Assembly (NCBI GenBank): GCA_029246385.1
Contig: JAQWNG010000021.1
Coordinates: 1 to 55,207 of the forward strand
DNA: 55,207 nt
Direction: 5' to 3'
Origin: Halioglobus sp.
GTDB taxonomy: Bacteria; Pseudomonadota; Gammaproteobacteria; Pseudomonadales; Halieaceae
The position numbers and the translations under genes are program-made. Below the pieces are notes generated by a model. It did not search any database and had not been told where the DNA came from. It was given only the letters and a program-made list of their open reading frames with translations. Shown in pieces: positions 1 through 55,207 of this stretch. How positions within the stretch are numbered: the first letter of the stretch is position 1; the number at the start of each line of letters is the position of its first letter.

Positions 1-1063
1 GAAAGGAGGTGAGTTCCTCGCCGGACGGATCCGACAGCGGGCAAACAGGGTCAGCAGAATATCCGACACTTGCCAGACCTACCTCATCTGCTCGCGTTTT
101 TACTGCCAGCGCATGGCATCCGTGGTGAAGAATGAAACCTAGCAGACTACCGGGGCTTACAGCGCCGTTAGACACGAAGATCGGCGCGTCTCCAGCGTCC
201 ATCAGCTTCAGCATATCCACATTGTCGCGGTACGCTACGTAGTTGTCACTGTATAACTGTTCAAAGTTCGCAGCACCAGCAGCCCTCAACAGGTAACCCG
301 AGGATCCCAAGGACTCCGCGACTTCCTGAACATCGGTGCTGGGAAACACCGATGGTACGAAGGACACTATCAATGGCTCGAGCACCTCGCCCCATCTGAG
401 AATATTGTAGGTGGCCTGCGTGCCAAGAGCCCCGACGGCTTTTACCCGCGTCGACTCTCGAAGCACGGGGTCACTGTTATCAGGATCAGCTAAATCATCA
501 TGGGTGCCCAGCCACAGTGAGGTGCCGGCACCCGCAGACCGGCCCCAGACGGCGATATTATCCGAATCCAGATTCAGACTTCTACTATGATAGCGCATGA
601 ACTGAAGTGAAAGTGCAGCGTCGATTAGTGAGACGATAACACCGCGCTCGTTTTCGGTTCCAGGAGGTTGTTCTACTTCTACACGCGGCGGCAGTAGCCG
701 ATATCCGATAGTCGCCCAGGCGACACATTGTTGCAGTACATCACGTATTTGCTGCTCCGAGTAACGTTCCTTACTGCCACTTGTAAAACCCCCACCGTGA
801 ATAAAGATGATCAGTGGCGTGGGTCCGTCACAGTCCGGCAAGAATATGTTGAACGCATTACGTTCATAAGGGCCATAGGGAATATCAGCAGCAAAGCTAG
901 CGCTGATGCCACCCAGATCAATCGGCGCATCAGTCGTTTGAAACTCCAGTTCCGGACGCGGCAAATCTTCAAGGTACAATGCGTCAGTTGAATTATTCGA
1001 GTCACTGCATGCAACGACTAACATTGATGAACATAACGTGAATATAATTTGCCTAAAGCGCAT
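1..1063 (-). CDS. alpha/beta-hydrolase (carboxylesterase-like) lipoprotein, C-terminus cut by window edge
   Basis: This reading frame runs off the left edge without a stop, so about 354 codons are visible and the C-terminus is missing. The protein starts with a short hydrophobic stretch ending in a lipobox (VVAC, Cys19), so it is probably a lipid-anchored envelope protein. The oxyanion-hole motif HGGGF is at residues 89-93 and the nucleophile elbow GRSAG is at 174-178 (Ser176), which is the carboxylesterase/hormone-sensitive-lipase arrangement of the alpha/beta-hydrolase fold. A His-rich stretch around residue 315 may supply the catalytic His. The substrate cannot be told; short acyl esters are typical for this family. 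The ATG at 1063 is the first Met and gives the lipoprotein signal. Confidence 0.85.
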   Translation of the reverse strand, partial: MRFRQIIFTLCSSMLVVACSDSNNSTDALYLEDLPRPELEFQTTDAPIDLGGISASFAADIPYGPYERNAFNIFLPDCDGPTPLIIFIHGGGFTSGSKERYSEQQIRDVLQQCVAWATIGYRLLPPRVEVEQPPGTENERGVIVSLIDAALSLQFMRYHSRSLNLDSDNIAVWGRSAGAGTSLWLGTHDDLADPDNSDPVLRESTRVKAVGALGTQATYNILRWGEVLEPLIVSFVPSVFPSTDVQEVAESLGSSGYLLRAAGAANFEQLYSDNYVAYRDNVDMLKLMDAGDAPIFVSNGAVSPGSLLGFILHHGCHALAVKTRADEVGLASVGYSADPVCPLSDPSGEELTSF

Positions 1064-1400
1064 AGTAAAAAGTCCATGACGGATGTGCAAGGAGAAGAAA
1101 CAACTAGCTTTCCCTAGCCATCCTGCCAGACTAACTCCTCAATGTGAAGTTGCAAAAATCAGATTGCAGTTCAACATTTCACGCCGGCAATATTTGAATT
1201 TTCTTACGCTATTTTTGAATATCGAGAGATGTCGCCGAAAGACAAACGACTACTCGATGCTAGTCACTCGCATGCAGGCAGCCAAGAGCACTGATATCTG
1301 CATGGGGCGTCTGAGTTGCTGCTGGCGCCTCATTGTCCCGCCGTGACGCTGCCGATTTTTTAAGTCCACAACGCACCGGACGAGCTTCTAGTCGTCCGCG
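1064..1400. other. intergenic stretch, no convincing gene
   Basis: It lies between the stop of the histidine kinase and the start of the esterase, both on the minus strand, and should carry the esterase promoter. A 7-bp stem (1377-1383 with 1392-1398, 8-nt loop) sits just past the kinase stop. It has no adjacent T-run, so it is only a weak terminator candidate. The open frame at 1083-1346 has no ribosome binding site and no recognisable protein character. Confidence 0.5.
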
Positions 1401-2753
1401 CTATCTTTCCAACAACCCTTCCTGACTAGCTACCGGAAGAATAATCGTAAATCGGGCGCCATCATTGCTATTCTCAGCGGTAATAGAGCCTTTCATATCG
1501 CGAATGATGCCATAGCTAACAGACAGACCTAAGCCCGTACCTTTGCCTATTTCTTTTGTTGTGTAGAATGGCTCGAAGACACGCGGAAGAACATTTTCCG
1601 CAATACCCCCACCAGTATCCTCACATGTAATATAAACATTCTCTTGATCATAAAATATCCGCAGTATAATCTTCCGAGTCTCTTCTCTGACAGACATCGC
1701 ATCTTTCGCGTTGGTCAGGAGATTTAAGATCACCTGCTCCACTTGAATGGTATGGCCCAAAATACTCGGGCAGTCTTTGGGGCATTCAGTCACAACCTCA
1801 ATGCCAACTAATCGTAATTGTTCCCCTATCAAATCTAGTACATTCGCAATCACATTTCTTGGATCAATTAGTGCTGGACCTTCATTAGCCTCACGCCCAA
1901 ACATTCGCATATGATCGATGATTGAAGCTGCTCGTTCGGTCTGCTCTTCTATGCGCTGCAGTTTATCCGTCAGGTATTCGGCGGAAACGCTGCCGCTGGA
2001 CATCTTTCGCCGACTATTTTCCGCAGCCATGCGGATGACGCTCAGAGGCTGGTTCAACTCGTGCGCGACTGATGTCGCCATTTCTCCTAACGTCGCTAGT
2101 TTAGAGGCCTGAATGATTTGGGCGGCGGTCTCTTTGCGGACAGTAATATCATGAATAAAGGCAACGAATGCATTCTTCTCAAAGCCGTCTGCTGAGATAC
2201 TGTGCTTTTCAATAGAAATCTCCACAGAAAATTCATGACCATCTTGATGTATTGCTTCTATTGGAACCCTCTGACCGATCGACCGCCCTTCACCGGCTTC
2301 AGGAAGCGCTCCCAAAACTTGGCCGTCCTCTCCGCGGTAACGAGAAGGAATTATCAGCCCAGATAGCTGCTTGCCAATAACGTCCTGACGCGCATGGCCA
2401 AACATGGTTTCGGCGGCACTGTTGAAGTCGAGCACCATGCCCTTAAAATTCGTAATAATAATGGCATCAAAGGCCGAGTTCATCAGTGCATCGAACCGCG
2501 CACTATTGTCTAGAGCCTCACTATTTTTGACGTAAAGAGATTGATAGGCCTTACCTAAATAATAAAAACTTAACCCTAAAACGAGAGGCGCTGTATCAAC
2601 AATGGCAATCACTGGATTTTCTACATGTATCTGTATGATGTTAGAAAAGGTCGGCCTTAAACTCTCAGAATACAGACCGAGAAACCAGGCCGCACCTAAA
2701 AAAAGACAACCAAAAAGTGCACCTGCCACAGCATATTTATAGGCGTAATTCAT
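1401..2753 (-). CDS. PAS-domain sensor histidine kinase (FixL/DctS-like)
   Basis: Membrane sensor kinase of 450 residues. Two transmembrane helices lie at about 7-28 and 47-67, then a PAS domain (about 84-205), a HisKA dimerisation domain with the phospho-acceptor in VAHELNQP (His231), and a HATPase domain with N-box NLLTNAKDAM (344-353), G1 DTGGGI and G2 GKGTGLGLSV (403-412). All catalytic motifs look intact. The ATG at 2753 is preferred over an upstream codon at 2810 because GAGGGTTTA stands directly before it. No response regulator is adjacent, so this is an orphan kinase in this window. The family usually autophosphorylates on His and passes phosphate to a partner regulator. The signal is unknown, and the very short loop between the helices argues against a large periplasmic sensor. 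Confidence 0.93.
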   Translation of the reverse strand: MNYAYKYAVAGALFGCLFLGAAWFLGLYSESLRPTFSNIIQIHVENPVIAIVDTAPLVLGLSFYYLGKAYQSLYVKNSEALDNSARFDALMNSAFDAIIITNFKGMVLDFNSAAETMFGHARQDVIGKQLSGLIIPSRYRGEDGQVLGALPEAGEGRSIGQRVPIEAIHQDGHEFSVEISIEKHSISADGFEKNAFVAFIHDITVRKETAAQIIQASKLATLGEMATSVAHELNQPLSVIRMAAENSRRKMSSGSVSAEYLTDKLQRIEEQTERAASIIDHMRMFGREANEGPALIDPRNVIANVLDLIGEQLRLVGIEVVTECPKDCPSILGHTIQVEQVILNLLTNAKDAMSVREETRKIILRIFYDQENVYITCEDTGGGIAENVLPRVFEPFYTTKEIGKGTGLGLSVSYGIIRDMKGSITAENSNDGARFTIILPVASQEGLLER

Positions 2754-3315
2754 TAAACCCTCATGTAAATCCAATACGAAATCACAACACTGTATCGCGC
2801 ATACGGACAACCCTTGTTGTGTCAGAGATTCTTACTGGATAGACTGTCAGCCGCGCGACGTCAGCCAATTTAGCACCAAACGTCCCTACCGACTATGCCA
2901 CAATGACGTGACATTTGAATCGAAGTAGAGGAGTATCGAAATGCGCGACCACACAGCAAAACAAATCAAATCTTGCGTCGCACACCGAAAATCCGCGCCA
3001 GCAGACCCCAGCGGCGTGATTTCGGTGGCTGTTTAACACCTGAATTAGGTTAATGCCGAGCGTCTGAAAGTTTCAGGGTAATCAGTGCTCCTGCTGCCGA
3101 ACACAAGCTAGTTTGAACCACTAACAAGACCCGTAGTCCCAGTAACAGCATCATACATCTACCCAGTAATACAAATGACTCAGAATCAAAGAGCGGCCTC
3201 AGAACCCACAAATTAAATCGCACGAGACGTGAAAAAAAGTGTCATATGGCTTTATACTGTGCCTGAGGCGACTGGTTTAGATCGCTTGAGTATTCCTGAA
3301 AATGGTGGGAGTCAG
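2754..3315. other. divergent intergenic region between kinase and YqjD-like gene
   Basis: The region separates the minus-strand kinase from the plus-strand pair of small membrane proteins and must hold both promoters. It contains one short open frame with a good ribosome binding site (2941-3036, listed separately). An in-frame upstream extension of the next gene (from 3229) is open but lacks a ribosome binding site and reads as non-coding. Confidence 0.4.
2941..3036 (+). CDS. possible 31-residue small protein
   Basis: An ATG is preceded by AGAGGAG with a 7-nt spacer, a near-ideal Shine-Dalgarno arrangement, and opens a 31-codon frame ending in TAA. The product is basic in its first half (MRDHTAKQIKS...) with one Cys and no membrane segment. 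I do not recognise it. A chance frame is quite possible at this length; the only support is the ribosome binding site. Confidence 0.22.
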   Translation: MRDHTAKQIKSCVAHRKSAPADPSGVISVAV

Positions 3316-3651
3316 ATGAAGGATCAAGAGATACTGGCGGAAATAGAGACACTCAGAGCTCAGCTAAAGCAATTTGAGCAAAACCGTCTTCAGCAAAGAC
3401 CGTCAACATCGAAGCCTAATACGGTGGCAAATTTATCAGCCCAGATAACGGCCGAGAAAAGCTCGAGAGAATCTGCTGAAGACTGGCTCAGCAGCCTTGA
3501 CGATCTCGATACGACACAAATTTTGCAGCGAATAAAAGACGTCACCGGGAACTGGTTTACCGATATTAACGACGACCTAAAAGACGTCAGTCCCGCCACC
3601 CTTCTGCTCATTTTGGGGCTTGGTGTACTGGTAGGACGATTAACATCGTAG
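3316..3651 (+). CDS. YqjD/ElaB-like small tail-anchored membrane protein
   Basis: Protein of 111 residues with a predicted coiled coil near residues 5-24, a polar middle, an amphipathic stretch, and one C-terminal membrane helix at about 93-108 (LLLILGLGVLVG). This is the layout of YqjD/ElaB/YgaM (DUF883) proteins, which sit in the inner membrane by their C-terminal helix and in E. coli bind ribosomes. Sequence identity is not clear, so the assignment rests on architecture and on the neighbour. The start at 3316 is chosen because GGTGGGAG precedes it; an upstream in-frame Met at 3229 has no such site. The next gene follows after 10 bp, so the two are probably cotranscribed. Confidence 0.6.
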   Translation: MKDQEILAEIETLRAQLKQFEQNRLQQRPSTSKPNTVANLSAQITAEKSSRESAEDWLSSLDDLDTTQILQRIKDVTGNWFTDINDDLKDVSPATLLLILGLGVLVGRLTS

Positions 3652-3661
3652 GGGGATCCAA

Positions 3662-4108
3662 TTGGCTGATTCAATTTTCAAGTTGCAACTACTCGCTCGA
3701 TCTGAACTTGCACTGACACAAGTCCGCACGAGACGGGCCGCAATCAAAAGTACGTATATTGCCTTTGCTTTGGTACTCTTTTTGTTGGCCATTGGTATGC
3801 TTAATGTCGCCGGATTCCTGGCACTCGAGACATCATTCAGCCCGGCGAAATCAGCGCTCATTATAGCTTGTGCGAACGGAATCGGAGGTGTCATTGTCCT
3901 TTTACTCAGTCAAAGGGCGGGGCCGTCGGATAATGAAGAGCGCATGGCAAAAGAAGTCCGTGAAATGGCGTATCGCGAACTGAGCGAGGATGTTGATGAA
4001 GTTAAGAATAGGCTAGAAAATCTTGCACAGGAGGTTAGCAACATCGGCGAAGACATTTCTCGCGCCACCGGAGTACTGCGGTTCCTCCTTGGTCTATTAA
4101 AAAAATAG
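3662..4108 (+). CDS. YqjE/holin-superfamily-III-like membrane protein
   Basis: Protein of 148 residues with two long membrane helices (about 30-55 and 63-83) joined by a short loop, a basic N-terminus, and a C-terminal helical tail rich in Glu/Lys (about 95-135). This matches the YqjE / Phage_holin_3_6 type of small inner-membrane protein, which is often encoded next to YqjD-type proteins, as here. It starts at TTG with a strong GGGGG site 6 nt upstream. The function of the family is poorly known; a role in membrane stress or stationary phase is usually suggested. Confidence 0.65.
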   Translation: MADSIFKLQLLARSELALTQVRTRRAAIKSTYIAFALVLFLLAIGMLNVAGFLALETSFSPAKSALIIACANGIGGVIVLLLSQRAGPSDNEERMAKEVREMAYRELSEDVDEVKNRLENLAQEVSNIGEDISRATGVLRFLLGLLKK

Positions 4109-4137
4109 GCAGCAGACCAGCATAAACCTGCAGTGAC

Positions 4138-4160
4138 CGACCGACTGGTCGCGCTCTTTT
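4138..4160 (+). terminator. weak intrinsic terminator candidate after the membrane-protein pair
   Basis: A 5-bp stem CGACC-gact-GGTCG is followed within a few bases by CTCTTTT. It stands 30 bp after the stop of the holin-like gene, the right place for the end of that transcript. The stem is short, so this is a tentative call. Confidence 0.3.
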
Positions 4161-4336
4161 CAAACCCTATGAATTTGCGCTATGAGAAGGCCGACTGACA
4201 ATAGCCTTTCTATTTACATCATACTTATGGAGGCGTTTGATGGCTTTCTGATAACACTGTAACGTCGATTGAACCACGACCTCGCAGACTCTGCTAGCGC
4301 ACGCTGCCTCTCAGCGAAAAATTGGAAGACCGCTCG

Positions 4337-5419
4337 CTATACCTCTTGAAACTCGTAGTGCTTCAACTTTTCTGCATCATTCAAAATAAATGACTGCAAT
4401 AATTTATTATAGCAAGCGGACTCATCTACCTCTGGAAATAGGTCACTGCCAATGTCATTTCGAAGAAAAAATGCATTGTAGCCAGTGCTGTTTGCGCCAA
4501 TCAGTCTATACCCTTTCTGCTTGCCAAGCTTAACGAACGCTGCCAAAGATGCCCCGCCATAATAAGTGCTCCACCGGCTCAGCTTCCCGCCATGCCCGAT
4601 CCGGCTCTCATCTTTACTGAGGTCGGACTTAGCATCATCACCATCATAAGGAATCCACGTCCCTACGAAATCCTCTCGATAGGGCACGGTGATCGCCCTG
4701 CCCGGAAAGTGAGCTAAAAATTCGATCACAACTACGCGAGGATTTGTAACGGTAATCGCGTCCCATATCCAATAATCGATACCGTCCATATCTATGGTGA
4801 GAAGATCAATTTCTCCACCGAATCCGGCTTCCTCTATAATGGGGTTTACAGACTCGCGACTAACCCAACGGTGTAAAAAACATGGTGGAATCAATTTACT
4901 GTCGGGGTGCTCTTTATAAAAATTTTGGCCGCTCTCAACATTCTCTGGGTCGCCGTCCACCAGCAAACCATACCAGCCATGACTGAGAATCAGATTGGCA
5001 GAAATACATTCACTACCAGTGCCTGCACAAATCTCCACACACATTTTGTTGTGCGTTCCGATCAGCGAAAAGATAAAATGCAATATGCCGTCTTCACCCG
5101 TTTGCGAATAATTTCGAAACTCAACATCTGCAAAGCTCGGCACCAACCCCTCGCGCGCCAACTCGCGATACCTTATGGCTAACACTATTTGGGTGCCCTT
5201 GCTGACGGCTTGATTAGAAACGTTCAGGGTTTTTAGTTGCTGCTCGAGATGAGCGATACGCGGTAAAAGACTGCTCTGTTGCCAATTGAATACTTGGTTA
5301 ACCTTACTAATGATCAAGTCAACACCAATACGTTCAGCCAGTTTTTTCCAGAAGGAATCAAAAATCGACAATCGAGACTTTCCCTTATATTTGCTTTGAA
5401 TTCGCCCGAGTTCTTCCAC
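4337..5419 (-). CDS. FkbM-like SAM-dependent methyltransferase
   Basis: Protein of 360 residues. The C-terminal two thirds carry the YSQTGEDGI signature (104-112) and a glycine-rich motif I in CVEICAGTGSE (127-137), followed by an acidic residue after the second strand (LLVDGDPENV, 153-162). This fits the FkbM-type methyltransferases found in polysaccharide and secondary-metabolite loci. Residues 1-100 are a helical, partly coiled-coil lead-in. A substrate cannot be inferred, since the neighbours are not a recognisable glycan locus. The only in-frame start near the 5' end is GTG at 5419, which lacks a well-spaced ribosome binding site. A strong GGAGGTG instead serves an overlapping 14-codon frame (see findings). 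Confidence 0.65.
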   Translation of the reverse strand: MEELGRIQSKYKGKSRLSIFDSFWKKLAERIGVDLIISKVNQVFNWQQSSLLPRIAHLEQQLKTLNVSNQAVSKGTQIVLAIRYRELAREGLVPSFADVEFRNYSQTGEDGILHFIFSLIGTHNKMCVEICAGTGSECISANLILSHGWYGLLVDGDPENVESGQNFYKEHPDSKLIPPCFLHRWVSRESVNPIIEEAGFGGEIDLLTIDMDGIDYWIWDAITVTNPRVVVIEFLAHFPGRAITVPYREDFVGTWIPYDGDDAKSDLSKDESRIGHGGKLSRWSTYYGGASLAAFVKLGKQKGYRLIGANSTGYNAFFLRNDIGSDLFPEVDESACYNKLLQSFILNDAEKLKHYEFQEV

Positions 5420-5568
5420 AGTAAAGCATATATTTCACCTCCGCTGGTTGGCTATTGCGCGGCGTGACTGACGATATTTCGTTGCCAGATAGCACTACGG
5501 CCAATTCAAAACAACGGAGCTAAAGCACTTACTCGCAAAATCAAGGATCGGTAAGGCTGACCAGCTTC

Positions 5569-6378
5569 CTAAAACGCCTGTGGCTTCCCAGTGTAATCGA
5601 TAAATTTACCCGAATCGGCCAGCGTCAAGTTATCGATTATTTTTACCATAGCGCCAACACTTTCAGATGGCTCCATTAGGCCTGGAAACTTAACGTCCTT
5701 CAGCTTTTCTGAACGCACCCCCCCAGGCATAAATAGAATCACTACGATACCGTCTTTTTTGAGGTCATACGCAAGGTTTTTCATCACCATGTTTAATCCC
5801 ACCTTGCTGGTTTTATACCAGTACCCTTCGCGGAATGCTGAGATGGGGGGCGTAATAGAGCCAGCGGTTGAACTTATGTTTACTATCTTACCGTCTTTGC
5901 TTGCTCTAACATTGCCCACAAAAGCCTCAGCGATTTTGATCGGACCCATAACATTGGTATGCATAAAAGTATCAAACTGCTCATAGTCGAGTGTGCCAAA
6001 CTTTTGCGCAGCAGCGACTCCGGGGGCACCAAGCTTACCCACCACCATAACGCCAGCATTATTAATCAGCACGTCGATAGGGGTACCCTTCAGTTTTTGA
6101 GCCAGACTGTCGATCTCAGCGTTACTGGTTACATCCATCCGCTCCACCTGAACATTACCGTATTCCTCTGCGAGCACATTAAGCGTTTCTGGTGTCTCCG
6201 CGCGGCGATGAGTTGCAATGACATCCCAACCCATAGAGGCGTACTGTTCGGCAAAGGCAAATCCGATGCCTGAATTGGCACCCGTTATTAACACTGTCTG
6301 TGCAGAACAAACCGCACTGACCACAGTAAACAGCAGACCAAGTAGTGTAGCGGACAAATATTTCGCATGCTGTAACAT
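5569..6378 (-). CDS. short-chain dehydrogenase/reductase with an N-terminal signal sequence
   Basis: Protein of 269 residues with a full classical SDR core: cofactor motif TGANSGIG (32-39), NNAG (106-109), the catalytic Ser near 169-170, and Tyr188/Lys192 in YKTSK. In front of the first beta strand is a hydrophobic stretch ending in CSAQ (about residues 8-27), which looks like a cleavable signal peptide or membrane anchor. Classical SDRs are soluble cytoplasmic NAD(P)-dependent oxidoreductases, so this is unusual. The ATG at 6378 has GGAG 9 nt upstream; the longer frame begins at a TTG without support. The substrate is unknown. Confidence 0.85.
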   Translation of the reverse strand: MLQHAKYLSATLLGLLFTVVSAVCSAQTVLITGANSGIGFAFAEQYASMGWDVIATHRRAETPETLNVLAEEYGNVQVERMDVTSNAEIDSLAQKLKGTPIDVLINNAGVMVVGKLGAPGVAAAQKFGTLDYEQFDTFMHTNVMGPIKIAEAFVGNVRASKDGKIVNISSTAGSITPPISAFREGYWYKTSKVGLNMVMKNLAYDLKKDGIVVILFMPGGVRSEKLKDVKFPGLMEPSESVGAMVKIIDNLTLADSGKFIDYTGKPQAF

Positions 6379-6690
6379 GGGGCGGCACTCCAACGGTTAA
6401 TACTCGAGTACCAAGATACAAGGTATTGATACTGCAAACAATCCCTTCCCATAAGCGAACGCAAAGACAAAGCCAGTAATAGCTATCGAGCTGCAACGTT
6501 GTTCGACCCCAAAGGAGGCGGAGAGGTCGTAGTCTGCGATATCGCGCAAACCCCTGTTTACAAATTGATGCAGAAGCTAGAGGTTCTATAATTGACGGTG
6601 AGAATAGGGTTGCAACCGCTAGAAAAAGCAATAGACTCTATTTTAATCGCATATTTAGTGATGTAGGGTGGAAATAGGACCTGAATCGTT
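6379..6690. other. divergent intergenic region between SDR and Tat/GMC operon
   Basis: The region contains a recognisable sigma-70 type promoter reading toward the Tat/GMC operon (listed separately) and presumably the SDR promoter on the other strand. The open frames seen here on the minus strand (up to 150 codons) start inside the SDR gene or lack ribosome binding sites, so I do not count them as genes. Confidence 0.4.
6565..6592 (+). promoter_or_regulatory. sigma-70-like promoter for the Tat-subunit/GMC operon
   Basis: TTGATG (6565-6570) and a perfect TATAAT (6587-6592) are separated by 16 bp. They lie about 100 bp before the ATG at 6691, on the same strand. A match of 4/6 plus 6/6 with near-optimal spacing makes a plausible housekeeping promoter. 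The long leader contains no obvious structured element. Confidence 0.45.
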
Positions 6691-7152
6691 ATGAAAACTT
6701 CGCCGATATATTTATCTGAGATGCCGGAGAATCACTCTTCGCGTCGCCGTTTTGTGTTTAGGGCTATCAGCCTCGTGGCGACGGCTGCGGCTGTCTCCGC
6801 ATTGGCGCCCCTAGCAGCCCGAAGTGATGCTGCTCCGAGCGCTGCTGATCTGGAAATTGCCACCCTTGGCGACTTGCTTCGAACAGCTGATCCCGAATAC
6901 GCGGCTCAGTTGAATACTGAGGCCCGCAAGACAGCCCAGCTGACGCCTAAACAAACAGTTGATTGGCCTACTGCCCAGCGCGCGCGAACACAACTGACCG
7001 AGGAAGCACTCATTACTGCGGAATTGGAGCGCGCGAACGTTATTTTTGTGGATGGCTGGCTACTCACGCGATCAGAGGCGGGCGCCGCGCTTCTCTTTGC
7101 AGAAGCCAGAGCACAAATGCAATTTCAAGCGCAAGGGGCTCTCGAAGGGTGA
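6691..7152 (+). CDS. Tat-exported small subunit of a GMC dehydrogenase
   Basis: Protein of 153 residues. The N-terminus carries a twin-arginine motif SRRRFV (17-22) followed by a hydrophobic, Ala-rich h-region and a likely cleavage site near residue 47. The mature part is small, helical and without cysteines. Its stop overlaps the start of the GMC oxidoreductase by 4 bp (GTGA), so the two are translationally coupled. The arrangement resembles the small Tat subunits of membrane-associated sugar dehydrogenases (gluconate, fructose and FAD-glucose dehydrogenase), which carry their signal-less flavoprotein partner across the membrane. I infer the same hitchhiker role. Sequence similarity to a named family is not clear. 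Confidence 0.7.
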   Translation: MKTSPIYLSEMPENHSSRRRFVFRAISLVATAAAVSALAPLAARSDAAPSAADLEIATLGDLLRTADPEYAAQLNTEARKTAQLTPKQTVDWPTAQRARTQLTEEALITAELERANVIFVDGWLLTRSEAGAALLFAEARAQMQFQAQGALEG

Positions 7153-8654
7153 TTACCAATGGCCTCGACGTAGAGGATGGAAAGACCTTTGAGGCCGATA
7201 TTTGTGTGGTCGGCGCCGGAGCTGCAGGCCTTACGCTAGCGCTCGAGCTTGCGCAACAGGGACTGGAGGTGGTCGTTGTCGAGAGTGGCGGCCTGCAGTG
7301 GAGCAAGAGGTCGCATCAACTGCTCGATGTCGAATTGAGCGGCCGCAGCACAAAAAGCCTTGTCGAGCATACCCGTGAGCGATTTTTCGGTGGGACCACT
7401 AACCACTGGGGGGGCTCAATTCGCACATTGAGTGCTTTCGAGTTTGAGCCGCATTCCTGGGTGCCGAATAGCGGCTGGCCGATTACCCGGTCAGACCTCA
7501 ATCCTTATTATATCCGTGCGGCACGTTTACTAGGGCTTCCTGAGGTGGATCGTCCCTACGACGCGGCTGCACTTGGATTTGGCGACCGCCCTCGCCTAAT
7601 CAGCGATACGGAAACAGTCGTCGAGGCTCAGCAATGGGGGACTGTTCCTGATGAATACCTGCGTATTGGGCAAGCGAGACTCGAGGAAACTCGAAAGAAC
7701 ACGTTACTTCGCTGCGTGCTCAACACGACGATCACTGAAGTACATCCTGATGAGTCGAGACAGCGGATAGCGTCACTGGAGGGTCGCACCTTCGGAGGTA
7801 AAACACTGCATTTTCGCGCCCGGGACTTCGTGTTGTGCACTGGAGCCATCGAAAATCCACGTCTTTTATTGGCCTCAGATACTGTAGTACCAGGAGGACT
7901 GGGAAATGAATACGACCTCGTTGGGCGCTACTTCATGGATCATCCATCAGCAATGATGGGGCCGCTCCTTCTGACCGACCCCGCGGCTGGCCTTTTTCAG
8001 GAAGAACTCCTCGCTGATAGTGGCCTCGTGGGCTGGGCGACATCAGCAGCAACACGTACAGAGTTTCAGCTTCAGGGCTTCATGGCGATCCAGTGGCCAA
8101 AAATGCGAGGGGTACAGAAACCACTCACGCATGCGCACGGGATCCGTGATCTGGTGCACCCTAATGCCGAATCTACTCCAGACGCCCCGCCGCGTTACCT
8201 CAATGTAGCAGTAAACTGGGAACAGTCCCCAAATCCGCTAAGTCGAGTGACTCTTTCGAAGCAGCTCGACGTATTTGGAACTCCAAAGCCTGATCTGCAT
8301 TGGGCCGTCACTGCTGCGGATATCTCGAGTGCCATTAGAAGTTCTGAGCTTCTATGTTTAGCGGTTGCTCGGTCGGGGCATGGCCGTCTCCGCCGACTTG
8401 AGCTAGATGACTCGCCAACCGCATCTCTTACATCGGGAGGCGGGCATCAGATGGGCACTACTCGGATGGCCGACGATCCACAGAATGGAGTGACTGATGC
8501 GAATGGTCGGGTGCACTCGCTGGAGAATTTATTTATCGGTGGAAGCTCACTATTTCCAACCGGAGGCTGGCAAAACCCAACCTTTACGATTATCGCTCTT
8601 GCCCTGCGGCAGGCGGACTACCTCGCATCTCGAGCATTAACGACGACCTCATAA
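7149..8654 (+). CDS. GMC-family FAD oxidoreductase
   Basis: Flavoprotein of 501 residues. The FAD-binding Rossmann motif GAGAAG is at 22-27, and the C-terminal GMC domain carries the catalytic pair His433 (GGGHQMGTT) and Asn476 (WQNPTFT). The family oxidises alcohols or sugars (choline, gluconate, glucose, fructose, sorbitol dehydrogenases). The GTG at 7149 is chosen as start: it overlaps the previous stop, and the conserved N-terminus begins about 15 residues later. The longer open frame from 6963 only reads through the upstream gene. There is no signal peptide, so export would depend on the Tat partner. No cytochrome c subunit follows, so the electron acceptor is unknown. Confidence 0.9.
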   Translation: MITNGLDVEDGKTFEADICVVGAGAAGLTLALELAQQGLEVVVVESGGLQWSKRSHQLLDVELSGRSTKSLVEHTRERFFGGTTNHWGGSIRTLSAFEFEPHSWVPNSGWPITRSDLNPYYIRAARLLGLPEVDRPYDAAALGFGDRPRLISDTETVVEAQQWGTVPDEYLRIGQARLEETRKNTLLRCVLNTTITEVHPDESRQRIASLEGRTFGGKTLHFRARDFVLCTGAIENPRLLLASDTVVPGGLGNEYDLVGRYFMDHPSAMMGPLLLTDPAAGLFQEELLADSGLVGWATSAATRTEFQLQGFMAIQWPKMRGVQKPLTHAHGIRDLVHPNAESTPDAPPRYLNVAVNWEQSPNPLSRVTLSKQLDVFGTPKPDLHWAVTAADISSAIRSSELLCLAVARSGHGRLRRLELDDSPTASLTSGGGHQMGTTRMADDPQNGVTDANGRVHSLENLFIGGSSLFPTGGWQNPTFTIIALALRQADYLASRALTTTS

Positions 8655-9224
8655 GTCATCAGAACGCAATCAAATATTTAGTCGTTTAACCACGATCGCA
8701 GATTGAGTATGAGCAGCAACCACCGAGCCTACACACGCTATAACTCCATTTATAACGCATAAATGATAATGATGACCGCACGGTCTCTAGCGGGCGCAAC
8801 ACCTATGACCAGATAGCACACAGTGCAATATTTACTGAGCGACATTGGAACGCCAACGTTATTGCAATTATAGTTTAGGTCTTGAGCTTTGCAGAGATCC
8901 GCAGAAGTGGCCGTTCTATTTTCGATGATAACGGCGTCAGCCTTATGTCTGAAAACGCTGCGCTGCTGTTTGACAGGACTCTGTCGATTTTCCACTTCGA
9001 CTCCGCTTCAATTTTATGACAAACTGCTCCCGCCAGTCTAAATGGTTGATTTTAGATAAGTGCAACACAAATGCTCTGTGACCGAGTGCGTCAAAGCTAG
9101 GCTCTTTTTTGTAGGGCAAGATTGAAGCTGGTTTTCTAGACTGAGCTTGCTCGAACTCAGTATCGCCAATGTTATCGGGTAGGGTAGACTACACACGCCT
9201 TGCCATCCACTACGGAGAACCCTC
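8655..9224. other. 570-bp gap, no convincing gene
   Basis: It lies between the GMC gene and the methyltransferase, both on the plus strand. A minus-strand frame (8995 to 8750, 81 codons, GTG start with GGAG 5 nt upstream) is open, but the product has no recognisable character and ends in an odd IIII run. I leave it as a doubtful small gene. No strong hairpin with a T-run was seen after 8654. Confidence 0.35.
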
Positions 9225-10025
9225 ATGGACTCTAATAAAATTCGATCAAGCGCCATCAAGACTGGATTGATAGACAGGGTGAGAAGTGCCTGGTGCAACT
9301 CCGCTACTGGGGAATTAGTTCAAGGCGTCTTTCTCAAGCCCGGTATGCAGGTGGTGGATGTTGGCTGCGGCGATGGCGGATACGCAAATTTTTGCGCCAA
9401 AATGGGCTGCAATGTGACCTTCATTGATGTGCAGGAAACTAAAGTTCGAACGCTGGAAAAAAGACTCAAGGGCAAATTCTCAGGAGAAATCAACGGTATC
9501 GTCTCATCGTGCGACCCCATTCCCCTGCCCGACGACTTTGCAGACCTGGTGATTAGCACCGAAGTTCTGGAGCATGTGCAGGATCCTAGCAAAACTCTAA
9601 AAGAAATAGTGCGTATTGGCGGGCCCAAAACTACTTATGTACTAACCGTGCCAGACGCGCGCGGCGAAGACCTTGTCAAAACTGTTGCGCCATCGGCTTA
9701 CTTTCAGGAGCCGAATCACATACACATTTTTACGTCAGATGATTTTGAAAAGCTGGCCGACGATTGCGGACTAGAAATCGTCAGACATGACTACAATTCC
9801 GCCTTTTGGTCTATTTTCTTCCTGCTCAAGTGGGCGACCTCCGAGCCCGATGAAGCTGTTGAAGCGCTCACTGACAATGTCCATCCAGCCACCATTTTAT
9901 GGACGCAGACATGGGACGAGGTCCTAAAGCATCCGAATGGCGATAAAATCCTCGATGCGCTCAACACGGCGCTGCCCAGATCCCAGATGATCGTCGCGCA
10001 AAGGAAAGTAGCCGACCAGAGTTAG
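9225..10025 (+). CDS. class I SAM-dependent methyltransferase
   Basis: Protein of 266 residues with a Methyltransf_11-type fold. Motif I is VVDVGCGDGG (43-52), the acidic end of strand 2 is in FIDVQ (about 67-70), and a typical STEVLEHVQDP segment follows. The GGAG seven bases before the ATG supports the start. The substrate is not evident; proteins with this layout often modify glycans, lipids or quinones. It stands 160 bp before the Dlt-like operon on the same strand, so it may or may not belong to it. Confidence 0.8.
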   Translation: MDSNKIRSSAIKTGLIDRVRSAWCNSATGELVQGVFLKPGMQVVDVGCGDGGYANFCAKMGCNVTFIDVQETKVRTLEKRLKGKFSGEINGIVSSCDPIPLPDDFADLVISTEVLEHVQDPSKTLKEIVRIGGPKTTYVLTVPDARGEDLVKTVAPSAYFQEPNHIHIFTSDDFEKLADDCGLEIVRHDYNSAFWSIFFLLKWATSEPDEAVEALTDNVHPATILWTQTWDEVLKHPNGDKILDALNTALPRSQMIVAQRKVADQS

Positions 10026-10185
10026 AATGGCCCTTTGCAGTGTTAGGTGCGGCACCTGTGCAACAATAGCGTTGTCTGCAGTTTTCGACCATCATCTAAG
10101 AGTGGCGTTAACGTCCCGCACAGTGGCGCTCTGCCAACTTTCAATCGCCCTAGTAATTTTTCAAGCAGAGGTATGACGTTAGGAA

Positions 10186-11370
10186 ATGAAGCACTCTTCA
10201 GAATTCGTCCGCGGCGCCTTCAGCTTCTCAGCTGTCTCTGTGTATGGGACGTTAGTTGTATTCGCGCTCTGCTGGGGCCTGCTTGCCTGGTGGTATGACG
10301 AGGACAACTTACGCGCGGCTGGCAGATCCGTTGTTTTAACCCCTTATGACAAGTACGGACATGCCTCGGCTAAAGCTGCACGATTACAAAATGTACCTGG
10401 AAATGGCCCGCTTGTACTCTATGTAGGTGCGTCTATGGCGGGTGCAGCGGTGTTTAAGCCAGCGTTTTTACATCAGCAACTTATAAAAGAACTTGGGGAA
10501 TTGGACTCGCGGGCAATTTGGGCTGGCGGTTTATCCATCTGGGAAATAGAAGCTATCGCGCAAAATCTGGATCCAAGTCGAGAACGAATTGTGTTGCTTC
10601 CAATGGGCATTGCACGATTTCAGTTAGGACAAGACTCACTCAAAAATATTGCAGACTCAGAACGACTGCTGATCGCAGATAGATCGTATTGGGAAAAAAT
10701 TCTAAACGAAGAGGAAATTTCAGCGCCGGTAACTACCAACATCATGCTTTTTGATAATTACCCTTACTTTGCAAAGCGCAGCACTGGAGTCCTCCAACAA
10801 ATTCTTGGCTATCCCAAGATTCAACCCGGTGGTTGGCGGCCAAAAATAGACGCCAATGTTATGGTTGAACTCAATAAGATGTGGGCTGACCCAAACTATA
10901 TTCCCGATGAAGACGAATCTCGAGCGCGACGTGCAAAGAACAGTGGGGGGTTGAGCACCGCCGATATCCGCGGACTGGCCCATTATGGTGGCCTTGTGAG
11001 GCTCGACGAATACTCCGAGTTCGCTGACGAAGCTGAGGAAATGCTAGTTCGTGTCATTCAGCGTTTAATGCAGGATGGATCGCAAGTAATCATGTTTGAA
11101 ACCCCTTTTGACATAGAGTCGATGACCCGCTTTGAAGGCGCAGAGGCCACCCAGGCTTTCATCAAGGACCTGCATGAGCGATTGGCGCGGATAAGCGAAT
11201 TGACAGGCGCGCCAATCCTCTATACGGGGACTCGTGCAGATCTTCCAACAACAAAATTTTCAGATTGGATTCATGTAGTGGACCACGAGGCAGCAAAGAG
11301 TTTTACGCGCCTATTGGCTAAAGACGTTGCCAAATGGTATGAAAAGTCAAAGACGACAGGAAGACAATGA
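10186..11370 (+). CDS. DltD-like SGNH-fold membrane protein
   Basis: Protein of 394 residues. One N-terminal membrane helix (about 15-36) is followed by a large extracytoplasmic domain. A GxS nucleophile motif is in YVGAS (Ser83), and near the C-terminus a D-x-x-H motif (Asp360, His363), the SGNH/GDSL catalytic arrangement also used by DltD and AlgX/AlgJ. In Gram-positive dlt systems DltD acts on the outer side of the membrane in the last acyl-transfer step. Here the gene stands first in the operon and overlaps the DltX-like gene by 4 bp (ATGA). Overall similarity to DltD is architectural; I cannot claim orthology. The start is the first Met of the frame, with only a poorly spaced AGGA before it. 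Confidence 0.7.
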   Translation: MKHSSEFVRGAFSFSAVSVYGTLVVFALCWGLLAWWYDEDNLRAAGRSVVLTPYDKYGHASAKAARLQNVPGNGPLVLYVGASMAGAAVFKPAFLHQQLIKELGELDSRAIWAGGLSIWEIEAIAQNLDPSRERIVLLPMGIARFQLGQDSLKNIADSERLLIADRSYWEKILNEEEISAPVTTNIMLFDNYPYFAKRSTGVLQQILGYPKIQPGGWRPKIDANVMVELNKMWADPNYIPDEDESRARRAKNSGGLSTADIRGLAHYGGLVRLDEYSEFADEAEEMLVRVIQRLMQDGSQVIMFETPFDIESMTRFEGAEATQAFIKDLHERLARISELTGAPILYTGTRADLPTTKFSDWIHVVDHEAAKSFTRLLAKDVAKWYEKSKTTGRQ

Positions 11371-11519
11371 CCGCAATGACAAAGAAAAATACCAACGTAA
11401 AATTTTATGCAGGAGCGCTAATACAGATGTTGGCAATGGGTTTCCTGCTATTCATTGCGACTGTCGAAATTTTCTCTATGGCATCAGACACGCAAATTTT
11501 CCGCTACCAGGGCTTCTGA
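11367..11519 (+). CDS. DltX-like 50-residue membrane microprotein with C-terminal FxYxxF motif
   Basis: A 50-codon gene too short for ordinary gene callers. It overlaps the DltD-like stop by ATGA and has AGGA 5 nt before its ATG. The product has a basic N-terminus (MTAMTKKNTNVK), one membrane helix (about 14-36) and ends exactly in FRYQGF. DltX of Gram-positive dlt operons is a protein of about 50 residues with one helix and a C-terminal FxYxxF motif whose Tyr is proposed to carry the acyl group between DltB and DltD. Size, topology, motif and its place directly before the MBOAT gene all agree. The N-terminus would be cytoplasmic and the motif (Tyr47) outside, close to the MBOAT active site. 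Confidence 0.85.
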   Translation: MTAMTKKNTNVKFYAGALIQMLAMGFLLFIATVEIFSMASDTQIFRYQGF

Positions 11520-11529
11520 GGAGCAGGCT

Positions 11530-12702
11530 TTGATAAATACCTGGGAATTTTGGGCAACTCTTGCCGCCGCGGTCATAGTCTACTGGGGCCTTCCAGCGAA
11601 GATGCGGCTTAGCTTTCTTGCTCTCGCATCGGGCGCCTATATCAGCTACCTCGACGTATCGTCTGCGGTAATTTTATTATTGGGAAGTTTGTTTATCAAA
11701 TGGATGTTCGACCGTAACCTTTTGCTAAACAAAAAACCTTCGCTGCTGAAATGGGTGGTTGTTCTCCTAATATTTGGTCTAGCTGGCTTCAAAGCATTGC
11801 CCAATCTTCTTGACGATGTGTTTCAAAATAGCATTCTTGCGGGGGTTGCAGTTCCTCTGGGGATTAGCTATTACATCTTTAAACTTATTCACTACGCAGT
11901 GGAGCGCAACCGTGGAAATTTAGGCGAGGTGGGAAATGCAGAATTTCTGTGCTGGCTATTTTTATTTCCCATGTTCACAGCAGGCCCAATAGAGCCATTG
12001 GATCACTTCAAAAAATCGCGCAGCGAAAATTTCGATCACGCCGCAATACTTGAGGGAATTGGCAGAATAATTCAGGGCATGGTAAAAAAATTCGTTCTTG
12101 TAGGAATTTTACTGCAGCAAATATTGATGGATGATCAGACGGTAATGTCTGTACATCAGAATCTTAGCGCAATGACTGTGTACGAATTATGGATATTCTT
12201 TGTCCTGATTTTTTTTACTTTCTATCTGGAATTTTCTGCGTATTCTGATATTGCAATTGGCGGCTGCAGATTATTCGGAATCAGAATCATAGAGAACTTC
12301 AACTGGCCAATCGTTGCCAAGAACATGTCCGAGTTCTGGAAGCGCTGGCATATGTCGTTGTCCGGGTGGTGTCAACGCTATATTTATATGCCCGTGATTG
12401 CCCGCACTAGAAACCCCTATTACGCTATATTTTTCACTTTTCTCACGATTGGTATGTGGCATGCAGTAGATTTGAACTACCTGGCTTGGGGTCTGTTTCA
12501 CGGCGCAGGAGTCGCGACAGCGGTTACATTTGGGCGAATAAAGAGAAAACTAGGCTGGATGAGAAGGGAGAAAGGCATATTTGTCTACTGGGGAATGCCC
12601 CTGACGCTAGCATACGTCAGTTTCGGTGGAGTGTTCAGCAGCACACAAGGCCAAGGCATTGGTGTGGCACTCGATTTTGCAAAAAAACTGCTGGGACTGT
12701 AA
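11530..12702 (+). CDS. DltB-like MBOAT O-acyltransferase
   Basis: Polytopic membrane protein of 390 residues in the MBOAT family. The conserved region reads EFWKRWHMSLSGW (His274) and GMWHAVDLNYLAW (His311), the two conserved His positions of DltB/AlgI-type enzymes; a further HG follows at 324. In the Dlt system DltB takes the aminoacyl group from the charged carrier on the cytoplasmic side and passes it through the membrane to DltX. The start is set at TTG 11530, where AGGAG stands 6 nt upstream, 10 bp after the DltX-like stop. A longer frame from ATG 11455 would overlap the microprotein gene and adds a non-membrane N-terminus. No AlgI-like partner set for alginate is present. Confidence 0.9.
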   Translation: MINTWEFWATLAAAVIVYWGLPAKMRLSFLALASGAYISYLDVSSAVILLLGSLFIKWMFDRNLLLNKKPSLLKWVVVLLIFGLAGFKALPNLLDDVFQNSILAGVAVPLGISYYIFKLIHYAVERNRGNLGEVGNAEFLCWLFLFPMFTAGPIEPLDHFKKSRSENFDHAAILEGIGRIIQGMVKKFVLVGILLQQILMDDQTVMSVHQNLSAMTVYELWIFFVLIFFTFYLEFSAYSDIAIGGCRLFGIRIIENFNWPIVAKNMSEFWKRWHMSLSGWCQRYIYMPVIARTRNPYYAIFFTFLTIGMWHAVDLNYLAWGLFHGAGVATAVTFGRIKRKLGWMRREKGIFVYWGMPLTLAYVSFGGVFSSTQGQGIGVALDFAKKLLGL

Positions 12703-12792
12703 TCTGTTTTCGAAACCATATCCTACTTCACCTACTGAAATCAGATCGAATAAAGACTAAAACGAATGACAATAGTTTATTTGGTATAAACC

Positions 12793-14364
12793 ATGCAAGA
12801 AACACTCATTTCTGGATTTATTCGCTCCGCTCACGCCCACGGCGATCAGATCGCAGTCTCGGCGCCATCGGGCACGTACACCTATAAGGAGTTATATCGG
12901 CGCGCCAGTGCGATTGCTGCATCACTATCCGAATTCAAAATGGCAGACTCTGGGCTAGTGCCAATACTGGTCGAACGAGATCTTTCTGCCTTCGTAGGAA
13001 TCCTCGGTATTTTATTGAGCGGTAATGGTTATGTGCCCATCAGTGGCTCATTCCCGCCGAGTCGCATAGCGACCATAATTTCCGATATCGGCGCGGCCAC
13101 CCTGCTGACGGATTCTGCATCACTGCCACTTGCGCTTGAAGCCACCTCGAGTTGCGATAGTATTGCCAGAATATTAATGCTCGACGCTGTGAATCTGGAA
13201 TCCTCTGCCGACAATCCGGATGTAGATCTTGTGTTGCCGCTCGAGGCTTCAGATAACTGGATGCCTTTAGATGTGTCACCCGATGCGCTGGCCTACGTTT
13301 TTTATACTTCTGGCAGTACAGGCACGCCCAAGGGCGTAAAAATCACTCATAACAACATCGTTCGTTACATTAATTACATGTCCGCGCGCTATGAGCTTAC
13401 TTGCAGTGATCGAATCCTCCAGATTACTGATCTAACTTTTGATCTTTCTGTGTTCGAACAGTTCATGGCCTGGAAAGCCGGCTGCCGATTATATGTTCCC
13501 TCCTCTAGGGATAAACTCGGCGTCGCAAAATTTATAAAAGACAGTAAAATTACCACCTCACTACTGACCCCGTCGATGGCTTTACTAATGCGCAAATTAC
13601 GTCAACTTGAGCCGGGGGCATTTCCCGATCTCCTCGTCAGTCTATTTTGTGGCGAGGCGTTACATTGTGACGTTGCCGAGGCCTGGGCTGAGGCCGCTCC
13701 AAAATCTATCGTAGAAAATATCTACGGCCCGACTGAGTTGGTTGTCAGCTGCATGATTCATCGGTGGGACAGCTTATACTCTAAGAAAATTTCCATAAAT
13801 AACGTTGTGCCGATTGGCCAACCCCATGAAGATATAGATGCGCTAATTATTGATGAAGCTGGCAATATATTGCCCGCTGGTGAACTGGGCGAGTTGCTGA
13901 TTTCTGGCCCGCAAACTGAAGCTCTGGGTTATTGGCGTAACGAAGAAAAGACCCGCGAGGTACTCGTTGAAATTCCCGGCTACAATTTTCCATGCTATAA
14001 AACCGGTGATTTGGCCATTCAGAATCCGCAAGATGGCCTGTTTAACTGGGTGGGTCGCGCGGACCAGCAAATTAAATACATGGGGCATCGCATAGAGCTT
14101 GGGGATATTGAAGCCGCGATACGGCGATGTTTTGACTGTCAGCAGGCTGCGATTGTTCCGTGGCCCATTGTCGATGGACAAATCATGGGGTTGGTAGCAT
14201 TTGTGGAGGCCGACATCGATATTGCCAATGAGAGATTTGTGGCCACACTATCAAAAGAGATCCCAGACTACATGGTGCCCAAAAAAGTTATTATTCTGGA
14301 TCGTTTTCCAGTCAATACCAGTGGTAAGGTAGATCGACCGAAACTAAAATCGCAATTGGTGTAA
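12793..14364 (+). CDS. DltA-like amino-acid adenylating enzyme (D-alanine--carrier ligase-like)
   Basis: Stand-alone adenylation enzyme of 523 residues (DltA is usually about 505). Visible core motifs are A3 YTSGSTGTPKG (171-181), A4 FDLSVF with the amino-group-binding Asp217, A5 NIYGPTE (309-315), A7 YKTGD (402-406), A8 GRADQQIKYMGHR (421-433) and A10 with the catalytic Lys512 in SGKVDR. The segment FCGE (Cys286) corresponds to the DltA Cys that favours D-Ala over L-Ala. The reaction is ATP-dependent activation of an amino acid and its loading on the phosphopantetheine arm of a carrier, here the next gene, 5 bp downstream. D-alanine is the best guess; another small amino acid is possible. 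Confidence 0.87.
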   Translation: MQETLISGFIRSAHAHGDQIAVSAPSGTYTYKELYRRASAIAASLSEFKMADSGLVPILVERDLSAFVGILGILLSGNGYVPISGSFPPSRIATIISDIGAATLLTDSASLPLALEATSSCDSIARILMLDAVNLESSADNPDVDLVLPLEASDNWMPLDVSPDALAYVFYTSGSTGTPKGVKITHNNIVRYINYMSARYELTCSDRILQITDLTFDLSVFEQFMAWKAGCRLYVPSSRDKLGVAKFIKDSKITTSLLTPSMALLMRKLRQLEPGAFPDLLVSLFCGEALHCDVAEAWAEAAPKSIVENIYGPTELVVSCMIHRWDSLYSKKISINNVVPIGQPHEDIDALIIDEAGNILPAGELGELLISGPQTEALGYWRNEEKTREVLVEIPGYNFPCYKTGDLAIQNPQDGLFNWVGRADQQIKYMGHRIELGDIEAAIRRCFDCQQAAIVPWPIVDGQIMGLVAFVEADIDIANERFVATLSKEIPDYMVPKKVIILDRFPVNTSGKVDRPKLKSQLV

Positions 14365-14369
14365 GTATA

Positions 14370-14603
14370 GTGATTACTAAAGCAAAGATTCTAGAGTTTA
14401 TTATAGAGAACGGCGGCTCAACAGATCGTGTTGAAGATGATACGCCGTTGTTTTCCTCCAGCCTTCTTGATTCCTTCACAATGGTCTCTTTAATCATGGT
14501 CATTGAGTCGGAAGCGGATATTACCATTCCGCCAGAGGATATCACGCTCGACAATCTCGACTCCATTAACGCCATTTTAGCGTACTGCGAAAAAAGCACT
14601 TAA
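14370..14603 (+). CDS. DltC-like acyl/aminoacyl carrier protein
   Basis: Acidic four-helix carrier protein of 77 residues with the phosphopantetheine site in SLLDSFTMV (Ser in DSF). The LLDSF form is the one seen in DltC rather than the DSL/DSM of fatty-acid ACPs and most peptidyl carriers. It starts at GTG 5 bp after the ligase and is followed by the sulfotransferase after 4 bp. It would carry the activated amino acid as a thioester to the MBOAT enzyme. A phosphopantetheinyl transferase is not in the window. Confidence 0.88.
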   Translation: MITKAKILEFIIENGGSTDRVEDDTPLFSSSLLDSFTMVSLIMVIESEADITIPPEDITLDNLDSINAILAYCEKST

Positions 14604-14607
14604 CTCT

Positions 14608-15537
14608 ATGAGCCAATCTGATCGCGGAATACTGCTACTGGGCTGCCCAAGATCTGGAACAACCCTACTGCGCAGACTTTTGGGAAATCACAGCAGCATA
14701 GCCAGTCCCGGAGAAACAGGCCTTTTTCGAGGTGCAGCCAATTTCCTAAAAAAAGATACCACCGGCGTCGGTGTCGAGCTCGGCGTATTAAGCGGCCTCG
14801 GGCATATTGGCGTTAACGAAAATCAAATAAAATCTCGCCTCATCGACTTTGTGTTTGCTTTTTTGGACGAATACACACAGAAAGCGGGCAAAAAGCGCTG
14901 GCTAGAGAAGGATGCCTTTAATGCATTTAGTCTCCCGGAGATTGAAGACATATTCGCAGATAGGGTACGCTATATTTGTCTGGTAAGGCACGGTCTTGAC
15001 GTAGCAGTGAGTCTCGACGAGTTCAGCCAGAAAAGCCGCAGTTACGTTTCAGAGCTTCACAATTATATCCAGCGCTCGGCAAACCCGCTCGAAGCTTTTG
15101 CAACTGCATGGGTAGATGCCTCTTCGAACTTGCGCAATCTTTTGCAAAGCCAGGGTGATAACGCGATTTTGGTTAAGTACGAGGATCTGGTCGCAGATCC
15201 CGATGCTGAGCTTGAGCGTATCTTGCATTTTTTGAATGAGCCCGCCGAAGACGGTATGATTGAAAATGCGCTCAGTGACTCCGAATCAATCGGTCTTAGC
15301 GACTGGAAATCTTATGCGCGAGGGTCCATTGACACCGAGAGTATCGGTAGGTGGTCCTCTCTGCCTCCCTACACAATTGCTAGGCTTGCAAGCATCGCAA
15401 ATGAGACACTTCAGGTCTTTGGTTATGATGAGATCGGCGACGAATGGAACGAATCTCCAGAGCTGGCGCGTCGACGTTACGAAATTGGGCTGGCATTGAA
15501 TCTTGCGAAGAGCCAAGGGAAAAATCGGGACGCTTGA
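14608..15537 (+). CDS. PAPS-dependent sulfotransferase
   Basis: Protein of 309 residues with the 5'-phosphosulfate-binding loop LGCPRSGTTL (11-20) and the 3'-phosphate-binding stretch CLVRHGLDVAVS (124-135, Arg127 and Ser135), as in the Sulfotransfer_1/3 family. It transfers sulfate from PAPS, normally in the cytoplasm, to a hydroxyl or amine of a glycan, lipid or peptide. It follows the carrier gene after 4 bp, so it is almost surely cotranscribed with the Dlt-like genes. Classical dlt operons have no such gene. It may modify the same envelope polymer that is aminoacylated, or a precursor of it; that is inference. Confidence 0.88.
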   Translation: MSQSDRGILLLGCPRSGTTLLRRLLGNHSSIASPGETGLFRGAANFLKKDTTGVGVELGVLSGLGHIGVNENQIKSRLIDFVFAFLDEYTQKAGKKRWLEKDAFNAFSLPEIEDIFADRVRYICLVRHGLDVAVSLDEFSQKSRSYVSELHNYIQRSANPLEAFATAWVDASSNLRNLLQSQGDNAILVKYEDLVADPDAELERILHFLNEPAEDGMIENALSDSESIGLSDWKSYARGSIDTESIGRWSSLPPYTIARLASIANETLQVFGYDEIGDEWNESPELARRRYEIGLALNLAKSQGKNRDA

Positions 15538-15738
15538 TTTCCAAAGATTTAACAAGGGTGAGGGACTAACGACTTGGCGAGCCGACATCGTAGGAATGGC
15601 TGCACAGATACTGACAAACACCGCGGCTTCCGCTCAGGCGCTTCCGCTCGAAATAGTTAATGGGCCATCTGACTATGCGGTCAATACAATCTGAGATTAT
15701 CTTCGAGATAAGAAATATGCAACACCGCCCTACTCTGT

Positions 15739-17340
15739 CTAGCCTTCCTCCGTCACGAGCGGCGCGCGTTCCACTTGAGAATTTGACTGCAGGAGTCGTG
15801 GAAGCCGAGGGTCATTTAAATCCAGGCGATACATTATCTGATTGTAGTCGTAGCGAGGGGTTGACTCGTTATTGCCAGAAAGCCAGCTCGAATAGGTACC
15901 CTCAAAATAAAGATAACGCCCGTTGGCAAAATACGGATGCTGTTTTACATTATAAAAAGAGTAACTATTATGTGTGACGATTTTTCGTGCGGCTGACCAA
16001 GGACCCACCGGACTCAGGGCCTCAGCGTACCAGACCTCACCCAGTAAACTGCGGCCAAATAATTGGCCGAAAATAAGTATCCAGCGGTTGCGGTGCTGAT
16101 TCCAGGCAACGCTGCCGTTATGCGGGGTGATCTGATCACCGGTTTTACTATCAACTAACCTCCAGCGTTGTTCTTCTGGTTTCACTAATCCCTTTTCTAT
16201 CAGCGTACGCCAACGTTTTTCGGTTATAAGGTCAGTATCCGCCTTCCAGGAACAGACTAGTTGGCCGCGCTGGTTCCGTTCCAGTGGGGGGGTATCATCC
16301 CGCCATCGACTACCCGCTTTTAGACATGTAAAAGCCTCGTAGCGTTTTGAATCTAGAATATGTTCCTTTGCTGCGCGCACGCGCACGTCGGGAAAAGTGC
16401 GGCCGAAATAAAACCAATCTTGGTCAGCGTGCCTAATTTTGAGGGTTTGGCCGCGCGGATACAGCGGCGTATTGAGAGGAAATTCGACCCGCTTTTCAAA
16501 TATTTCCCGTTCGTCGTTCCAGACGGCGATTCCCTGCTCGAGTTTTGTCTCCACATTTTCTACCCGAGAATAATACGTGAACATTTGCTCTTGCCCGTCT
16601 TCCTCGAAAACCATGAGACCAGAAATCCATACGGGACCAGCACCCTCAATAGGGCACATGCCACGTGCATTGCCGTCACTATCGACAAAGTAGGTCAACT
16701 GAATGCTGTCGTCAGCAATGTTATTCCCCGCTTGAGGCAGCCTCGAAACTGCACCGGAGACCTCGAAATTACCCAGCGGACCGTCCGCTCGGCGGGTGTC
16801 GCCCCAGAACCAGTATAGCTGCCCCTTGTAAATCGCATTAACCACCGAATCTTGGCCAAAAACGCCCCCCGAGAGCTCGCCGGAATGGCCCAGCGCAGGC
16901 GCAAGTCCTACCAACCGAGAGTCATGATAGATACCCTCTCCAGTCACTCGGTAGAGACGCTCTGCGATATTTATCCGCCGCAAAGGAACGACTTCGATCT
17001 CGCCGGCAGTCGGTTTAACTCGAATGCCTTGAAAGCCACTCAGCTCCTCCTGCAATTCATAGCCATGACTGTAAACAGAGAAGTAAAGGGATTCCGCATC
17101 CAGATCACCCGCACGCATAGCTATAAGCCCGGCGCTGTCACTAACATAGCTGACGGAGTTGGTGGACTTGATCTCCACCAGAGGAATACCTCGTCCCGTT
17201 TGATCATCGATAAAGTAAATTTTAAAATAACCTGGCTGAAAACTAGCACAGGCTGTCAGCAATAAAATGAGCCATATCAGCACCAAACGAAAAACCGTAT
17301 GCTTCAAACCTATCATTGCTAAATGGATAAACTTGGCCAT
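15739..17340 (-). CDS. lipoprotein with probable beta-propeller (DUF4185-like) domain
   Basis: Protein of 533 residues with a lipoprotein signal ending in LLTAC (Cys31). Residues 40-125 look like a small beta domain. The rest has repeated W/Y-rich blades with motifs such as YWFWGDTR, WFYFGRTFP, GSVAWNQHRNRW and YFEGTYS, typical of five-bladed propeller proteins of the DUF4185/GH43-like type. It would sit in the outer membrane or periplasm. A glycan-binding or -cleaving role is possible, but I see no clear catalytic triad. It converges on the sulfotransferase gene, with about 200 bp between the stops. Confidence 0.6.
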   Translation of the reverse strand: MAKFIHLAMIGLKHTVFRLVLIWLILLLTACASFQPGYFKIYFIDDQTGRGIPLVEIKSTNSVSYVSDSAGLIAMRAGDLDAESLYFSVYSHGYELQEELSGFQGIRVKPTAGEIEVVPLRRINIAERLYRVTGEGIYHDSRLVGLAPALGHSGELSGGVFGQDSVVNAIYKGQLYWFWGDTRRADGPLGNFEVSGAVSRLPQAGNNIADDSIQLTYFVDSDGNARGMCPIEGAGPVWISGLMVFEEDGQEQMFTYYSRVENVETKLEQGIAVWNDEREIFEKRVEFPLNTPLYPRGQTLKIRHADQDWFYFGRTFPDVRVRAAKEHILDSKRYEAFTCLKAGSRWRDDTPPLERNQRGQLVCSWKADTDLITEKRWRTLIEKGLVKPEEQRWRLVDSKTGDQITPHNGSVAWNQHRNRWILIFGQLFGRSLLGEVWYAEALSPVGPWSAARKIVTHNSYSFYNVKQHPYFANGRYLYFEGTYSSWLSGNNESTPRYDYNQIMYRLDLNDPRLPRLLQSNSQVERAPLVTEEG

Positions 17341-17934
17341 ACTTTTTCCAACTGTCCTCTGATTATAGCGCCTGTCTTGGTCTATTCTACCCTCAGCATT
17401 TGAACAAGTGCAGGGCTTAATTGAATTAAATAAACGGATAGATTCTTTTTCATTTCCGCTCGTTTAGTTGCCGCAACTCAGTTTGACGAGAGGCTGAACT
17501 GGAACCCGCAACCTGATAAACATTGTCCGTACCTCGCGCTTACGAGGGAATAGCTTTTCCTCTAAGTACGTTCTGAACGTGCCGAATAAACGCACACCCA
17601 ACAACGTATCAGTCCCACCCTACACTTCACTATAATCCTTTTATTGATTGTTTAACCGAGATTGGTGCTAGTGATTGACTACGTTGAGCGTTATAACTCT
17701 GCAGGTGATACTGTGGAAATTACTGATGCATCCAGCAGTGGAGTCGGCAATCGGTGAGTCATCGGCTGCGTTGACAGTGGTGGTGAACTCTACGCCGGCG
17801 GACGCAGTCGATTCGATGATCGGGGTCTCTGGTGGTAAAGTTGCCCTTCTCGCTGAGCTTCATATCGGCGCTCACGCCTCAACGTACTGCAGCCCACACT
17901 GTAAAAATCTTCATAAATCAAAGGATATAGTCCG
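17341..17934. other. 594-bp gap, no convincing gene
   Basis: This lies between two minus-strand genes and should hold the promoter of the propeller lipoprotein. A TATAAT (17631-17636) lacks a matching -35 element. A plus-strand GTG frame (17671, 28 codons) and a 107-codon frame that runs into the thioesterase gene are open but have no ribosome binding site and no recognisable content. Confidence 0.35.
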
Positions 17935-18402
17935 TCACTGTGACAGTAAATCGGTCACGGAGGCGTCCTTCAACATACCATTATGGTCCGGAAAATAGAC
18001 GGTAGCACTGAATCGCGCTACGACTTCCTCGCCATTGTAAATACCACCACTGCAGAAGCCGAAGCGGCGTTTCACGCTGACATGCTCAGCCTCCGCCTGC
18101 AACCACTGACCTTGACGTGCACAAGCGATGAAATTAATGCTGAGGTTAATTGTAGGGCTACCTGACACTGCCCCATGTGCCAGATTAGCGCCAGTGGCTG
18201 CGGCTATATCGGCCAACGTCATCAGTACACCACCGTGACAAAGACCCATGGTGTTACTGTGCTGAGGACCTACCACAAGACCAAAGACAGCACTGTCACC
18301 TGCAACTTTGCGATAGATCGGCTGCAGAGTATCGGTATACCCCAATCCTCGCGGTAGAGGATCAAAACCTTTTGGCACAGTCTCTAATAATCTCTTTGTC
18401 AC
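17935..18402 (-). CDS. PaaI-family hotdog thioesterase
   Basis: Protein of 155 residues with the hotdog-fold thioesterase signature HGGVLMTLADIA (56-67; Asp65 acts in catalysis in this family). Strand pattern and length fit the 4HBT/PaaI group, which hydrolyses acyl-CoA or aryl-CoA thioesters. It begins 13 bp after the stop of the flavodoxin-like gene on the same strand, so the two probably share a transcript. The exact acyl group is unknown. Confidence 0.88.
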   Translation of the reverse strand: MTKRLLETVPKGFDPLPRGLGYTDTLQPIYRKVAGDSAVFGLVVGPQHSNTMGLCHGGVLMTLADIAAATGANLAHGAVSGSPTINLSINFIACARQGQWLQAEAEHVSVKRRFGFCSGGIYNGEEVVARFSATVYFPDHNGMLKDASVTDLLSQ

Positions 18403-18415
18403 CTAAACGCCTCTT

Positions 18416-18871
18416 TTAAAATATACCCATCGACAGACCCGCGGCAAATGCCTGACCCAATTCGCCGCTAGCAAGTCCATGTGCAACGCAAAATTGTCCG
18501 CGCACTATAAGCGGCTCTGTCGCGGCCGGAAAAGGATAACCCGATAAGATTCGCTCCGCCTGCTTTCGAGCGCCCCGCCCATCGTTGCCGGCACTGATAA
18601 GAAGGGCATAGGGCACAATCAAGCCCTGAGCTATCGCAGGATAAAACGTACGGTCCAAAAAATCTTTCATAGTGCCGCAAAGTGCGCCGGAGTTCTCGGC
18701 CATAACCAGCAACACACCGTTCGCTCGCTTAAGATCGACCGTTCCGGCATCCCACGCACGCATCGCGGTAACTTCTATTCCCACTTCACGCCGTGCACCT
18801 CGCCAGGCTGCGTGAGCCAGTTGCGCACTCGTGCCACTCTGGCTGTGATAAACGATTAACAAGGATTTCAT
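18416..18871 (-). CDS. flavodoxin-family protein
   Basis: Protein of 151 residues with an FMN phosphate-binding loop HSQSGTSA (9-16) after the first strand, a flavin-contacting segment AENSGALCGTMKDFLDR, and AGNDGRGA further on. The fold is that of flavodoxins and NADPH-dependent FMN reductases. It is a soluble electron carrier or quinone/FMN reductase. It is the first gene of a two-gene unit with the thioesterase. Its upstream region carries a perfect inverted pair of DnaA-box sequences. Confidence 0.85.
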   Translation of the reverse strand: MKSLLIVYHSQSGTSAQLAHAAWRGARREVGIEVTAMRAWDAGTVDLKRANGVLLVMAENSGALCGTMKDFLDRTFYPAIAQGLIVPYALLISAGNDGRGARKQAERILSGYPFPAATEPLIVRGQFCVAHGLASGELGQAFAAGLSMGIF

Positions 18872-19018
18872 AACAGAGCACTACGCGACACCGACAGCAC
18901 GATTTGAACACAGCCCTAACCCTGTGTCATGCAGCGCTAACAAGCGCCCCTGTAACTGACAGAGCCCGGCGCGCACCGATATGCCAAGATAGGGGCATGC
19001 TGCGGTATATTGCCAGAG

Positions 19019-19044
19019 TTATCCACAAGATATTCTGTGGATAA
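19019..19044. promoter_or_regulatory. inverted pair of perfect DnaA boxes
   Basis: TTATCCACA (19019-19027) and its reverse complement TGTGGATAA (19036-19044) are separated by 8 bp. Each matches the strict E. coli R1-type DnaA consensus over all 9 bases. Such a pair is unlikely by chance. It lies about 150 bp upstream of the flavodoxin gene start and may be a DnaA-controlled promoter or a DnaA-titration site. Confidence 0.6.
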
Positions 19045-19215
19045 CATTGGGGACAGCCGCAATTCCATTTTGCCGATCAGCTCGTTGTGACATTTAGAAT
19101 CGCGCCATAGAGGCGCAAGGAAAGGCAATCTTTTATTAATTAAATCAGTTTGTTACGTTTTTTTTGTAGTGTCGCACAGCCTTCGAGGGCCAGTTGCGCC
19201 ACATTAAATCCATTT

Positions 19216-19224
19216 TGTGGATAT
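19216..19224 (-). promoter_or_regulatory. third DnaA-box-like site (8 of 9)
   Basis: TGTGGATAT reads ATATCCACA on the minus strand, one mismatch to the DnaA consensus. It is 172 bp from the inverted pair, with the AT-rich stretch between them. Alone it would mean little; together with the pair it supports a small DnaA-binding cluster. Confidence 0.35.
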
Positions 19225-19266
19225 CGCACGTCAAAAAAGCGGACCGACTACAACCGAAAAACGCAT

Positions 19267-21441
19267 TTATTTATGACTAATTAACCAGCAACAATGCATT
19301 TTACGTTTACGCTGATAGTCTGGTGGAAGCGTTTTCAACGTAATCTCCTCACACAGGAAGTCATCGTGCAGGGTCGGATCCAAAATAAAACCGCGGCGGT
19401 TATTGGAGAAATACAATGTCCCGTCCTCCCGTAAGACGCCCATGGCGAGTCGCACGAGTTGCGGATGATCACGCTGCACATCAAAGCTCTCCGACATCGC
19501 CTTTGAATTGGAAAACGACGGCGGATCGAGCAGGATCAAATCATAGTGATCGCGGGCACGTGTCAGCCAAGACTGGCAGTCTTCACGGATCACCAAATTG
19601 CAACGCGCATCAAGTTGGTTCGCCGCTAAATTTTTACCCAGCCAAGTGAGGTAGGTCTTAGACAGATCGATACTGGTTGTAGACTGGGCCCCACCGAGCG
19701 CGGCATGAATCGTTGCACTACCGGTATAGCAGAAAAGATTAAGGAAGTCCTTTTGTGCGGCTTCTTGCGCAATTCGTAACCTTAGCGGACGGTGATCGAG
19801 AAACAAGCCGGTATCCAGATAATCGCTGAGGTTCACCAGCAGTTTTGCCTGCCCCTCTGTGACCGTCAGAAACTCACCCTGGCTATCCTGCTTAGTGTAT
19901 TGTTCAGCGCCGCGCTGGCGACTACGCTGCTTGTAAAAAATTTTTCCAGCAGCAACGCCCAACGCTTCAGGCAACGCAGAACGGATCTCATCTAAACGAC
20001 GCTCAGCGGATTCTACTGATACATTTTTCGGCGCCAGATATTCAGCGACGTGCACGTGCTCACCATAGATATCCACCGCGACAGAATACTCGGGCATATC
20101 TGCATCGTAGACACGATAGCAGTCGATTTTCTCACGCTTCACCCAGGAAGAAAGTCGCTTGCGATTTTTAACGACACGATTGGCAAACATCTTCGCACCC
20201 TCCGTAAGGGGAGGTGGCGTTTTAACATCCACCTGACGTCTTCCCATTTCGCGCAGTTCATTAGCAGAAAGATCAAACAGCAGAAGACTGGCAGCGATCG
20301 CGCCATTATAGAGTGCATAGCGTTTGTAACTGCGCAGGCCCGTTGCTTTGCCAAGATCGAGATCCGCGGTCAACACGGCGGCCTGCCAATCCGGAAACTC
20401 TGTTAGCATGGCCTTACCCAATTGCCTATAAAGCCTCACGAGTTGTTCTTTGTGGCCAATGCGTTCGCCATAGGGTGGATTGCACACCAGTAAACCAATC
20501 GGCAATGGCCGGTGAGTAGGTTTAGTCAATTCGGAGACAGGTTTGCAACTCACTCGGACAACATTCTCAAGTCCTACTCGCGCAATGTTTTCCTGCGCAC
20601 GACGAATGACCGCAGGATCCCAATCATAGCCGCGAAATTCTGGTAACTGTGCGACCCTACCCCGCTCCGCCCGGCTTTTTGCGTCGCCAACAATAGCACT
20701 CCACTGCGACGGATCATGCATCAGAAGATGTTCAAAGCCGAATCCTTTGCGGGCTAAACCCGGGGCGATATCAGCAGACATCATAGCGCCTTCGAGTAAC
20801 AACGTTGCCGAGCCGCACATAGGATCGATGAGCGCACCACCACGCGCTGCAATACCCGGCCAGTCAGCGCGCAATAAGACTGCCGCCGCCAGATTCTCCT
20901 TCAGAGGCGCAACACCGGATTGTAAACGATACCCGCGCTGATGAAGGCTGCCGCCAGAAAGGTCAATTGAGAGGTGGGCGCGGTCACGCACCAAACGTAC
21001 ATTTAGCCGCACATCAGGATTTGCTCGGTCCACTGAAGGCCGTGGTGCGCCCATGGCCACAAACCAGTCAACGATGGCATCCTTGCTGCGCTGGGCGCCA
21101 AACTGGGTATTACGAATGTTGCGATTTTCACCAGAGAAATCAATCGCGATGGTTTTGCTTGAATCAAATACACCGCCCCATTCGATATCCTTCATACCCT
21201 GATAAAAAATGTCGACGTCGATGGCGTCGATTTGCGCCAGCGGCCAAAGAATGCGGTTCGCGAGCCGCGACCAGAGACAAGCTCGGTATGCCAGCGCGCG
21301 CGAACCTGTGAAATAGACGCCCGCGACTGTTTCTCGCGTGTTGTCGGCTCCCAGAGAGACTAATTCAAGCGCTAGGAGTGTCTCTAACCCTTTGGGGCAG
21401 GTGGCGAACCAGGAATGACTATCAGTGTTACTCACGAGCAC
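19267..21441 (-). CDS. rlmKL: bifunctional 23S rRNA methyltransferase RlmKL
   Basis: Protein of 724 residues, the usual length of the fused gammaproteobacterial enzyme. An N-terminal THUMP domain (about 45-160) is followed by the RlmL methyltransferase, with DPMCGSATLL (206-215) and the catalytic NPPY (321-324), which makes m2G2445. A second, RlmK-type methyltransferase has NLFCYTGSATIHA (568-580) and DPPSFSNS (639-646) and makes m7G2069 in 23S rRNA. Both active sites look intact. The start is GTG at 21441, with a second GTG two codons later equally possible. It acts on ribosome assembly intermediates in the cytoplasm. Confidence 0.97.
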   Translation of the reverse strand: MLVSNTDSHSWFATCPKGLETLLALELVSLGADNTRETVAGVYFTGSRALAYRACLWSRLANRILWPLAQIDAIDVDIFYQGMKDIEWGGVFDSSKTIAIDFSGENRNIRNTQFGAQRSKDAIVDWFVAMGAPRPSVDRANPDVRLNVRLVRDRAHLSIDLSGGSLHQRGYRLQSGVAPLKENLAAAVLLRADWPGIAARGGALIDPMCGSATLLLEGAMMSADIAPGLARKGFGFEHLLMHDPSQWSAIVGDAKSRAERGRVAQLPEFRGYDWDPAVIRRAQENIARVGLENVVRVSCKPVSELTKPTHRPLPIGLLVCNPPYGERIGHKEQLVRLYRQLGKAMLTEFPDWQAAVLTADLDLGKATGLRSYKRYALYNGAIAASLLLFDLSANELREMGRRQVDVKTPPPLTEGAKMFANRVVKNRKRLSSWVKREKIDCYRVYDADMPEYSVAVDIYGEHVHVAEYLAPKNVSVESAERRLDEIRSALPEALGVAAGKIFYKQRSRQRGAEQYTKQDSQGEFLTVTEGQAKLLVNLSDYLDTGLFLDHRPLRLRIAQEAAQKDFLNLFCYTGSATIHAALGGAQSTTSIDLSKTYLTWLGKNLAANQLDARCNLVIREDCQSWLTRARDHYDLILLDPPSFSNSKAMSESFDVQRDHPQLVRLAMGVLREDGTLYFSNNRRGFILDPTLHDDFLCEEITLKTLPPDYQRKRKMHCCWLISHK

Positions 21442-21550
21442 CCAATCAATGTGTTATCAAACGGTGGCTAACGGTTTCATTACAGAAATGACTGGCACCG
21501 CGGTAGTATTGCGCGTGTCCTTGTCTGCAAAGTGCGCAGCATAGCAGAAC

Positions 21551-22648
21551 TTAGGACGCAGGGACTAAGCCCGTCTCCAACGTAAAGATACGCTGTAAAA
21601 TCTCACGCCATTCAGAATACTGGGCGTCCAGTGTGCCGCTAAGCTCAAAGACGGTGCCACTGACGTCCATTACAGTAGGCGCAACCTCATTGTTAAAGCC
21701 CAGCGCTAATTCAACTAAATCTTGTTCATGGATCTTGGACCATTTGTAGGTGTTATAGCTGCGCTCGAGCGCAGTAAAAGATCCCCGACGACCCTGCGTA
21801 CCTCTACTGGCAACGCGTTGCTGATATTCGCTCTGGTAAATGGCCTGCTCTGCGCCGTACTGGCGCCATAAGTTATACGTGGATGCCATCTCTTCACTGA
21901 GACGCTGATACTGTTCATCGACCGTATCGATAAACAGATACTCTTGATTGCGAATTCGAATGACCCGAGCTAGCATGGGATCACCCTCTGCCGGAAAACG
22001 CGCGAGAGTGTAGTGGCCGTCAGCCGCACGCGTTAAATACGTTGTAAAAACCGCAGGCGCTAATTGGATAGCATATCGCATAAGGGCAATGTCGCGTATC
22101 GAAGCCAACTGCTTTGCGCTCTTCTGCCGATGCACTGCAACAAGATCATCGGCAATCTCTCGGTAGAGTGCCAGATATGGATCTTGCGGCACGCTTACCA
22201 GGTAATCTGCGGGCCTTGCCGAGCCAGAGTAGACTCGATTCAACCACTCCACGCCACCTGCATCGCGGGCATTGATGCGTAACTGGAGACGCAGACCATC
22301 AGAATATACTATGGTGCCAGTAACCAACAGCTCCGACGAATCAAGCACCTCTGGCAGCACCCGTACAACGCCCCAGCCGCGCGATTCAATAAGCACCTGT
22401 CGCAAGATAACCGGCATATACTGTGCCTCAGCCTTACGAATTTCGGGAAAAATCCCTAGCCTACTATGGCTCGATTGGTCCACAGGAATACCTGGATCAA
22501 ACACCACCAAACCGATATCAATACGCAACGGTTCAATGCTGCCACTGCCGGCGGCCATTGACGGACCAGCGCAGCACGTCATGGCAAAGACAATGGCGAG
22601 CGCTCGTCGCCGCAAATGATAGTCCATCAACGCGATTCGGTCGTACAT
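21551..22648 (-). CDS. periplasmic protein of unknown function
   Basis: Protein of 365 residues with a signal peptide (hydrophobic core ALAIVFAMTCCAG, cleavage near SMAAG). The mature part has alternating beta/alpha predicted structure and a helical C-terminal half rich in YNLWRQY-type and ERSYNTYKW-type stretches. I do not recognise a named family. It is coupled to the upstream lipoprotein gene: a TGATG stop-start overlap exists at the internal Met (22627), while GAGG 6 nt before the ATG at 22648 favours the slightly longer form given here. Both give a working signal peptide. The pair probably acts together in the cell envelope. Confidence 0.7.
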   Translation of the reverse strand: MYDRIALMDYHLRRRALAIVFAMTCCAGPSMAAGSGSIEPLRIDIGLVVFDPGIPVDQSSHSRLGIFPEIRKAEAQYMPVILRQVLIESRGWGVVRVLPEVLDSSELLVTGTIVYSDGLRLQLRINARDAGGVEWLNRVYSGSARPADYLVSVPQDPYLALYREIADDLVAVHRQKSAKQLASIRDIALMRYAIQLAPAVFTTYLTRAADGHYTLARFPAEGDPMLARVIRIRNQEYLFIDTVDEQYQRLSEEMASTYNLWRQYGAEQAIYQSEYQQRVASRGTQGRRGSFTALERSYNTYKWSKIHEQDLVELALGFNNEVAPTVMDVSGTVFELSGTLDAQYSEWREILQRIFTLETGLVPAS

Positions 22649-23352
22649 ACCCTGCCTCTGGTCAGCGTTTCTTGGCATTGAAATCCACTCTCGCCGGGCT
22701 CGAATCGGTTGTAGACCCGATTAAGTGCAAACGGAAAGGACACTTGACTAGACACCACTGTGGTCGCAATGAGCAGTTTTTGACCCGCAGCCCCCATTGT
22801 TATTATATGCTGAATATTGAGCCCTTCAGGCAACCGCAACTCGAACACCAGCTGATGCCCATTCCAACCACAAATTTCCGTGCCGAAGGGTGTCTCGACT
22901 CTATGCATTTCACCTGGATAGAATTCACAGGTCAGTGAAAAGTCCTCCTCGCGTTCCACACTGATTTTGTACCTGCTCTGATTAATCTCCAACAGTGGCG
23001 ATTGTGTAATAAGGTCAGCCATTCGCGCCAGTCCAAGAACGGAGGAACTGCTATTGGGCCCGGCGCTATTCCTCATTAACATATCGGCGCCTGCAGGTCT
23101 TCGACGCCCCTCGCTCTGGGCACGCCGCTGCGCCTGTCGATTTAAGTCGCGCGCCATTATATCGAGTTTATCTTGGGTGCTATCACTGAGACTGTAATCC
23201 ATCTCCCAAAAACCACTAAAATTCACCGCTTGTACGTTCTCGCGCTGCAATCGAGGCCCTTTTTCCACTGGTGCGCTGGCGCAGCCAGCCAATAGCGCGA
23301 CCATCACAAAAAAGATGACGGCAATAATCAATCGTTGGAGGAATCTAAACAT
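22627..23352 (-). CDS. lipoprotein of unknown function
   Basis: Protein of 241 residues whose N-terminus is a typical lipoprotein signal ending in LLAGC (Cys24). The mature region contains an NFSGFWEMDYSLSD motif followed by a Gln/Arg-rich helix and a beta-rich C-terminal half. I do not recognise the family. The start at 23352 gives the lipoprotein signal directly; an open extension up to 23592 overlaps the next gene and is not credible. Its stop overlaps the next gene in the pair, so the two are cotranscribed and possibly form one complex. Confidence 0.7.
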   Translation of the reverse strand: MFRFLQRLIIAVIFFVMVALLAGCASAPVEKGPRLQRENVQAVNFSGFWEMDYSLSDSTQDKLDIMARDLNRQAQRRAQSEGRRRPAGADMLMRNSAGPNSSSSVLGLARMADLITQSPLLEINQSRYKISVEREEDFSLTCEFYPGEMHRVETPFGTEICGWNGHQLVFELRLPEGLNIQHIITMGAAGQKLLIATTVVSSQVSFPFALNRVYNRFEPGESGFQCQETLTRGRVCTTESR

Positions 23353-23473
23353 ATCGACGGAGAGTGTAACCCAAGGCATTCTATCGGGGCGAGGGCCGCG
23401 TAAATAATGCCCCAAAGAATTTAAGGTGCAGCTCAACCTCACCGCATGGGGTAGTCGCCAGATTCGCACAAAT

Positions 23474-24484
23474 TTAGCCGGCTTTAAGCGCCGCAATAAT
23501 AGATGCCCACATAGTATCTGGCGCGCCATAGGGCGCATAGATGGCAAGTCGATCCGCCTCTTGGCCATACTTCTGCCGCAGCTTGCCTGCAATTTCTTCG
23601 GGCTTGCCTATGGTCGCGAACGCCTCTAGAAACGCCTGATCAATATAGGAACCCAGTTCGTCCCAGCGGCCTTCCTTCGATAAACGGTTCAGCTCCGGCT
23701 GCAAATCACCGTAGCCGACCGCCTCCATAGGCGGTCTATAGGCAGGCGTGGAAGCATAAAATCCTAGCAGTCCCTTGACACTCTCAGTGGCCATGGCCCG
23801 CGCCTCCTCGGTCTCCCCGGTAATAACGATGGCGTTGATCTGCAGAATGAAGTCGCTGCGTTCACGACCAGATTTTGCCAGCCCTTTATGCACTGCCGGC
23901 AGTGCATGATCAGTAAGAAAAGGCATACTATTAAACGGATGGACGATCAAGCCATCAGCCACCTCACCCGCCACCTGCGTCATCAGAGGGCCTAGTGCGC
24001 CCAAAAGTACGGGTGGAGGCTTGCACTCCAAAGGACCCGGATTAAACATTGGCGTCATCAACGTGTGACGATAGTACTTGCCATGAAAGTCAAGTTTAGT
24101 ACCGTTTTGCCAACAGTCAAAAATCGCTTTCAGCGCTTGTATATATTCACGCATACGCGCCGCGGGAGGACTGAATTCAACCCCAAACCGCTTTTCGATA
24201 TGCGGTTTTATTTGCGAGCCTATACCCAATAAAAATTTCCCGTTACTGAATTTTTGCAAATCCCATGATTGATATGCAAGGTGCATTGGATTCCGCGGGA
24301 AAGCGACGGCGATGCCGGTGGCGATGTCAAGTTGTGGCGCATGTTCCGCCGCCATTATTAACGGGTAAAATGGATCCCAGCTGCCTTCGAGCGTGTAGAC
24401 ACCGTCATAACCGATTTCTGCCAGGCGTCGGGCCTCGACCGCAGCATCGCCCAGTTGTGCGTAAAACGGGCCATCTATTTTCAT
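23474..24484 (-). CDS. LLM-class flavin/F420-dependent oxidoreductase (TIGR03617-like)
   Basis: Luciferase-like monooxygenase of 336 residues. The TIM-barrel features include GYDGVYTLEG near the N-terminus, ATGIAVAFPRNP, KFLLGIGSQIKPHIEKRFG and PVLLGALGPLM. This pattern is that of the F420-dependent-type LLM subgroup TIGR03617. The start ATG at 24484 has AGGA 9 nt upstream. The cofactor may be F420 or FMN; no F420 biosynthesis gene is in the window. It is divergent from a second LLM enzyme, and the two may share a regulatory region of about 200 bp. Confidence 0.85.
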   Translation of the reverse strand: MKIDGPFYAQLGDAAVEARRLAEIGYDGVYTLEGSWDPFYPLIMAAEHAPQLDIATGIAVAFPRNPMHLAYQSWDLQKFSNGKFLLGIGSQIKPHIEKRFGVEFSPPAARMREYIQALKAIFDCWQNGTKLDFHGKYYRHTLMTPMFNPGPLECKPPPVLLGALGPLMTQVAGEVADGLIVHPFNSMPFLTDHALPAVHKGLAKSGRERSDFILQINAIVITGETEEARAMATESVKGLLGFYASTPAYRPPMEAVGYGDLQPELNRLSKEGRWDELGSYIDQAFLEAFATIGKPEEIAGKLRQKYGQEADRLAIYAPYGAPDTMWASIIAALKAG

Positions 24485-24682
24485 TGTCAATTTCCTACAA
24501 GTAATTTATTTAATTGCTGGCGGACGCTGCAAAGTACACCACTGATAAGGCCGGACCAAACGACATCTGCAATCTGACACAGCAATATAGCAGCGGTTCA
24601 GCATGCTGAACAGCCCGAATGCAGAAGTGAGATAGACTGCTGTTTAAACATTTTAATCATCGGTTAATGAGGCAACACTGTA

Positions 24683-25579
24683 ATGCCATCGAGCATGAAG
24701 ATTGGTATCTGTTTACCCTATATGAAAGCAGGCCTAGATCGCGAAGACTATCTAGCCTGGTTTAAAGCAATTGACGACGGCCCATTTCACGCTCTTTCCT
24801 GTGGTGAACGGGTTCATGGGCCAACATTTGACATGCGCGTGTTGTTGGCATGTGCAGCGATGGCGACGACCCGGGTCGAGATAACGCCAACGCTCTATGT
24901 CTTGCCCATGCACAACGCTATTCGGGTCGCGAAAGAACTGGCTACGCTGGATATATTGTCAGGCGGCAGGGTAAGGAATATCTCTGTCGGCTATGGCGGA
25001 CGAACAAAAGACTACGCAGCCGTGGGCGCTAAGTTCCACGGGCGCTATGGCAGAATGGATCGTCAGGTGGATGAAATGCGTGCTGTCTGGCGTGGCGATG
25101 AAATTATAGACGGCGGCGGCATAATAGGCCCCACGCCAACATGGACCGAGGCACCTCGAATGTTGGCCGGTGCGATGGGACCTAAAAGTATTGAACGCTG
25201 CGCGCAGTGGGCCGACGGCCTCTATGCCTGGTCGGGCAATGGCGAGGAAGTAGAATTAAGCCGCACCTTTGCCATGGCCGATGCTGCATGGGAGCGTGCA
25301 GGTCGCGAGCAAATACCCTATCGAATGGGCGGCTTTTGGTACACGCTAGCGGAAAATGGCCAACAAAAGCTTTATGACTATGTCTATGAGTACTTGTCAA
25401 TCTCCGGGCCGGAGATTGCCACCATGATGGCGGAGTCCGTGCATCGCAGCTCCGCTGACAGCATACTTGCCGCGCTTGATAATGCCGAAGCCGCCGGTTG
25501 CGAAGAGCTTTTCATGGTGCCGGCCACGGCCGATATTTGTGAAATTGACGGTCTCTGCGAGCTGCTGGCCAAGCGCTAA
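24683..25579 (+). CDS. LLM-class flavin-dependent oxidoreductase
   Basis: Protein of 298 residues in the bacterial luciferase/F420-dependent reductase superfamily. It shows the early strand motif IGICLPYMKAG, a middle VRNISVGYGG, and MLAGAMGPKSIERCAQWADGLY, where this family binds the flavin phosphate. Start ATG with GAGG 10 nt upstream. It shares the superfamily but not close identity with its divergent neighbour. The substrate is unknown; these enzymes oxidise or reduce small organic molecules, often in catabolic or terpenoid pathways. Confidence 0.85.
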   Translation: MPSSMKIGICLPYMKAGLDREDYLAWFKAIDDGPFHALSCGERVHGPTFDMRVLLACAAMATTRVEITPTLYVLPMHNAIRVAKELATLDILSGGRVRNISVGYGGRTKDYAAVGAKFHGRYGRMDRQVDEMRAVWRGDEIIDGGGIIGPTPTWTEAPRMLAGAMGPKSIERCAQWADGLYAWSGNGEEVELSRTFAMADAAWERAGREQIPYRMGGFWYTLAENGQQKLYDYVYEYLSISGPEIATMMAESVHRSSADSILAALDNAEAAGCEELFMVPATADICEIDGLCELLAKR

Positions 25580-25797
25580 CACAGCGCTGAAGTGGGTGTC
25601 TCGCAATAATTCTTTAGACGACCATTATTTATGCCGGCAGCATAGTGTGGCAGCGGCCAGTAAGGCGGTGGCCGATCTAGCAGACCTTCCGCGCCGATAT
25701 CACGCCGATAAATACGCACAATTTCGCCCGCTAACTTAAGCTTGGCAGCAAAATCTGCTACCGTCTGCATCTACTTTTTTCATGGAGCATGCTAGCA

Positions 25798-26979
25798 ATG
25801 AGCAGCAGTTTTTTTCCGCCACAACGCACCCTAATGGGCCCGGGCCCTTCGGACGTGTCCTCTCGGGTACTCGGGGCATTAGCACGGCCGACTATTGGGC
25901 ATCTTGATCCGCTGTTCGTACAACTAATGGACGAGGTAAAAGGGTTGCTGCAGTTTGCTTTTCAGACCGATAATGCACTCACTTTGCCTGTATCCGCACC
26001 TGGGTCTGCCGGCATGGAAGCATGCTTTGTGAATTTAGTCTCTCCAGGAGACAAAGTCATTGTCTGCCAAAACGGCGTGTTCGGTGGCCGTATGAAAGAG
26101 AATGTCGAGCGTTGTGGCGGCACCGCAATCTTAGTGGAGGATAGCTGGGGCGATCCCGTAAGCCTCGACAAAGTTGAAGCCGCTTTTGATGATCATCCCG
26201 ATACGGCTATCCTCGCTTTTGTTCATGCCGAAACCTCCACTGGCGTATTCAGTGACGCCGCAGCACTGTGCGCTCTGGCGGCTCGTCATGACGCGCTGTC
26301 AATTGTTGATGCTGTCACCTCCTTAGTCGGCATTGAAGTCTTAGTCGACGAATGGGGCGTTGACGCGATGTACTCAGGCACACAAAAATGCCTTTCCTGC
26401 GTGCCTGGGCTGTCCCCCGTCACCTTTAGTAACCGTGCCGCAGAACGTATTAAACATCGAAAGCAAAAAGTGCAGAGCTGGTTCCTCGATATGCAGTTGG
26501 TAATGGGCTACTGGGGCGGAGACAGTAAACGCGCGTATCACCATACTGCACCTGTTAACAACCTCTACGCACTGCATGAGTCATTAGTGATGGTGAAAGA
26601 AGAGGGACTTGCCGCAACACAGGCGCGTCACCTTCTGAACCATCGTGCTCTTGTTGCGGGCCTAGAAGCAATGGGGCTCTCTATGGCCGTGGCCGCTGAT
26701 TGTCGTCTGCCACAGCTCAATTCAGTTGTAATTCCCGAAGGCGTTAATGATGCCGCGTTGCGTGCAGATCTACTCAACGAGTTCGATCTTGAAATCGGCG
26801 CAGGATTGGGCGGGCTGGCAGGAAAAACCTGGCGCATTGGGCTCATGGGCTTTGCCAGCAATGAGCGCAATGTGGTTTATTGCCTGAGTGCTATGGAAGC
26901 TATTCTCCAGCGCCAAGGCGCTGCCGTCATCACGGGAGAAGCGCTGCTGGCAGCTCGCCGAGTCTTTGACGCCGCTTAG
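25798..26979 (+). CDS. class V aminotransferase (alanine/serine--glyoxylate aminotransferase-like)
   Basis: PLP enzyme of 393 residues. The N-terminus LMGPGPSDVSSRVL and APGSAGMEACFVNLV are typical of the AGXT/SPT group; the PLP-binding Lys is Lys197 in SGTQKCLSCVPG. It should transfer an amino group from alanine or serine to glyoxylate. The ATG at 25798 is preferred (GGAG 10 nt upstream) over ATG 25789, which is too close to the same site. A methyl- or C2-metabolism role is possible; no glyoxylate genes are adjacent. Confidence 0.9.
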   Translation: MSSSFFPPQRTLMGPGPSDVSSRVLGALARPTIGHLDPLFVQLMDEVKGLLQFAFQTDNALTLPVSAPGSAGMEACFVNLVSPGDKVIVCQNGVFGGRMKENVERCGGTAILVEDSWGDPVSLDKVEAAFDDHPDTAILAFVHAETSTGVFSDAAALCALAARHDALSIVDAVTSLVGIEVLVDEWGVDAMYSGTQKCLSCVPGLSPVTFSNRAAERIKHRKQKVQSWFLDMQLVMGYWGGDSKRAYHHTAPVNNLYALHESLVMVKEEGLAATQARHLLNHRALVAGLEAMGLSMAVAADCRLPQLNSVVIPEGVNDAALRADLLNEFDLEIGAGLGGLAGKTWRIGLMGFASNERNVVYCLSAMEAILQRQGAAVITGEALLAARRVFDAA

Positions 26980-26991
26980 GCGATGAAGGGA

Positions 26992-27993
26992 TCAAGGGCC
27001 GACAAGCATTTCCCACATCTGCGATACTTTTGTCGAGCCTGCTTCTCGGTGTACTTGATACTTAGCATGCTCAGTGTCTTCAGCCTCTGGGTGCAACTCA
27101 ATACTCCACAGAGGCGCTAATTCATTCGGAAGCATAGAGTAGCGGATATCAATAATCCGATTGCTGAAGTCCGGAGAACGGGCGATGTAACCATTACTGA
27201 ACCAACGGAAACGTTCAATATCTCGGGCCTGCTGAGAATCTTGACGCAGCCACGGCATATCGCGCTCCAAATTAAGTTTTTGCACCGATGCGCCATAAAA
27301 CACGCGTGGCGCTAGGCTAGCCCGCACAGCGTCCACATAAAAATGGTCATCGGTTTCATACACAATCTTCCACACCAAAATATTGGCAAAACTGGGTTTC
27401 GCTTCGAGCCGAATCGGTGTGTGCCCTCGCTCGGACGCTAACGCATAGCCCATACTCATCGCCTCGTTGCGCTGCCATAATCCCAGCGCCATATAACCAA
27501 AAGCCCACACTAGAGCGAGACGCGCGTAGAGCGGTGTCAGTCGCCTTGCCGACAGCAGCACGCCAATCAGTATTGGAATGGTGAACAGTGGATCAATAAT
27601 AGAAATCGTATTCCAGGCAATACGCGCGTCACTGAAGGGCCAAAACAGCATGGTGCCATAAGTCGTGCAGGCATCCAGTAGCGCGTGAGTCGCGTACCCT
27701 AGAGTACAAAACCACCAGGTCTGACGAAATGACAAGCCACGTCGACGCCCAATAATGTAGTGCAAGACCACCGCGCAGATCAGGCCCCCAAAAGGTATGA
27801 ACACCAGCGAGTGAGTAAACTGTCGGTGATACTCAAGAAACAGTAGCGGGTCTGTTGAGGAACGAATCAGCACATCAAGATCTGCCGCCATTGCGGAAAG
27901 AAATCCAAGTAAGCCAGCACTAGCGGCGTAGCGGCCAGAGACACTTGCTTGCGGTAACGTTGCGCCTAAGACTCCCTGAGTTAATGGATCCAT
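26992..27993 (-). CDS. membrane-bound metal-dependent hydrolase (DUF457/YdjM-like)
   Basis: Protein of 333 residues starting MDPLTQGVLGATL, with AADLDVL, HRQFTHSL and YATHALLDACTTYGT motifs. These His/Asp positions are the metal-site signature of the DUF457/YdjM family of inner-membrane hydrolases. Several membrane helices occupy the first 190 residues; the C-terminal 140 residues are a soluble beta-rich domain. The physiological substrate is not known for most members. It converges on the aminotransferase gene with 12 bp between stops. Confidence 0.87.
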   Translation of the reverse strand: MDPLTQGVLGATLPQASVSGRYAASAGLLGFLSAMAADLDVLIRSSTDPLLFLEYHRQFTHSLVFIPFGGLICAVVLHYIIGRRRGLSFRQTWWFCTLGYATHALLDACTTYGTMLFWPFSDARIAWNTISIIDPLFTIPILIGVLLSARRLTPLYARLALVWAFGYMALGLWQRNEAMSMGYALASERGHTPIRLEAKPSFANILVWKIVYETDDHFYVDAVRASLAPRVFYGASVQKLNLERDMPWLRQDSQQARDIERFRWFSNGYIARSPDFSNRIIDIRYSMLPNELAPLWSIELHPEAEDTEHAKYQVHREAGSTKVSQMWEMLVGP

Positions 27994-28241
27994 TAGGCCA
28001 CTCGGTAAGGTGTATTAGCACTCTCAGCGTGACCACGCGCTCTCATGATATCGTACAATTGATAAACCAACTGGCGACCGTCAACCTGACGATTGCGCAT
28101 TCTCGACGAAGTCTCCATTACGGCAGCAATAGCGCCGTCACTACCATTTCTTTTACGCATGCAGGTAAGCTCTCTATGGGTGAAATGCTATGCTTTTAAT
28201 GTACCTTAGTGTGTTGCTAACTACCACCTTGGGCCCTTCCG

Positions 28242-31200
28242 CTATTCAATATCAAAAGAATAATAAAGGTCTACTGAATTTTCGAGGCTACTGACTACTT
28301 CCAACCAGATTCTGGAGCGAAAATAAAATCGCGCAGTGAGGACATTTATAGGCTCATAAAAACCGACACCATAGGATAGGTATATCCTGTTCCCAATGTA
28401 ACCACTGAGCGTTGCTGCAGTATCATTCTCTGTCCCTTGCGCACCGAACGCAATATTGTTGACGCCCGGAATGCTGTTCAGATCTGAAACCAATGAAGAG
28501 CGATTCACTACGCCGCTAGCTAAGGCCAATGCTAAGGCAGTGCCATCACTCTCAGCACCAACATCCATAGCCCTGCCTCTAAGCAAATATGACATCGCAT
28601 TGGGCTGGGACATCACTGGCTCAGAGTAAATATCTAATTCAAGATTTTCCCCTAACGATCCCTGAACGTTTACCCCTACCGTAATATTTCCTGCAGTGAT
28701 ATCGCGCTCAGCCCGCAGATCGAGAGAGGGAATTGCAGGAGGCCCGGAAAAATTCAGTGTGCCACGCCTGATTTTCAGATGACTCTGAAACGCAGACATC
28801 TCGCCCCCAATAGTGCGTAAATCCCCAAACAACTCAAGTGGATGCCCGGGTCGCTGTCTCGCATTAAGGTCACCGCCCAATGTAGTTTTAAATAAGCTAC
28901 TCGATACTTTGAGTTTATCTTTTATAGCTATGTCAACCTTCACGCTCGTTTCAAAAGGCAGCTTTTGCTGAAGTACGTTGCCAGCGTAATCAACCTCGAC
29001 GACTGAACTTGAGATCGAAACACTGTCTTGAGGCATCTCCTCAATGTGAACTGAACCTTTGCCCACAGTGACCTCACCCGCAATAGCAAAAAGATCCTCC
29101 GTTAGACGCAACTGAAGACTCTCTGACACCGTTAACTCAGCAGACGGCGGATAAAAAATAGCATTATTTTGTCCGTCAACAGACAGCAGCATACTCAAAT
29201 TGGGACGTGTTCTTAACTCACCTACAAGCGCAATTTCACCGCCACCAAGTAGTGCCGCTCCCTGCACCTCTGCTCTATCGCCGAGCACATCAAGCGTCAG
29301 GTTCACCCGTTCAAGTTCAGTAGGATTATTCGCCATAATCAAATGGCCATTTGACAACCTTAAGCGTCCATCTCCCATTGGTTGATCTATCGTTCCTGAC
29401 AGAGAAAGCTCACCGGTGACGTCGCCAGAGAGAGCAGCAAATGACTGTATCAATGGTGTAAACGTTGTTAATTGAAGTTGATTAAAACAGACTGCGCCCG
29501 CCACTGCCGCATCTTTGCCCGTAGACAATTGTAGATTGAGGTCGGCAACCTCGCGCCCGCCGTGCTGTAACCCTGCGTCCAACTGCAGGCCGTGACGATC
29601 ATAAGTAAAACGTGCAGAACCCTCGTCCCAGCCAACAGCAGCGCTTCGCTCTTTATTTATCTCCCGAGTGAGGATAAGGTCTACAGTCTGACCTTGACCT
29701 TCGACGAGAACGCGACCACCCTCATCCCAGATGGCATCAACCTCAAGCTCCATTGCACCTTGAATATCTAAGCTCGGAGACAGCAGCGGCGAAAAGAGCT
29801 TGATATCGCCGGACATATCGATACTGCCGCGGCCGCTTGATCCCAATAACCAATTGTCAGAGCACACCTTGGCATCCTGATTAAGCCAACAGTGCGCCTC
29901 TAAAGACAATTGCTCCGTGGCGTCCGACCACAGCAATTGTACAGGGTAAGACAGCTGCCACGATCCGACACTGGTTTGCAGTTGCGTGGGCTCTACAACA
30001 CCTCGCCAGAAATCTTCCACTCGAGTACCTGTCAACACTACCTCGCCTTCAACATCTCCCAAGCTGAGAACGGATATTATTTGCCGCGCGTTATCTCCTT
30101 CTGCCGACAGCGACAACGAGGCTTGTTCAAGAGCACCAAAAGCGACACCCTCTAATGCAAGGTCGAGCGTGAACGCCTGCTCATTATTGAGCCAGTATTC
30201 GCCAGCGACTGCTGCACTCTTCAGCGTCAGCTCGCGCCAGATAACATTATGTATATCTCCGGACAGCTCAAAATACTTTGCATCCGGCGCAATCATGAGC
30301 ATTAACTGCATCTGACCCCGGTTGCCCGCCTGCCAGCGGCCCATGTCGTCGATAGACAGTTTGACCTGACCTATACTCTGCCGCTTGCCGCCCGCTCGCA
30401 AAGACACTTCCGCGCCATTCAGCTTAGCGTCCAGCTTGCTGCTGAGTAGCCGCATTTCGTTGTTGATCCCTGCAAAGCCATGAATGTAAGCGGGCAAGCC
30501 ATTGATCGCACCCTCTACATTCACGTCCCGAACGCTGACCTCCCATTGTGAGGCCTGAACTTTGCCCGTCAGATGCAAAGCGCCCTCCACCCGTCCCTCT
30601 AAAACTTTCAAGTCAGGCGGTAAATCGACACCGTCAGATTGCAATGCTATTGACCACTCGATCGCATCCGCCAGTATAATTTCGCCGCTGGCGTTCAGTA
30701 CATTTTTATCTGCTGCGTCAAGCACCGAGAGCACGTCTATAACGACTTTTTCTGAATGGTGACTACCCTGTAATGAGACCGCCAGGAACTCATAACCTTT
30801 CCCTTTCGCAGCGCCGCGCATTTCGAATGCTTGGCTAGACAACGTACCACTACCCGACATCACAACAGGAAATTCTAATTCAACATCAGCAAATACATCA
30901 GGCACACCGTCCACGCCAGCTAGACTCAAATTTGTGTCTGATGTCGCGCTGAGCGCCGCGCTAAATGGCAAGTCAGTACTCAGTACGTTGACCTCTGCAT
31001 CAACCACAATATTAATGGGTGTCGCAGAGCTAAGCTGCAATGCTAGTGATGCGAGGCTTCCCTGCGCAGTCAACATAAGTCTTTGGCCGAAAAGCTCTGG
31101 CCAAATAGAAGGCTGTGCGAGATCAACATTTACGCTGGCATGCAAAGGCCAGTCAGCTTCAAAAGCGATATCTCCGTGCATCGCGAGCATACCGATATCA

Positions 31201-31949
31201 CGACTGTTTACATCCAACCGAGTCAAACTCAAAACACGATTAAGCCAACGCCCAACGAGCACGATACTGTCCTGCTGATATTGAGCCCCATGGAAGTCCC
31301 AAGCAGGCGCGAGCAATTTTAATTCGTCGACCAATAGCTCAAACGGGAGATCAATAGGCGGCAGAACTGTCAGGTCAGAACTAGGAAAATCCGTATCAGC
31401 AGTTTTTGAAAGCGCTAACTGTGGCTCCGTAATTACACCGGTGAACACGTGAATGACTGAATCACTGATATACACTCGACCCTTGGTCGCTCCCTGTTGC
31501 CACACACCGCCAGACCAATCCACACGCAGAGTCGCAACTTCAAGACTGTCTATCTCTATTGCGGCAGGGAACACCAACAATTCGCCAACATTCTTGTCCT
31601 CGAGGTCTGGTTTCAGTTCGTAGCTCGGCTCTGAACTTTCCAAAAGCGCAATATCTACCGCACCGATCTGCAACTGGCGAAGGCAGACCGCTGCGCGCAG
31701 CAGACAGCCGGGAGCCACCTCTGTGACCAGATCTGTCAGCTCAATCTGAACACCGCCCGTTGTAAGCCACAATCGCTCCAGCGATAAGCGCCCGCCTAAC
31801 CTGCCGCTACCGTAATCGACCTCTATAGGGGCAAACTGCTGCAGGATTTTAAACACAGTTCGACTGCCAAACTCCGTCGTGACCGTCACCAACAGCGCTG
31901 TCGCCAGCAGTAGCACACACAGCAACAAGGATCGCAGCAGAACGCTCAA
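28242..31949 (-). CDS. tamB: translocation and assembly module subunit TamB
   Basis: Very long protein (1235 residues) with an N-terminal signal anchor (about 5-25), a long beta-rich AsmA-like body built of repetitive LDV...GE...L segments, and a C-terminal DUF490 domain ending near YYSFDIE. TamB spans the periplasm from the inner membrane to TamA and helps insert outer-membrane proteins and/or move phospholipids to the outer membrane. Length and gene order are as expected (E. coli TamB about 1260). Its ATG overlaps the tamA stop by 4 bp. Confidence 0.95.
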   Translation of the reverse strand: MSVLLRSLLLCVLLLATALLVTVTTEFGSRTVFKILQQFAPIEVDYGSGRLGGRLSLERLWLTTGGVQIELTDLVTEVAPGCLLRAAVCLRQLQIGAVDIALLESSEPSYELKPDLEDKNVGELLVFPAAIEIDSLEVATLRVDWSGGVWQQGATKGRVYISDSVIHVFTGVITEPQLALSKTADTDFPSSDLTVLPPIDLPFELLVDELKLLAPAWDFHGAQYQQDSIVLVGRWLNRVLSLTRLDVNSRDIGMLAMHGDIAFEADWPLHASVNVDLAQPSIWPELFGQRLMLTAQGSLASLALQLSSATPINIVVDAEVNVLSTDLPFSAALSATSDTNLSLAGVDGVPDVFADVELEFPVVMSGSGTLSSQAFEMRGAAKGKGYEFLAVSLQGSHHSEKVVIDVLSVLDAADKNVLNASGEIILADAIEWSIALQSDGVDLPPDLKVLEGRVEGALHLTGKVQASQWEVSVRDVNVEGAINGLPAYIHGFAGINNEMRLLSSKLDAKLNGAEVSLRAGGKRQSIGQVKLSIDDMGRWQAGNRGQMQLMLMIAPDAKYFELSGDIHNVIWRELTLKSAAVAGEYWLNNEQAFTLDLALEGVAFGALEQASLSLSAEGDNARQIISVLSLGDVEGEVVLTGTRVEDFWRGVVEPTQLQTSVGSWQLSYPVQLLWSDATEQLSLEAHCWLNQDAKVCSDNWLLGSSGRGSIDMSGDIKLFSPLLSPSLDIQGAMELEVDAIWDEGGRVLVEGQGQTVDLILTREINKERSAAVGWDEGSARFTYDRHGLQLDAGLQHGGREVADLNLQLSTGKDAAVAGAVCFNQLQLTTFTPLIQSFAALSGDVTGELSLSGTIDQPMGDGRLRLSNGHLIMANNPTELERVNLTLDVLGDRAEVQGAALLGGGEIALVGELRTRPNLSMLLSVDGQNNAIFYPPSAELTVSESLQLRLTEDLFAIAGEVTVGKGSVHIEEMPQDSVSISSSVVEVDYAGNVLQQKLPFETSVKVDIAIKDKLKVSSSLFKTTLGGDLNARQRPGHPLELFGDLRTIGGEMSAFQSHLKIRRGTLNFSGPPAIPSLDLRAERDITAGNITVGVNVQGSLGENLELDIYSEPVMSQPNAMSYLLRGRAMDVGAESDGTALALALASGVVNRSSLVSDLNSIPGVNNIAFGAQGTENDTAATLSGYIGNRIYLSYGVGFYEPINVLTARFYFRSRIWLEVVSSLENSVDLYYSFDIE

Positions 31950-33697
31950 AATTCAGCACCAATGGCAAGCACTAACCGCCAGTTAGGATTGTCCTCGCTG
32001 ACACTATTAGCCAACTCAACTCGAACAGGACCAACTGGAGTGATGTAATGAACACCGAAACCCGCACCAACCTTCACATCAAATTCACCTTTATCAAAGG
32101 CATCTCCTCCATCGACAAACAGTGCGCCACGCCAGGTGTCTGTAAAATAATACTGATACTCAAGACTCCCAATGATTAGTCGATCACCACCCACGACGAA
32201 TGTCTCTGTTTCACCATTTGGCTCGACCACTGTCAGTTCATCCCCTAGAGATTGATAGGCATAACCTCGTATGCTTTGGCTGCCACCTGCAAAAAAAGCG
32301 AGCGATGGGGCAAGCTCTCGCCTATCACCACTGGCAATCTCAATCCGTCCTAGATCAAGCCGTGTGACCACACGATTGCGCGCCACAGGGGTCACTACAT
32401 ATCGTAGTGCTGCGGTGAAGCGCAACAGATCTAAATCAGAACCCAGCTTCTGTGTAGACGCTTCTAACGTGTACAGCTGACTGAACCCGCCTTCAGGATC
32501 CACTATCGAACCCCGGTAGGTCCTGCGGGAAATAGATCCACCAAACAGTAAATAATCGTTTGAAGCGCTATAGCCTGCGATATCCCAAGACTCATTAAGC
32601 TCGCGCAGTGAATATCCATATATCCAATTGCGCGAATTCGTTTCTCGCTTTATCCCCACTTCATTCTGCCGACTGTCAATATCACCAAATTCGTTCTCTT
32701 CAACTCGCGCCCATAGCTGAACGACGTCGTCAAGAGGATCCGTAACAGGTATCGAGTAAGTGAAGCGACCACTTGGGTTGATAGGGGAGTATTCCAGCCG
32801 CGTCTGCTGACTGTGGCCATAGCGATTGATTCTTGGCGTTCGCCATGTCAGTGACATACGCTCTTGTATGTCTGTGCTGTAACCCACGCCAATGTCAACA
32901 CTATGCCGCTTAGCAGGCTCTAAGTTGACCGCAACTGGGACCCCCTCGCCAACAGCATGCTCACGCTCCGGCAAGACTATGACGCTAGAAAAATAATTGG
33001 TTCTCTGCAGCCGTGACTGTAGCTCTTGCAACCTACCCTGATCGAAGTAATCACCGGGTTCAAACGTTAGCATTGAATCAAACAGATCGCCGTCAATCAC
33101 AGTATTGTCGACGACAATTTCACCAAACTGAAGTCGAGGTCCGCTCTCATACCAAAGAAATACATCTGCAGTGCCGGCTTCAACCTGAACTTCTATCCTG
33201 CTGACAATCATTTCCCCACGTAGGTAACCACGCCGCTGCCCTAGCGATAGCACCCTTTCTCTAAAACTTTCGAATAGGCCATGGTGAAGCACATCTCCTG
33301 AGACAAAACCAATATCAGAAGTCAGGCGCGTAAAATTATTGTCGTTGGCAGCGGCACCCAAAATTTGAATGCTGATATTGCGGAAGCGTACGGGTGTGCC
33401 AGCATCAACGACTATGCGTAGTCGCCATTTTGGCTCTGTGCGCTGCAGATTAAGCTCTATCTCCGGTTCATAATAACCCAAAGCCTGCAGCGCACTTTCG
33501 ACCTTATCTCTGGCAGAGGCTACGAAATTAAGCCGACTCTGATCTGACTCGGGTGCAGCACCAAGGAAGGCCAACACATTCTTTTTTTGCTCGCCCTCAA
33601 GACCCACAACCGAAAACGTCAACGCTGCAGCGGCGCCCGCTGCCGGAGACAGAAGCAAGAGTATTAACAAGCAGCTACTAAGCGCTGGAAACCTCAC
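31946..33697 (-). CDS. tamA: translocation and assembly module subunit TamA (Omp85 family)
   Basis: Protein of 583 residues: signal peptide (about 1-25), periplasmic POTRA domains up to about 250 (e.g. VESALQALGYYEPEI, QELQSRLQRTNYFSS), and a C-terminal Omp85 beta-barrel with GGSQSIRGY and GPVRVEL motifs, ending in an aromatic residue (GAEF). It is the outer-membrane partner of TamB. It lies 14 bp after the stop of a methyltransferase gene on the same strand, so all three may be one transcript. Confidence 0.96.
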   Translation of the reverse strand: MRFPALSSCLLILLLLSPAAGAAAALTFSVVGLEGEQKKNVLAFLGAAPESDQSRLNFVASARDKVESALQALGYYEPEIELNLQRTEPKWRLRIVVDAGTPVRFRNISIQILGAAANDNNFTRLTSDIGFVSGDVLHHGLFESFRERVLSLGQRRGYLRGEMIVSRIEVQVEAGTADVFLWYESGPRLQFGEIVVDNTVIDGDLFDSMLTFEPGDYFDQGRLQELQSRLQRTNYFSSVIVLPEREHAVGEGVPVAVNLEPAKRHSVDIGVGYSTDIQERMSLTWRTPRINRYGHSQQTRLEYSPINPSGRFTYSIPVTDPLDDVVQLWARVEENEFGDIDSRQNEVGIKRETNSRNWIYGYSLRELNESWDIAGYSASNDYLLFGGSISRRTYRGSIVDPEGGFSQLYTLEASTQKLGSDLDLLRFTAALRYVVTPVARNRVVTRLDLGRIEIASGDRRELAPSLAFFAGGSQSIRGYAYQSLGDELTVVEPNGETETFVVGGDRLIIGSLEYQYYFTDTWRGALFVDGGDAFDKGEFDVKVGAGFGVHYITPVGPVRVELANSVSEDNPNWRLVLAIGAEF

Positions 33698-33711
33698 AGG
33701 ACCATATCGAC

Positions 33712-34344
33712 CTAGACTTCGAGCTCTGCAGGCCTAGCGCTTCCCCAGAAGTTGTATCCGGCAGCTCTTGGCGTGCCGGGAAGATAGTCAGCCTCTATAT
33801 CAGATACGGCAAACCCGCCTAAAGTAAGTAGCTGTGGAATATCGCGATTTAAATGGCAACCGCCCGCAAGCCTCTTCCACAGTGGAGTGATTCGGTTTTG
33901 CCATCGATAGACACTCTCATCGGGCGACCTGCCATGTTCGCAAAAAATAAGACTTCCGCCCGCCCGAAGAACTTTGGCCATGCCGCGTAAAGCGGCAACA
34001 GGGTCGGGAATTGTGCACAGCGAAAAGGTAACAACTACCGTGTCAACAGAGTCATCGTCAAGAGGGATTTCTTCCGAAGGTAAGCCTATAAACTCAACAG
34101 GAAAAGCCAGCTTTGATACGCGCTCGCTGGCCAAGTCCCACGAGCTCTCCGACGGATCAAGGCCAATGACTCGCTGTACTTTTCTGACATCATAGTATGG
34201 CAGATTCAGTCCTGTCCCAATGCCAATTTCCAGCACTGTACCGTATGCACGCGGTACTACTTTTTCGCGCTGCTTCATTATCGGTTTACTTGCGCAGGCG
34301 CAATTGACCACCCGCGGCATTACATGCTTGTCGTAAAATCCCAT
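33712..34344 (-). CDS. class I SAM-dependent methyltransferase (UbiE-like)
   Basis: Protein of 210 residues. It begins MGFYDKHVMPRVVNCAC, then carries motif I LEIGIGTGLNL (38-48), GLDPS at the end of strand 2, and VVTFSLCTIPDPVAAL. This is the layout of small UbiE/METTL7-like methyltransferases common in proteobacteria. The target is unknown; lipids and quinones are typical. The N-terminal Cys-rich segment could lie at a membrane. It is the first gene before tamA-tamB. Confidence 0.85.
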   Translation of the reverse strand: MGFYDKHVMPRVVNCACASKPIMKQREKVVPRAYGTVLEIGIGTGLNLPYYDVRKVQRVIGLDPSESSWDLASERVSKLAFPVEFIGLPSEEIPLDDDSVDTVVVTFSLCTIPDPVAALRGMAKVLRAGGSLIFCEHGRSPDESVYRWQNRITPLWKRLAGGCHLNRDIPQLLTLGGFAVSDIEADYLPGTPRAAGYNFWGSARPAELEV

Positions 34345-34425
34345 GGCATATTCTCCCGATGAAACAGTGACTGACTAGACTGCATGCCCGCCCCCAGACG
34401 TCAATGTTACTGCAATCTCTACTGG

Positions 34426-35610
34426 TCAGGAAACCTCATCCACTCGCTCAACAATCGTGGCGTTAGCGGTTCCACCACCCTCGCAGATGGCAAGTAACCC
34501 GTAGCGTTTACCACTACGATGCAATTCATGTATTAGGGTAGTCATGAGTTTCGCGCCGGTTCCCCCAAGCGGATGACCCAAAGCTTGAGCGCCGCCGTTA
34601 ACGTTGAGCTTATTGATATCTGCACTCAACGCCTTAACCCACGCTAAGGGCACCGAACCAAAAGCTTCATTGACTTCAAACAGGTCGATATCATCCAGAC
34701 TTAACTTAGCCTTCTCAAGCACCGCCTTAGTCGCTGGAATGGGTCCCTCCAACATAATAACCGGGTCCGAACCAATGACGCTCATGGCTACAATTCGCGC
34801 AAGCGGTCTAAGGCCAAGTCGCTCGCAGGTCGCGGTGTTAGCAATCATGACAGCGGCAGCCCCGTCACAAATCTGCGAAGCATTCGCAGCACTCAGAAGT
34901 CCATTTTCTTGGAGCGGCTGCAGACCAGCAATTGCGTCAAGCGTAGCGTCCATACGAATCCCCTCGTCCTGTTCATGCAACTCGGTGGTGCCGTCTTCTA
35001 ACTCAATTTCAATAGCGACTATTTCGTCCTTGAATCGCCCATCCAATACTGCCCGCTTTGCCTTTACATGGCTATCAAACGCGAAAGCATTCAGTTCGTC
35101 CTGCGTCAACTCGTACTTATGCGCCAGCATTTCTGCACCAGCGAATTGATTAAATTGCACACCCGGATACCGCTGTGACATCTTTTTACCGTAAGGAAGC
35201 CCGTGTTCAGCCTTGTAGCCATCGATAATATTTGCGCCGATGGGCACTTGGCTCATGCTCTCTACTCCGCCGGCGATTACTAGGTCTTGGGTACCTGACA
35301 GAACGCCTTGTGCCGCAAAATGTATCGCCTGCTGCCCCGATCCACACTGCCGATCTACAGTCGTTCCCGGCACGCCTTCGCCCAGCACAGAAGACAGACA
35401 AACGTTGCGTGCGATATTGCTCGATTGTGCACCTACCTGAGAAACGCAGCCAAAGATAAGATCATCTACTTCGGATACCGCAACGCCGGTTTTGGCCACA
35501 AGGGCATCGACCACCTCCGCTCCAAGATCTATTGGATGCACCTTCGACAATCGCCCGTTTTTTTTACCACCGGCACTGCGCACTACCCCTACGATATAGG
35601 CATCTGTCAC
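34426..35610 (-). CDS. acetyl-CoA C-acyltransferase (thiolase)
   Basis: Thiolase of 394 residues with the acyl-accepting Cys89 in VDRQCGSGQQA, the NGGAQALGHPLGGTGA segment with the catalytic His, and a C-terminal CEGGGTAN that holds the second Cys. It cleaves 3-ketoacyl-CoA with CoA, or runs in reverse. The family form (FadI/PcaF-like steroid or fatty-acid thiolases) fits the other degradative genes in this window, but no beta-oxidation partner is directly adjacent. Confidence 0.92.
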   Translation of the reverse strand: MTDAYIVGVVRSAGGKKNGRLSKVHPIDLGAEVVDALVAKTGVAVSEVDDLIFGCVSQVGAQSSNIARNVCLSSVLGEGVPGTTVDRQCGSGQQAIHFAAQGVLSGTQDLVIAGGVESMSQVPIGANIIDGYKAEHGLPYGKKMSQRYPGVQFNQFAGAEMLAHKYELTQDELNAFAFDSHVKAKRAVLDGRFKDEIVAIEIELEDGTTELHEQDEGIRMDATLDAIAGLQPLQENGLLSAANASQICDGAAAVMIANTATCERLGLRPLARIVAMSVIGSDPVIMLEGPIPATKAVLEKAKLSLDDIDLFEVNEAFGSVPLAWVKALSADINKLNVNGGAQALGHPLGGTGAKLMTTLIHELHRSGKRYGLLAICEGGGTANATIVERVDEVS

Positions 35611-35679
35611 CTTTCACACTCCGTTTTATGTCGCATAACAAACATTGACTCGCAGGATTGCCGAATCAGTGGGCTAATA

Positions 35680-35937
35680 TCAGCTATCGCCCTGCGCCGC
35701 CTTTAACTCTTTCACGTGGAGCACACCGAATAAGAAGACACTTAGTAGATTACCGCCGAGAGAGCCCCCTGCCGCCTTGCAAAACTTGAAAAAAACAGCC
35801 GTCTCAATAAGATGAACCACGGCAAGTATAACAAGCACGCGCACAGCCCAAATACCAGCAGAGGTATCACCCTGCGTTATCGCCAACGCCGCCAAACCGA
35901 CATACAGTACTATCATTACTATTTTTCCTACAGACAT
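35680..35937 (-). CDS. DUF1145-like small membrane protein
   Basis: Protein of 85 residues with three hydrophobic segments (about 5-20, 28-47 and 60-73) and the motif VVHLIETAVFFKF followed by FLFGVLHVKELK. This is the pattern I associate with DUF1145/YhhL. The role is unknown. It lies 15 bp downstream of the acyltransferase gene on the same strand, so they are likely cotranscribed. Confidence 0.62.
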   Translation of the reverse strand: MSVGKIVMIVLYVGLAALAITQGDTSAGIWAVRVLVILAVVHLIETAVFFKFCKAAGGSLGGNLLSVFLFGVLHVKELKAAQGDS

Positions 35938-35952
35938 AACCTATCCTCGTCG

Positions 35953-36696
35953 TTAATTTTTGTACGCTTGCGGATCGAGACGATGCATCTCCGATTCAAT
36001 CCATCGTTCTACTTCATCCATCAATTCTCCCGGCTCCCTCCCCTCGGCACAGACAGGCGTTCCGATCGACACGTCAATCGTACCGGGAATGAAGGAAAAC
36101 GAGCGTCGTGGCCAGCACCGCGCTGACGTAACTGCAATCGGCACGACATATGCTCCTGTGGCCACCGCCAAACGTGTCGCGCCCGCTTTATAATTACCTT
36201 TCTTACCCCGCTCACCGCGTGTACCCTCTGGAAACATGATGATCCACTTGCCGCGATCCATCAACACCTCGCCCTGAGCCCTAACTTTAGCCCATGCATC
36301 GATGCGTTGCTTACGGTCGATATGGATCATACCCAGGCGACCCATAACCCAGCCAAAAATGGGGACGCGTAACAGCTCTTTTTTAAACACATATGCTAGC
36401 GGATGCGAGGTAAAACTTGCGAAGAAAAACGTCTCCCACGTCGACTGGTGCTTGGGGCAGAGAATAACGCGACGCATATCTTCGGCTGCGGGCAGATTAG
36501 ATTCTCCCTGCACACGGTAGTTAACGCACCCGACAATGCGCGCCGCACCAATAACGCCACGCAACCAAGGCGCCGCAAACCACCACCATAGCCTGATATC
36601 ACTGAGAAAGAGCGAACAAAAAACCAGCGTAAGTCCGACTGGAATGACAGTGATGACAATCCAACTGAACACAAGTACCGATCGAATGGCATTCAT
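35953..36696 (-). CDS. 1-acyl-sn-glycerol-3-phosphate acyltransferase (PlsC family)
   Basis: Protein of 247 residues from the ATG at 36696, with an N-terminal membrane helix. Acyltransferase motif I reads KHQSTWETF, where the usual HX4D is HX4E, a variant common in proteobacterial PlsC-like proteins. Motif III is FPEGTRGERG, followed by VVPIAV. It acylates lysophosphatidic acid in phospholipid synthesis, or a related lysolipid. A TTG extension to 36711 is open but has no better site. Whether it is the main PlsC of the cell cannot be judged. Confidence 0.87.
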   Translation of the reverse strand: MNAIRSVLVFSWIVITVIPVGLTLVFCSLFLSDIRLWWWFAAPWLRGVIGAARIVGCVNYRVQGESNLPAAEDMRRVILCPKHQSTWETFFFASFTSHPLAYVFKKELLRVPIFGWVMGRLGMIHIDRKQRIDAWAKVRAQGEVLMDRGKWIIMFPEGTRGERGKKGNYKAGATRLAVATGAYVVPIAVTSARCWPRRSFSFIPGTIDVSIGTPVCAEGREPGELMDEVERWIESEMHRLDPQAYKN

Positions 36697-36891
36697 TGTC
36701 GGGAACCACAATTTAACAAAAACGTATTAAAGCAGATTGTTGCCCCCGACGAAAACCCATCACCCTCTTTTTCACCACAATCGCGTTAATTTTGTCGGCT
36801 GCGCATCGTTCTGCCGAAGAACCTGTCATTCTGCATTGACCCCAGTATACTAGCGGGTCAGTAAAATCGAATCGCGCTGGCAACGGAACCA

Positions 36892-37224
36892 TTGAAAAAG
36901 CTCACAACAAAGGCAGACATCAGAGACAAATTGTTCGAGGAAACTGCGCGCTTCCTCAAAGGCGGCGGCGCTGTTAATAAAATCGCACAGGGCATCTCAG
37001 GTAAGGCCCCCGAAGATTCTGCCGTATTCCTCAACCGCACTCTCTTCGCTGAACCCAAGGCCTCTCGGACTCCAGTGCCGGAGGTTGTAGCCGCTATCGA
37101 AGCGCGCCGTCTGCGAAAAGCACGCCACCAGTCACGCTACAAGAGCCGCTCATCATCTCCGAAGCGCAAAGTAATCTATGATGACTTCGGTGAGCCTGTG
37201 CGTCGTCTCTGGCAAGAAGAATAG
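36892..37224 (+). CDS. SutA-like small protein with basic tail
   Basis: Protein of 110 residues starting at TTG. Residues 10-35 (KLFEETARFLKGGGAVNKI) resemble the conserved helix-and-GG segment of SutA, the RNA-polymerase-associated regulator of slow-growing Pseudomonas. The rest differs: a middle Ala/Pro-rich linker and a strongly basic, Arg/Lys/Ser-rich part (about 72-92) ending in FGEPVRRLWQEE. The basic tail suggests nucleic-acid binding. It is divergent from the plsC-like gene. The assignment rests on one short motif. Confidence 0.5.
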   Translation: MKKLTTKADIRDKLFEETARFLKGGGAVNKIAQGISGKAPEDSAVFLNRTLFAEPKASRTPVPEVVAAIEARRLRKARHQSRYKSRSSSPKRKVIYDDFGEPVRRLWQEE

Positions 37225-37379
37225 CCCTTCTTCGACACAGCGGCGGAGTGCAGCTTTTCGCTTCACAGCGCCGCCATCGCAGAGTCTTCACCTGAGAAAA
37301 CGCTGCGATCTGTTCGAAATGCTTGCATCGACTTAATGCAGTAGCTATTTTATTGAATCAACTGAAAAGGAACTGACAC

Positions 37380-38534
37380 GTGACCATCGATATCACCCCG
37401 TTCACAGTAGCCATCCCTGCCTCAGTACTAGAGGACTTAAAACAACGGCTCGAGCAGACGCGCTGGCCCGAAAAAGAAACCTGCGAAGACTGGAGCCAGG
37501 GCATTCCACTAAAATACACGCAGGAGCTAGCACAGTACTGGATGACAGATTACGACTGGCGACGCTTTGAAAAAAAGCTCAATAGTTGGCCGCAGTTTAT
37601 GGCAAATATAGGCGGTACGGATATTCACTTTATTCACCAAAAAAGTCCCCATGAAAATGCACTTCCCCTTATCATCTCGCATGGATGGCCCGGTTCAATT
37701 GTGGAATTTCACAAAATCATTGACGCATTAGCGAACCCAACGAAATATGGCGGAACAGCAGACGATGCTTTTCACGTAGTGGCTCCATGTTTGCCCGGCT
37801 ACGGATTTTCAGGCAAGCCCACCAGTACAGGTACCTCTGTGGAAAAAATTGGCCAGATGTGGGGCCAACTAATGGGCCGACTGGGTTACAACCGCTATGT
37901 AGCGCAGGGCGGCGACTGGGGCAGCATGGTCACCCAAAGCATGGGCATGACCGAAACTGAACATTGCGCCGGCATCCATATCAACATGCCGATAGTTGCA
38001 CCAGACCCGGACACAATGGACAACCTCACTGTACAGGAGCAAGCCGCACTGGTCGATATGGGTGCCTATATGGAACAGGGTTCTGGCTATTCCAAACAGC
38101 AATCAACCCGCCCCCAGACTCTAGGTTATGGTCTAGCTGACTCTCCCATCGGACAGATGGCATGGGTGGTAGAGAAATTCTATATGTGGACCGATTGTGA
38201 AAAGGATGGCGCGAAACATCCAGAAAATGTCCTCACAAAAGATGAGTTGCTGGACAACGTCATGCTGTATTGGCTAAACAATAGCGCTGCCAGTTCCGGA
38301 CGCCTATACTGGGAGAGCTTCGAAAACACTAATATGGACCCAATTAATATCCCTGTCGGGTGTTCTATCTTCCCCAAGGAGATTTTTCGCAGTAGTCGAC
38401 GCTGGGCAGAGAAACGTTTTTCGAATCTCATCCACTGGAACGAACTAGACCGCGGAGGACATTTCGCCGCTTTAGAGCAGCCTGAGCTTTTCTTGCAAGA
38501 AATACGCAGTTGCTTCAGTGCACTGCGCCAGTAA
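37380..38534 (+). CDS. epoxide hydrolase (EHN-type alpha/beta hydrolase)
   Basis: Protein of 384 residues with the N-terminal epoxide-hydrolase (EHN) lead-in (RLEQTRWPE), the oxyanion motif HGWPG (101-105), nucleophile Asp179 in GGDWG, and a C-terminal DRGGHFAALEQPEL with the catalytic His. This is the juvenile-hormone/microsomal epoxide-hydrolase type, which opens epoxides to diols. GTG start with AAGGAA upstream. It probably serves degradation of hydrophobic compounds. Confidence 0.93.
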   Translation: MTIDITPFTVAIPASVLEDLKQRLEQTRWPEKETCEDWSQGIPLKYTQELAQYWMTDYDWRRFEKKLNSWPQFMANIGGTDIHFIHQKSPHENALPLIISHGWPGSIVEFHKIIDALANPTKYGGTADDAFHVVAPCLPGYGFSGKPTSTGTSVEKIGQMWGQLMGRLGYNRYVAQGGDWGSMVTQSMGMTETEHCAGIHINMPIVAPDPDTMDNLTVQEQAALVDMGAYMEQGSGYSKQQSTRPQTLGYGLADSPIGQMAWVVEKFYMWTDCEKDGAKHPENVLTKDELLDNVMLYWLNNSAASSGRLYWESFENTNMDPINIPVGCSIFPKEIFRSSRRWAEKRFSNLIHWNELDRGGHFAALEQPELFLQEIRSCFSALRQ

Positions 38535-38536
38535 GG

Positions 38537-39895
38537 CTAGTATGCGTCGCTTTCTTCGCTGGTAAGCAGGCTATTGCTGAATGGACGCGAGACAGGCTTA
38601 AGAGGCTCACACTGCACCTGCTGCTGCGTATTCCTCAATGAAGCGCTGACAACAACCTCGACCGCTGCGTCTTCAGCGTCTCCTAACGGTTCTCCGAGCG
38701 GCGCTGAGACGTCGTCCATATCGATTAGAGAATCAGCGACTACAGGGCTGAACTCCATATGGTCATCATCAATAAAATTGTGTTTTCGTCGTTCAGACTG
38801 TCCCGTTTCACCGTCCGCAAGAAACCCGGCAGCGTGTGGCCCACTACTGCCGATGAACTCCAAGTTATGCAGGGCGGCATCGGTATTCTCCAGAGGCGAA
38901 GTTGCCTCGACGGTACGAGCCCAACTTAGTGGCGCAAGGTCAGGCGTCAACGTGGGCGTGGCATCAGCGCCGTTATGGTCGTGCATAATCTGCTCGGCTA
39001 GGTGCGTGTGGGCTTCGCTACGGAGCGTGTTTCTCACCACCGTCGTAGAACGATTACTCTCTTGTGCACCTGCATCATGCTGACGCGCCGCGGCATTGTC
39101 ATAAACAGAATAGGCCGTTGCATTCGCGTTAGCTACCGCCTGCTGAGGCATTTCGAACGCCTCTTCAGATGGCTGCTCATCAATCTCGGGCTGTTCTACC
39201 TTTTGCCGTTCGCGTCTAGCCCTCTGCTTAAACATCTCGCTAGCGCATACCGACCAACGACCGAAATGTGATGACTCCGCCGGATCAGGCATGCGGTGCT
39301 TCCGGAAACTCTCCATAGCCTTTAAAAATCGCTGCTGAACGCTACGATAATAGTAAATATAGTCTTCGGTTAGCAGAGGAACCACGTCTGCGCTCTCACG
39401 AATAATCAACATCTGTGGCGGCAGTTGACCCTGCAATACATGTAACAGCTCGGCCACAAACGACAATCGAAAGCCGGAATTCAGGCTGCTTTCGGCCTGC
39501 GTTTCGCAAGGAATATAAAGAAAAGCTCCAAGATCGGAATAACCACTAGTTCGCATAAGAAAATGGGGTGTGGCTGACAACGCATCAACGGTCAGTTGCC
39601 CATTGGCGATAAAGTCTGCGCCCGCACGCATCGCCTCTAAGGTGGCCGTAGTGCGATCAGATTCCTGCATTTCAGGGTCAATCACAACGACATTCCTACC
39701 ATCCACGCCTAAGGTTATCGCAAGGTTCGCTCGAGACGACTCCGTGCAGGTCGGTGCGCTAGCGTCAGGTGGAATTCCGTGGCGAGGATTCTCCAGCGTC
39801 AGACGCTCCATCCAGGCTGCGAAGGGCGATTCCCTAAAAAGGACAATATCATCCGGGGTGTAGGTAACTGAGTTGTTGGTACTATGTCGGTACAT
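38537..39895 (-). CDS. degenerate RecB-like (TM0106-type) domain protein with long disordered tail
   Basis: Protein of 452 residues. Residues 1-230 follow the pattern of TM0106-type RecB-family nucleases (YTPDDIVLF, TLEAMRAGADFIANGQL, FLMRTSG, LLHVLQGQLP, DYIYYYRSVQQRFL). The metal-binding D...K core normally seen after the Tyr strand reads YIPCETQAE instead, and the C-terminal Fe-S cysteines are largely lost. Residues 230-452 are low-complexity, acidic and probably disordered. It is likely a catalytically dead relative. It converges on the epoxide-hydrolase gene with 2 bp between stops. Confidence 0.5.
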   Translation of the reverse strand: MYRHSTNNSVTYTPDDIVLFRESPFAAWMERLTLENPRHGIPPDASAPTCTESSRANLAITLGVDGRNVVVIDPEMQESDRTTATLEAMRAGADFIANGQLTVDALSATPHFLMRTSGYSDLGAFLYIPCETQAESSLNSGFRLSFVAELLHVLQGQLPPQMLIIRESADVVPLLTEDYIYYYRSVQQRFLKAMESFRKHRMPDPAESSHFGRWSVCASEMFKQRARRERQKVEQPEIDEQPSEEAFEMPQQAVANANATAYSVYDNAAARQHDAGAQESNRSTTVVRNTLRSEAHTHLAEQIMHDHNGADATPTLTPDLAPLSWARTVEATSPLENTDAALHNLEFIGSSGPHAAGFLADGETGQSERRKHNFIDDDHMEFSPVVADSLIDMDDVSAPLGEPLGDAEDAAVEVVVSASLRNTQQQVQCEPLKPVSRPFSNSLLTSEESDAY

Positions 39896-40117
39896 TTAAA
39901 TACGACCTGCTATCCTTGGAAATCGTAAAAAGCGTCTGCGAAAAACTTCGCCGAACCATAGACGTATTTATAGCCCAATGGCACTCACCTGTCCATGTAA
40001 TCAGCGATTTAGTGTGCTCATGAGCCGCGGTGGCAGGACATCCGAATCAGACCCGAATAATATGACTAGCTGGCTACCAAAGTGTGGAGGCCAGCGGCCG
40101 CCGATATACCCGGTTCG

Positions 40118-41827
40118 CTAATATTTTTGGTAGACAGTAGCTCCTCCTATCAAGGTGCGTTCCACGACAAGATCACGCATCGCCATGGCATCGTCCAAAG
40201 GACTGCCCGACAGCACAATAATATCTGCATATTTACCCGGTTCCAGTGAGCCTCTGTTATCCTCCTGAAATATTTGCCAGGCGGCATCAATCGTCACTGC
40301 GCGCAATGCGTCCATCACACCGATTCTCTGCTCAGGCCCCAGCACGTCACCATCATATGTAATCCGGTGCACCTGGCTCCATACCGCCTGCAGCGGCAAC
40401 ATTGGTGTCACAGGCGTGTCAAGGTGCGAACTAAAACGCACGCCATAATCCAGCGCCCATCTAGAGGGACTCATCACTGCGGCGCGCTCTGGCCCCATGA
40501 AAATATCTCGGTGACGATCTCCCCAGTACCAAGTGTGGGCGGTAAAAAAACTTGGCGTAACACCCAACTCGCGCATTCTGGCTATTTGATCTTCTCTGGC
40601 CATTTGAGAATGAATGAGTATCATGCGCGGGTCATCGACCGGATATACTGTTTGCGCCGCCTCAAAGGCGTCTAAAATGTCTTCAATCGATTGGTCGCCG
40701 TTGCCGTGTATGGCAATTTGGTAGCCTGCCTTGTGCAACGCTTGCACCTGTTCAAACAATCTCTCGCGCGTCACAGATGGATAACCTCGATAGTTATCAT
40801 CACCCTGATAGGGCGTGTAATAGGGGTCGCTAAGGTATCCGGTGAAGCCCTGTATACTGCCGTCGGCTACGATCTTAATGGGGCCCATTAGTAGTTTATC
40901 ACCACTGAAGTCTGCGGGTGCGTATTCGCCATTTAGCAGCGTTTCGCTAAACTCCTCTGCAAAGGGGAAAACCACCAACCGCTGTGGAACCACCCCTAGC
41001 TTACTGAACCAAGACAGCCCGGTTGCTAAGCCGGAACTAACGCCACCGGATTGTGCTGTAGTCACACCCGCCGCCAAATATTCATTGGCCGCAGCCTTCA
41101 TTAAGCGATAGGTGTCAACGAGGCTAATATCTTGCATCTGCCGCATCACTGCCATTCTGGCCGTTTCTTCCAACAAGCCGTTGGGTTCTTGCGAGTTAGG
41201 CAGCCTGCCAATGACGCCACCCTCAGGATTAGGCGTGGCTGCGGTAATGCCAACCTGTTCCAGTGCCATACTATTGGCCACCAGCATATGTCCAGATATA
41301 TGCATTGCGACTACCGGATGCTCCATAGAAACTTCATCCAACTCCGCGCGCGTAGGATGGCGCTGCTCCACCAGCAACGTGTCGTCGTAGCCAAAGCCAC
41401 TAACCCAATCACCGGGTGCAGTTTTTTCGGCCTGGCCCCTGAGTGCCGTCATCACCTCGGCCATGGTCTTGTTATTCCCAATGGGAGGGCTATTCAGATC
41501 TGCGGCAACAACCCGTAAACCTGAGCCAGGAAAATGACCGTGGGCGTCGATAAAGCCTGGCAACACAGTGCGCCCCTGCAAATCGATAACCTCAGTGTCA
41601 TCGTCCACCAATGCCATTATTGCGTCAGTAGAGCCGACTGCCTCAATCAACTCGCCTCTAGTGGACAAGGCCTCAACCACGGCATTATCGTCATCCATAG
41701 TGAAAACATTGCCATTAATAAACGCTTGATGCGCCGGCGCTGGTGGCGTGCGCAGGGCGATTTTCATCAACACCCCCACACCAAAAATTAGCGCGAGCAA
41801 AACCACAAAAACTGTCTTCCAATTCAT
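40118..41827 (-). CDS. membrane-anchored amidohydrolase (YtcJ-like)
   Basis: Protein of 569 residues. An N-terminal membrane helix (about 5-24) is followed by the amidohydrolase core with INGNVFTMD, the metal motif PGFIDAHGHF (His95, His97), a central HGNGDQSI, IHSQM, and a C-terminal DAAWQIFQEDNRGSLEPGKYADIIVL. This is the layout of the YtcJ/Amidohydro_3 family, which hydrolyses C-N bonds of unknown substrates. The anchor puts the enzyme in the periplasm. The ATG at 41827 is preferred to one at 41878 because it gives a clean N-terminal helix. Confidence 0.9.
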   Translation of the reverse strand: MNWKTVFVVLLALIFGVGVLMKIALRTPPAPAHQAFINGNVFTMDDDNAVVEALSTRGELIEAVGSTDAIMALVDDDTEVIDLQGRTVLPGFIDAHGHFPGSGLRVVAADLNSPPIGNNKTMAEVMTALRGQAEKTAPGDWVSGFGYDDTLLVEQRHPTRAELDEVSMEHPVVAMHISGHMLVANSMALEQVGITAATPNPEGGVIGRLPNSQEPNGLLEETARMAVMRQMQDISLVDTYRLMKAAANEYLAAGVTTAQSGGVSSGLATGLSWFSKLGVVPQRLVVFPFAEEFSETLLNGEYAPADFSGDKLLMGPIKIVADGSIQGFTGYLSDPYYTPYQGDDNYRGYPSVTRERLFEQVQALHKAGYQIAIHGNGDQSIEDILDAFEAAQTVYPVDDPRMILIHSQMAREDQIARMRELGVTPSFFTAHTWYWGDRHRDIFMGPERAAVMSPSRWALDYGVRFSSHLDTPVTPMLPLQAVWSQVHRITYDGDVLGPEQRIGVMDALRAVTIDAAWQIFQEDNRGSLEPGKYADIIVLSGSPLDDAMAMRDLVVERTLIGGATVYQKY

Positions 41828-41890
41828 AACACATCTACCGCTCGGATTACGTTGATTTACGGACGTGCGGAGCCGCACAGGTGGTCACGC

Positions 41891-43018
41891 TCAGGCGGCA
41901 GTTCCTATTAAAATATTCGCCAGCTGCGCACGGTGCCAGGCCGCATCTCCCCACAATAATTGGCTGTGTTTCTGACGCTTAAAATACAAGTGAATAAAGC
42001 ACTCCCAAGTAAAGCCGATACCCCCGTGGGACTGCACCGAACGACTGGACGCAAACGCGGCGCATTCACTTGCTGAGGCCTTGGCCATATGCGCAAACTG
42101 CGCGACCCGCTTCGGCTCAGTATCGAAAGCACATGCGGCGTTGTATACCAGCGACTTACACTGGTCTATCAGTACCATCACATCCACCAATGGATGCTTG
42201 ACCGCCTGAAAAAATCCCAGGGGATGCTCAAACTGCTGGCGTGTGCCGGCGTATTCAACGGTTGCCTGCAACTGCCACTCGGCTGCGCCCGTGATGTCTG
42301 CGGCGAGCAAAGTCCAGATGGCAGGCATGGCATGCGATAGCGCGGCTACGCCATTATTTGACACTGCCTGCGCCTGCACATTTTCAAAAATGACATGCGC
42401 TTGATCGCGTGTCAGGTCGACAATGGCGTCAGGCCTAATGGTGACTCCTTCGGCATCCGTCGCGACCCAGTAGAGCGATAGCCCCTTTGTTGTGCGCGCA
42501 CTGACCAACAATCGATCGACTTTACGCGCATCCTGCACAAAGTAGGCTGTGCCGTTCAACTGTCCGCTGGTACTATCCACCCCCGTATCGGCCAGATCCC
42601 AGGAACCCTCCGCGTTTGTAATCGCCAGCGTTGCCGTCATTCCCTCGGCAATTTCAGTCAGCGCCGCTTCGCCATCGTTACCGCAGGCAGTCAGCACATA
42701 AGTGGCGTTAAGAGAACCTAGCAATGGACAAGGGAAGGCGGCCCTACCCAACTCTTCTACCAATCCCGCTACGGCGGCTAGCGGCATACCCAGTCCGCCC
42801 GCAGACTCTGGTATCGCCAAAGACGTCCAGCCAAGCCTTACCATCTGCTGCCATAAGTCGCGATCCCACGCGCAGGCACTGATGCGCTCTGGGCGATGGT
42901 CCGAAGCCACCATGCGGTGTAATTTATCGGTGGTAAAGTTATCGGCAAGAAATTTACGCGCAGAATCCTTTAGCAGCGCAGCTTCTTCACCAAAACCAAA
43001 ATTGTCCGGTTGTGTCAT
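41891..43018 (-). CDS. acyl-CoA dehydrogenase (smaller, divergent subunit-type)
   Basis: Protein of 375 residues with an acyl-CoA dehydrogenase fold: GFGEEAALLKDSARKFLAD at the N-terminus, WTSLAIPESAGG, and C-terminal SVQSHGGIGFTWECFIHLY. It starts 10 bp after the stop of a second acyl-CoA dehydrogenase gene. Such pairs often form alpha2beta2 heterotetramers for steroid or branched-chain acyl-CoA dehydrogenation (ChsE/FadE-type). The obligate pairing is inferred from the gene order only. Confidence 0.9.
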   Translation of the reverse strand: MTQPDNFGFGEEAALLKDSARKFLADNFTTDKLHRMVASDHRPERISACAWDRDLWQQMVRLGWTSLAIPESAGGLGMPLAAVAGLVEELGRAAFPCPLLGSLNATYVLTACGNDGEAALTEIAEGMTATLAITNAEGSWDLADTGVDSTSGQLNGTAYFVQDARKVDRLLVSARTTKGLSLYWVATDAEGVTIRPDAIVDLTRDQAHVIFENVQAQAVSNNGVAALSHAMPAIWTLLAADITGAAEWQLQATVEYAGTRQQFEHPLGFFQAVKHPLVDVMVLIDQCKSLVYNAACAFDTEPKRVAQFAHMAKASASECAAFASSRSVQSHGGIGFTWECFIHLYFKRQKHSQLLWGDAAWHRAQLANILIGTAA

Positions 43019-43028
43019 ATCCCCTCCC

Positions 43029-44264
43029 CTATTTTGACTTTGCTAAGCCAAGTACACGCTCACCGAGAATATTGCGTTGTACTTCACTGGTACCTGCTGC
43101 GATGGTCATGCCGTAGGAATTCATGTAAGCCATGGGCCATTGCCCCCCGGCCGGTGCATTATCATCGCCGAGGTAGAGCGATGCGCTAGCACCCTCTACT
43201 TCCATTGCTGTCGCGCCAATAGCCTGTGCGATTTCGCTGGCCAGCAATTTGTTCTGCAGCAACAGGCGGGCGGGATGGTCCTGCAAAGCAGACACCCGAG
43301 CGCGGCGCTGATTTTGACCCAAACCCGCTTCCCGAATCACCAATTGCATGATTCGATCCCTAATCAATGGATCGTCTGCAGCCGGCTTACCATTGCGCGA
43401 CGTGCAGCGAGCCAACTCAATCAGATTAGCCGTGTTGCTCGAATGCGTCGCCTTGCTCTTCATCCCGCCCGAACGCGGGGTCTGCAGTTCCCCTGCACCG
43501 CGCTCATGCAACAACGTGGTCATAGCAACCTGCCAACCCTTGCCCAACTCATCGAGGCGATAGCCATCATCGACTTCAAGATTTTCAAAGATCACTTCGT
43601 TAAAGCCGGTTTCACCAGTGATTTTAATCAAGGGCTGCACCGTAACGCCCTGGCCCAATGCGGCGCGAATAGGCACCACAAAATAAGACAAGCCATCGTA
43701 TTTATGTGAGCGGTCAGTGCGTACCAGCAGAATCATCCAGTCGGCGAAATGCGCTAGGGATGTCCAGACCTTATGGCCATTGATAACCCATCTATCGCCC
43801 TTGCGTTCAGCAAAAGTCTGCACGCTTGCCAAGTCTGAGCCCGCGCCCGGCTCACTGAAGCCCTGACACCAGATCTCTTGCCCTGAAAACAGGCGCGGTA
43901 ACAGCCGCTCTTTCAGCGCTTCTTGTGCGTGATGAAATACGGTGGGCGCCGCCATACCCAAACCGATCACATTTGGCATAAAAGGGGTTCGCGCGGCTAT
44001 CATTTCATCGTTGGCTACGCGCTGACAATCGGTGCGCCCTCCACCGCCTACTGCGACCGGGTAATCACAGCCCACTAGACCTGCGTCGTACGCAGACTTT
44101 TGCCAGCCCTGCAAATAGGAGAGCTGTTCTTCAGTCATTATTTCCAGTGGCGACAATGGTAACCTCACCGAAGGTTCCTTCGGTTTGTTGCTTGCTAACC
44201 ACTGTCGACAATAGTCACGAAACTCTGCCTGTTCCGGCGAATCCTGACGGGCACTTTCTGACAT
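43029..44264 (-). CDS. acyl-CoA dehydrogenase
   Basis: Protein of 411 residues with WCQGFSEPGAGSDLASVQT (FAD/substrate motif), GHKVWTSLAHFADWM, and a C-terminal IAAGTSEVQRNILGERVLGL. This is a full-length acyl-CoA dehydrogenase that introduces the alpha-beta double bond in acyl-CoA and passes electrons to ETF. It is the upstream partner of the shorter dehydrogenase gene and is itself 21 bp after slyX. Confidence 0.95.
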   Translation of the reverse strand: MSESARQDSPEQAEFRDYCRQWLASNKPKEPSVRLPLSPLEIMTEEQLSYLQGWQKSAYDAGLVGCDYPVAVGGGGRTDCQRVANDEMIAARTPFMPNVIGLGMAAPTVFHHAQEALKERLLPRLFSGQEIWCQGFSEPGAGSDLASVQTFAERKGDRWVINGHKVWTSLAHFADWMILLVRTDRSHKYDGLSYFVVPIRAALGQGVTVQPLIKITGETGFNEVIFENLEVDDGYRLDELGKGWQVAMTTLLHERGAGELQTPRSGGMKSKATHSSNTANLIELARCTSRNGKPAADDPLIRDRIMQLVIREAGLGQNQRRARVSALQDHPARLLLQNKLLASEIAQAIGATAMEVEGASASLYLGDDNAPAGGQWPMAYMNSYGMTIAAGTSEVQRNILGERVLGLAKSK

Positions 44265-44285
44265 ACATCCCTCTCTGATATTTCG

Positions 44286-44519
44286 TTAATAGTGCGGCGG
44301 CGGCTCATTTGCTGGATTGCCATTGGGGCTCGCGCCGTTGCCTGCAGTCTGCTGTAGTTGATCCTGACGAAGCAACTCCAACTGTCGCCGCATGACTAAT
44401 ATTTCATCCTGCTGCTGGGCGAGCGCCCGGTCAAGACTCTGTACTGCGTCTTCCTGAAATGCAAGCTGACTTTGCAGTTCCAATATTTGTGTTTTCAATG
44501 TGTCGACGTCTACTGACAT
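44286..44519 (-). CDS. slyX: SlyX family protein
   Basis: Protein of 77 residues that is almost wholly coiled coil (residues 5-55) and ends in the diagnostic PPPHY tail. The function of SlyX is not established. It is divergent from yciH (86 bp apart) and may be the first gene of the acyl-CoA dehydrogenase transcript. Confidence 0.93.
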   Translation of the reverse strand: MSVDVDTLKTQILELQSQLAFQEDAVQSLDRALAQQQDEILVMRRQLELLRQDQLQQTAGNGASPNGNPANEPPPHY

Positions 44520-44605
44520 TACGGCTTATCTCCTAGCATTCTAGGTTTGCATGCGCACGGCCGCCTAATATACTGCGCCCCTGACCATAAAGACACGATC
44601 TCACT

Positions 44606-44971
44606 ATGTCTAAACAAAAAAATACCGACAGTCGCCGCGTTTATTCCACCGATGGCGGGCGGCTTTGCCCACAATGCCTGCGCGCGATCATCAGCTGTGT
44701 ATGCGGTAAAGACCGACCTGCGGTCAACGGAGACGGCATCGTACGACTGCATCGGGAAACCAAGGGACGCCGCGGCAAGGCCGTCACCCTAGTGAAAGGC
44801 CTGCCTCTGACTGGCGACGAGTTAAAGTCTCTAGCTAGCCAACTAAAGCGAAAGTGCGGCGTTGGAGGCGGCATAAAGGATAACGTTATTGAGATTCAGG
44901 GCGACCAGCGCGCACTCCTTAAGCAAGAATTAGAGGAACGCGGCTACACAGTTAAAATTGCAGGCGGCTAG
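44606..44971 (+). CDS. yciH: SUI1/eIF1-like translation factor YciH
   Basis: Protein of 121 residues with an N-terminal CPQC...CVCG cysteine cluster (likely zinc-binding) and a C-terminal SUI1 domain (about 48-118) with RRGKAVTLVKGLPL and CGVGGGIKDNVIEIQGD. YciH is the bacterial relative of eIF1 and affects start-codon fidelity on the small ribosomal subunit. Confidence 0.95.
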   Translation: MSKQKNTDSRRVYSTDGGRLCPQCLRAIISCVCGKDRPAVNGDGIVRLHRETKGRRGKAVTLVKGLPLTGDELKSLASQLKRKCGVGGGIKDNVIEIQGDQRALLKQELEERGYTVKIAGG

Positions 44972-45299
44972 TACACTATCGCTACTTTTGGGAATTTATC
45001 GCCTTAAAATGCCGATTCAATCTATTTTAGTCTCCTTTTTGACGAAGAACATGATCACCTAAGCTGTCAATAAAGGCTAGTTAGCTCCTATTTTAAAAAT
45101 AATTGTGAATTATCTACTACAACTCTTTATTTTTATTGGATTATTTTTTTACATGTGCTAAAAAGTCCACAGCTGCTTGAAAAGTACGCGATGTAGGCGC
45201 GATCTCCACAGACCCCGCATAGCACCCAAGCTGCCGTAAGAAATGATAAAAAAAATAGCCGCAAATGAAGGACGAGTCATCCCTACGAGGACGTGCGAT
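44972..45299. other. AT-rich intergenic stretch, no gene seen
   Basis: About 330 bp, clearly AT-richer than its neighbours in the 45050-45160 part. No strong terminator hairpin after yciH was found. It should hold the promoter of the small gene at 45300. An in-frame Met at 45243 would extend that gene but lacks a ribosome binding site. Confidence 0.35.
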
Positions 45300-45689
45300 A
45301 TGTACCTTAAGGCAGATCACCTTAGAGCTCAGGTTATTCGACCAGCACTAGAATATATGGGTGCTTTGACTCCAGCAAATGAAGCATTTCTGCTCAATGC
45401 GGCGGTTAACCCGCCTGATGTAGGCCTGTTCGCTGCTAGCCCCGATGGCCTTGGGATTTTCCACATCACCGCCGCTCAACACAGTGACCTGTGGGATCGA
45501 TATCTGGCTTTCAACCCAGATCTCGCTAGCAGAGTCAGAGGATTAGCCAGCCAGCGCGCATTTCTTAGTGACCCTGACAGTGAACTGCAAACCAATCTCA
45601 GTTATTGCACCGCGATCGCCTGGCTAATGCAACTGCGAGCCGGTGGCGTGCAAGCACAACCCCAGACGGTGGCTGAGGCGATAGCCTAA
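45300..45689 (+). CDS. small conserved protein resembling a phage/prophage-encoded family
   Basis: Protein of 129 residues. The pattern VIRPALEYMG...FLLNAAVNP...GLGIFHITAAQHSDLWDRYL is like a family of small proteins of unknown function often found in phages and prophages, where a TAAHES motif and a GLFQ...HDDIW region occur. Here the HES part is NPP. No other phage gene is near, so this is an orphan. GAGG is 9 nt before the ATG at 45300. I do not know its role; a muramidase-like fold has crossed my mind but I cannot support it. Confidence 0.5.
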   Translation: MYLKADHLRAQVIRPALEYMGALTPANEAFLLNAAVNPPDVGLFAASPDGLGIFHITAAQHSDLWDRYLAFNPDLASRVRGLASQRAFLSDPDSELQTNLSYCTAIAWLMQLRAGGVQAQPQTVAEAIA

Positions 45690-45727
45690 ACACCAGCAAA
45701 GCGCCATCGTTCTCGCGGCGGTCTGCG

Positions 45728-46372
45728 CTAAACGCCCTGATCATCGCGCCTAGCACGCTGCAGTGTTTCCCAAACAGCAAGATCTTCTGGCCCGTCGATA
45801 TCACTCAAATACGGTAACTCTGCCCAAGTCAGCCCTGAGCTCATCAATGCGTGACACGTTTGTCTATAAACTTGGTCACTGCCCCATGCTATATCCTGAA
45901 AAATCTCGTACTTGATCTCTCCGGCACCAATCAATACATAACCACCGTCCGTCGCCGGGCCCAACACGACAGGCGCCACCTGCAATGCCTCAACTGCTTG
46001 TTCAAGATATGACCCGTCAATACTCGGACAATCACTGCCCACCAAAATAACGTACTCATAATGCGCCAAACCATGCGCCATAGCCTCGAACATCCGCTCC
46101 CCGAGGTCTGCACCGCGCTGCAGTGTCAGTCGGGCAACACCCAGTGCCTTACACACTCTAAAGAGCGCATGGTCTGGATCTCCCGCTACCGATAGCTCGA
46201 CAGCACCCAGACCGCAGTCGAGCAACTGATTGCAAACCCACAATGTTAGATGGCAATGTAAATCACAGGCTTCAGCGGCAGAAAGGTGCGGCATCATGCG
46301 GGTTTTAACCTGGCCCATTTGCGGCGACCGAGAAAATTGAATCAGCAATAGTGGGGCTTTATCAACGGCCAT
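45728..46372 (-). CDS. TIGR04282-family arsenosugar biosynthesis glycosyltransferase
   Basis: Protein of 214 residues of the DUF2064 type: FSRSPQMGQVKTRM at the N-terminus, QRGADLGERMFEAM, VILVGSDCPSIDG (metal/nucleotide Asp) and LGPATDGGYVLIG. In arsenosugar clusters this gene stands with TIGR04283 and ArsS, as here. It overlaps the previous gene by 11 bp. The start at 46372 is taken because the conserved N-terminus begins a few residues later. Confidence 0.9.
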   Translation of the reverse strand: MAVDKAPLLLIQFSRSPQMGQVKTRMMPHLSAAEACDLHCHLTLWVCNQLLDCGLGAVELSVAGDPDHALFRVCKALGVARLTLQRGADLGERMFEAMAHGLAHYEYVILVGSDCPSIDGSYLEQAVEALQVAPVVLGPATDGGYVLIGAGEIKYEIFQDIAWGSDQVYRQTCHALMSSGLTWAELPYLSDIDGPEDLAVWETLQRARRDDQGV

Positions 46373-47033
46373 AGTAGTAGCGCCACAACGTGGCGGGTGC
46401 CACACCCAAAAAATAAGCCAGGCGCAACAGCCACATACGCAACACTGTGGCCACTATGCCGCCCTCCTCCCAACGGCGACTGGACGTCACCACCGGTGTT
46501 TCGATGATAAAAGGGCTTTGCGCGCGACGCAGACGCTTGCAGTAGGCGACATCCTCCATCAAAGGAATATCGTTAAATCCTCCACTTTCATCAAATGTGG
46601 CTTTTTGAACAAACATCATCTGATCACCTGTCGCCACGGCAGTAAATCGCGAGCGCTGATTCATAAACCATTCGATAATCCGAAACGGCAGACTTTCGCC
46701 ACTCAAACGTACCTGACAGAAACCCCACGAGGGGCGCGCTAAAAGAGCGTGTTCAAGCGCTGAGGCTGAAATACCGGGCCGACTGTCAGCATGCAGGAAA
46801 CACACGTATGCCATGCATGCTATTTTCCCTCCGAGGTTCATCTGCCGCGCTCTTCCTCTGCCAGTCAGCAGTAGTTGATCACACAGCGGGAGCGCCAACG
46901 GCACGGTACGGTCGTCACTACCGCCATCTACCACGATTAACTCGCTGCTCGGATAGCGCGTACGCAAGTCGTTCAGCAAATCAACAACAGCGGCCTCCTC
47001 GTTGAGAACGGGGATAACAAAGCTAACACCCAT
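46362..47033 (-). CDS. TIGR04283-family arsenosugar biosynthesis glycosyltransferase
   Basis: GT2-fold protein of 223 residues: VSFVIPVLNEEAAV, ELIVVDGGSDD, CFLHADSRPG and GDQMMFVQKATFDESGGFND. This is the family that always accompanies TIGR04282 and ArsS. Its start overlaps the arsS stop by 1 bp (TGATG), so translation is coupled. It probably helps attach a glycerol or other headgroup to dimethylarsinoylriboside. Confidence 0.9.
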   Translation of the reverse strand: MGVSFVIPVLNEEAAVVDLLNDLRTRYPSSELIVVDGGSDDRTVPLALPLCDQLLLTGRGRARQMNLGGKIACMAYVCFLHADSRPGISASALEHALLARPSWGFCQVRLSGESLPFRIIEWFMNQRSRFTAVATGDQMMFVQKATFDESGGFNDIPLMEDVAYCKRLRRAQSPFIIETPVVTSSRRWEEGGIVATVLRMWLLRLAYFLGVAPATLWRYYYGR

Positions 47034-47986
47034 CAAGCCTCCAAAGCACCACCACAGCTGCTGCCCTGTCCCGCCGCACAGCCATAGCAATGTTCACCGG
47101 TAATGATGGGCTGATCCAGCGTCATCGTGGGCAACAGGTCGCTGATATGACGACGCCTGTCACTCGCCAACAGAGGAAGTTCAAGCATTTGGTTGAAGTC
47201 GCAATCGTAAAGGAAACCCTGCCAGTCGATACTGAGCAGTCGACGACACATCAGTGTCTCCATATTAGATTGGCTAAAATTGTCGCGCAGCAAATGCATG
47301 TACTGTGTGTACGTACCCTGCGCTAGCAATACCGCTCCAAATCGACTGATGGGCATGTTCGTAATGGTCATTAGGTGATTAAAGCGGATACCGAACCGCT
47401 GTTTCAATTCACGCCGATAGTCCGCTTCTAACGTCTCCTGTGGCGGCGGCAATACAGGCCCCGCCGGATTATAGACGAGATTAAGTATACGTTCTGCGCC
47501 ATAGCCTAACGCGTTGAGCTGCTGCAATGCCTCAATACTCGCATCAAAAACACCCTTGCCACGCTGCGCCTCCACATTCTGTTCTGCATAGCACGGCAAT
47601 GAGGCGCTAATTTCGACCTGCTGCTGAGCCAAAAACTCGCCCAGATCTTCCTGCCCAGGTTCTAACAAAACAGTTAGGTTACAGCGGTCTATCACGTGCA
47701 CACCGAGTCGACGTGCCTCGCGCACCAGATAACGGAAATGCGGATTTAACTCTGGTGCGCCGCCCGTCAAATCCAACGTCTTCAATGAGGCGCAGTCAAG
47801 CAGGGCTAATACCGCGTCAACGGTTTCTCTGTCCATTTGTTCAGTGCGCTGTGGCCCAGCATTAACATGACAATGCACACAACTGAGATTACATAAATAC
47901 CCAAGATTGACTTGCAGCGTCTCAAGTGACGCACGACGCACCGGTGGAAAATCGCTGTGCAATAAAAGAGGACGCGTGTCACGCAT
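47033..47986 (-). CDS. arsS: arsenosugar biosynthesis radical SAM protein ArsS
   Basis: Radical SAM enzyme of 317 residues. The cluster-binding motif CNLSCVHC gives Cys32, Cys36 and Cys39; LTGGAPELNP follows, and the C-terminus holds a second Cys group (CYGCAAGQGSSC). ArsS transfers the adenosyl/ribosyl moiety of SAM to methylated arsenic. It leads a three-gene coupled operon with both glycosyltransferases. ArsM, which supplies the dimethylated substrate, is not adjacent. Confidence 0.95.
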   Translation of the reverse strand: MRDTRPLLLHSDFPPVRRASLETLQVNLGYLCNLSCVHCHVNAGPQRTEQMDRETVDAVLALLDCASLKTLDLTGGAPELNPHFRYLVREARRLGVHVIDRCNLTVLLEPGQEDLGEFLAQQQVEISASLPCYAEQNVEAQRGKGVFDASIEALQQLNALGYGAERILNLVYNPAGPVLPPPQETLEADYRRELKQRFGIRFNHLMTITNMPISRFGAVLLAQGTYTQYMHLLRDNFSQSNMETLMCRRLLSIDWQGFLYDCDFNQMLELPLLASDRRRHISDLLPTMTLDQPIITGEHCYGCAAGQGSSCGGALEA

Positions 47987-48048
47987 AAACGTTAAATAAC
48001 CTATTCAAAATGGATTCAAGGAGTGCCGCTGGGCCGAAATTGTGGCGT

Positions 48049-49986
48049 CTAGTAGTTGGCATGCCGCTCAAGTGGCGTTAGCAACTGCTGAGTATCGCCA
48101 ACCAGATACTGGAACACCACATTATAAGCCAACACAGCCTGCACATAATTACGCGTTTCCTGATACGGGATAGTCTCAATCCAAACCTCAACAGGCACGC
48201 CTTTTCCAGCCTTATCGCGCCATCGGTCTACCCGATGCGGGCCAGCGTTGTAGGCCGTTAGGGCAAAGACCCTATTACCCCCAAACCGCGCTAACACCTG
48301 CCGATAATAGGCACTCCCCAAAAGTACATTGTGTTCTACCTCGAACAGATCGGCCGGCGTATGTGGCTGCTTCAGCGATGCCGCCACCTGCTTTGCTGTG
48401 GCGGGCATGATTTGCATCAGGCCGCGCGCGCCGACCGGAGACTGGGCTTCAGCAAAAAAAGCGCTCTCGCGACGTGCAATAGACATCAGTTCTGTGCGAG
48501 GCACATCATGCGTCGCGGCGTGGCGCGTAAAAATTTCTTGGTATGGCGTAGGAAATCGCTGATCCAGCGCGTCCCACGCTTTCGCTCTGGTGGCCGCATC
48601 TATTGCCATTCTGTACCAGCCATTTTGTGTAGCCAGCAACGCAAGGTTCTGCTGTTGCGCTGCGCTATCAGTCGACTGTAACAATACATACCACTCCGAC
48701 TGCGCTAACCTATCCTCATCATGAAATTTCAACTCTTCGATACGCGCTAAAGCGGGAAACTCTAGCACCTTCTTGTCACCATCCATCACCAATTTTTCAT
48801 GGTTGAGCGCATACCTACGGCCTACTGTGTCTGCAGCAAGAAACCCATAATAATCCCGTTCCTGTGCCAATAATTCTAGCGTGGCGCTTGCCACTGCGGA
48901 CTCGCCGCGCCATTCCTGCACGACTGCAAGCCAGTAACGCCATACGCTCTTCTCTTTAGTCTCCAATGACAGCAGCGACAGATTATACTCTACCGCTGCC
49001 CAGTCCTGCTCCTTAAGTGCCCAGCGCAATCGGATGCCGATAAGTTTGTCATCGCCAAGGCGATGTAGCGCTCCCTCTAGCCAAACACTATTAGAAGCCG
49101 TGCGTGACAACAGGCTTTGTCGCGCAATGGCATACTCTATCTGCACAACCTGCTCCGAGCTGAAGTCCAGCTTGCCCTGCAGATCAGCCCAATATGACAA
49201 GGCCTTTGGCGGACTGTATCTGGCCAAGTAGACTAAACCACGCGTGGCGATATCTGATGAATAAGGGCTGTTAGGCGGCAAAGATACTTTAATGAGAGCC
49301 TCCGGACTGTCATACACCTGCCGTAATTTATCGATCCAAGGCTGCAGAGCTACGCTACCTTTTTTGCCGACAAATCCCATGAGCGAGCGCTGACGAGCAC
49401 TAAACGCATTGAGCATGCGCGTCCACACAATCTCGTCAGTCATTGCGCCTGTAGACTGCCAGGCTATAAATAACGGGTCACACTCGTCAGGCTGCGATTT
49501 TCCGTGCACCCACAGTTTTTTAGCACCCGCCCAAGCGGCCTCCTTATTGCCACTTGCCAACTGCGCTCTAAAGTAATAACACTTCAGCACCACACTGTTG
49601 GGTTCCTGCGGCATCACTTGTAGAAAGTCTTGCCAACGCCTGGCGCTCCCCACCTCGCGCAGATAGATCGCCAAAAAACGATTGGGCAGCGGAGTACCGG
49701 CGCTGCGATCGAGGAAGGTCTGAGCGTCCGACGGATACACTTTCTCTGGCTGACGTGTAAGTTGAAAATAATCCAAATAAATAGCTAACGGATAATTATC
49801 CAGCGCCGGACGCAATTCTTCATATCTTAGCCACTGACCAAGGTCTATCGCTCGCACAGCCTCCGCATAATCGCGGCGCTGATCGGCCAGATTCTGGGCA
49901 AACACAACCTGACACTGGGCCACCGCAGCCAGCAAGATCCAGACCGTTATAAAACATTTCTTACCCTGACTCGTCCGAAACTGCAC
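48049..49986 (-). CDS. slt: soluble lytic murein transglycosylase Slt
   Basis: Protein of 645 residues, as expected for Slt70. A signal peptide (about 12-31) is followed by a long alpha-superhelical U/L region and a C-terminal SLT domain with the catalytic Glu507 in RRESAFF, then GARGLMQIMPATA and ALTAYNAGPHRV. It cleaves the MurNAc-GlcNAc bond of peptidoglycan with formation of the 1,6-anhydro end. Confidence 0.96.
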   Translation of the reverse strand: MQFRTSQGKKCFITVWILLAAVAQCQVVFAQNLADQRRDYAEAVRAIDLGQWLRYEELRPALDNYPLAIYLDYFQLTRQPEKVYPSDAQTFLDRSAGTPLPNRFLAIYLREVGSARRWQDFLQVMPQEPNSVVLKCYYFRAQLASGNKEAAWAGAKKLWVHGKSQPDECDPLFIAWQSTGAMTDEIVWTRMLNAFSARQRSLMGFVGKKGSVALQPWIDKLRQVYDSPEALIKVSLPPNSPYSSDIATRGLVYLARYSPPKALSYWADLQGKLDFSSEQVVQIEYAIARQSLLSRTASNSVWLEGALHRLGDDKLIGIRLRWALKEQDWAAVEYNLSLLSLETKEKSVWRYWLAVVQEWRGESAVASATLELLAQERDYYGFLAADTVGRRYALNHEKLVMDGDKKVLEFPALARIEELKFHDEDRLAQSEWYVLLQSTDSAAQQQNLALLATQNGWYRMAIDAATRAKAWDALDQRFPTPYQEIFTRHAATHDVPRTELMSIARRESAFFAEAQSPVGARGLMQIMPATAKQVAASLKQPHTPADLFEVEHNVLLGSAYYRQVLARFGGNRVFALTAYNAGPHRVDRWRDKAGKGVPVEVWIETIPYQETRNYVQAVLAYNVVFQYLVGDTQQLLTPLERHANY

Positions 49987-50131
49987 AAAACTCCCTCAAC
50001 TTCAACCGCGTTTAAAAACTCATTGCATGCTGCTACATGTCTGAACTGCCGCTAGAGTGAGGTGGGTTTCGACTAATTGCAATAGACGCAGCAGTATTTT
50101 CGTTATGCGTGCTAGAGTCCTCTCACCGTGC

Positions 50132-50692
50132 TTAAAAAAACAAGCCGAGCGTCGGCCATTCTATACCGGCATAGTCCAGCACCACCTCACGGCGAATAAT
50201 CCGAAATCCATCAGACTGGGACAATAAAGTATCGCGCCGCTGTCCACTGTAGATAGTCGTGTCGCTGCCGGGACGCGCATAGTAGAGGTGGAAGTTACTT
50301 AGCACGGATAACGTGTCATGACTTTGCTCCATCAACTCAATGTTGCCAACAAGGCGTCGAGTGCGAGCAGGCGGATTTTCTGACCAGGAATTTATCTTGT
50401 AGGCGCGCTCAGCACGCAGCATCAGGAGGATATAGCCCTCTTCGCGGTGCGGGCAACCCGTAGAGTTTTGACCTTCTAATTCACGCTCGACGCTAATCAT
50501 GTCCTCCTGTCCACGTTCGCGATTATTGACTTGCACGTTCACGCGAGACGGGACCAGATAAAGCACGTCCTCGCTAAGTAACGTTAGCCATTGCAAGTAT
50601 TGACGACTGTCTAGCAACCGCGCCTCGTGAAAGTAGAAACGCTCTAGCTGCCTCTGTAATCCGGGGGTTATCTCAACCGAAAGTATGCTCAT
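50132..50692 (-). CDS. aromatic-ring-hydroxylating dioxygenase, beta subunit
   Basis: Protein of 186 residues with the NTF2-like fold of ring-hydroxylating dioxygenase small subunits (FYFHEARLLDSRQYLQW near the N-terminus). Its ATG overlaps the alpha-subunit stop by 4 bp, so the two are coupled. It has a structural role in the alpha3beta3 oxygenase. No ferredoxin or reductase gene follows. Confidence 0.92.
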   Translation of the reverse strand: MSILSVEITPGLQRQLERFYFHEARLLDSRQYLQWLTLLSEDVLYLVPSRVNVQVNNRERGQEDMISVERELEGQNSTGCPHREEGYILLMLRAERAYKINSWSENPPARTRRLVGNIELMEQSHDTLSVLSNFHLYYARPGSDTTIYSGQRRDTLLSQSDGFRIIRREVVLDYAGIEWPTLGLFF

Positions 50693-51975
50693 AGCGACCT
50701 CTCCACCGCCTGTAGTTCTTTTTTCCAACGGGTAAAAAAGTGTCGTGCATAAAATTCATTGGCGGTCACACTAACCAAGCCCGGCATGTCAGGATGCGAC
50801 TTTTCTTCTCCGAGACCCAATCCGTAGTAGTAAGGGCGATCATCTGCAAAATCGATATTACTGCCCAAAAACTGCTGCGACCAGACCTCAGAATCTTCCT
50901 GTTCGAGTATGCCGGCGGGACCAAAAAAAGAACTGTAGTTGGTGCGTAAAATTTTCTTGATACTATCCGGTGCATCGGCGGGGACCACCGCCCAAGACCA
51001 GTATTCTACTTTTCCCGGACCTCTAGGGTGGGATACCTTAAAGGACGTATTGGACCAAAGAAACGACAGGTTAGGATAGACCCCGTACGTTAATCCCTTC
51101 ATCCGTGAGCGCAAGTCTCCGACGCGCTCGGTGGCCTGCGCTTGAATATCCCGCAAGTAATTTTGCACCTCATTTCCTCCGAAGATCGAACCCACCGCCT
51201 CCATGCCCCACGCCACTTCGTCTACTGGCGCGTTCTCAGGCATCAAACGAAAGGTGGCGCCATGACCCGGCGTGGTCACCACACTGTGCCCAAGTTGCTC
51301 GATGATATCCTGCGCCTCTCTGGGAATAATAGCGCTATGCAAAAACGCACCGTGGTTAACATCCCCCAACTGATTCTCCACGGGAAGCTTCCAATTAGCA
51401 TTGATAACCCAACGGTGAGGTGCACCCATAAATTCTATGCCGCCAGGAAAGCGGTCGAAAAAGGCATCCAGGTAAAAACGCATATCGCCTAAGTAGTCTT
51501 CTAAGGAAATAATGGCTTCATCGAAACTACCAAAAATCATGCCGCGCCAAGACTCAACTCTTGGCACTCGTTTCAGCCCGAGTTGGCTCTTATCCGGTTT
51601 ACGGACGACTTCGCTTTCCTGAGGAATTGTCATCAGATCCCCCTCTACCGAATAGGACCAGCTGTGGTATGGGCAGACAAAACGCTTGGTGTTGCCGTGA
51701 TCAGCCCGGCACACGGGCAATCCTCGATGGGTGCAGCTGTTTATATTGGCGTAAACGCACCCATCCTGGCCACGGGAAAGGATTATCGGCGTTTCGCACA
51801 TATAGGCTTGTACGAAATCCCCCGGCGTCCTTATCTGCGATTCATGCCCCAGAAATAGCCAAGATTTTCCGAAGATACCGCGTTTCTCCAATGCATAAAC
51901 CTTGTCATCAGACCAGCAGCGTCGACTAATCAGAGAGGCGTCGTCATTCACCAAATCACTGATGTTTAGACTCAC
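50689..51975 (-). CDS. aromatic-ring-hydroxylating dioxygenase, Rieske alpha subunit
   Basis: Protein of 428 residues. The Rieske 2Fe-2S site is CTHRG (Cys81, His83) and CPYHSW (Cys101, His104); the mononuclear iron site is in GDVNHGAFLH, the D-x2-H-x4-H motif. The enzyme adds O2 to an aromatic ring or related substrate. The start is ambiguous: GTG at 51975 has GGAGGG directly before it, while the ATG four codons earlier has no site, so the GTG is used. The gene is divergent from a TetR regulator. Confidence 0.93.
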   Translation of the reverse strand: MSLNISDLVNDDASLISRRCWSDDKVYALEKRGIFGKSWLFLGHESQIRTPGDFVQAYMCETPIILSRGQDGCVYANINSCTHRGLPVCRADHGNTKRFVCPYHSWSYSVEGDLMTIPQESEVVRKPDKSQLGLKRVPRVESWRGMIFGSFDEAIISLEDYLGDMRFYLDAFFDRFPGGIEFMGAPHRWVINANWKLPVENQLGDVNHGAFLHSAIIPREAQDIIEQLGHSVVTTPGHGATFRLMPENAPVDEVAWGMEAVGSIFGGNEVQNYLRDIQAQATERVGDLRSRMKGLTYGVYPNLSFLWSNTSFKVSHPRGPGKVEYWSWAVVPADAPDSIKKILRTNYSSFFGPAGILEQEDSEVWSQQFLGSNIDFADDRPYYYGLGLGEEKSHPDMPGLVSVTANEFYARHFFTRWKKELQAVERSL

Positions 51976-52076
51976 TACTCCCTCCATTTGTTATCATTTA
52001 GTAATATTTTTACAGTATAAAAGGCTTTAAGTCGAAAATTAAAGGGCTTTATGGTAGTTTTTGCTTATTATTTAGC

Positions 52077-52088
52077 GATCATATGATC
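52077..52088. promoter_or_regulatory. 12-bp palindrome, candidate TetR operator
   Basis: GATCATATGATC is a perfect palindrome in the 107-bp region between the dioxygenase and the tetR-like gene. It includes the first possible ATG (52083) of the regulator. A pair of similar sequences, AAAGGCTTT and AAAGGGCTTT, lies about 50 bp to the left (roughly 52020-52050). Either could be the operator. TetR-family genes usually bind palindromes between themselves and the divergent target. Confidence 0.4.
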
Positions 52089-52751
52089 ATTTTTATGACG
52101 ACGAACAACGCAGAACCCACTAACAAAACAAAAGGCGAGCGCACCGCTAGCCGCATTATGGATGCAGCGGAAGGTCTCTTCGCCACGCATGGGTACGACG
52201 GAACCAGTCTGCGTCAGATTGCAACGCAAGCGGAAATCAAGCAACCTGGACTTTACAATCATTTTTCGGACAAAGAAGCGTTGTACCAAGCGGTATTGTT
52301 TCGGGCACTCAACCCCATGACATTGGCTTTGTCGAAACACATTGACGAGGCGTCAACTCTAAAAGAATACGCAGACCTGCCAACCATCATCACAGACATC
52401 CTGCTAGAGCATCCGACCATGGCCGTATTGTTTCAGCGAGCCATGCAGGGCGACAGTTCCTCGGCGGGTAATTTATTAGTAAATACTTGGCTAGAGACGT
52501 TACTGCAACAGGGGATGACAAGTCTGCAGGCTCTTGACGGCATCACAAGTGCCAAAAATGAGCGTCCCACGTCGCGCAGCCGTGCCGCGCTTGCCATCAA
52601 CCTCATCGCTATGTTCAATCTCACGACGGGTTACTTCTTATCGCAGCGCGCATTCGCTTCCGTCGCGCAAGGCGACTTATTGGATCCGGACAACATTGCG
52701 AGACAAAAACGGCTACTGCATAAAGTTATCAGAGCGATGTTAATCAGCTGA
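52083..52751 (+). CDS. TetR/AcrR family transcriptional regulator
   Basis: Protein of 222 residues with an N-terminal TetR helix-turn-helix (about 20-65: RIMDAAEGLFATHGYDGTSLRQIA...QPGLYNHF) and a variable ligand-binding C-terminal domain. It is divergent from the dioxygenase genes and precedes a monooxygenase gene, so it probably controls one or both. ATGs at 52083 and 52095 are both possible starts; neither has a clear ribosome binding site, and the first lies inside the palindrome. Confidence 0.92.
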   Translation: MIIFMTTNNAEPTNKTKGERTASRIMDAAEGLFATHGYDGTSLRQIATQAEIKQPGLYNHFSDKEALYQAVLFRALNPMTLALSKHIDEASTLKEYADLPTIITDILLEHPTMAVLFQRAMQGDSSSAGNLLVNTWLETLLQQGMTSLQALDGITSAKNERPTSRSRAALAINLIAMFNLTTGYFLSQRAFASVAQGDLLDPDNIARQKRLLHKVIRAMLIS

Positions 52752-52864
52752 GCCACCTCACTTGGCAAAAAATACAGCCGGCACTACTGGTCGAAAACAA
52801 TCAGACCAGCTACCCTAAGACCACTAGGCAATACCGTCGAATACCACGAAATAAGAGTTCCACC

Positions 52865-54373
52865 ATGACTGATCCAAACGCCCATGAAAGCCCCGCAGTG
52901 AGTGCGCCATGGGCGCAATCAGGGCGCCAACCTCGAATCGCGATTATTGGCGCAGGCATGTCCGGCATTGCCGCTGTGGTGAAGCTTCAAAAAGCCGGTT
53001 ATACCGATCTCACCGTGTATGAAAAAACCGGAAAAGTGGGTGGGACATGGCGAGAAAATACCTACCCAGGTTTGTCCTGCGATGTTCCATCACGCTGGTA
53101 CAGTTTCTACTTTGCGCTGAAAGGCGACTGGCCAAACCGCTACTCTTACGGTGCAGACATTCAAGCCTACTTAGAACAAGTCGCGGCAGATTTTGGCGTC
53201 ATAGAGAAAGTAGCATTCAATACCGCGGTGTCTGACCTTACCTATGCAGCACCCTGCTGGCACCTTGTGACTTCCGATGGAAAGCAGCAAGTGTTTGATG
53301 TGGTCATCTCAGCAACAGGCATCCTACATCAGCCCAACTATCCGGACATCAATGGACTCGACAGTTTTGGTGGTGCCTGTTTCCACACCGCACGCTGGGA
53401 TCACGCGGCAGATTTAACAGGCAAGCGGGTTGGCATCATCGGCACAGGCTCTACAGCCTGCCAGATCGTCGGTGCGATCACTGAGCAGGTCAGTGAGATG
53501 CACGTCTTCCAACGCACACCGCATTGGTTATCGCCACTGCCACAGATAAAATACTCGAAAAGCTGGAATCGCTTAATGTCTGCCTTTCCGTTCCTACAGC
53601 GGCTGTCTTATCACTACTATTGCAAACTGATGGTCAACACTTTTAGCGCGGCCACTGTTGGCAATAAGTTTATGCAACGTCTCATTAACAAAACATGTGT
53701 GAAGCACCTTGCCGACAATGTGCCTGACCCATCGTTGCGAGCTAGGCTAACCCCAGATTACGATGCAACGTGTAAGCGCCTAATTTTTTGCTCTGATTTC
53801 TACCCTGCAATGAGTCGCTCCAACGCACACCTTATTACAGATGGTATCAAGCAGATAGAAGCGGAGGGTATCCGAACGCTGGATGGCACACTGCATAAGC
53901 TCGATGCGCTCATACTTGCGACCGGCTTTAATGCCGCTGCGTTTGTTCTGCCCGCACGCGTTACGGGGGAAGAAGGGGTGGACTTAGAGACTCAGTGGGA
54001 TGGTGCTCCACGAGCCCACCGTGCAGTTGCGCTGCCAGGCTTTCCAAACTTCTGGATGGTGGAGGGCCCCACTGGGCCGGTGGGCAATCTGTCACTCATT
54101 GCCATCTCAGAACATCAGGTTGATTACATCGTAAGCATGCTAGATCACATGAAAAAAGAGGGACTTGCTGCTATCGCCGCGAAACAGTCCGCCTTTGATC
54201 ATTACAACGCTGCAATGCGTGAAGCGATCAAAAATACTACGTGGGCAAATGGAGGATGCACGAGTTGGTATTTCGATAAAAGCGGTGTGCCTAACCTCTA
54301 TCCTTGGCCACCCTTTCGTTATCTAAAATCGATGCATAATCCCAACTACTCGGAATACCACTTGATAAAATAG
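52865..54373 (+). CDS. Baeyer-Villiger-type flavin monooxygenase
   Basis: Protein of 502 residues with two dinucleotide folds: FAD motif IIGAGMSG (about 29-36) and NADPH motif IIGTGSTA. The type I Baeyer-Villiger fingerprint FxGxxxHxxxW is present as FGGACFHTARW and is followed by Asp. These enzymes insert oxygen next to a ketone to give an ester or lactone; some oxidise heteroatoms. It lies 113 bp after the TetR gene on the same strand and near the Rieske dioxygenase, consistent with one catabolic unit for a cyclic or aromatic compound. Confidence 0.93.
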   Translation: MTDPNAHESPAVSAPWAQSGRQPRIAIIGAGMSGIAAVVKLQKAGYTDLTVYEKTGKVGGTWRENTYPGLSCDVPSRWYSFYFALKGDWPNRYSYGADIQAYLEQVAADFGVIEKVAFNTAVSDLTYAAPCWHLVTSDGKQQVFDVVISATGILHQPNYPDINGLDSFGGACFHTARWDHAADLTGKRVGIIGTGSTACQIVGAITEQVSEMHVFQRTPHWLSPLPQIKYSKSWNRLMSAFPFLQRLSYHYYCKLMVNTFSAATVGNKFMQRLINKTCVKHLADNVPDPSLRARLTPDYDATCKRLIFCSDFYPAMSRSNAHLITDGIKQIEAEGIRTLDGTLHKLDALILATGFNAAAFVLPARVTGEEGVDLETQWDGAPRAHRAVALPGFPNFWMVEGPTGPVGNLSLIAISEHQVDYIVSMLDHMKKEGLAAIAAKQSAFDHYNAAMREAIKNTTWANGGCTSWYFDKSGVPNLYPWPPFRYLKSMHNPNYSEYHLIK

Positions 54374-54422
54374 CGACTTGCGATTTGCAATCGGACGCGG
54401 AATAATCCCGCCCATCAGTCAT

Positions 54423-54499
54423 CCGCCCTTAGCTCAGCTGGATAGAGCGTCCCCCTCCTAAGGGGAAGGTCGCACGTTCGAATCGTGCAGGGCGGGCCA
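54423..54499 (+). tRNA. tRNA-Arg (anticodon CCT)
   Basis: The 77-nt cloverleaf folds fully by eye: acceptor CCGCCCT pairs with AGGGCGG, the D-arm is GCTCAGCTGGATAGAGC, the anticodon stem TCCCC/GGGGA carries loop CTCCTAA (anticodon CCT), the T-arm is GCACG-TTCGAAT-CGTGC, then discriminator G and an encoded CCA. It reads the rare Arg codon AGG. tRNA-Arg genes of this type are frequent integration sites of islands and phages, and here an anomalous gene-poor region follows. Confidence 0.96.
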
Positions 54500-54544
54500 C
54501 TAAACTACTCATTTATATATATTTTATTCTTGAGCCTTTTTGCC

Positions 54545-54610
54545 CGCAAATGCTGAGGGCCGTATGAGGGCCAAATTTGTCGCTGATTAAAATTTCACGC
54601 AGCATTTGCG
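54545..54610. repeat. 11-bp perfect inverted repeat
   Basis: CGCAAATGCTG (54545-54555) and its reverse complement CAGCATTTGCG (54600-54610) are separated by 44 bp, about 50 bp after the tRNA-Arg gene. A GAGGGCC is present twice between the arms. The arms could be integrase or repressor arm sites, or the pairing ends of a long hairpin RNA. Confidence 0.5.
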
Positions 54611-54880
54611 CCCGGCATTCGGGTGAATTCTAGACCTCACTACAATTTGCGTCGAAAACACCTAGCCCGTCGATCTGAGGCGGCAGTCCTATCATGGCAG
54701 GCTAAGGAGGCAACCATTCCAGTTAGTCGCGGCACATGCCCGATATGCCCTGTCTACCAAACTTGATGTTAGGTAGATTTTTCGACCAAAACCAAGCAAA
54801 ATACACCCTCTGCACGTTCGACGAAGATAGCGACATTTCGGCGAAGTTTTAAAATGACAAATAGTGATATAACCTAAGTG

Positions 54881-55106
54881 ACATGCATTTACATGCATTT
54901 GTGCTATTATTGCATAACACAGCAATGGCGGGGTCTGTGGGGCAAAACATGCATTTACATGCATTTGAGAACGCAATTATAAATGCATGTAAATGCATGT
55001 AAATGCATGTGAATGCATGTGAATGCATTTTTTCTAAAATTTTGAAAGCATTGCTATCATTGGCCTACAGAGCAAAACATGCATTTACCTACATTTACAT
55101 GCATTT
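54881..55106. repeat. array of 10-bp ACATGCATTT-type repeats
   Basis: ATGCAT occurs 11 times in 226 bp, at 54883, 54893, 54949, 54959, 54983, 54993, 55003, 55013, 55023, 55079 and 55099. Most copies are full 10-mers ACATGCATTT, reading plus on the outside (54881, 54891, 54947, 54957, 55077, 55097) and as the complement AAATGCATGT in the middle (54981-55010, then degenerate copies to 55030). Tandem copies are spaced exactly 10 bp, one helical turn. A 56-bp spacing occurs twice, each time ending in GCAAAACATGCATTTAC, so the array contains a diverged larger repeat. It looks like a cooperative protein-binding array or iterons. Confidence 0.85.
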
Positions 55107-55133
55107 GGATTCCACTGGTGAGTGCCGGAAAAT

Positions 55134-55165
55134 GGGGGAAAGGGTTTTAAGACCCTTCCCCTTTT
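55134..55165 (+). terminator. strong intrinsic terminator (plus strand)
   Basis: The stem GGGGAAAGGGT pairs with ACCCTTCCCC (one bulged A) around a 6-nt loop TTTAAG and is followed at once by TTTT. The stem has ten base pairs, seven of them G-C. The T-run lies on the plus side only, so it ends a plus-strand transcript that would come from the repeat region or the tRNA. Confidence 0.65.
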
Positions 55166-55207
55166 CGGCGCACGCGGCGGGCTACACGTTAGACGATTTT
55201 GCGCTGT

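Follow-up and report, generated by a model that had tools for sequence, protein, structure and literature searches.

A DltX-like microprotein gene beside a carrier-linked MBOAT in Halioglobus, and its counterparts in other bacteria

Within the 55,207-nucleotide stretch of Halioglobus sp. DNA analyzed here (the window), an open reading frame of 50 codons sits between a gene for an SGNH protein and one for an MBOAT, raising the question of whether so short a frame is a gene at all and, if it is, whether its product could act as the acyl shuttle of a Dlt-like system in a Gram-negative bacterium. In the Dlt pathway, DltB loads D-Ala from DltC onto a tyrosine of DltX, from which it passes to DltD (PMC12148441). 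The same paper, from 2025, showed the relay in Gram-negatives, where PatA transfers acetyl to a Tyr in the motif at its own C-terminus, and in it other MBOAT/SGNH pathways are stated to work without a carrier and a DltX-like microprotein. A survey from 2017 recorded dltX in 809 species, of which 805 were Firmicutes, and noted dlt genes in a few Gram-negatives, with a DltX of the same topology and no sequence similarity (PMC5541007). In Dickeya, a dltB mutant survives polymyxin less well, and the same report describes dltBAC and dltD/pbpG, the term dltX being absent from its main text (PMC3544676). The initial annotation of the window had taken the motif beside a Gram-negative MBOAT to suggest that the relay is a general mechanism; it was anticipated in this by the published work on PatA (PMC12148441) and by the mention of a Gram-negative DltX in 2017 (PMC5541007).

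The frame belongs to a run of genes ordered SGNH protein, microprotein, MBOAT, adenylation enzyme, carrier, and sulfotransferase (D-X-B-A-C), with a methyltransferase gene on the 5′ side:

9225..10025 (+), SAM methyltransferase (PF13489, 1.3e-20; homologue in the G030 cluster, 36%)
10186..11370 (+), DltD-like SGNH protein (N-terminal helix; Ser83 in GAS, Asp360 and His363 in DWIH)
11367..11519 (+), DltX-like microprotein (50 aa; one predicted helix, aa 17-33; proposed acyl carrier Tyr47)
11499..11516 (+), putative C-terminal acyl-shuttle motif FRYQGF, at the exact C-terminus of the microprotein
11530..12702 (+), DltB-like MBOAT (390 aa, TTG start; PF03062, 4.8e-23)
12793..14364 (+), DltA-like amino-acid adenylation enzyme (PF00501, 1e-62)
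14370..14603 (+), DltC-like carrier protein (GTG start; PF00550, 3.9e-6)
14608..15537 (+), sulfotransferase (PF13469, 1.2e-25; homologues in the G030, G318, and L049 clusters)

The 50-residue translation of the ORF at 11367-11519 (+) is MTAMTKKNTNVKFYAGALIQMLAMGFLLFIATVEIFSMASDTQIFRYQGF. The ORF begins at an ATGA in which its start codon and the stop codon of 10186-11370 overlap, AGGAAG lies immediately 5′ of the start, and a 10-base gap separates its stop from the MBOAT start (TTG at 11530), which is preceded by GAGGAG; an alternative start codon at 11376 is possible. The product has a single hydrophobic segment, which spans residues 17-33 with a mean Kyte-Doolittle value of 2.27 and is flanked by a charge of +3 on the N-terminal side and −1 on the C-terminal side, fitting an N-in/C-out topology by hydropathy and charge only, and Tyr47 occupies position −4 from the C-terminus. 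The features that had first drawn attention to this ORF (the ATGA overlap, a ribosome binding site, one predicted helix, and a C-terminal FRYQGF) were thus all confirmed.

A frame this short might have arisen by chance and do nothing, or it might be an artifact of the motif search. Relaxed matches do arise randomly, at a background of 0.012 per 300-nt interval across the loci of the census described below, and under a looser ORF definition the window contains three, versus a Markov mean of 0.55. Under the strict definition, however, the 55-kb window holds no other 35- to 75-codon, one-helix ORF ending in FxYxxF on either strand, and none occurred in 40 first-order Markov windows. Moreover, the ORF is conserved, along with its ATGA overlap, across two phyla, and substitutions in it are of coding type. 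Between related microproteins, dN/dS is 0.25 for one pair (L036/L037, for which the neutral test on that pair alone is weak, P 0.045) and 0.20 for another (L040/L042, dS 1.8), between the microproteins of the window and of its relative G030, synonymous sites are saturated and dN is 0.41, the differences being distributed over codon positions as 20, 11, and 32. At the level of sequence, these patterns indicate coding. The initial annotation had let the status of the frame hang on conservation of the motif and on its synonymous/nonsynonymous pattern, and both came out in its favor, with the Tyr kept in 23 of 23 aligned microproteins and dN/dS values of 0.20 to 0.25. Given the conservation, the substitution pattern, and the Markov comparison, we rejected the chance ORF as a reading that is barely credible; the gene is real and, judging from its sequence, its product is probably functional, a variant of the acyl shuttle of Dlt that acts in the manner of DltX.

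Likeness to Gram-positive DltX (PF12459) is evident in size (about 50 aa), the one helix, and a C-terminal FxYxxF hexapeptide, to which FRYQGF conforms (the Bacillus thuringiensis DltX motif is FIYNEF; PMC5541007), and, like DltX, the microprotein is encoded with counterparts of dltA, dltB, dltC, and dltD. Unlike DltX, the window microprotein has no match to PF12459, nor to any other Pfam family, at E ≤ 10, and the last motif residue varies among its relatives. The DltX gene precedes dltA, whereas here the microprotein is encoded between SGNH protein and MBOAT and, in the other loci described below, after the MBOAT gene. A search of the genome itself with PF12459 was likewise negative (0 of 1), with Bacillus subtilis and Lactococcus lactis controls positive. 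Because the profile was applied and returned no match, we do not assign the microprotein to PF12459.

The neighboring proteins show the same combination of kinship and distance. Against the DltB equivalog TIGR04091, the MBOAT scores 148.7 bits, below the curated cut-off of 375; its sequence-profile match in the PDB is DltB (8jem/6bug), and the top three Foldseek matches of its predicted fold are also DltB (8jem/6bug; probability 1.00, TM about 0.8). All 10 homologues compared retain His274 and His311, both of which align with DltB histidines. The MBOAT ends in FAKKLLGL and so does not carry the C-terminal FxYxxF that marks the fused shuttle of PatA/AlgI-type proteins. Similarly, the adenylation enzyme scores 276.9 bits with the DltA model PRK04813 (cut-off, 476), and the carrier matches the DltC model PRK05087 at 1.9e-9, below the cut-off; LLDSF in the latter is likely, from its sequence, to be the phosphopantetheine site. 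Ser83, Asp360, and His363 (DxxH) of the SGNH protein are invariant in 5 of 5 homologues, and this gene product matches no Pfam or NCBIfam model at E ≤ 0.1. Its predicted model, of modest confidence (pLDDT 68.8), has DltD 7dxm as best Foldseek match (E 2.6e-5, TM 0.34 to 0.35), with TM-scores to DltD structures that are low overall (0.34 to 0.40). Searching the PDB with a profile built from the SGNH alignment gave two designed proteins only, which were rejected as relatives. By the curated models, identity with canonical DltX or DltB was rejected as well. Canonical DltB was found in 0 of 398 genomes of the phylum (E ≤ 1e-60), and among 350 genomes of the class 18 match at E ≤ 1e-50, none above the cut-off; all 21 places of these class-level matches lie inside open frames of 464 to 582 aa.

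Close relatives of the microprotein are rare. Of 96 relatives searched, two contain it (its own genome and G030), and none of 17 other genomes of the same genus does; because it is so confined, the operon genes were probably acquired. The G030 homologue is 48% identical over microprotein residues 4-50 and keeps FRYQGF, and that genome retains genes for the methyltransferase, adenylation enzyme, carrier, sulfotransferase, MBOAT, microprotein, and SGNH protein, arranged in two converging units. The cluster adjoins Wzm/Wzt-type export genes and a glycosyltransferase; these export genes suggest a polysaccharide acceptor. The SGNH-microprotein-MBOAT order is kept in G030, in G318 (L120/L154), and in two Phycisphaeraceae (L040 and L042), with adenylation and carrier genes in view at L040, L042, and G318. 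The ATGA overlap is present in four of the five window-type loci (the window, L040, L042, and L120), that in G030 being an overlap of 14 nt. Sulfotransferase identities by tblastn are 54% (L035), 35% (L049), and 40% (L154, in G318). When the 398 genomes of the phylum were searched with a microprotein profile, three places matched at E < 1e-10 (in G270, the genome itself, and G318); the next-best match was at E 0.0017, and 244 genomes matched at E ≤ 1. These weak matches, among which the frames of nine loci were examined, were taken as noise. One match at E 0.0067 (G270:C7:42396-42458, L195) falls within the C-terminal portion of a frame of 466 codons that holds a fused MBOAT, which is, in sequence terms, consistent with equivalence of the microprotein and the fused MBOAT tail. 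A plasmid search returned six records, none with 80% query coverage. On the minus strand, convergent with the operon of the window, 15739-17340 encodes a 533-residue protein with a sub-threshold match to DUF4185.

A second arrangement, in which the microprotein gene lies 3′ of the MBOAT gene, occurs in 18 loci; in the 17 measured, it starts between 20 bases before and 30 bases after the MBOAT stop, and most of these loci have the adenylation enzyme and carrier fused in one protein. We aligned 23 microproteins (alignment A2), five of the upstream and 18 of the downstream type, with the L051 row lacking its first Met. The Tyr is invariant (23/23) and is the one invariant residue; it stands at position −4 in 22, and the Phe two residues before it is also kept in 22. 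The last motif residue may be F, W, L, I, M, Q, or N, and L069 ends IIYWDKP. A charge bias for N-in topology is seen in 18 of the 23. These genes, 37 to 54 codons long, derive from seven phyla: Pseudomonadota, Planctomycetota, Bacteroidota, Nitrospirota, Thermodesulfobacteriota, Bacillota, and, as assigned in the record, Riflebacteria. Only one of the 23 microproteins reaches PF12459 (E 0.054), and none of their matches to other Pfam or NCBIfam models is credible, the best being EMP24_GP25L (one member, E 0.0007) and lmo0937_fam_TM (one member, 0.01), both taken as chance. Being short and essentially unmatched by these models, such genes are easily overlooked or left unnamed.

How widely the microprotein accompanies MBOATs was assessed in a census of 84 loci, comprising the best 80 of 580 relatives plus four further loci; the query alignment for the 80-locus search (A1) included five MBOATs already known beside microproteins, and one locus, L045, lies on the same contig as L036. 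The initial annotation had predicted both that further microproteins would be found at MBOAT loci and that the microprotein relay is general across them, and the census separates the two. Against the latter, 57 of these 84 MBOATs carry the motif at their own C-terminus (pattern F-x-[YF]-x-x, Phe for Tyr allowed; 56 with Tyr, one, L062, with Phe), and 27 do not. Those with the motif are 430 to 523 aa long, and those without it are mostly 366 to 437 aa. The prediction of further microproteins held within the motif-less set: an adjacent one-helix motif microORF accompanies 18 of the 27 motif-less MBOATs versus 2 of the 57 motif-bearing ones (Fisher P 7e-10), or 19/27 versus 2/57 under a looser helix threshold. 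The two beside fused MBOATs (L087 and L096), which lack a DltA or carrier match, look like chance.

In the same census (best 80 of 580 plus four), a DltA-like gene is in view at 20 of 27 motif-less versus 1 of 57 motif-bearing MBOATs, and a carrier match at 19/27 versus 7/57; all seven carriers near fused MBOATs are more than 1.3 kb from the MBOAT, and six are more than 3 kb away. Where a motif-less MBOAT and a DltA-like gene occur together, 18 of 20 have the microprotein. The exceptions are L046, which is cut at a contig end, and L041, which has DltA-like and carrier genes and no microprotein in view; because the L041 stretch opens inside a second MBOAT, its microprotein may lie outside. In a wider stretch, L120 also has adenylation and carrier genes, adding one case, and L043 has no carrier match and its A-domain on the other strand. 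The microprotein thus goes with the adenylation/carrier branch of MBOATs. Four other loci have MBOATs with neither motif, microprotein, nor DltA-like match in view: short ones at L060 (5596-6840), L081 (4450-5646), and L121 (reverse strand), and one of 555 aa at L122 (766-2433); three of the four directly precede a gene that is SGNH-like by eye. L058 (at a contig end) and L112 appear cut or broken.

Searches at other ranks gave further counts. At the order level, 30 loci were kept, 24 with the fused motif and five with the microprotein (the window, G030, G166, G055, and G027); L010, with neither, ends at most 100 bases from the edge of its contig. Around G318 and G270, MBOAT searches yielded 40 loci, 37 with the fused motif, the rest being re-finds of L120, L121, and L123. 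The Halioglobus genome itself holds both kinds, its second MBOAT ending FLYFNF.

In a quickly built MBOAT tree of 95 rows, with several long branches and canonical DltB not included, 22 microprotein-linked MBOATs fall within one 26-row set (SH-aLRT 98), which also holds four rows with neither microprotein nor fused motif. The fused label requires two changes on this 95-row tree, and the microprotein label requires four because those four rows share its set. The nearest rows to the window MBOAT belong to its own order, to Planctomycetota, and to its own phylum. These placements bear on the idea that the locus is a Firmicute dlt operon received by recent horizontal transfer, its DltX an ordinary one that has drifted beyond the models. 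Consistent with that idea are the absence of the microprotein from all 17 other genomes of the genus and, weakly, the GC content of 0.46 to 0.48 at 10-16 kb of the window, since the region at 2-6 kb is equally low. However, the MBOAT and the counterparts of DltA and DltC fall far below the Dlt equivalog cut-offs, the microprotein does not match DltX, the gene order is D-X-B-A-C, and the closest rows in the 95-row tree are those just named, such that we regard a Firmicute origin as very improbable and a transfer of the operon between Gram-negatives as likely.

Taken as a whole, the locus is very probably a Gram-negative, carrier-fed, Dlt-like acyl-transfer operon whose shuttle is a separate microprotein, which from its sequence looks like the detached end of an MBOAT. 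By analogy, the DltA-like enzyme would activate a small amino acid and load it onto the DltC-like carrier; the MBOAT would then shift the acyl group from the carrier thioester to the microprotein's Tyr47 on the periplasmic side, after which the FRYQGF tail could swing to the SGNH protein, whose Ser83 would hand the group to an envelope or exported glycan. We infer these chemical steps, the topology, and the complex from work on DltX and PatA, and homology supports a relay through an acyl-Tyr on the microprotein. A different role is conceivable, in which the microprotein serves structure or regulation as a subunit that joins MBOAT and SGNH protein, its motif merely docking in the MBOAT funnel while the acyl group passes otherwise. 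The Dlt microprotein does also bridge DltB and DltD (PMC12148441), and a variable last motif residue fits docking as well as it fits chemistry. Yet the Tyr is the one residue invariant in 23 of 23 microproteins; the same motif ends 56 of 84 MBOATs with Tyr and one (L062) with Phe among the best 80 of 580 plus four; and the Tyr of that motif is acetylated in PatA (PMC12148441). We therefore consider docking alone unlikely and retain the acyl-Tyr relay as the preferred reading.

Several described systems resemble this one in part. To our knowledge, AlmG, the transferase of AlmEFG, is not an MBOAT. In the AlmEFG system, which adds glycine to Vibrio cholerae LPS, an adenylation enzyme and a carrier likewise feed an amino acid to a Gram-negative envelope molecule (PMC3783018). 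The dlt genes and DltX reported for Dickeya and Pectobacterium are Gram-negative, as here, and may be related to those of the window (PMC5541007, PMC3544676). The peptidoglycan O-acetyltransferase PatA/PatB and the other fused pairs, those for alginate and cellulose, also combine an MBOAT, an SGNH protein, and an acyl-Tyr in a C-terminal FxYxxF shuttle, but in these pairs the motif is on the MBOAT and the donor is acyl-CoA, as opposed to the carrier and separate microprotein seen here (PMC12148441). A literature search of open-licence papers turned up no account of this class as a whole, of the two arrangements, or of the rule that links it to carriers. The apparently new element is a wide clade of carrier-linked MBOATs whose shuttle is supplied in trans, in two gene arrangements, and is not recognized by the Pfam DltX model. 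More tentatively, and with somewhat more doubt than confidence, we propose a separate clade of short MBOATs, spanning at least seven phyla and fed by adenylation enzyme and carrier, in which the shuttle is in trans with carrier donors and fused with CoA donors, which would attach aminoacyl groups to polysaccharides or lipids of bacteria that lack teichoic acids, and whose microprotein could be exchanged, module-like, between the two arrangements. Such loci are Gram-negative exceptions to the published account of a fused motif acting, outside Dlt, without carrier or microprotein (PMC12148441), and they supply a predictive rule for finding more, namely a short, motif-less MBOAT adjoining an adenylation enzyme and a carrier. 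If the mechanism is true, it would imply that surface glycans of Gram-negatives bear aminoacyl groups not recorded so far, and it would offer a natural two-part system whose shuttle and transferase can be tested separately.

As for the group transferred, D-Ala or Gly would be our guess from profile similarity. Two loci carry a PLP-dependent decarboxylase-like gene (LysA-like by eye; L041 3462-4706 and L154 13907-15163) near the adenylation enzyme and carrier, which might be the source of an unusual amine or amino-acid donor. Among downstream-type loci, L038 and L036 have noted extra genes (L038 790-3594, L036 5357-6793, and L036 10755-12560): each carries a second AMP-binding enzyme, which in L038 is joined to a Trm112-like domain, and a large protein without a Pfam match is also encoded in L036, so these loci may depart from Dlt in the group that they activate or in how it is processed.
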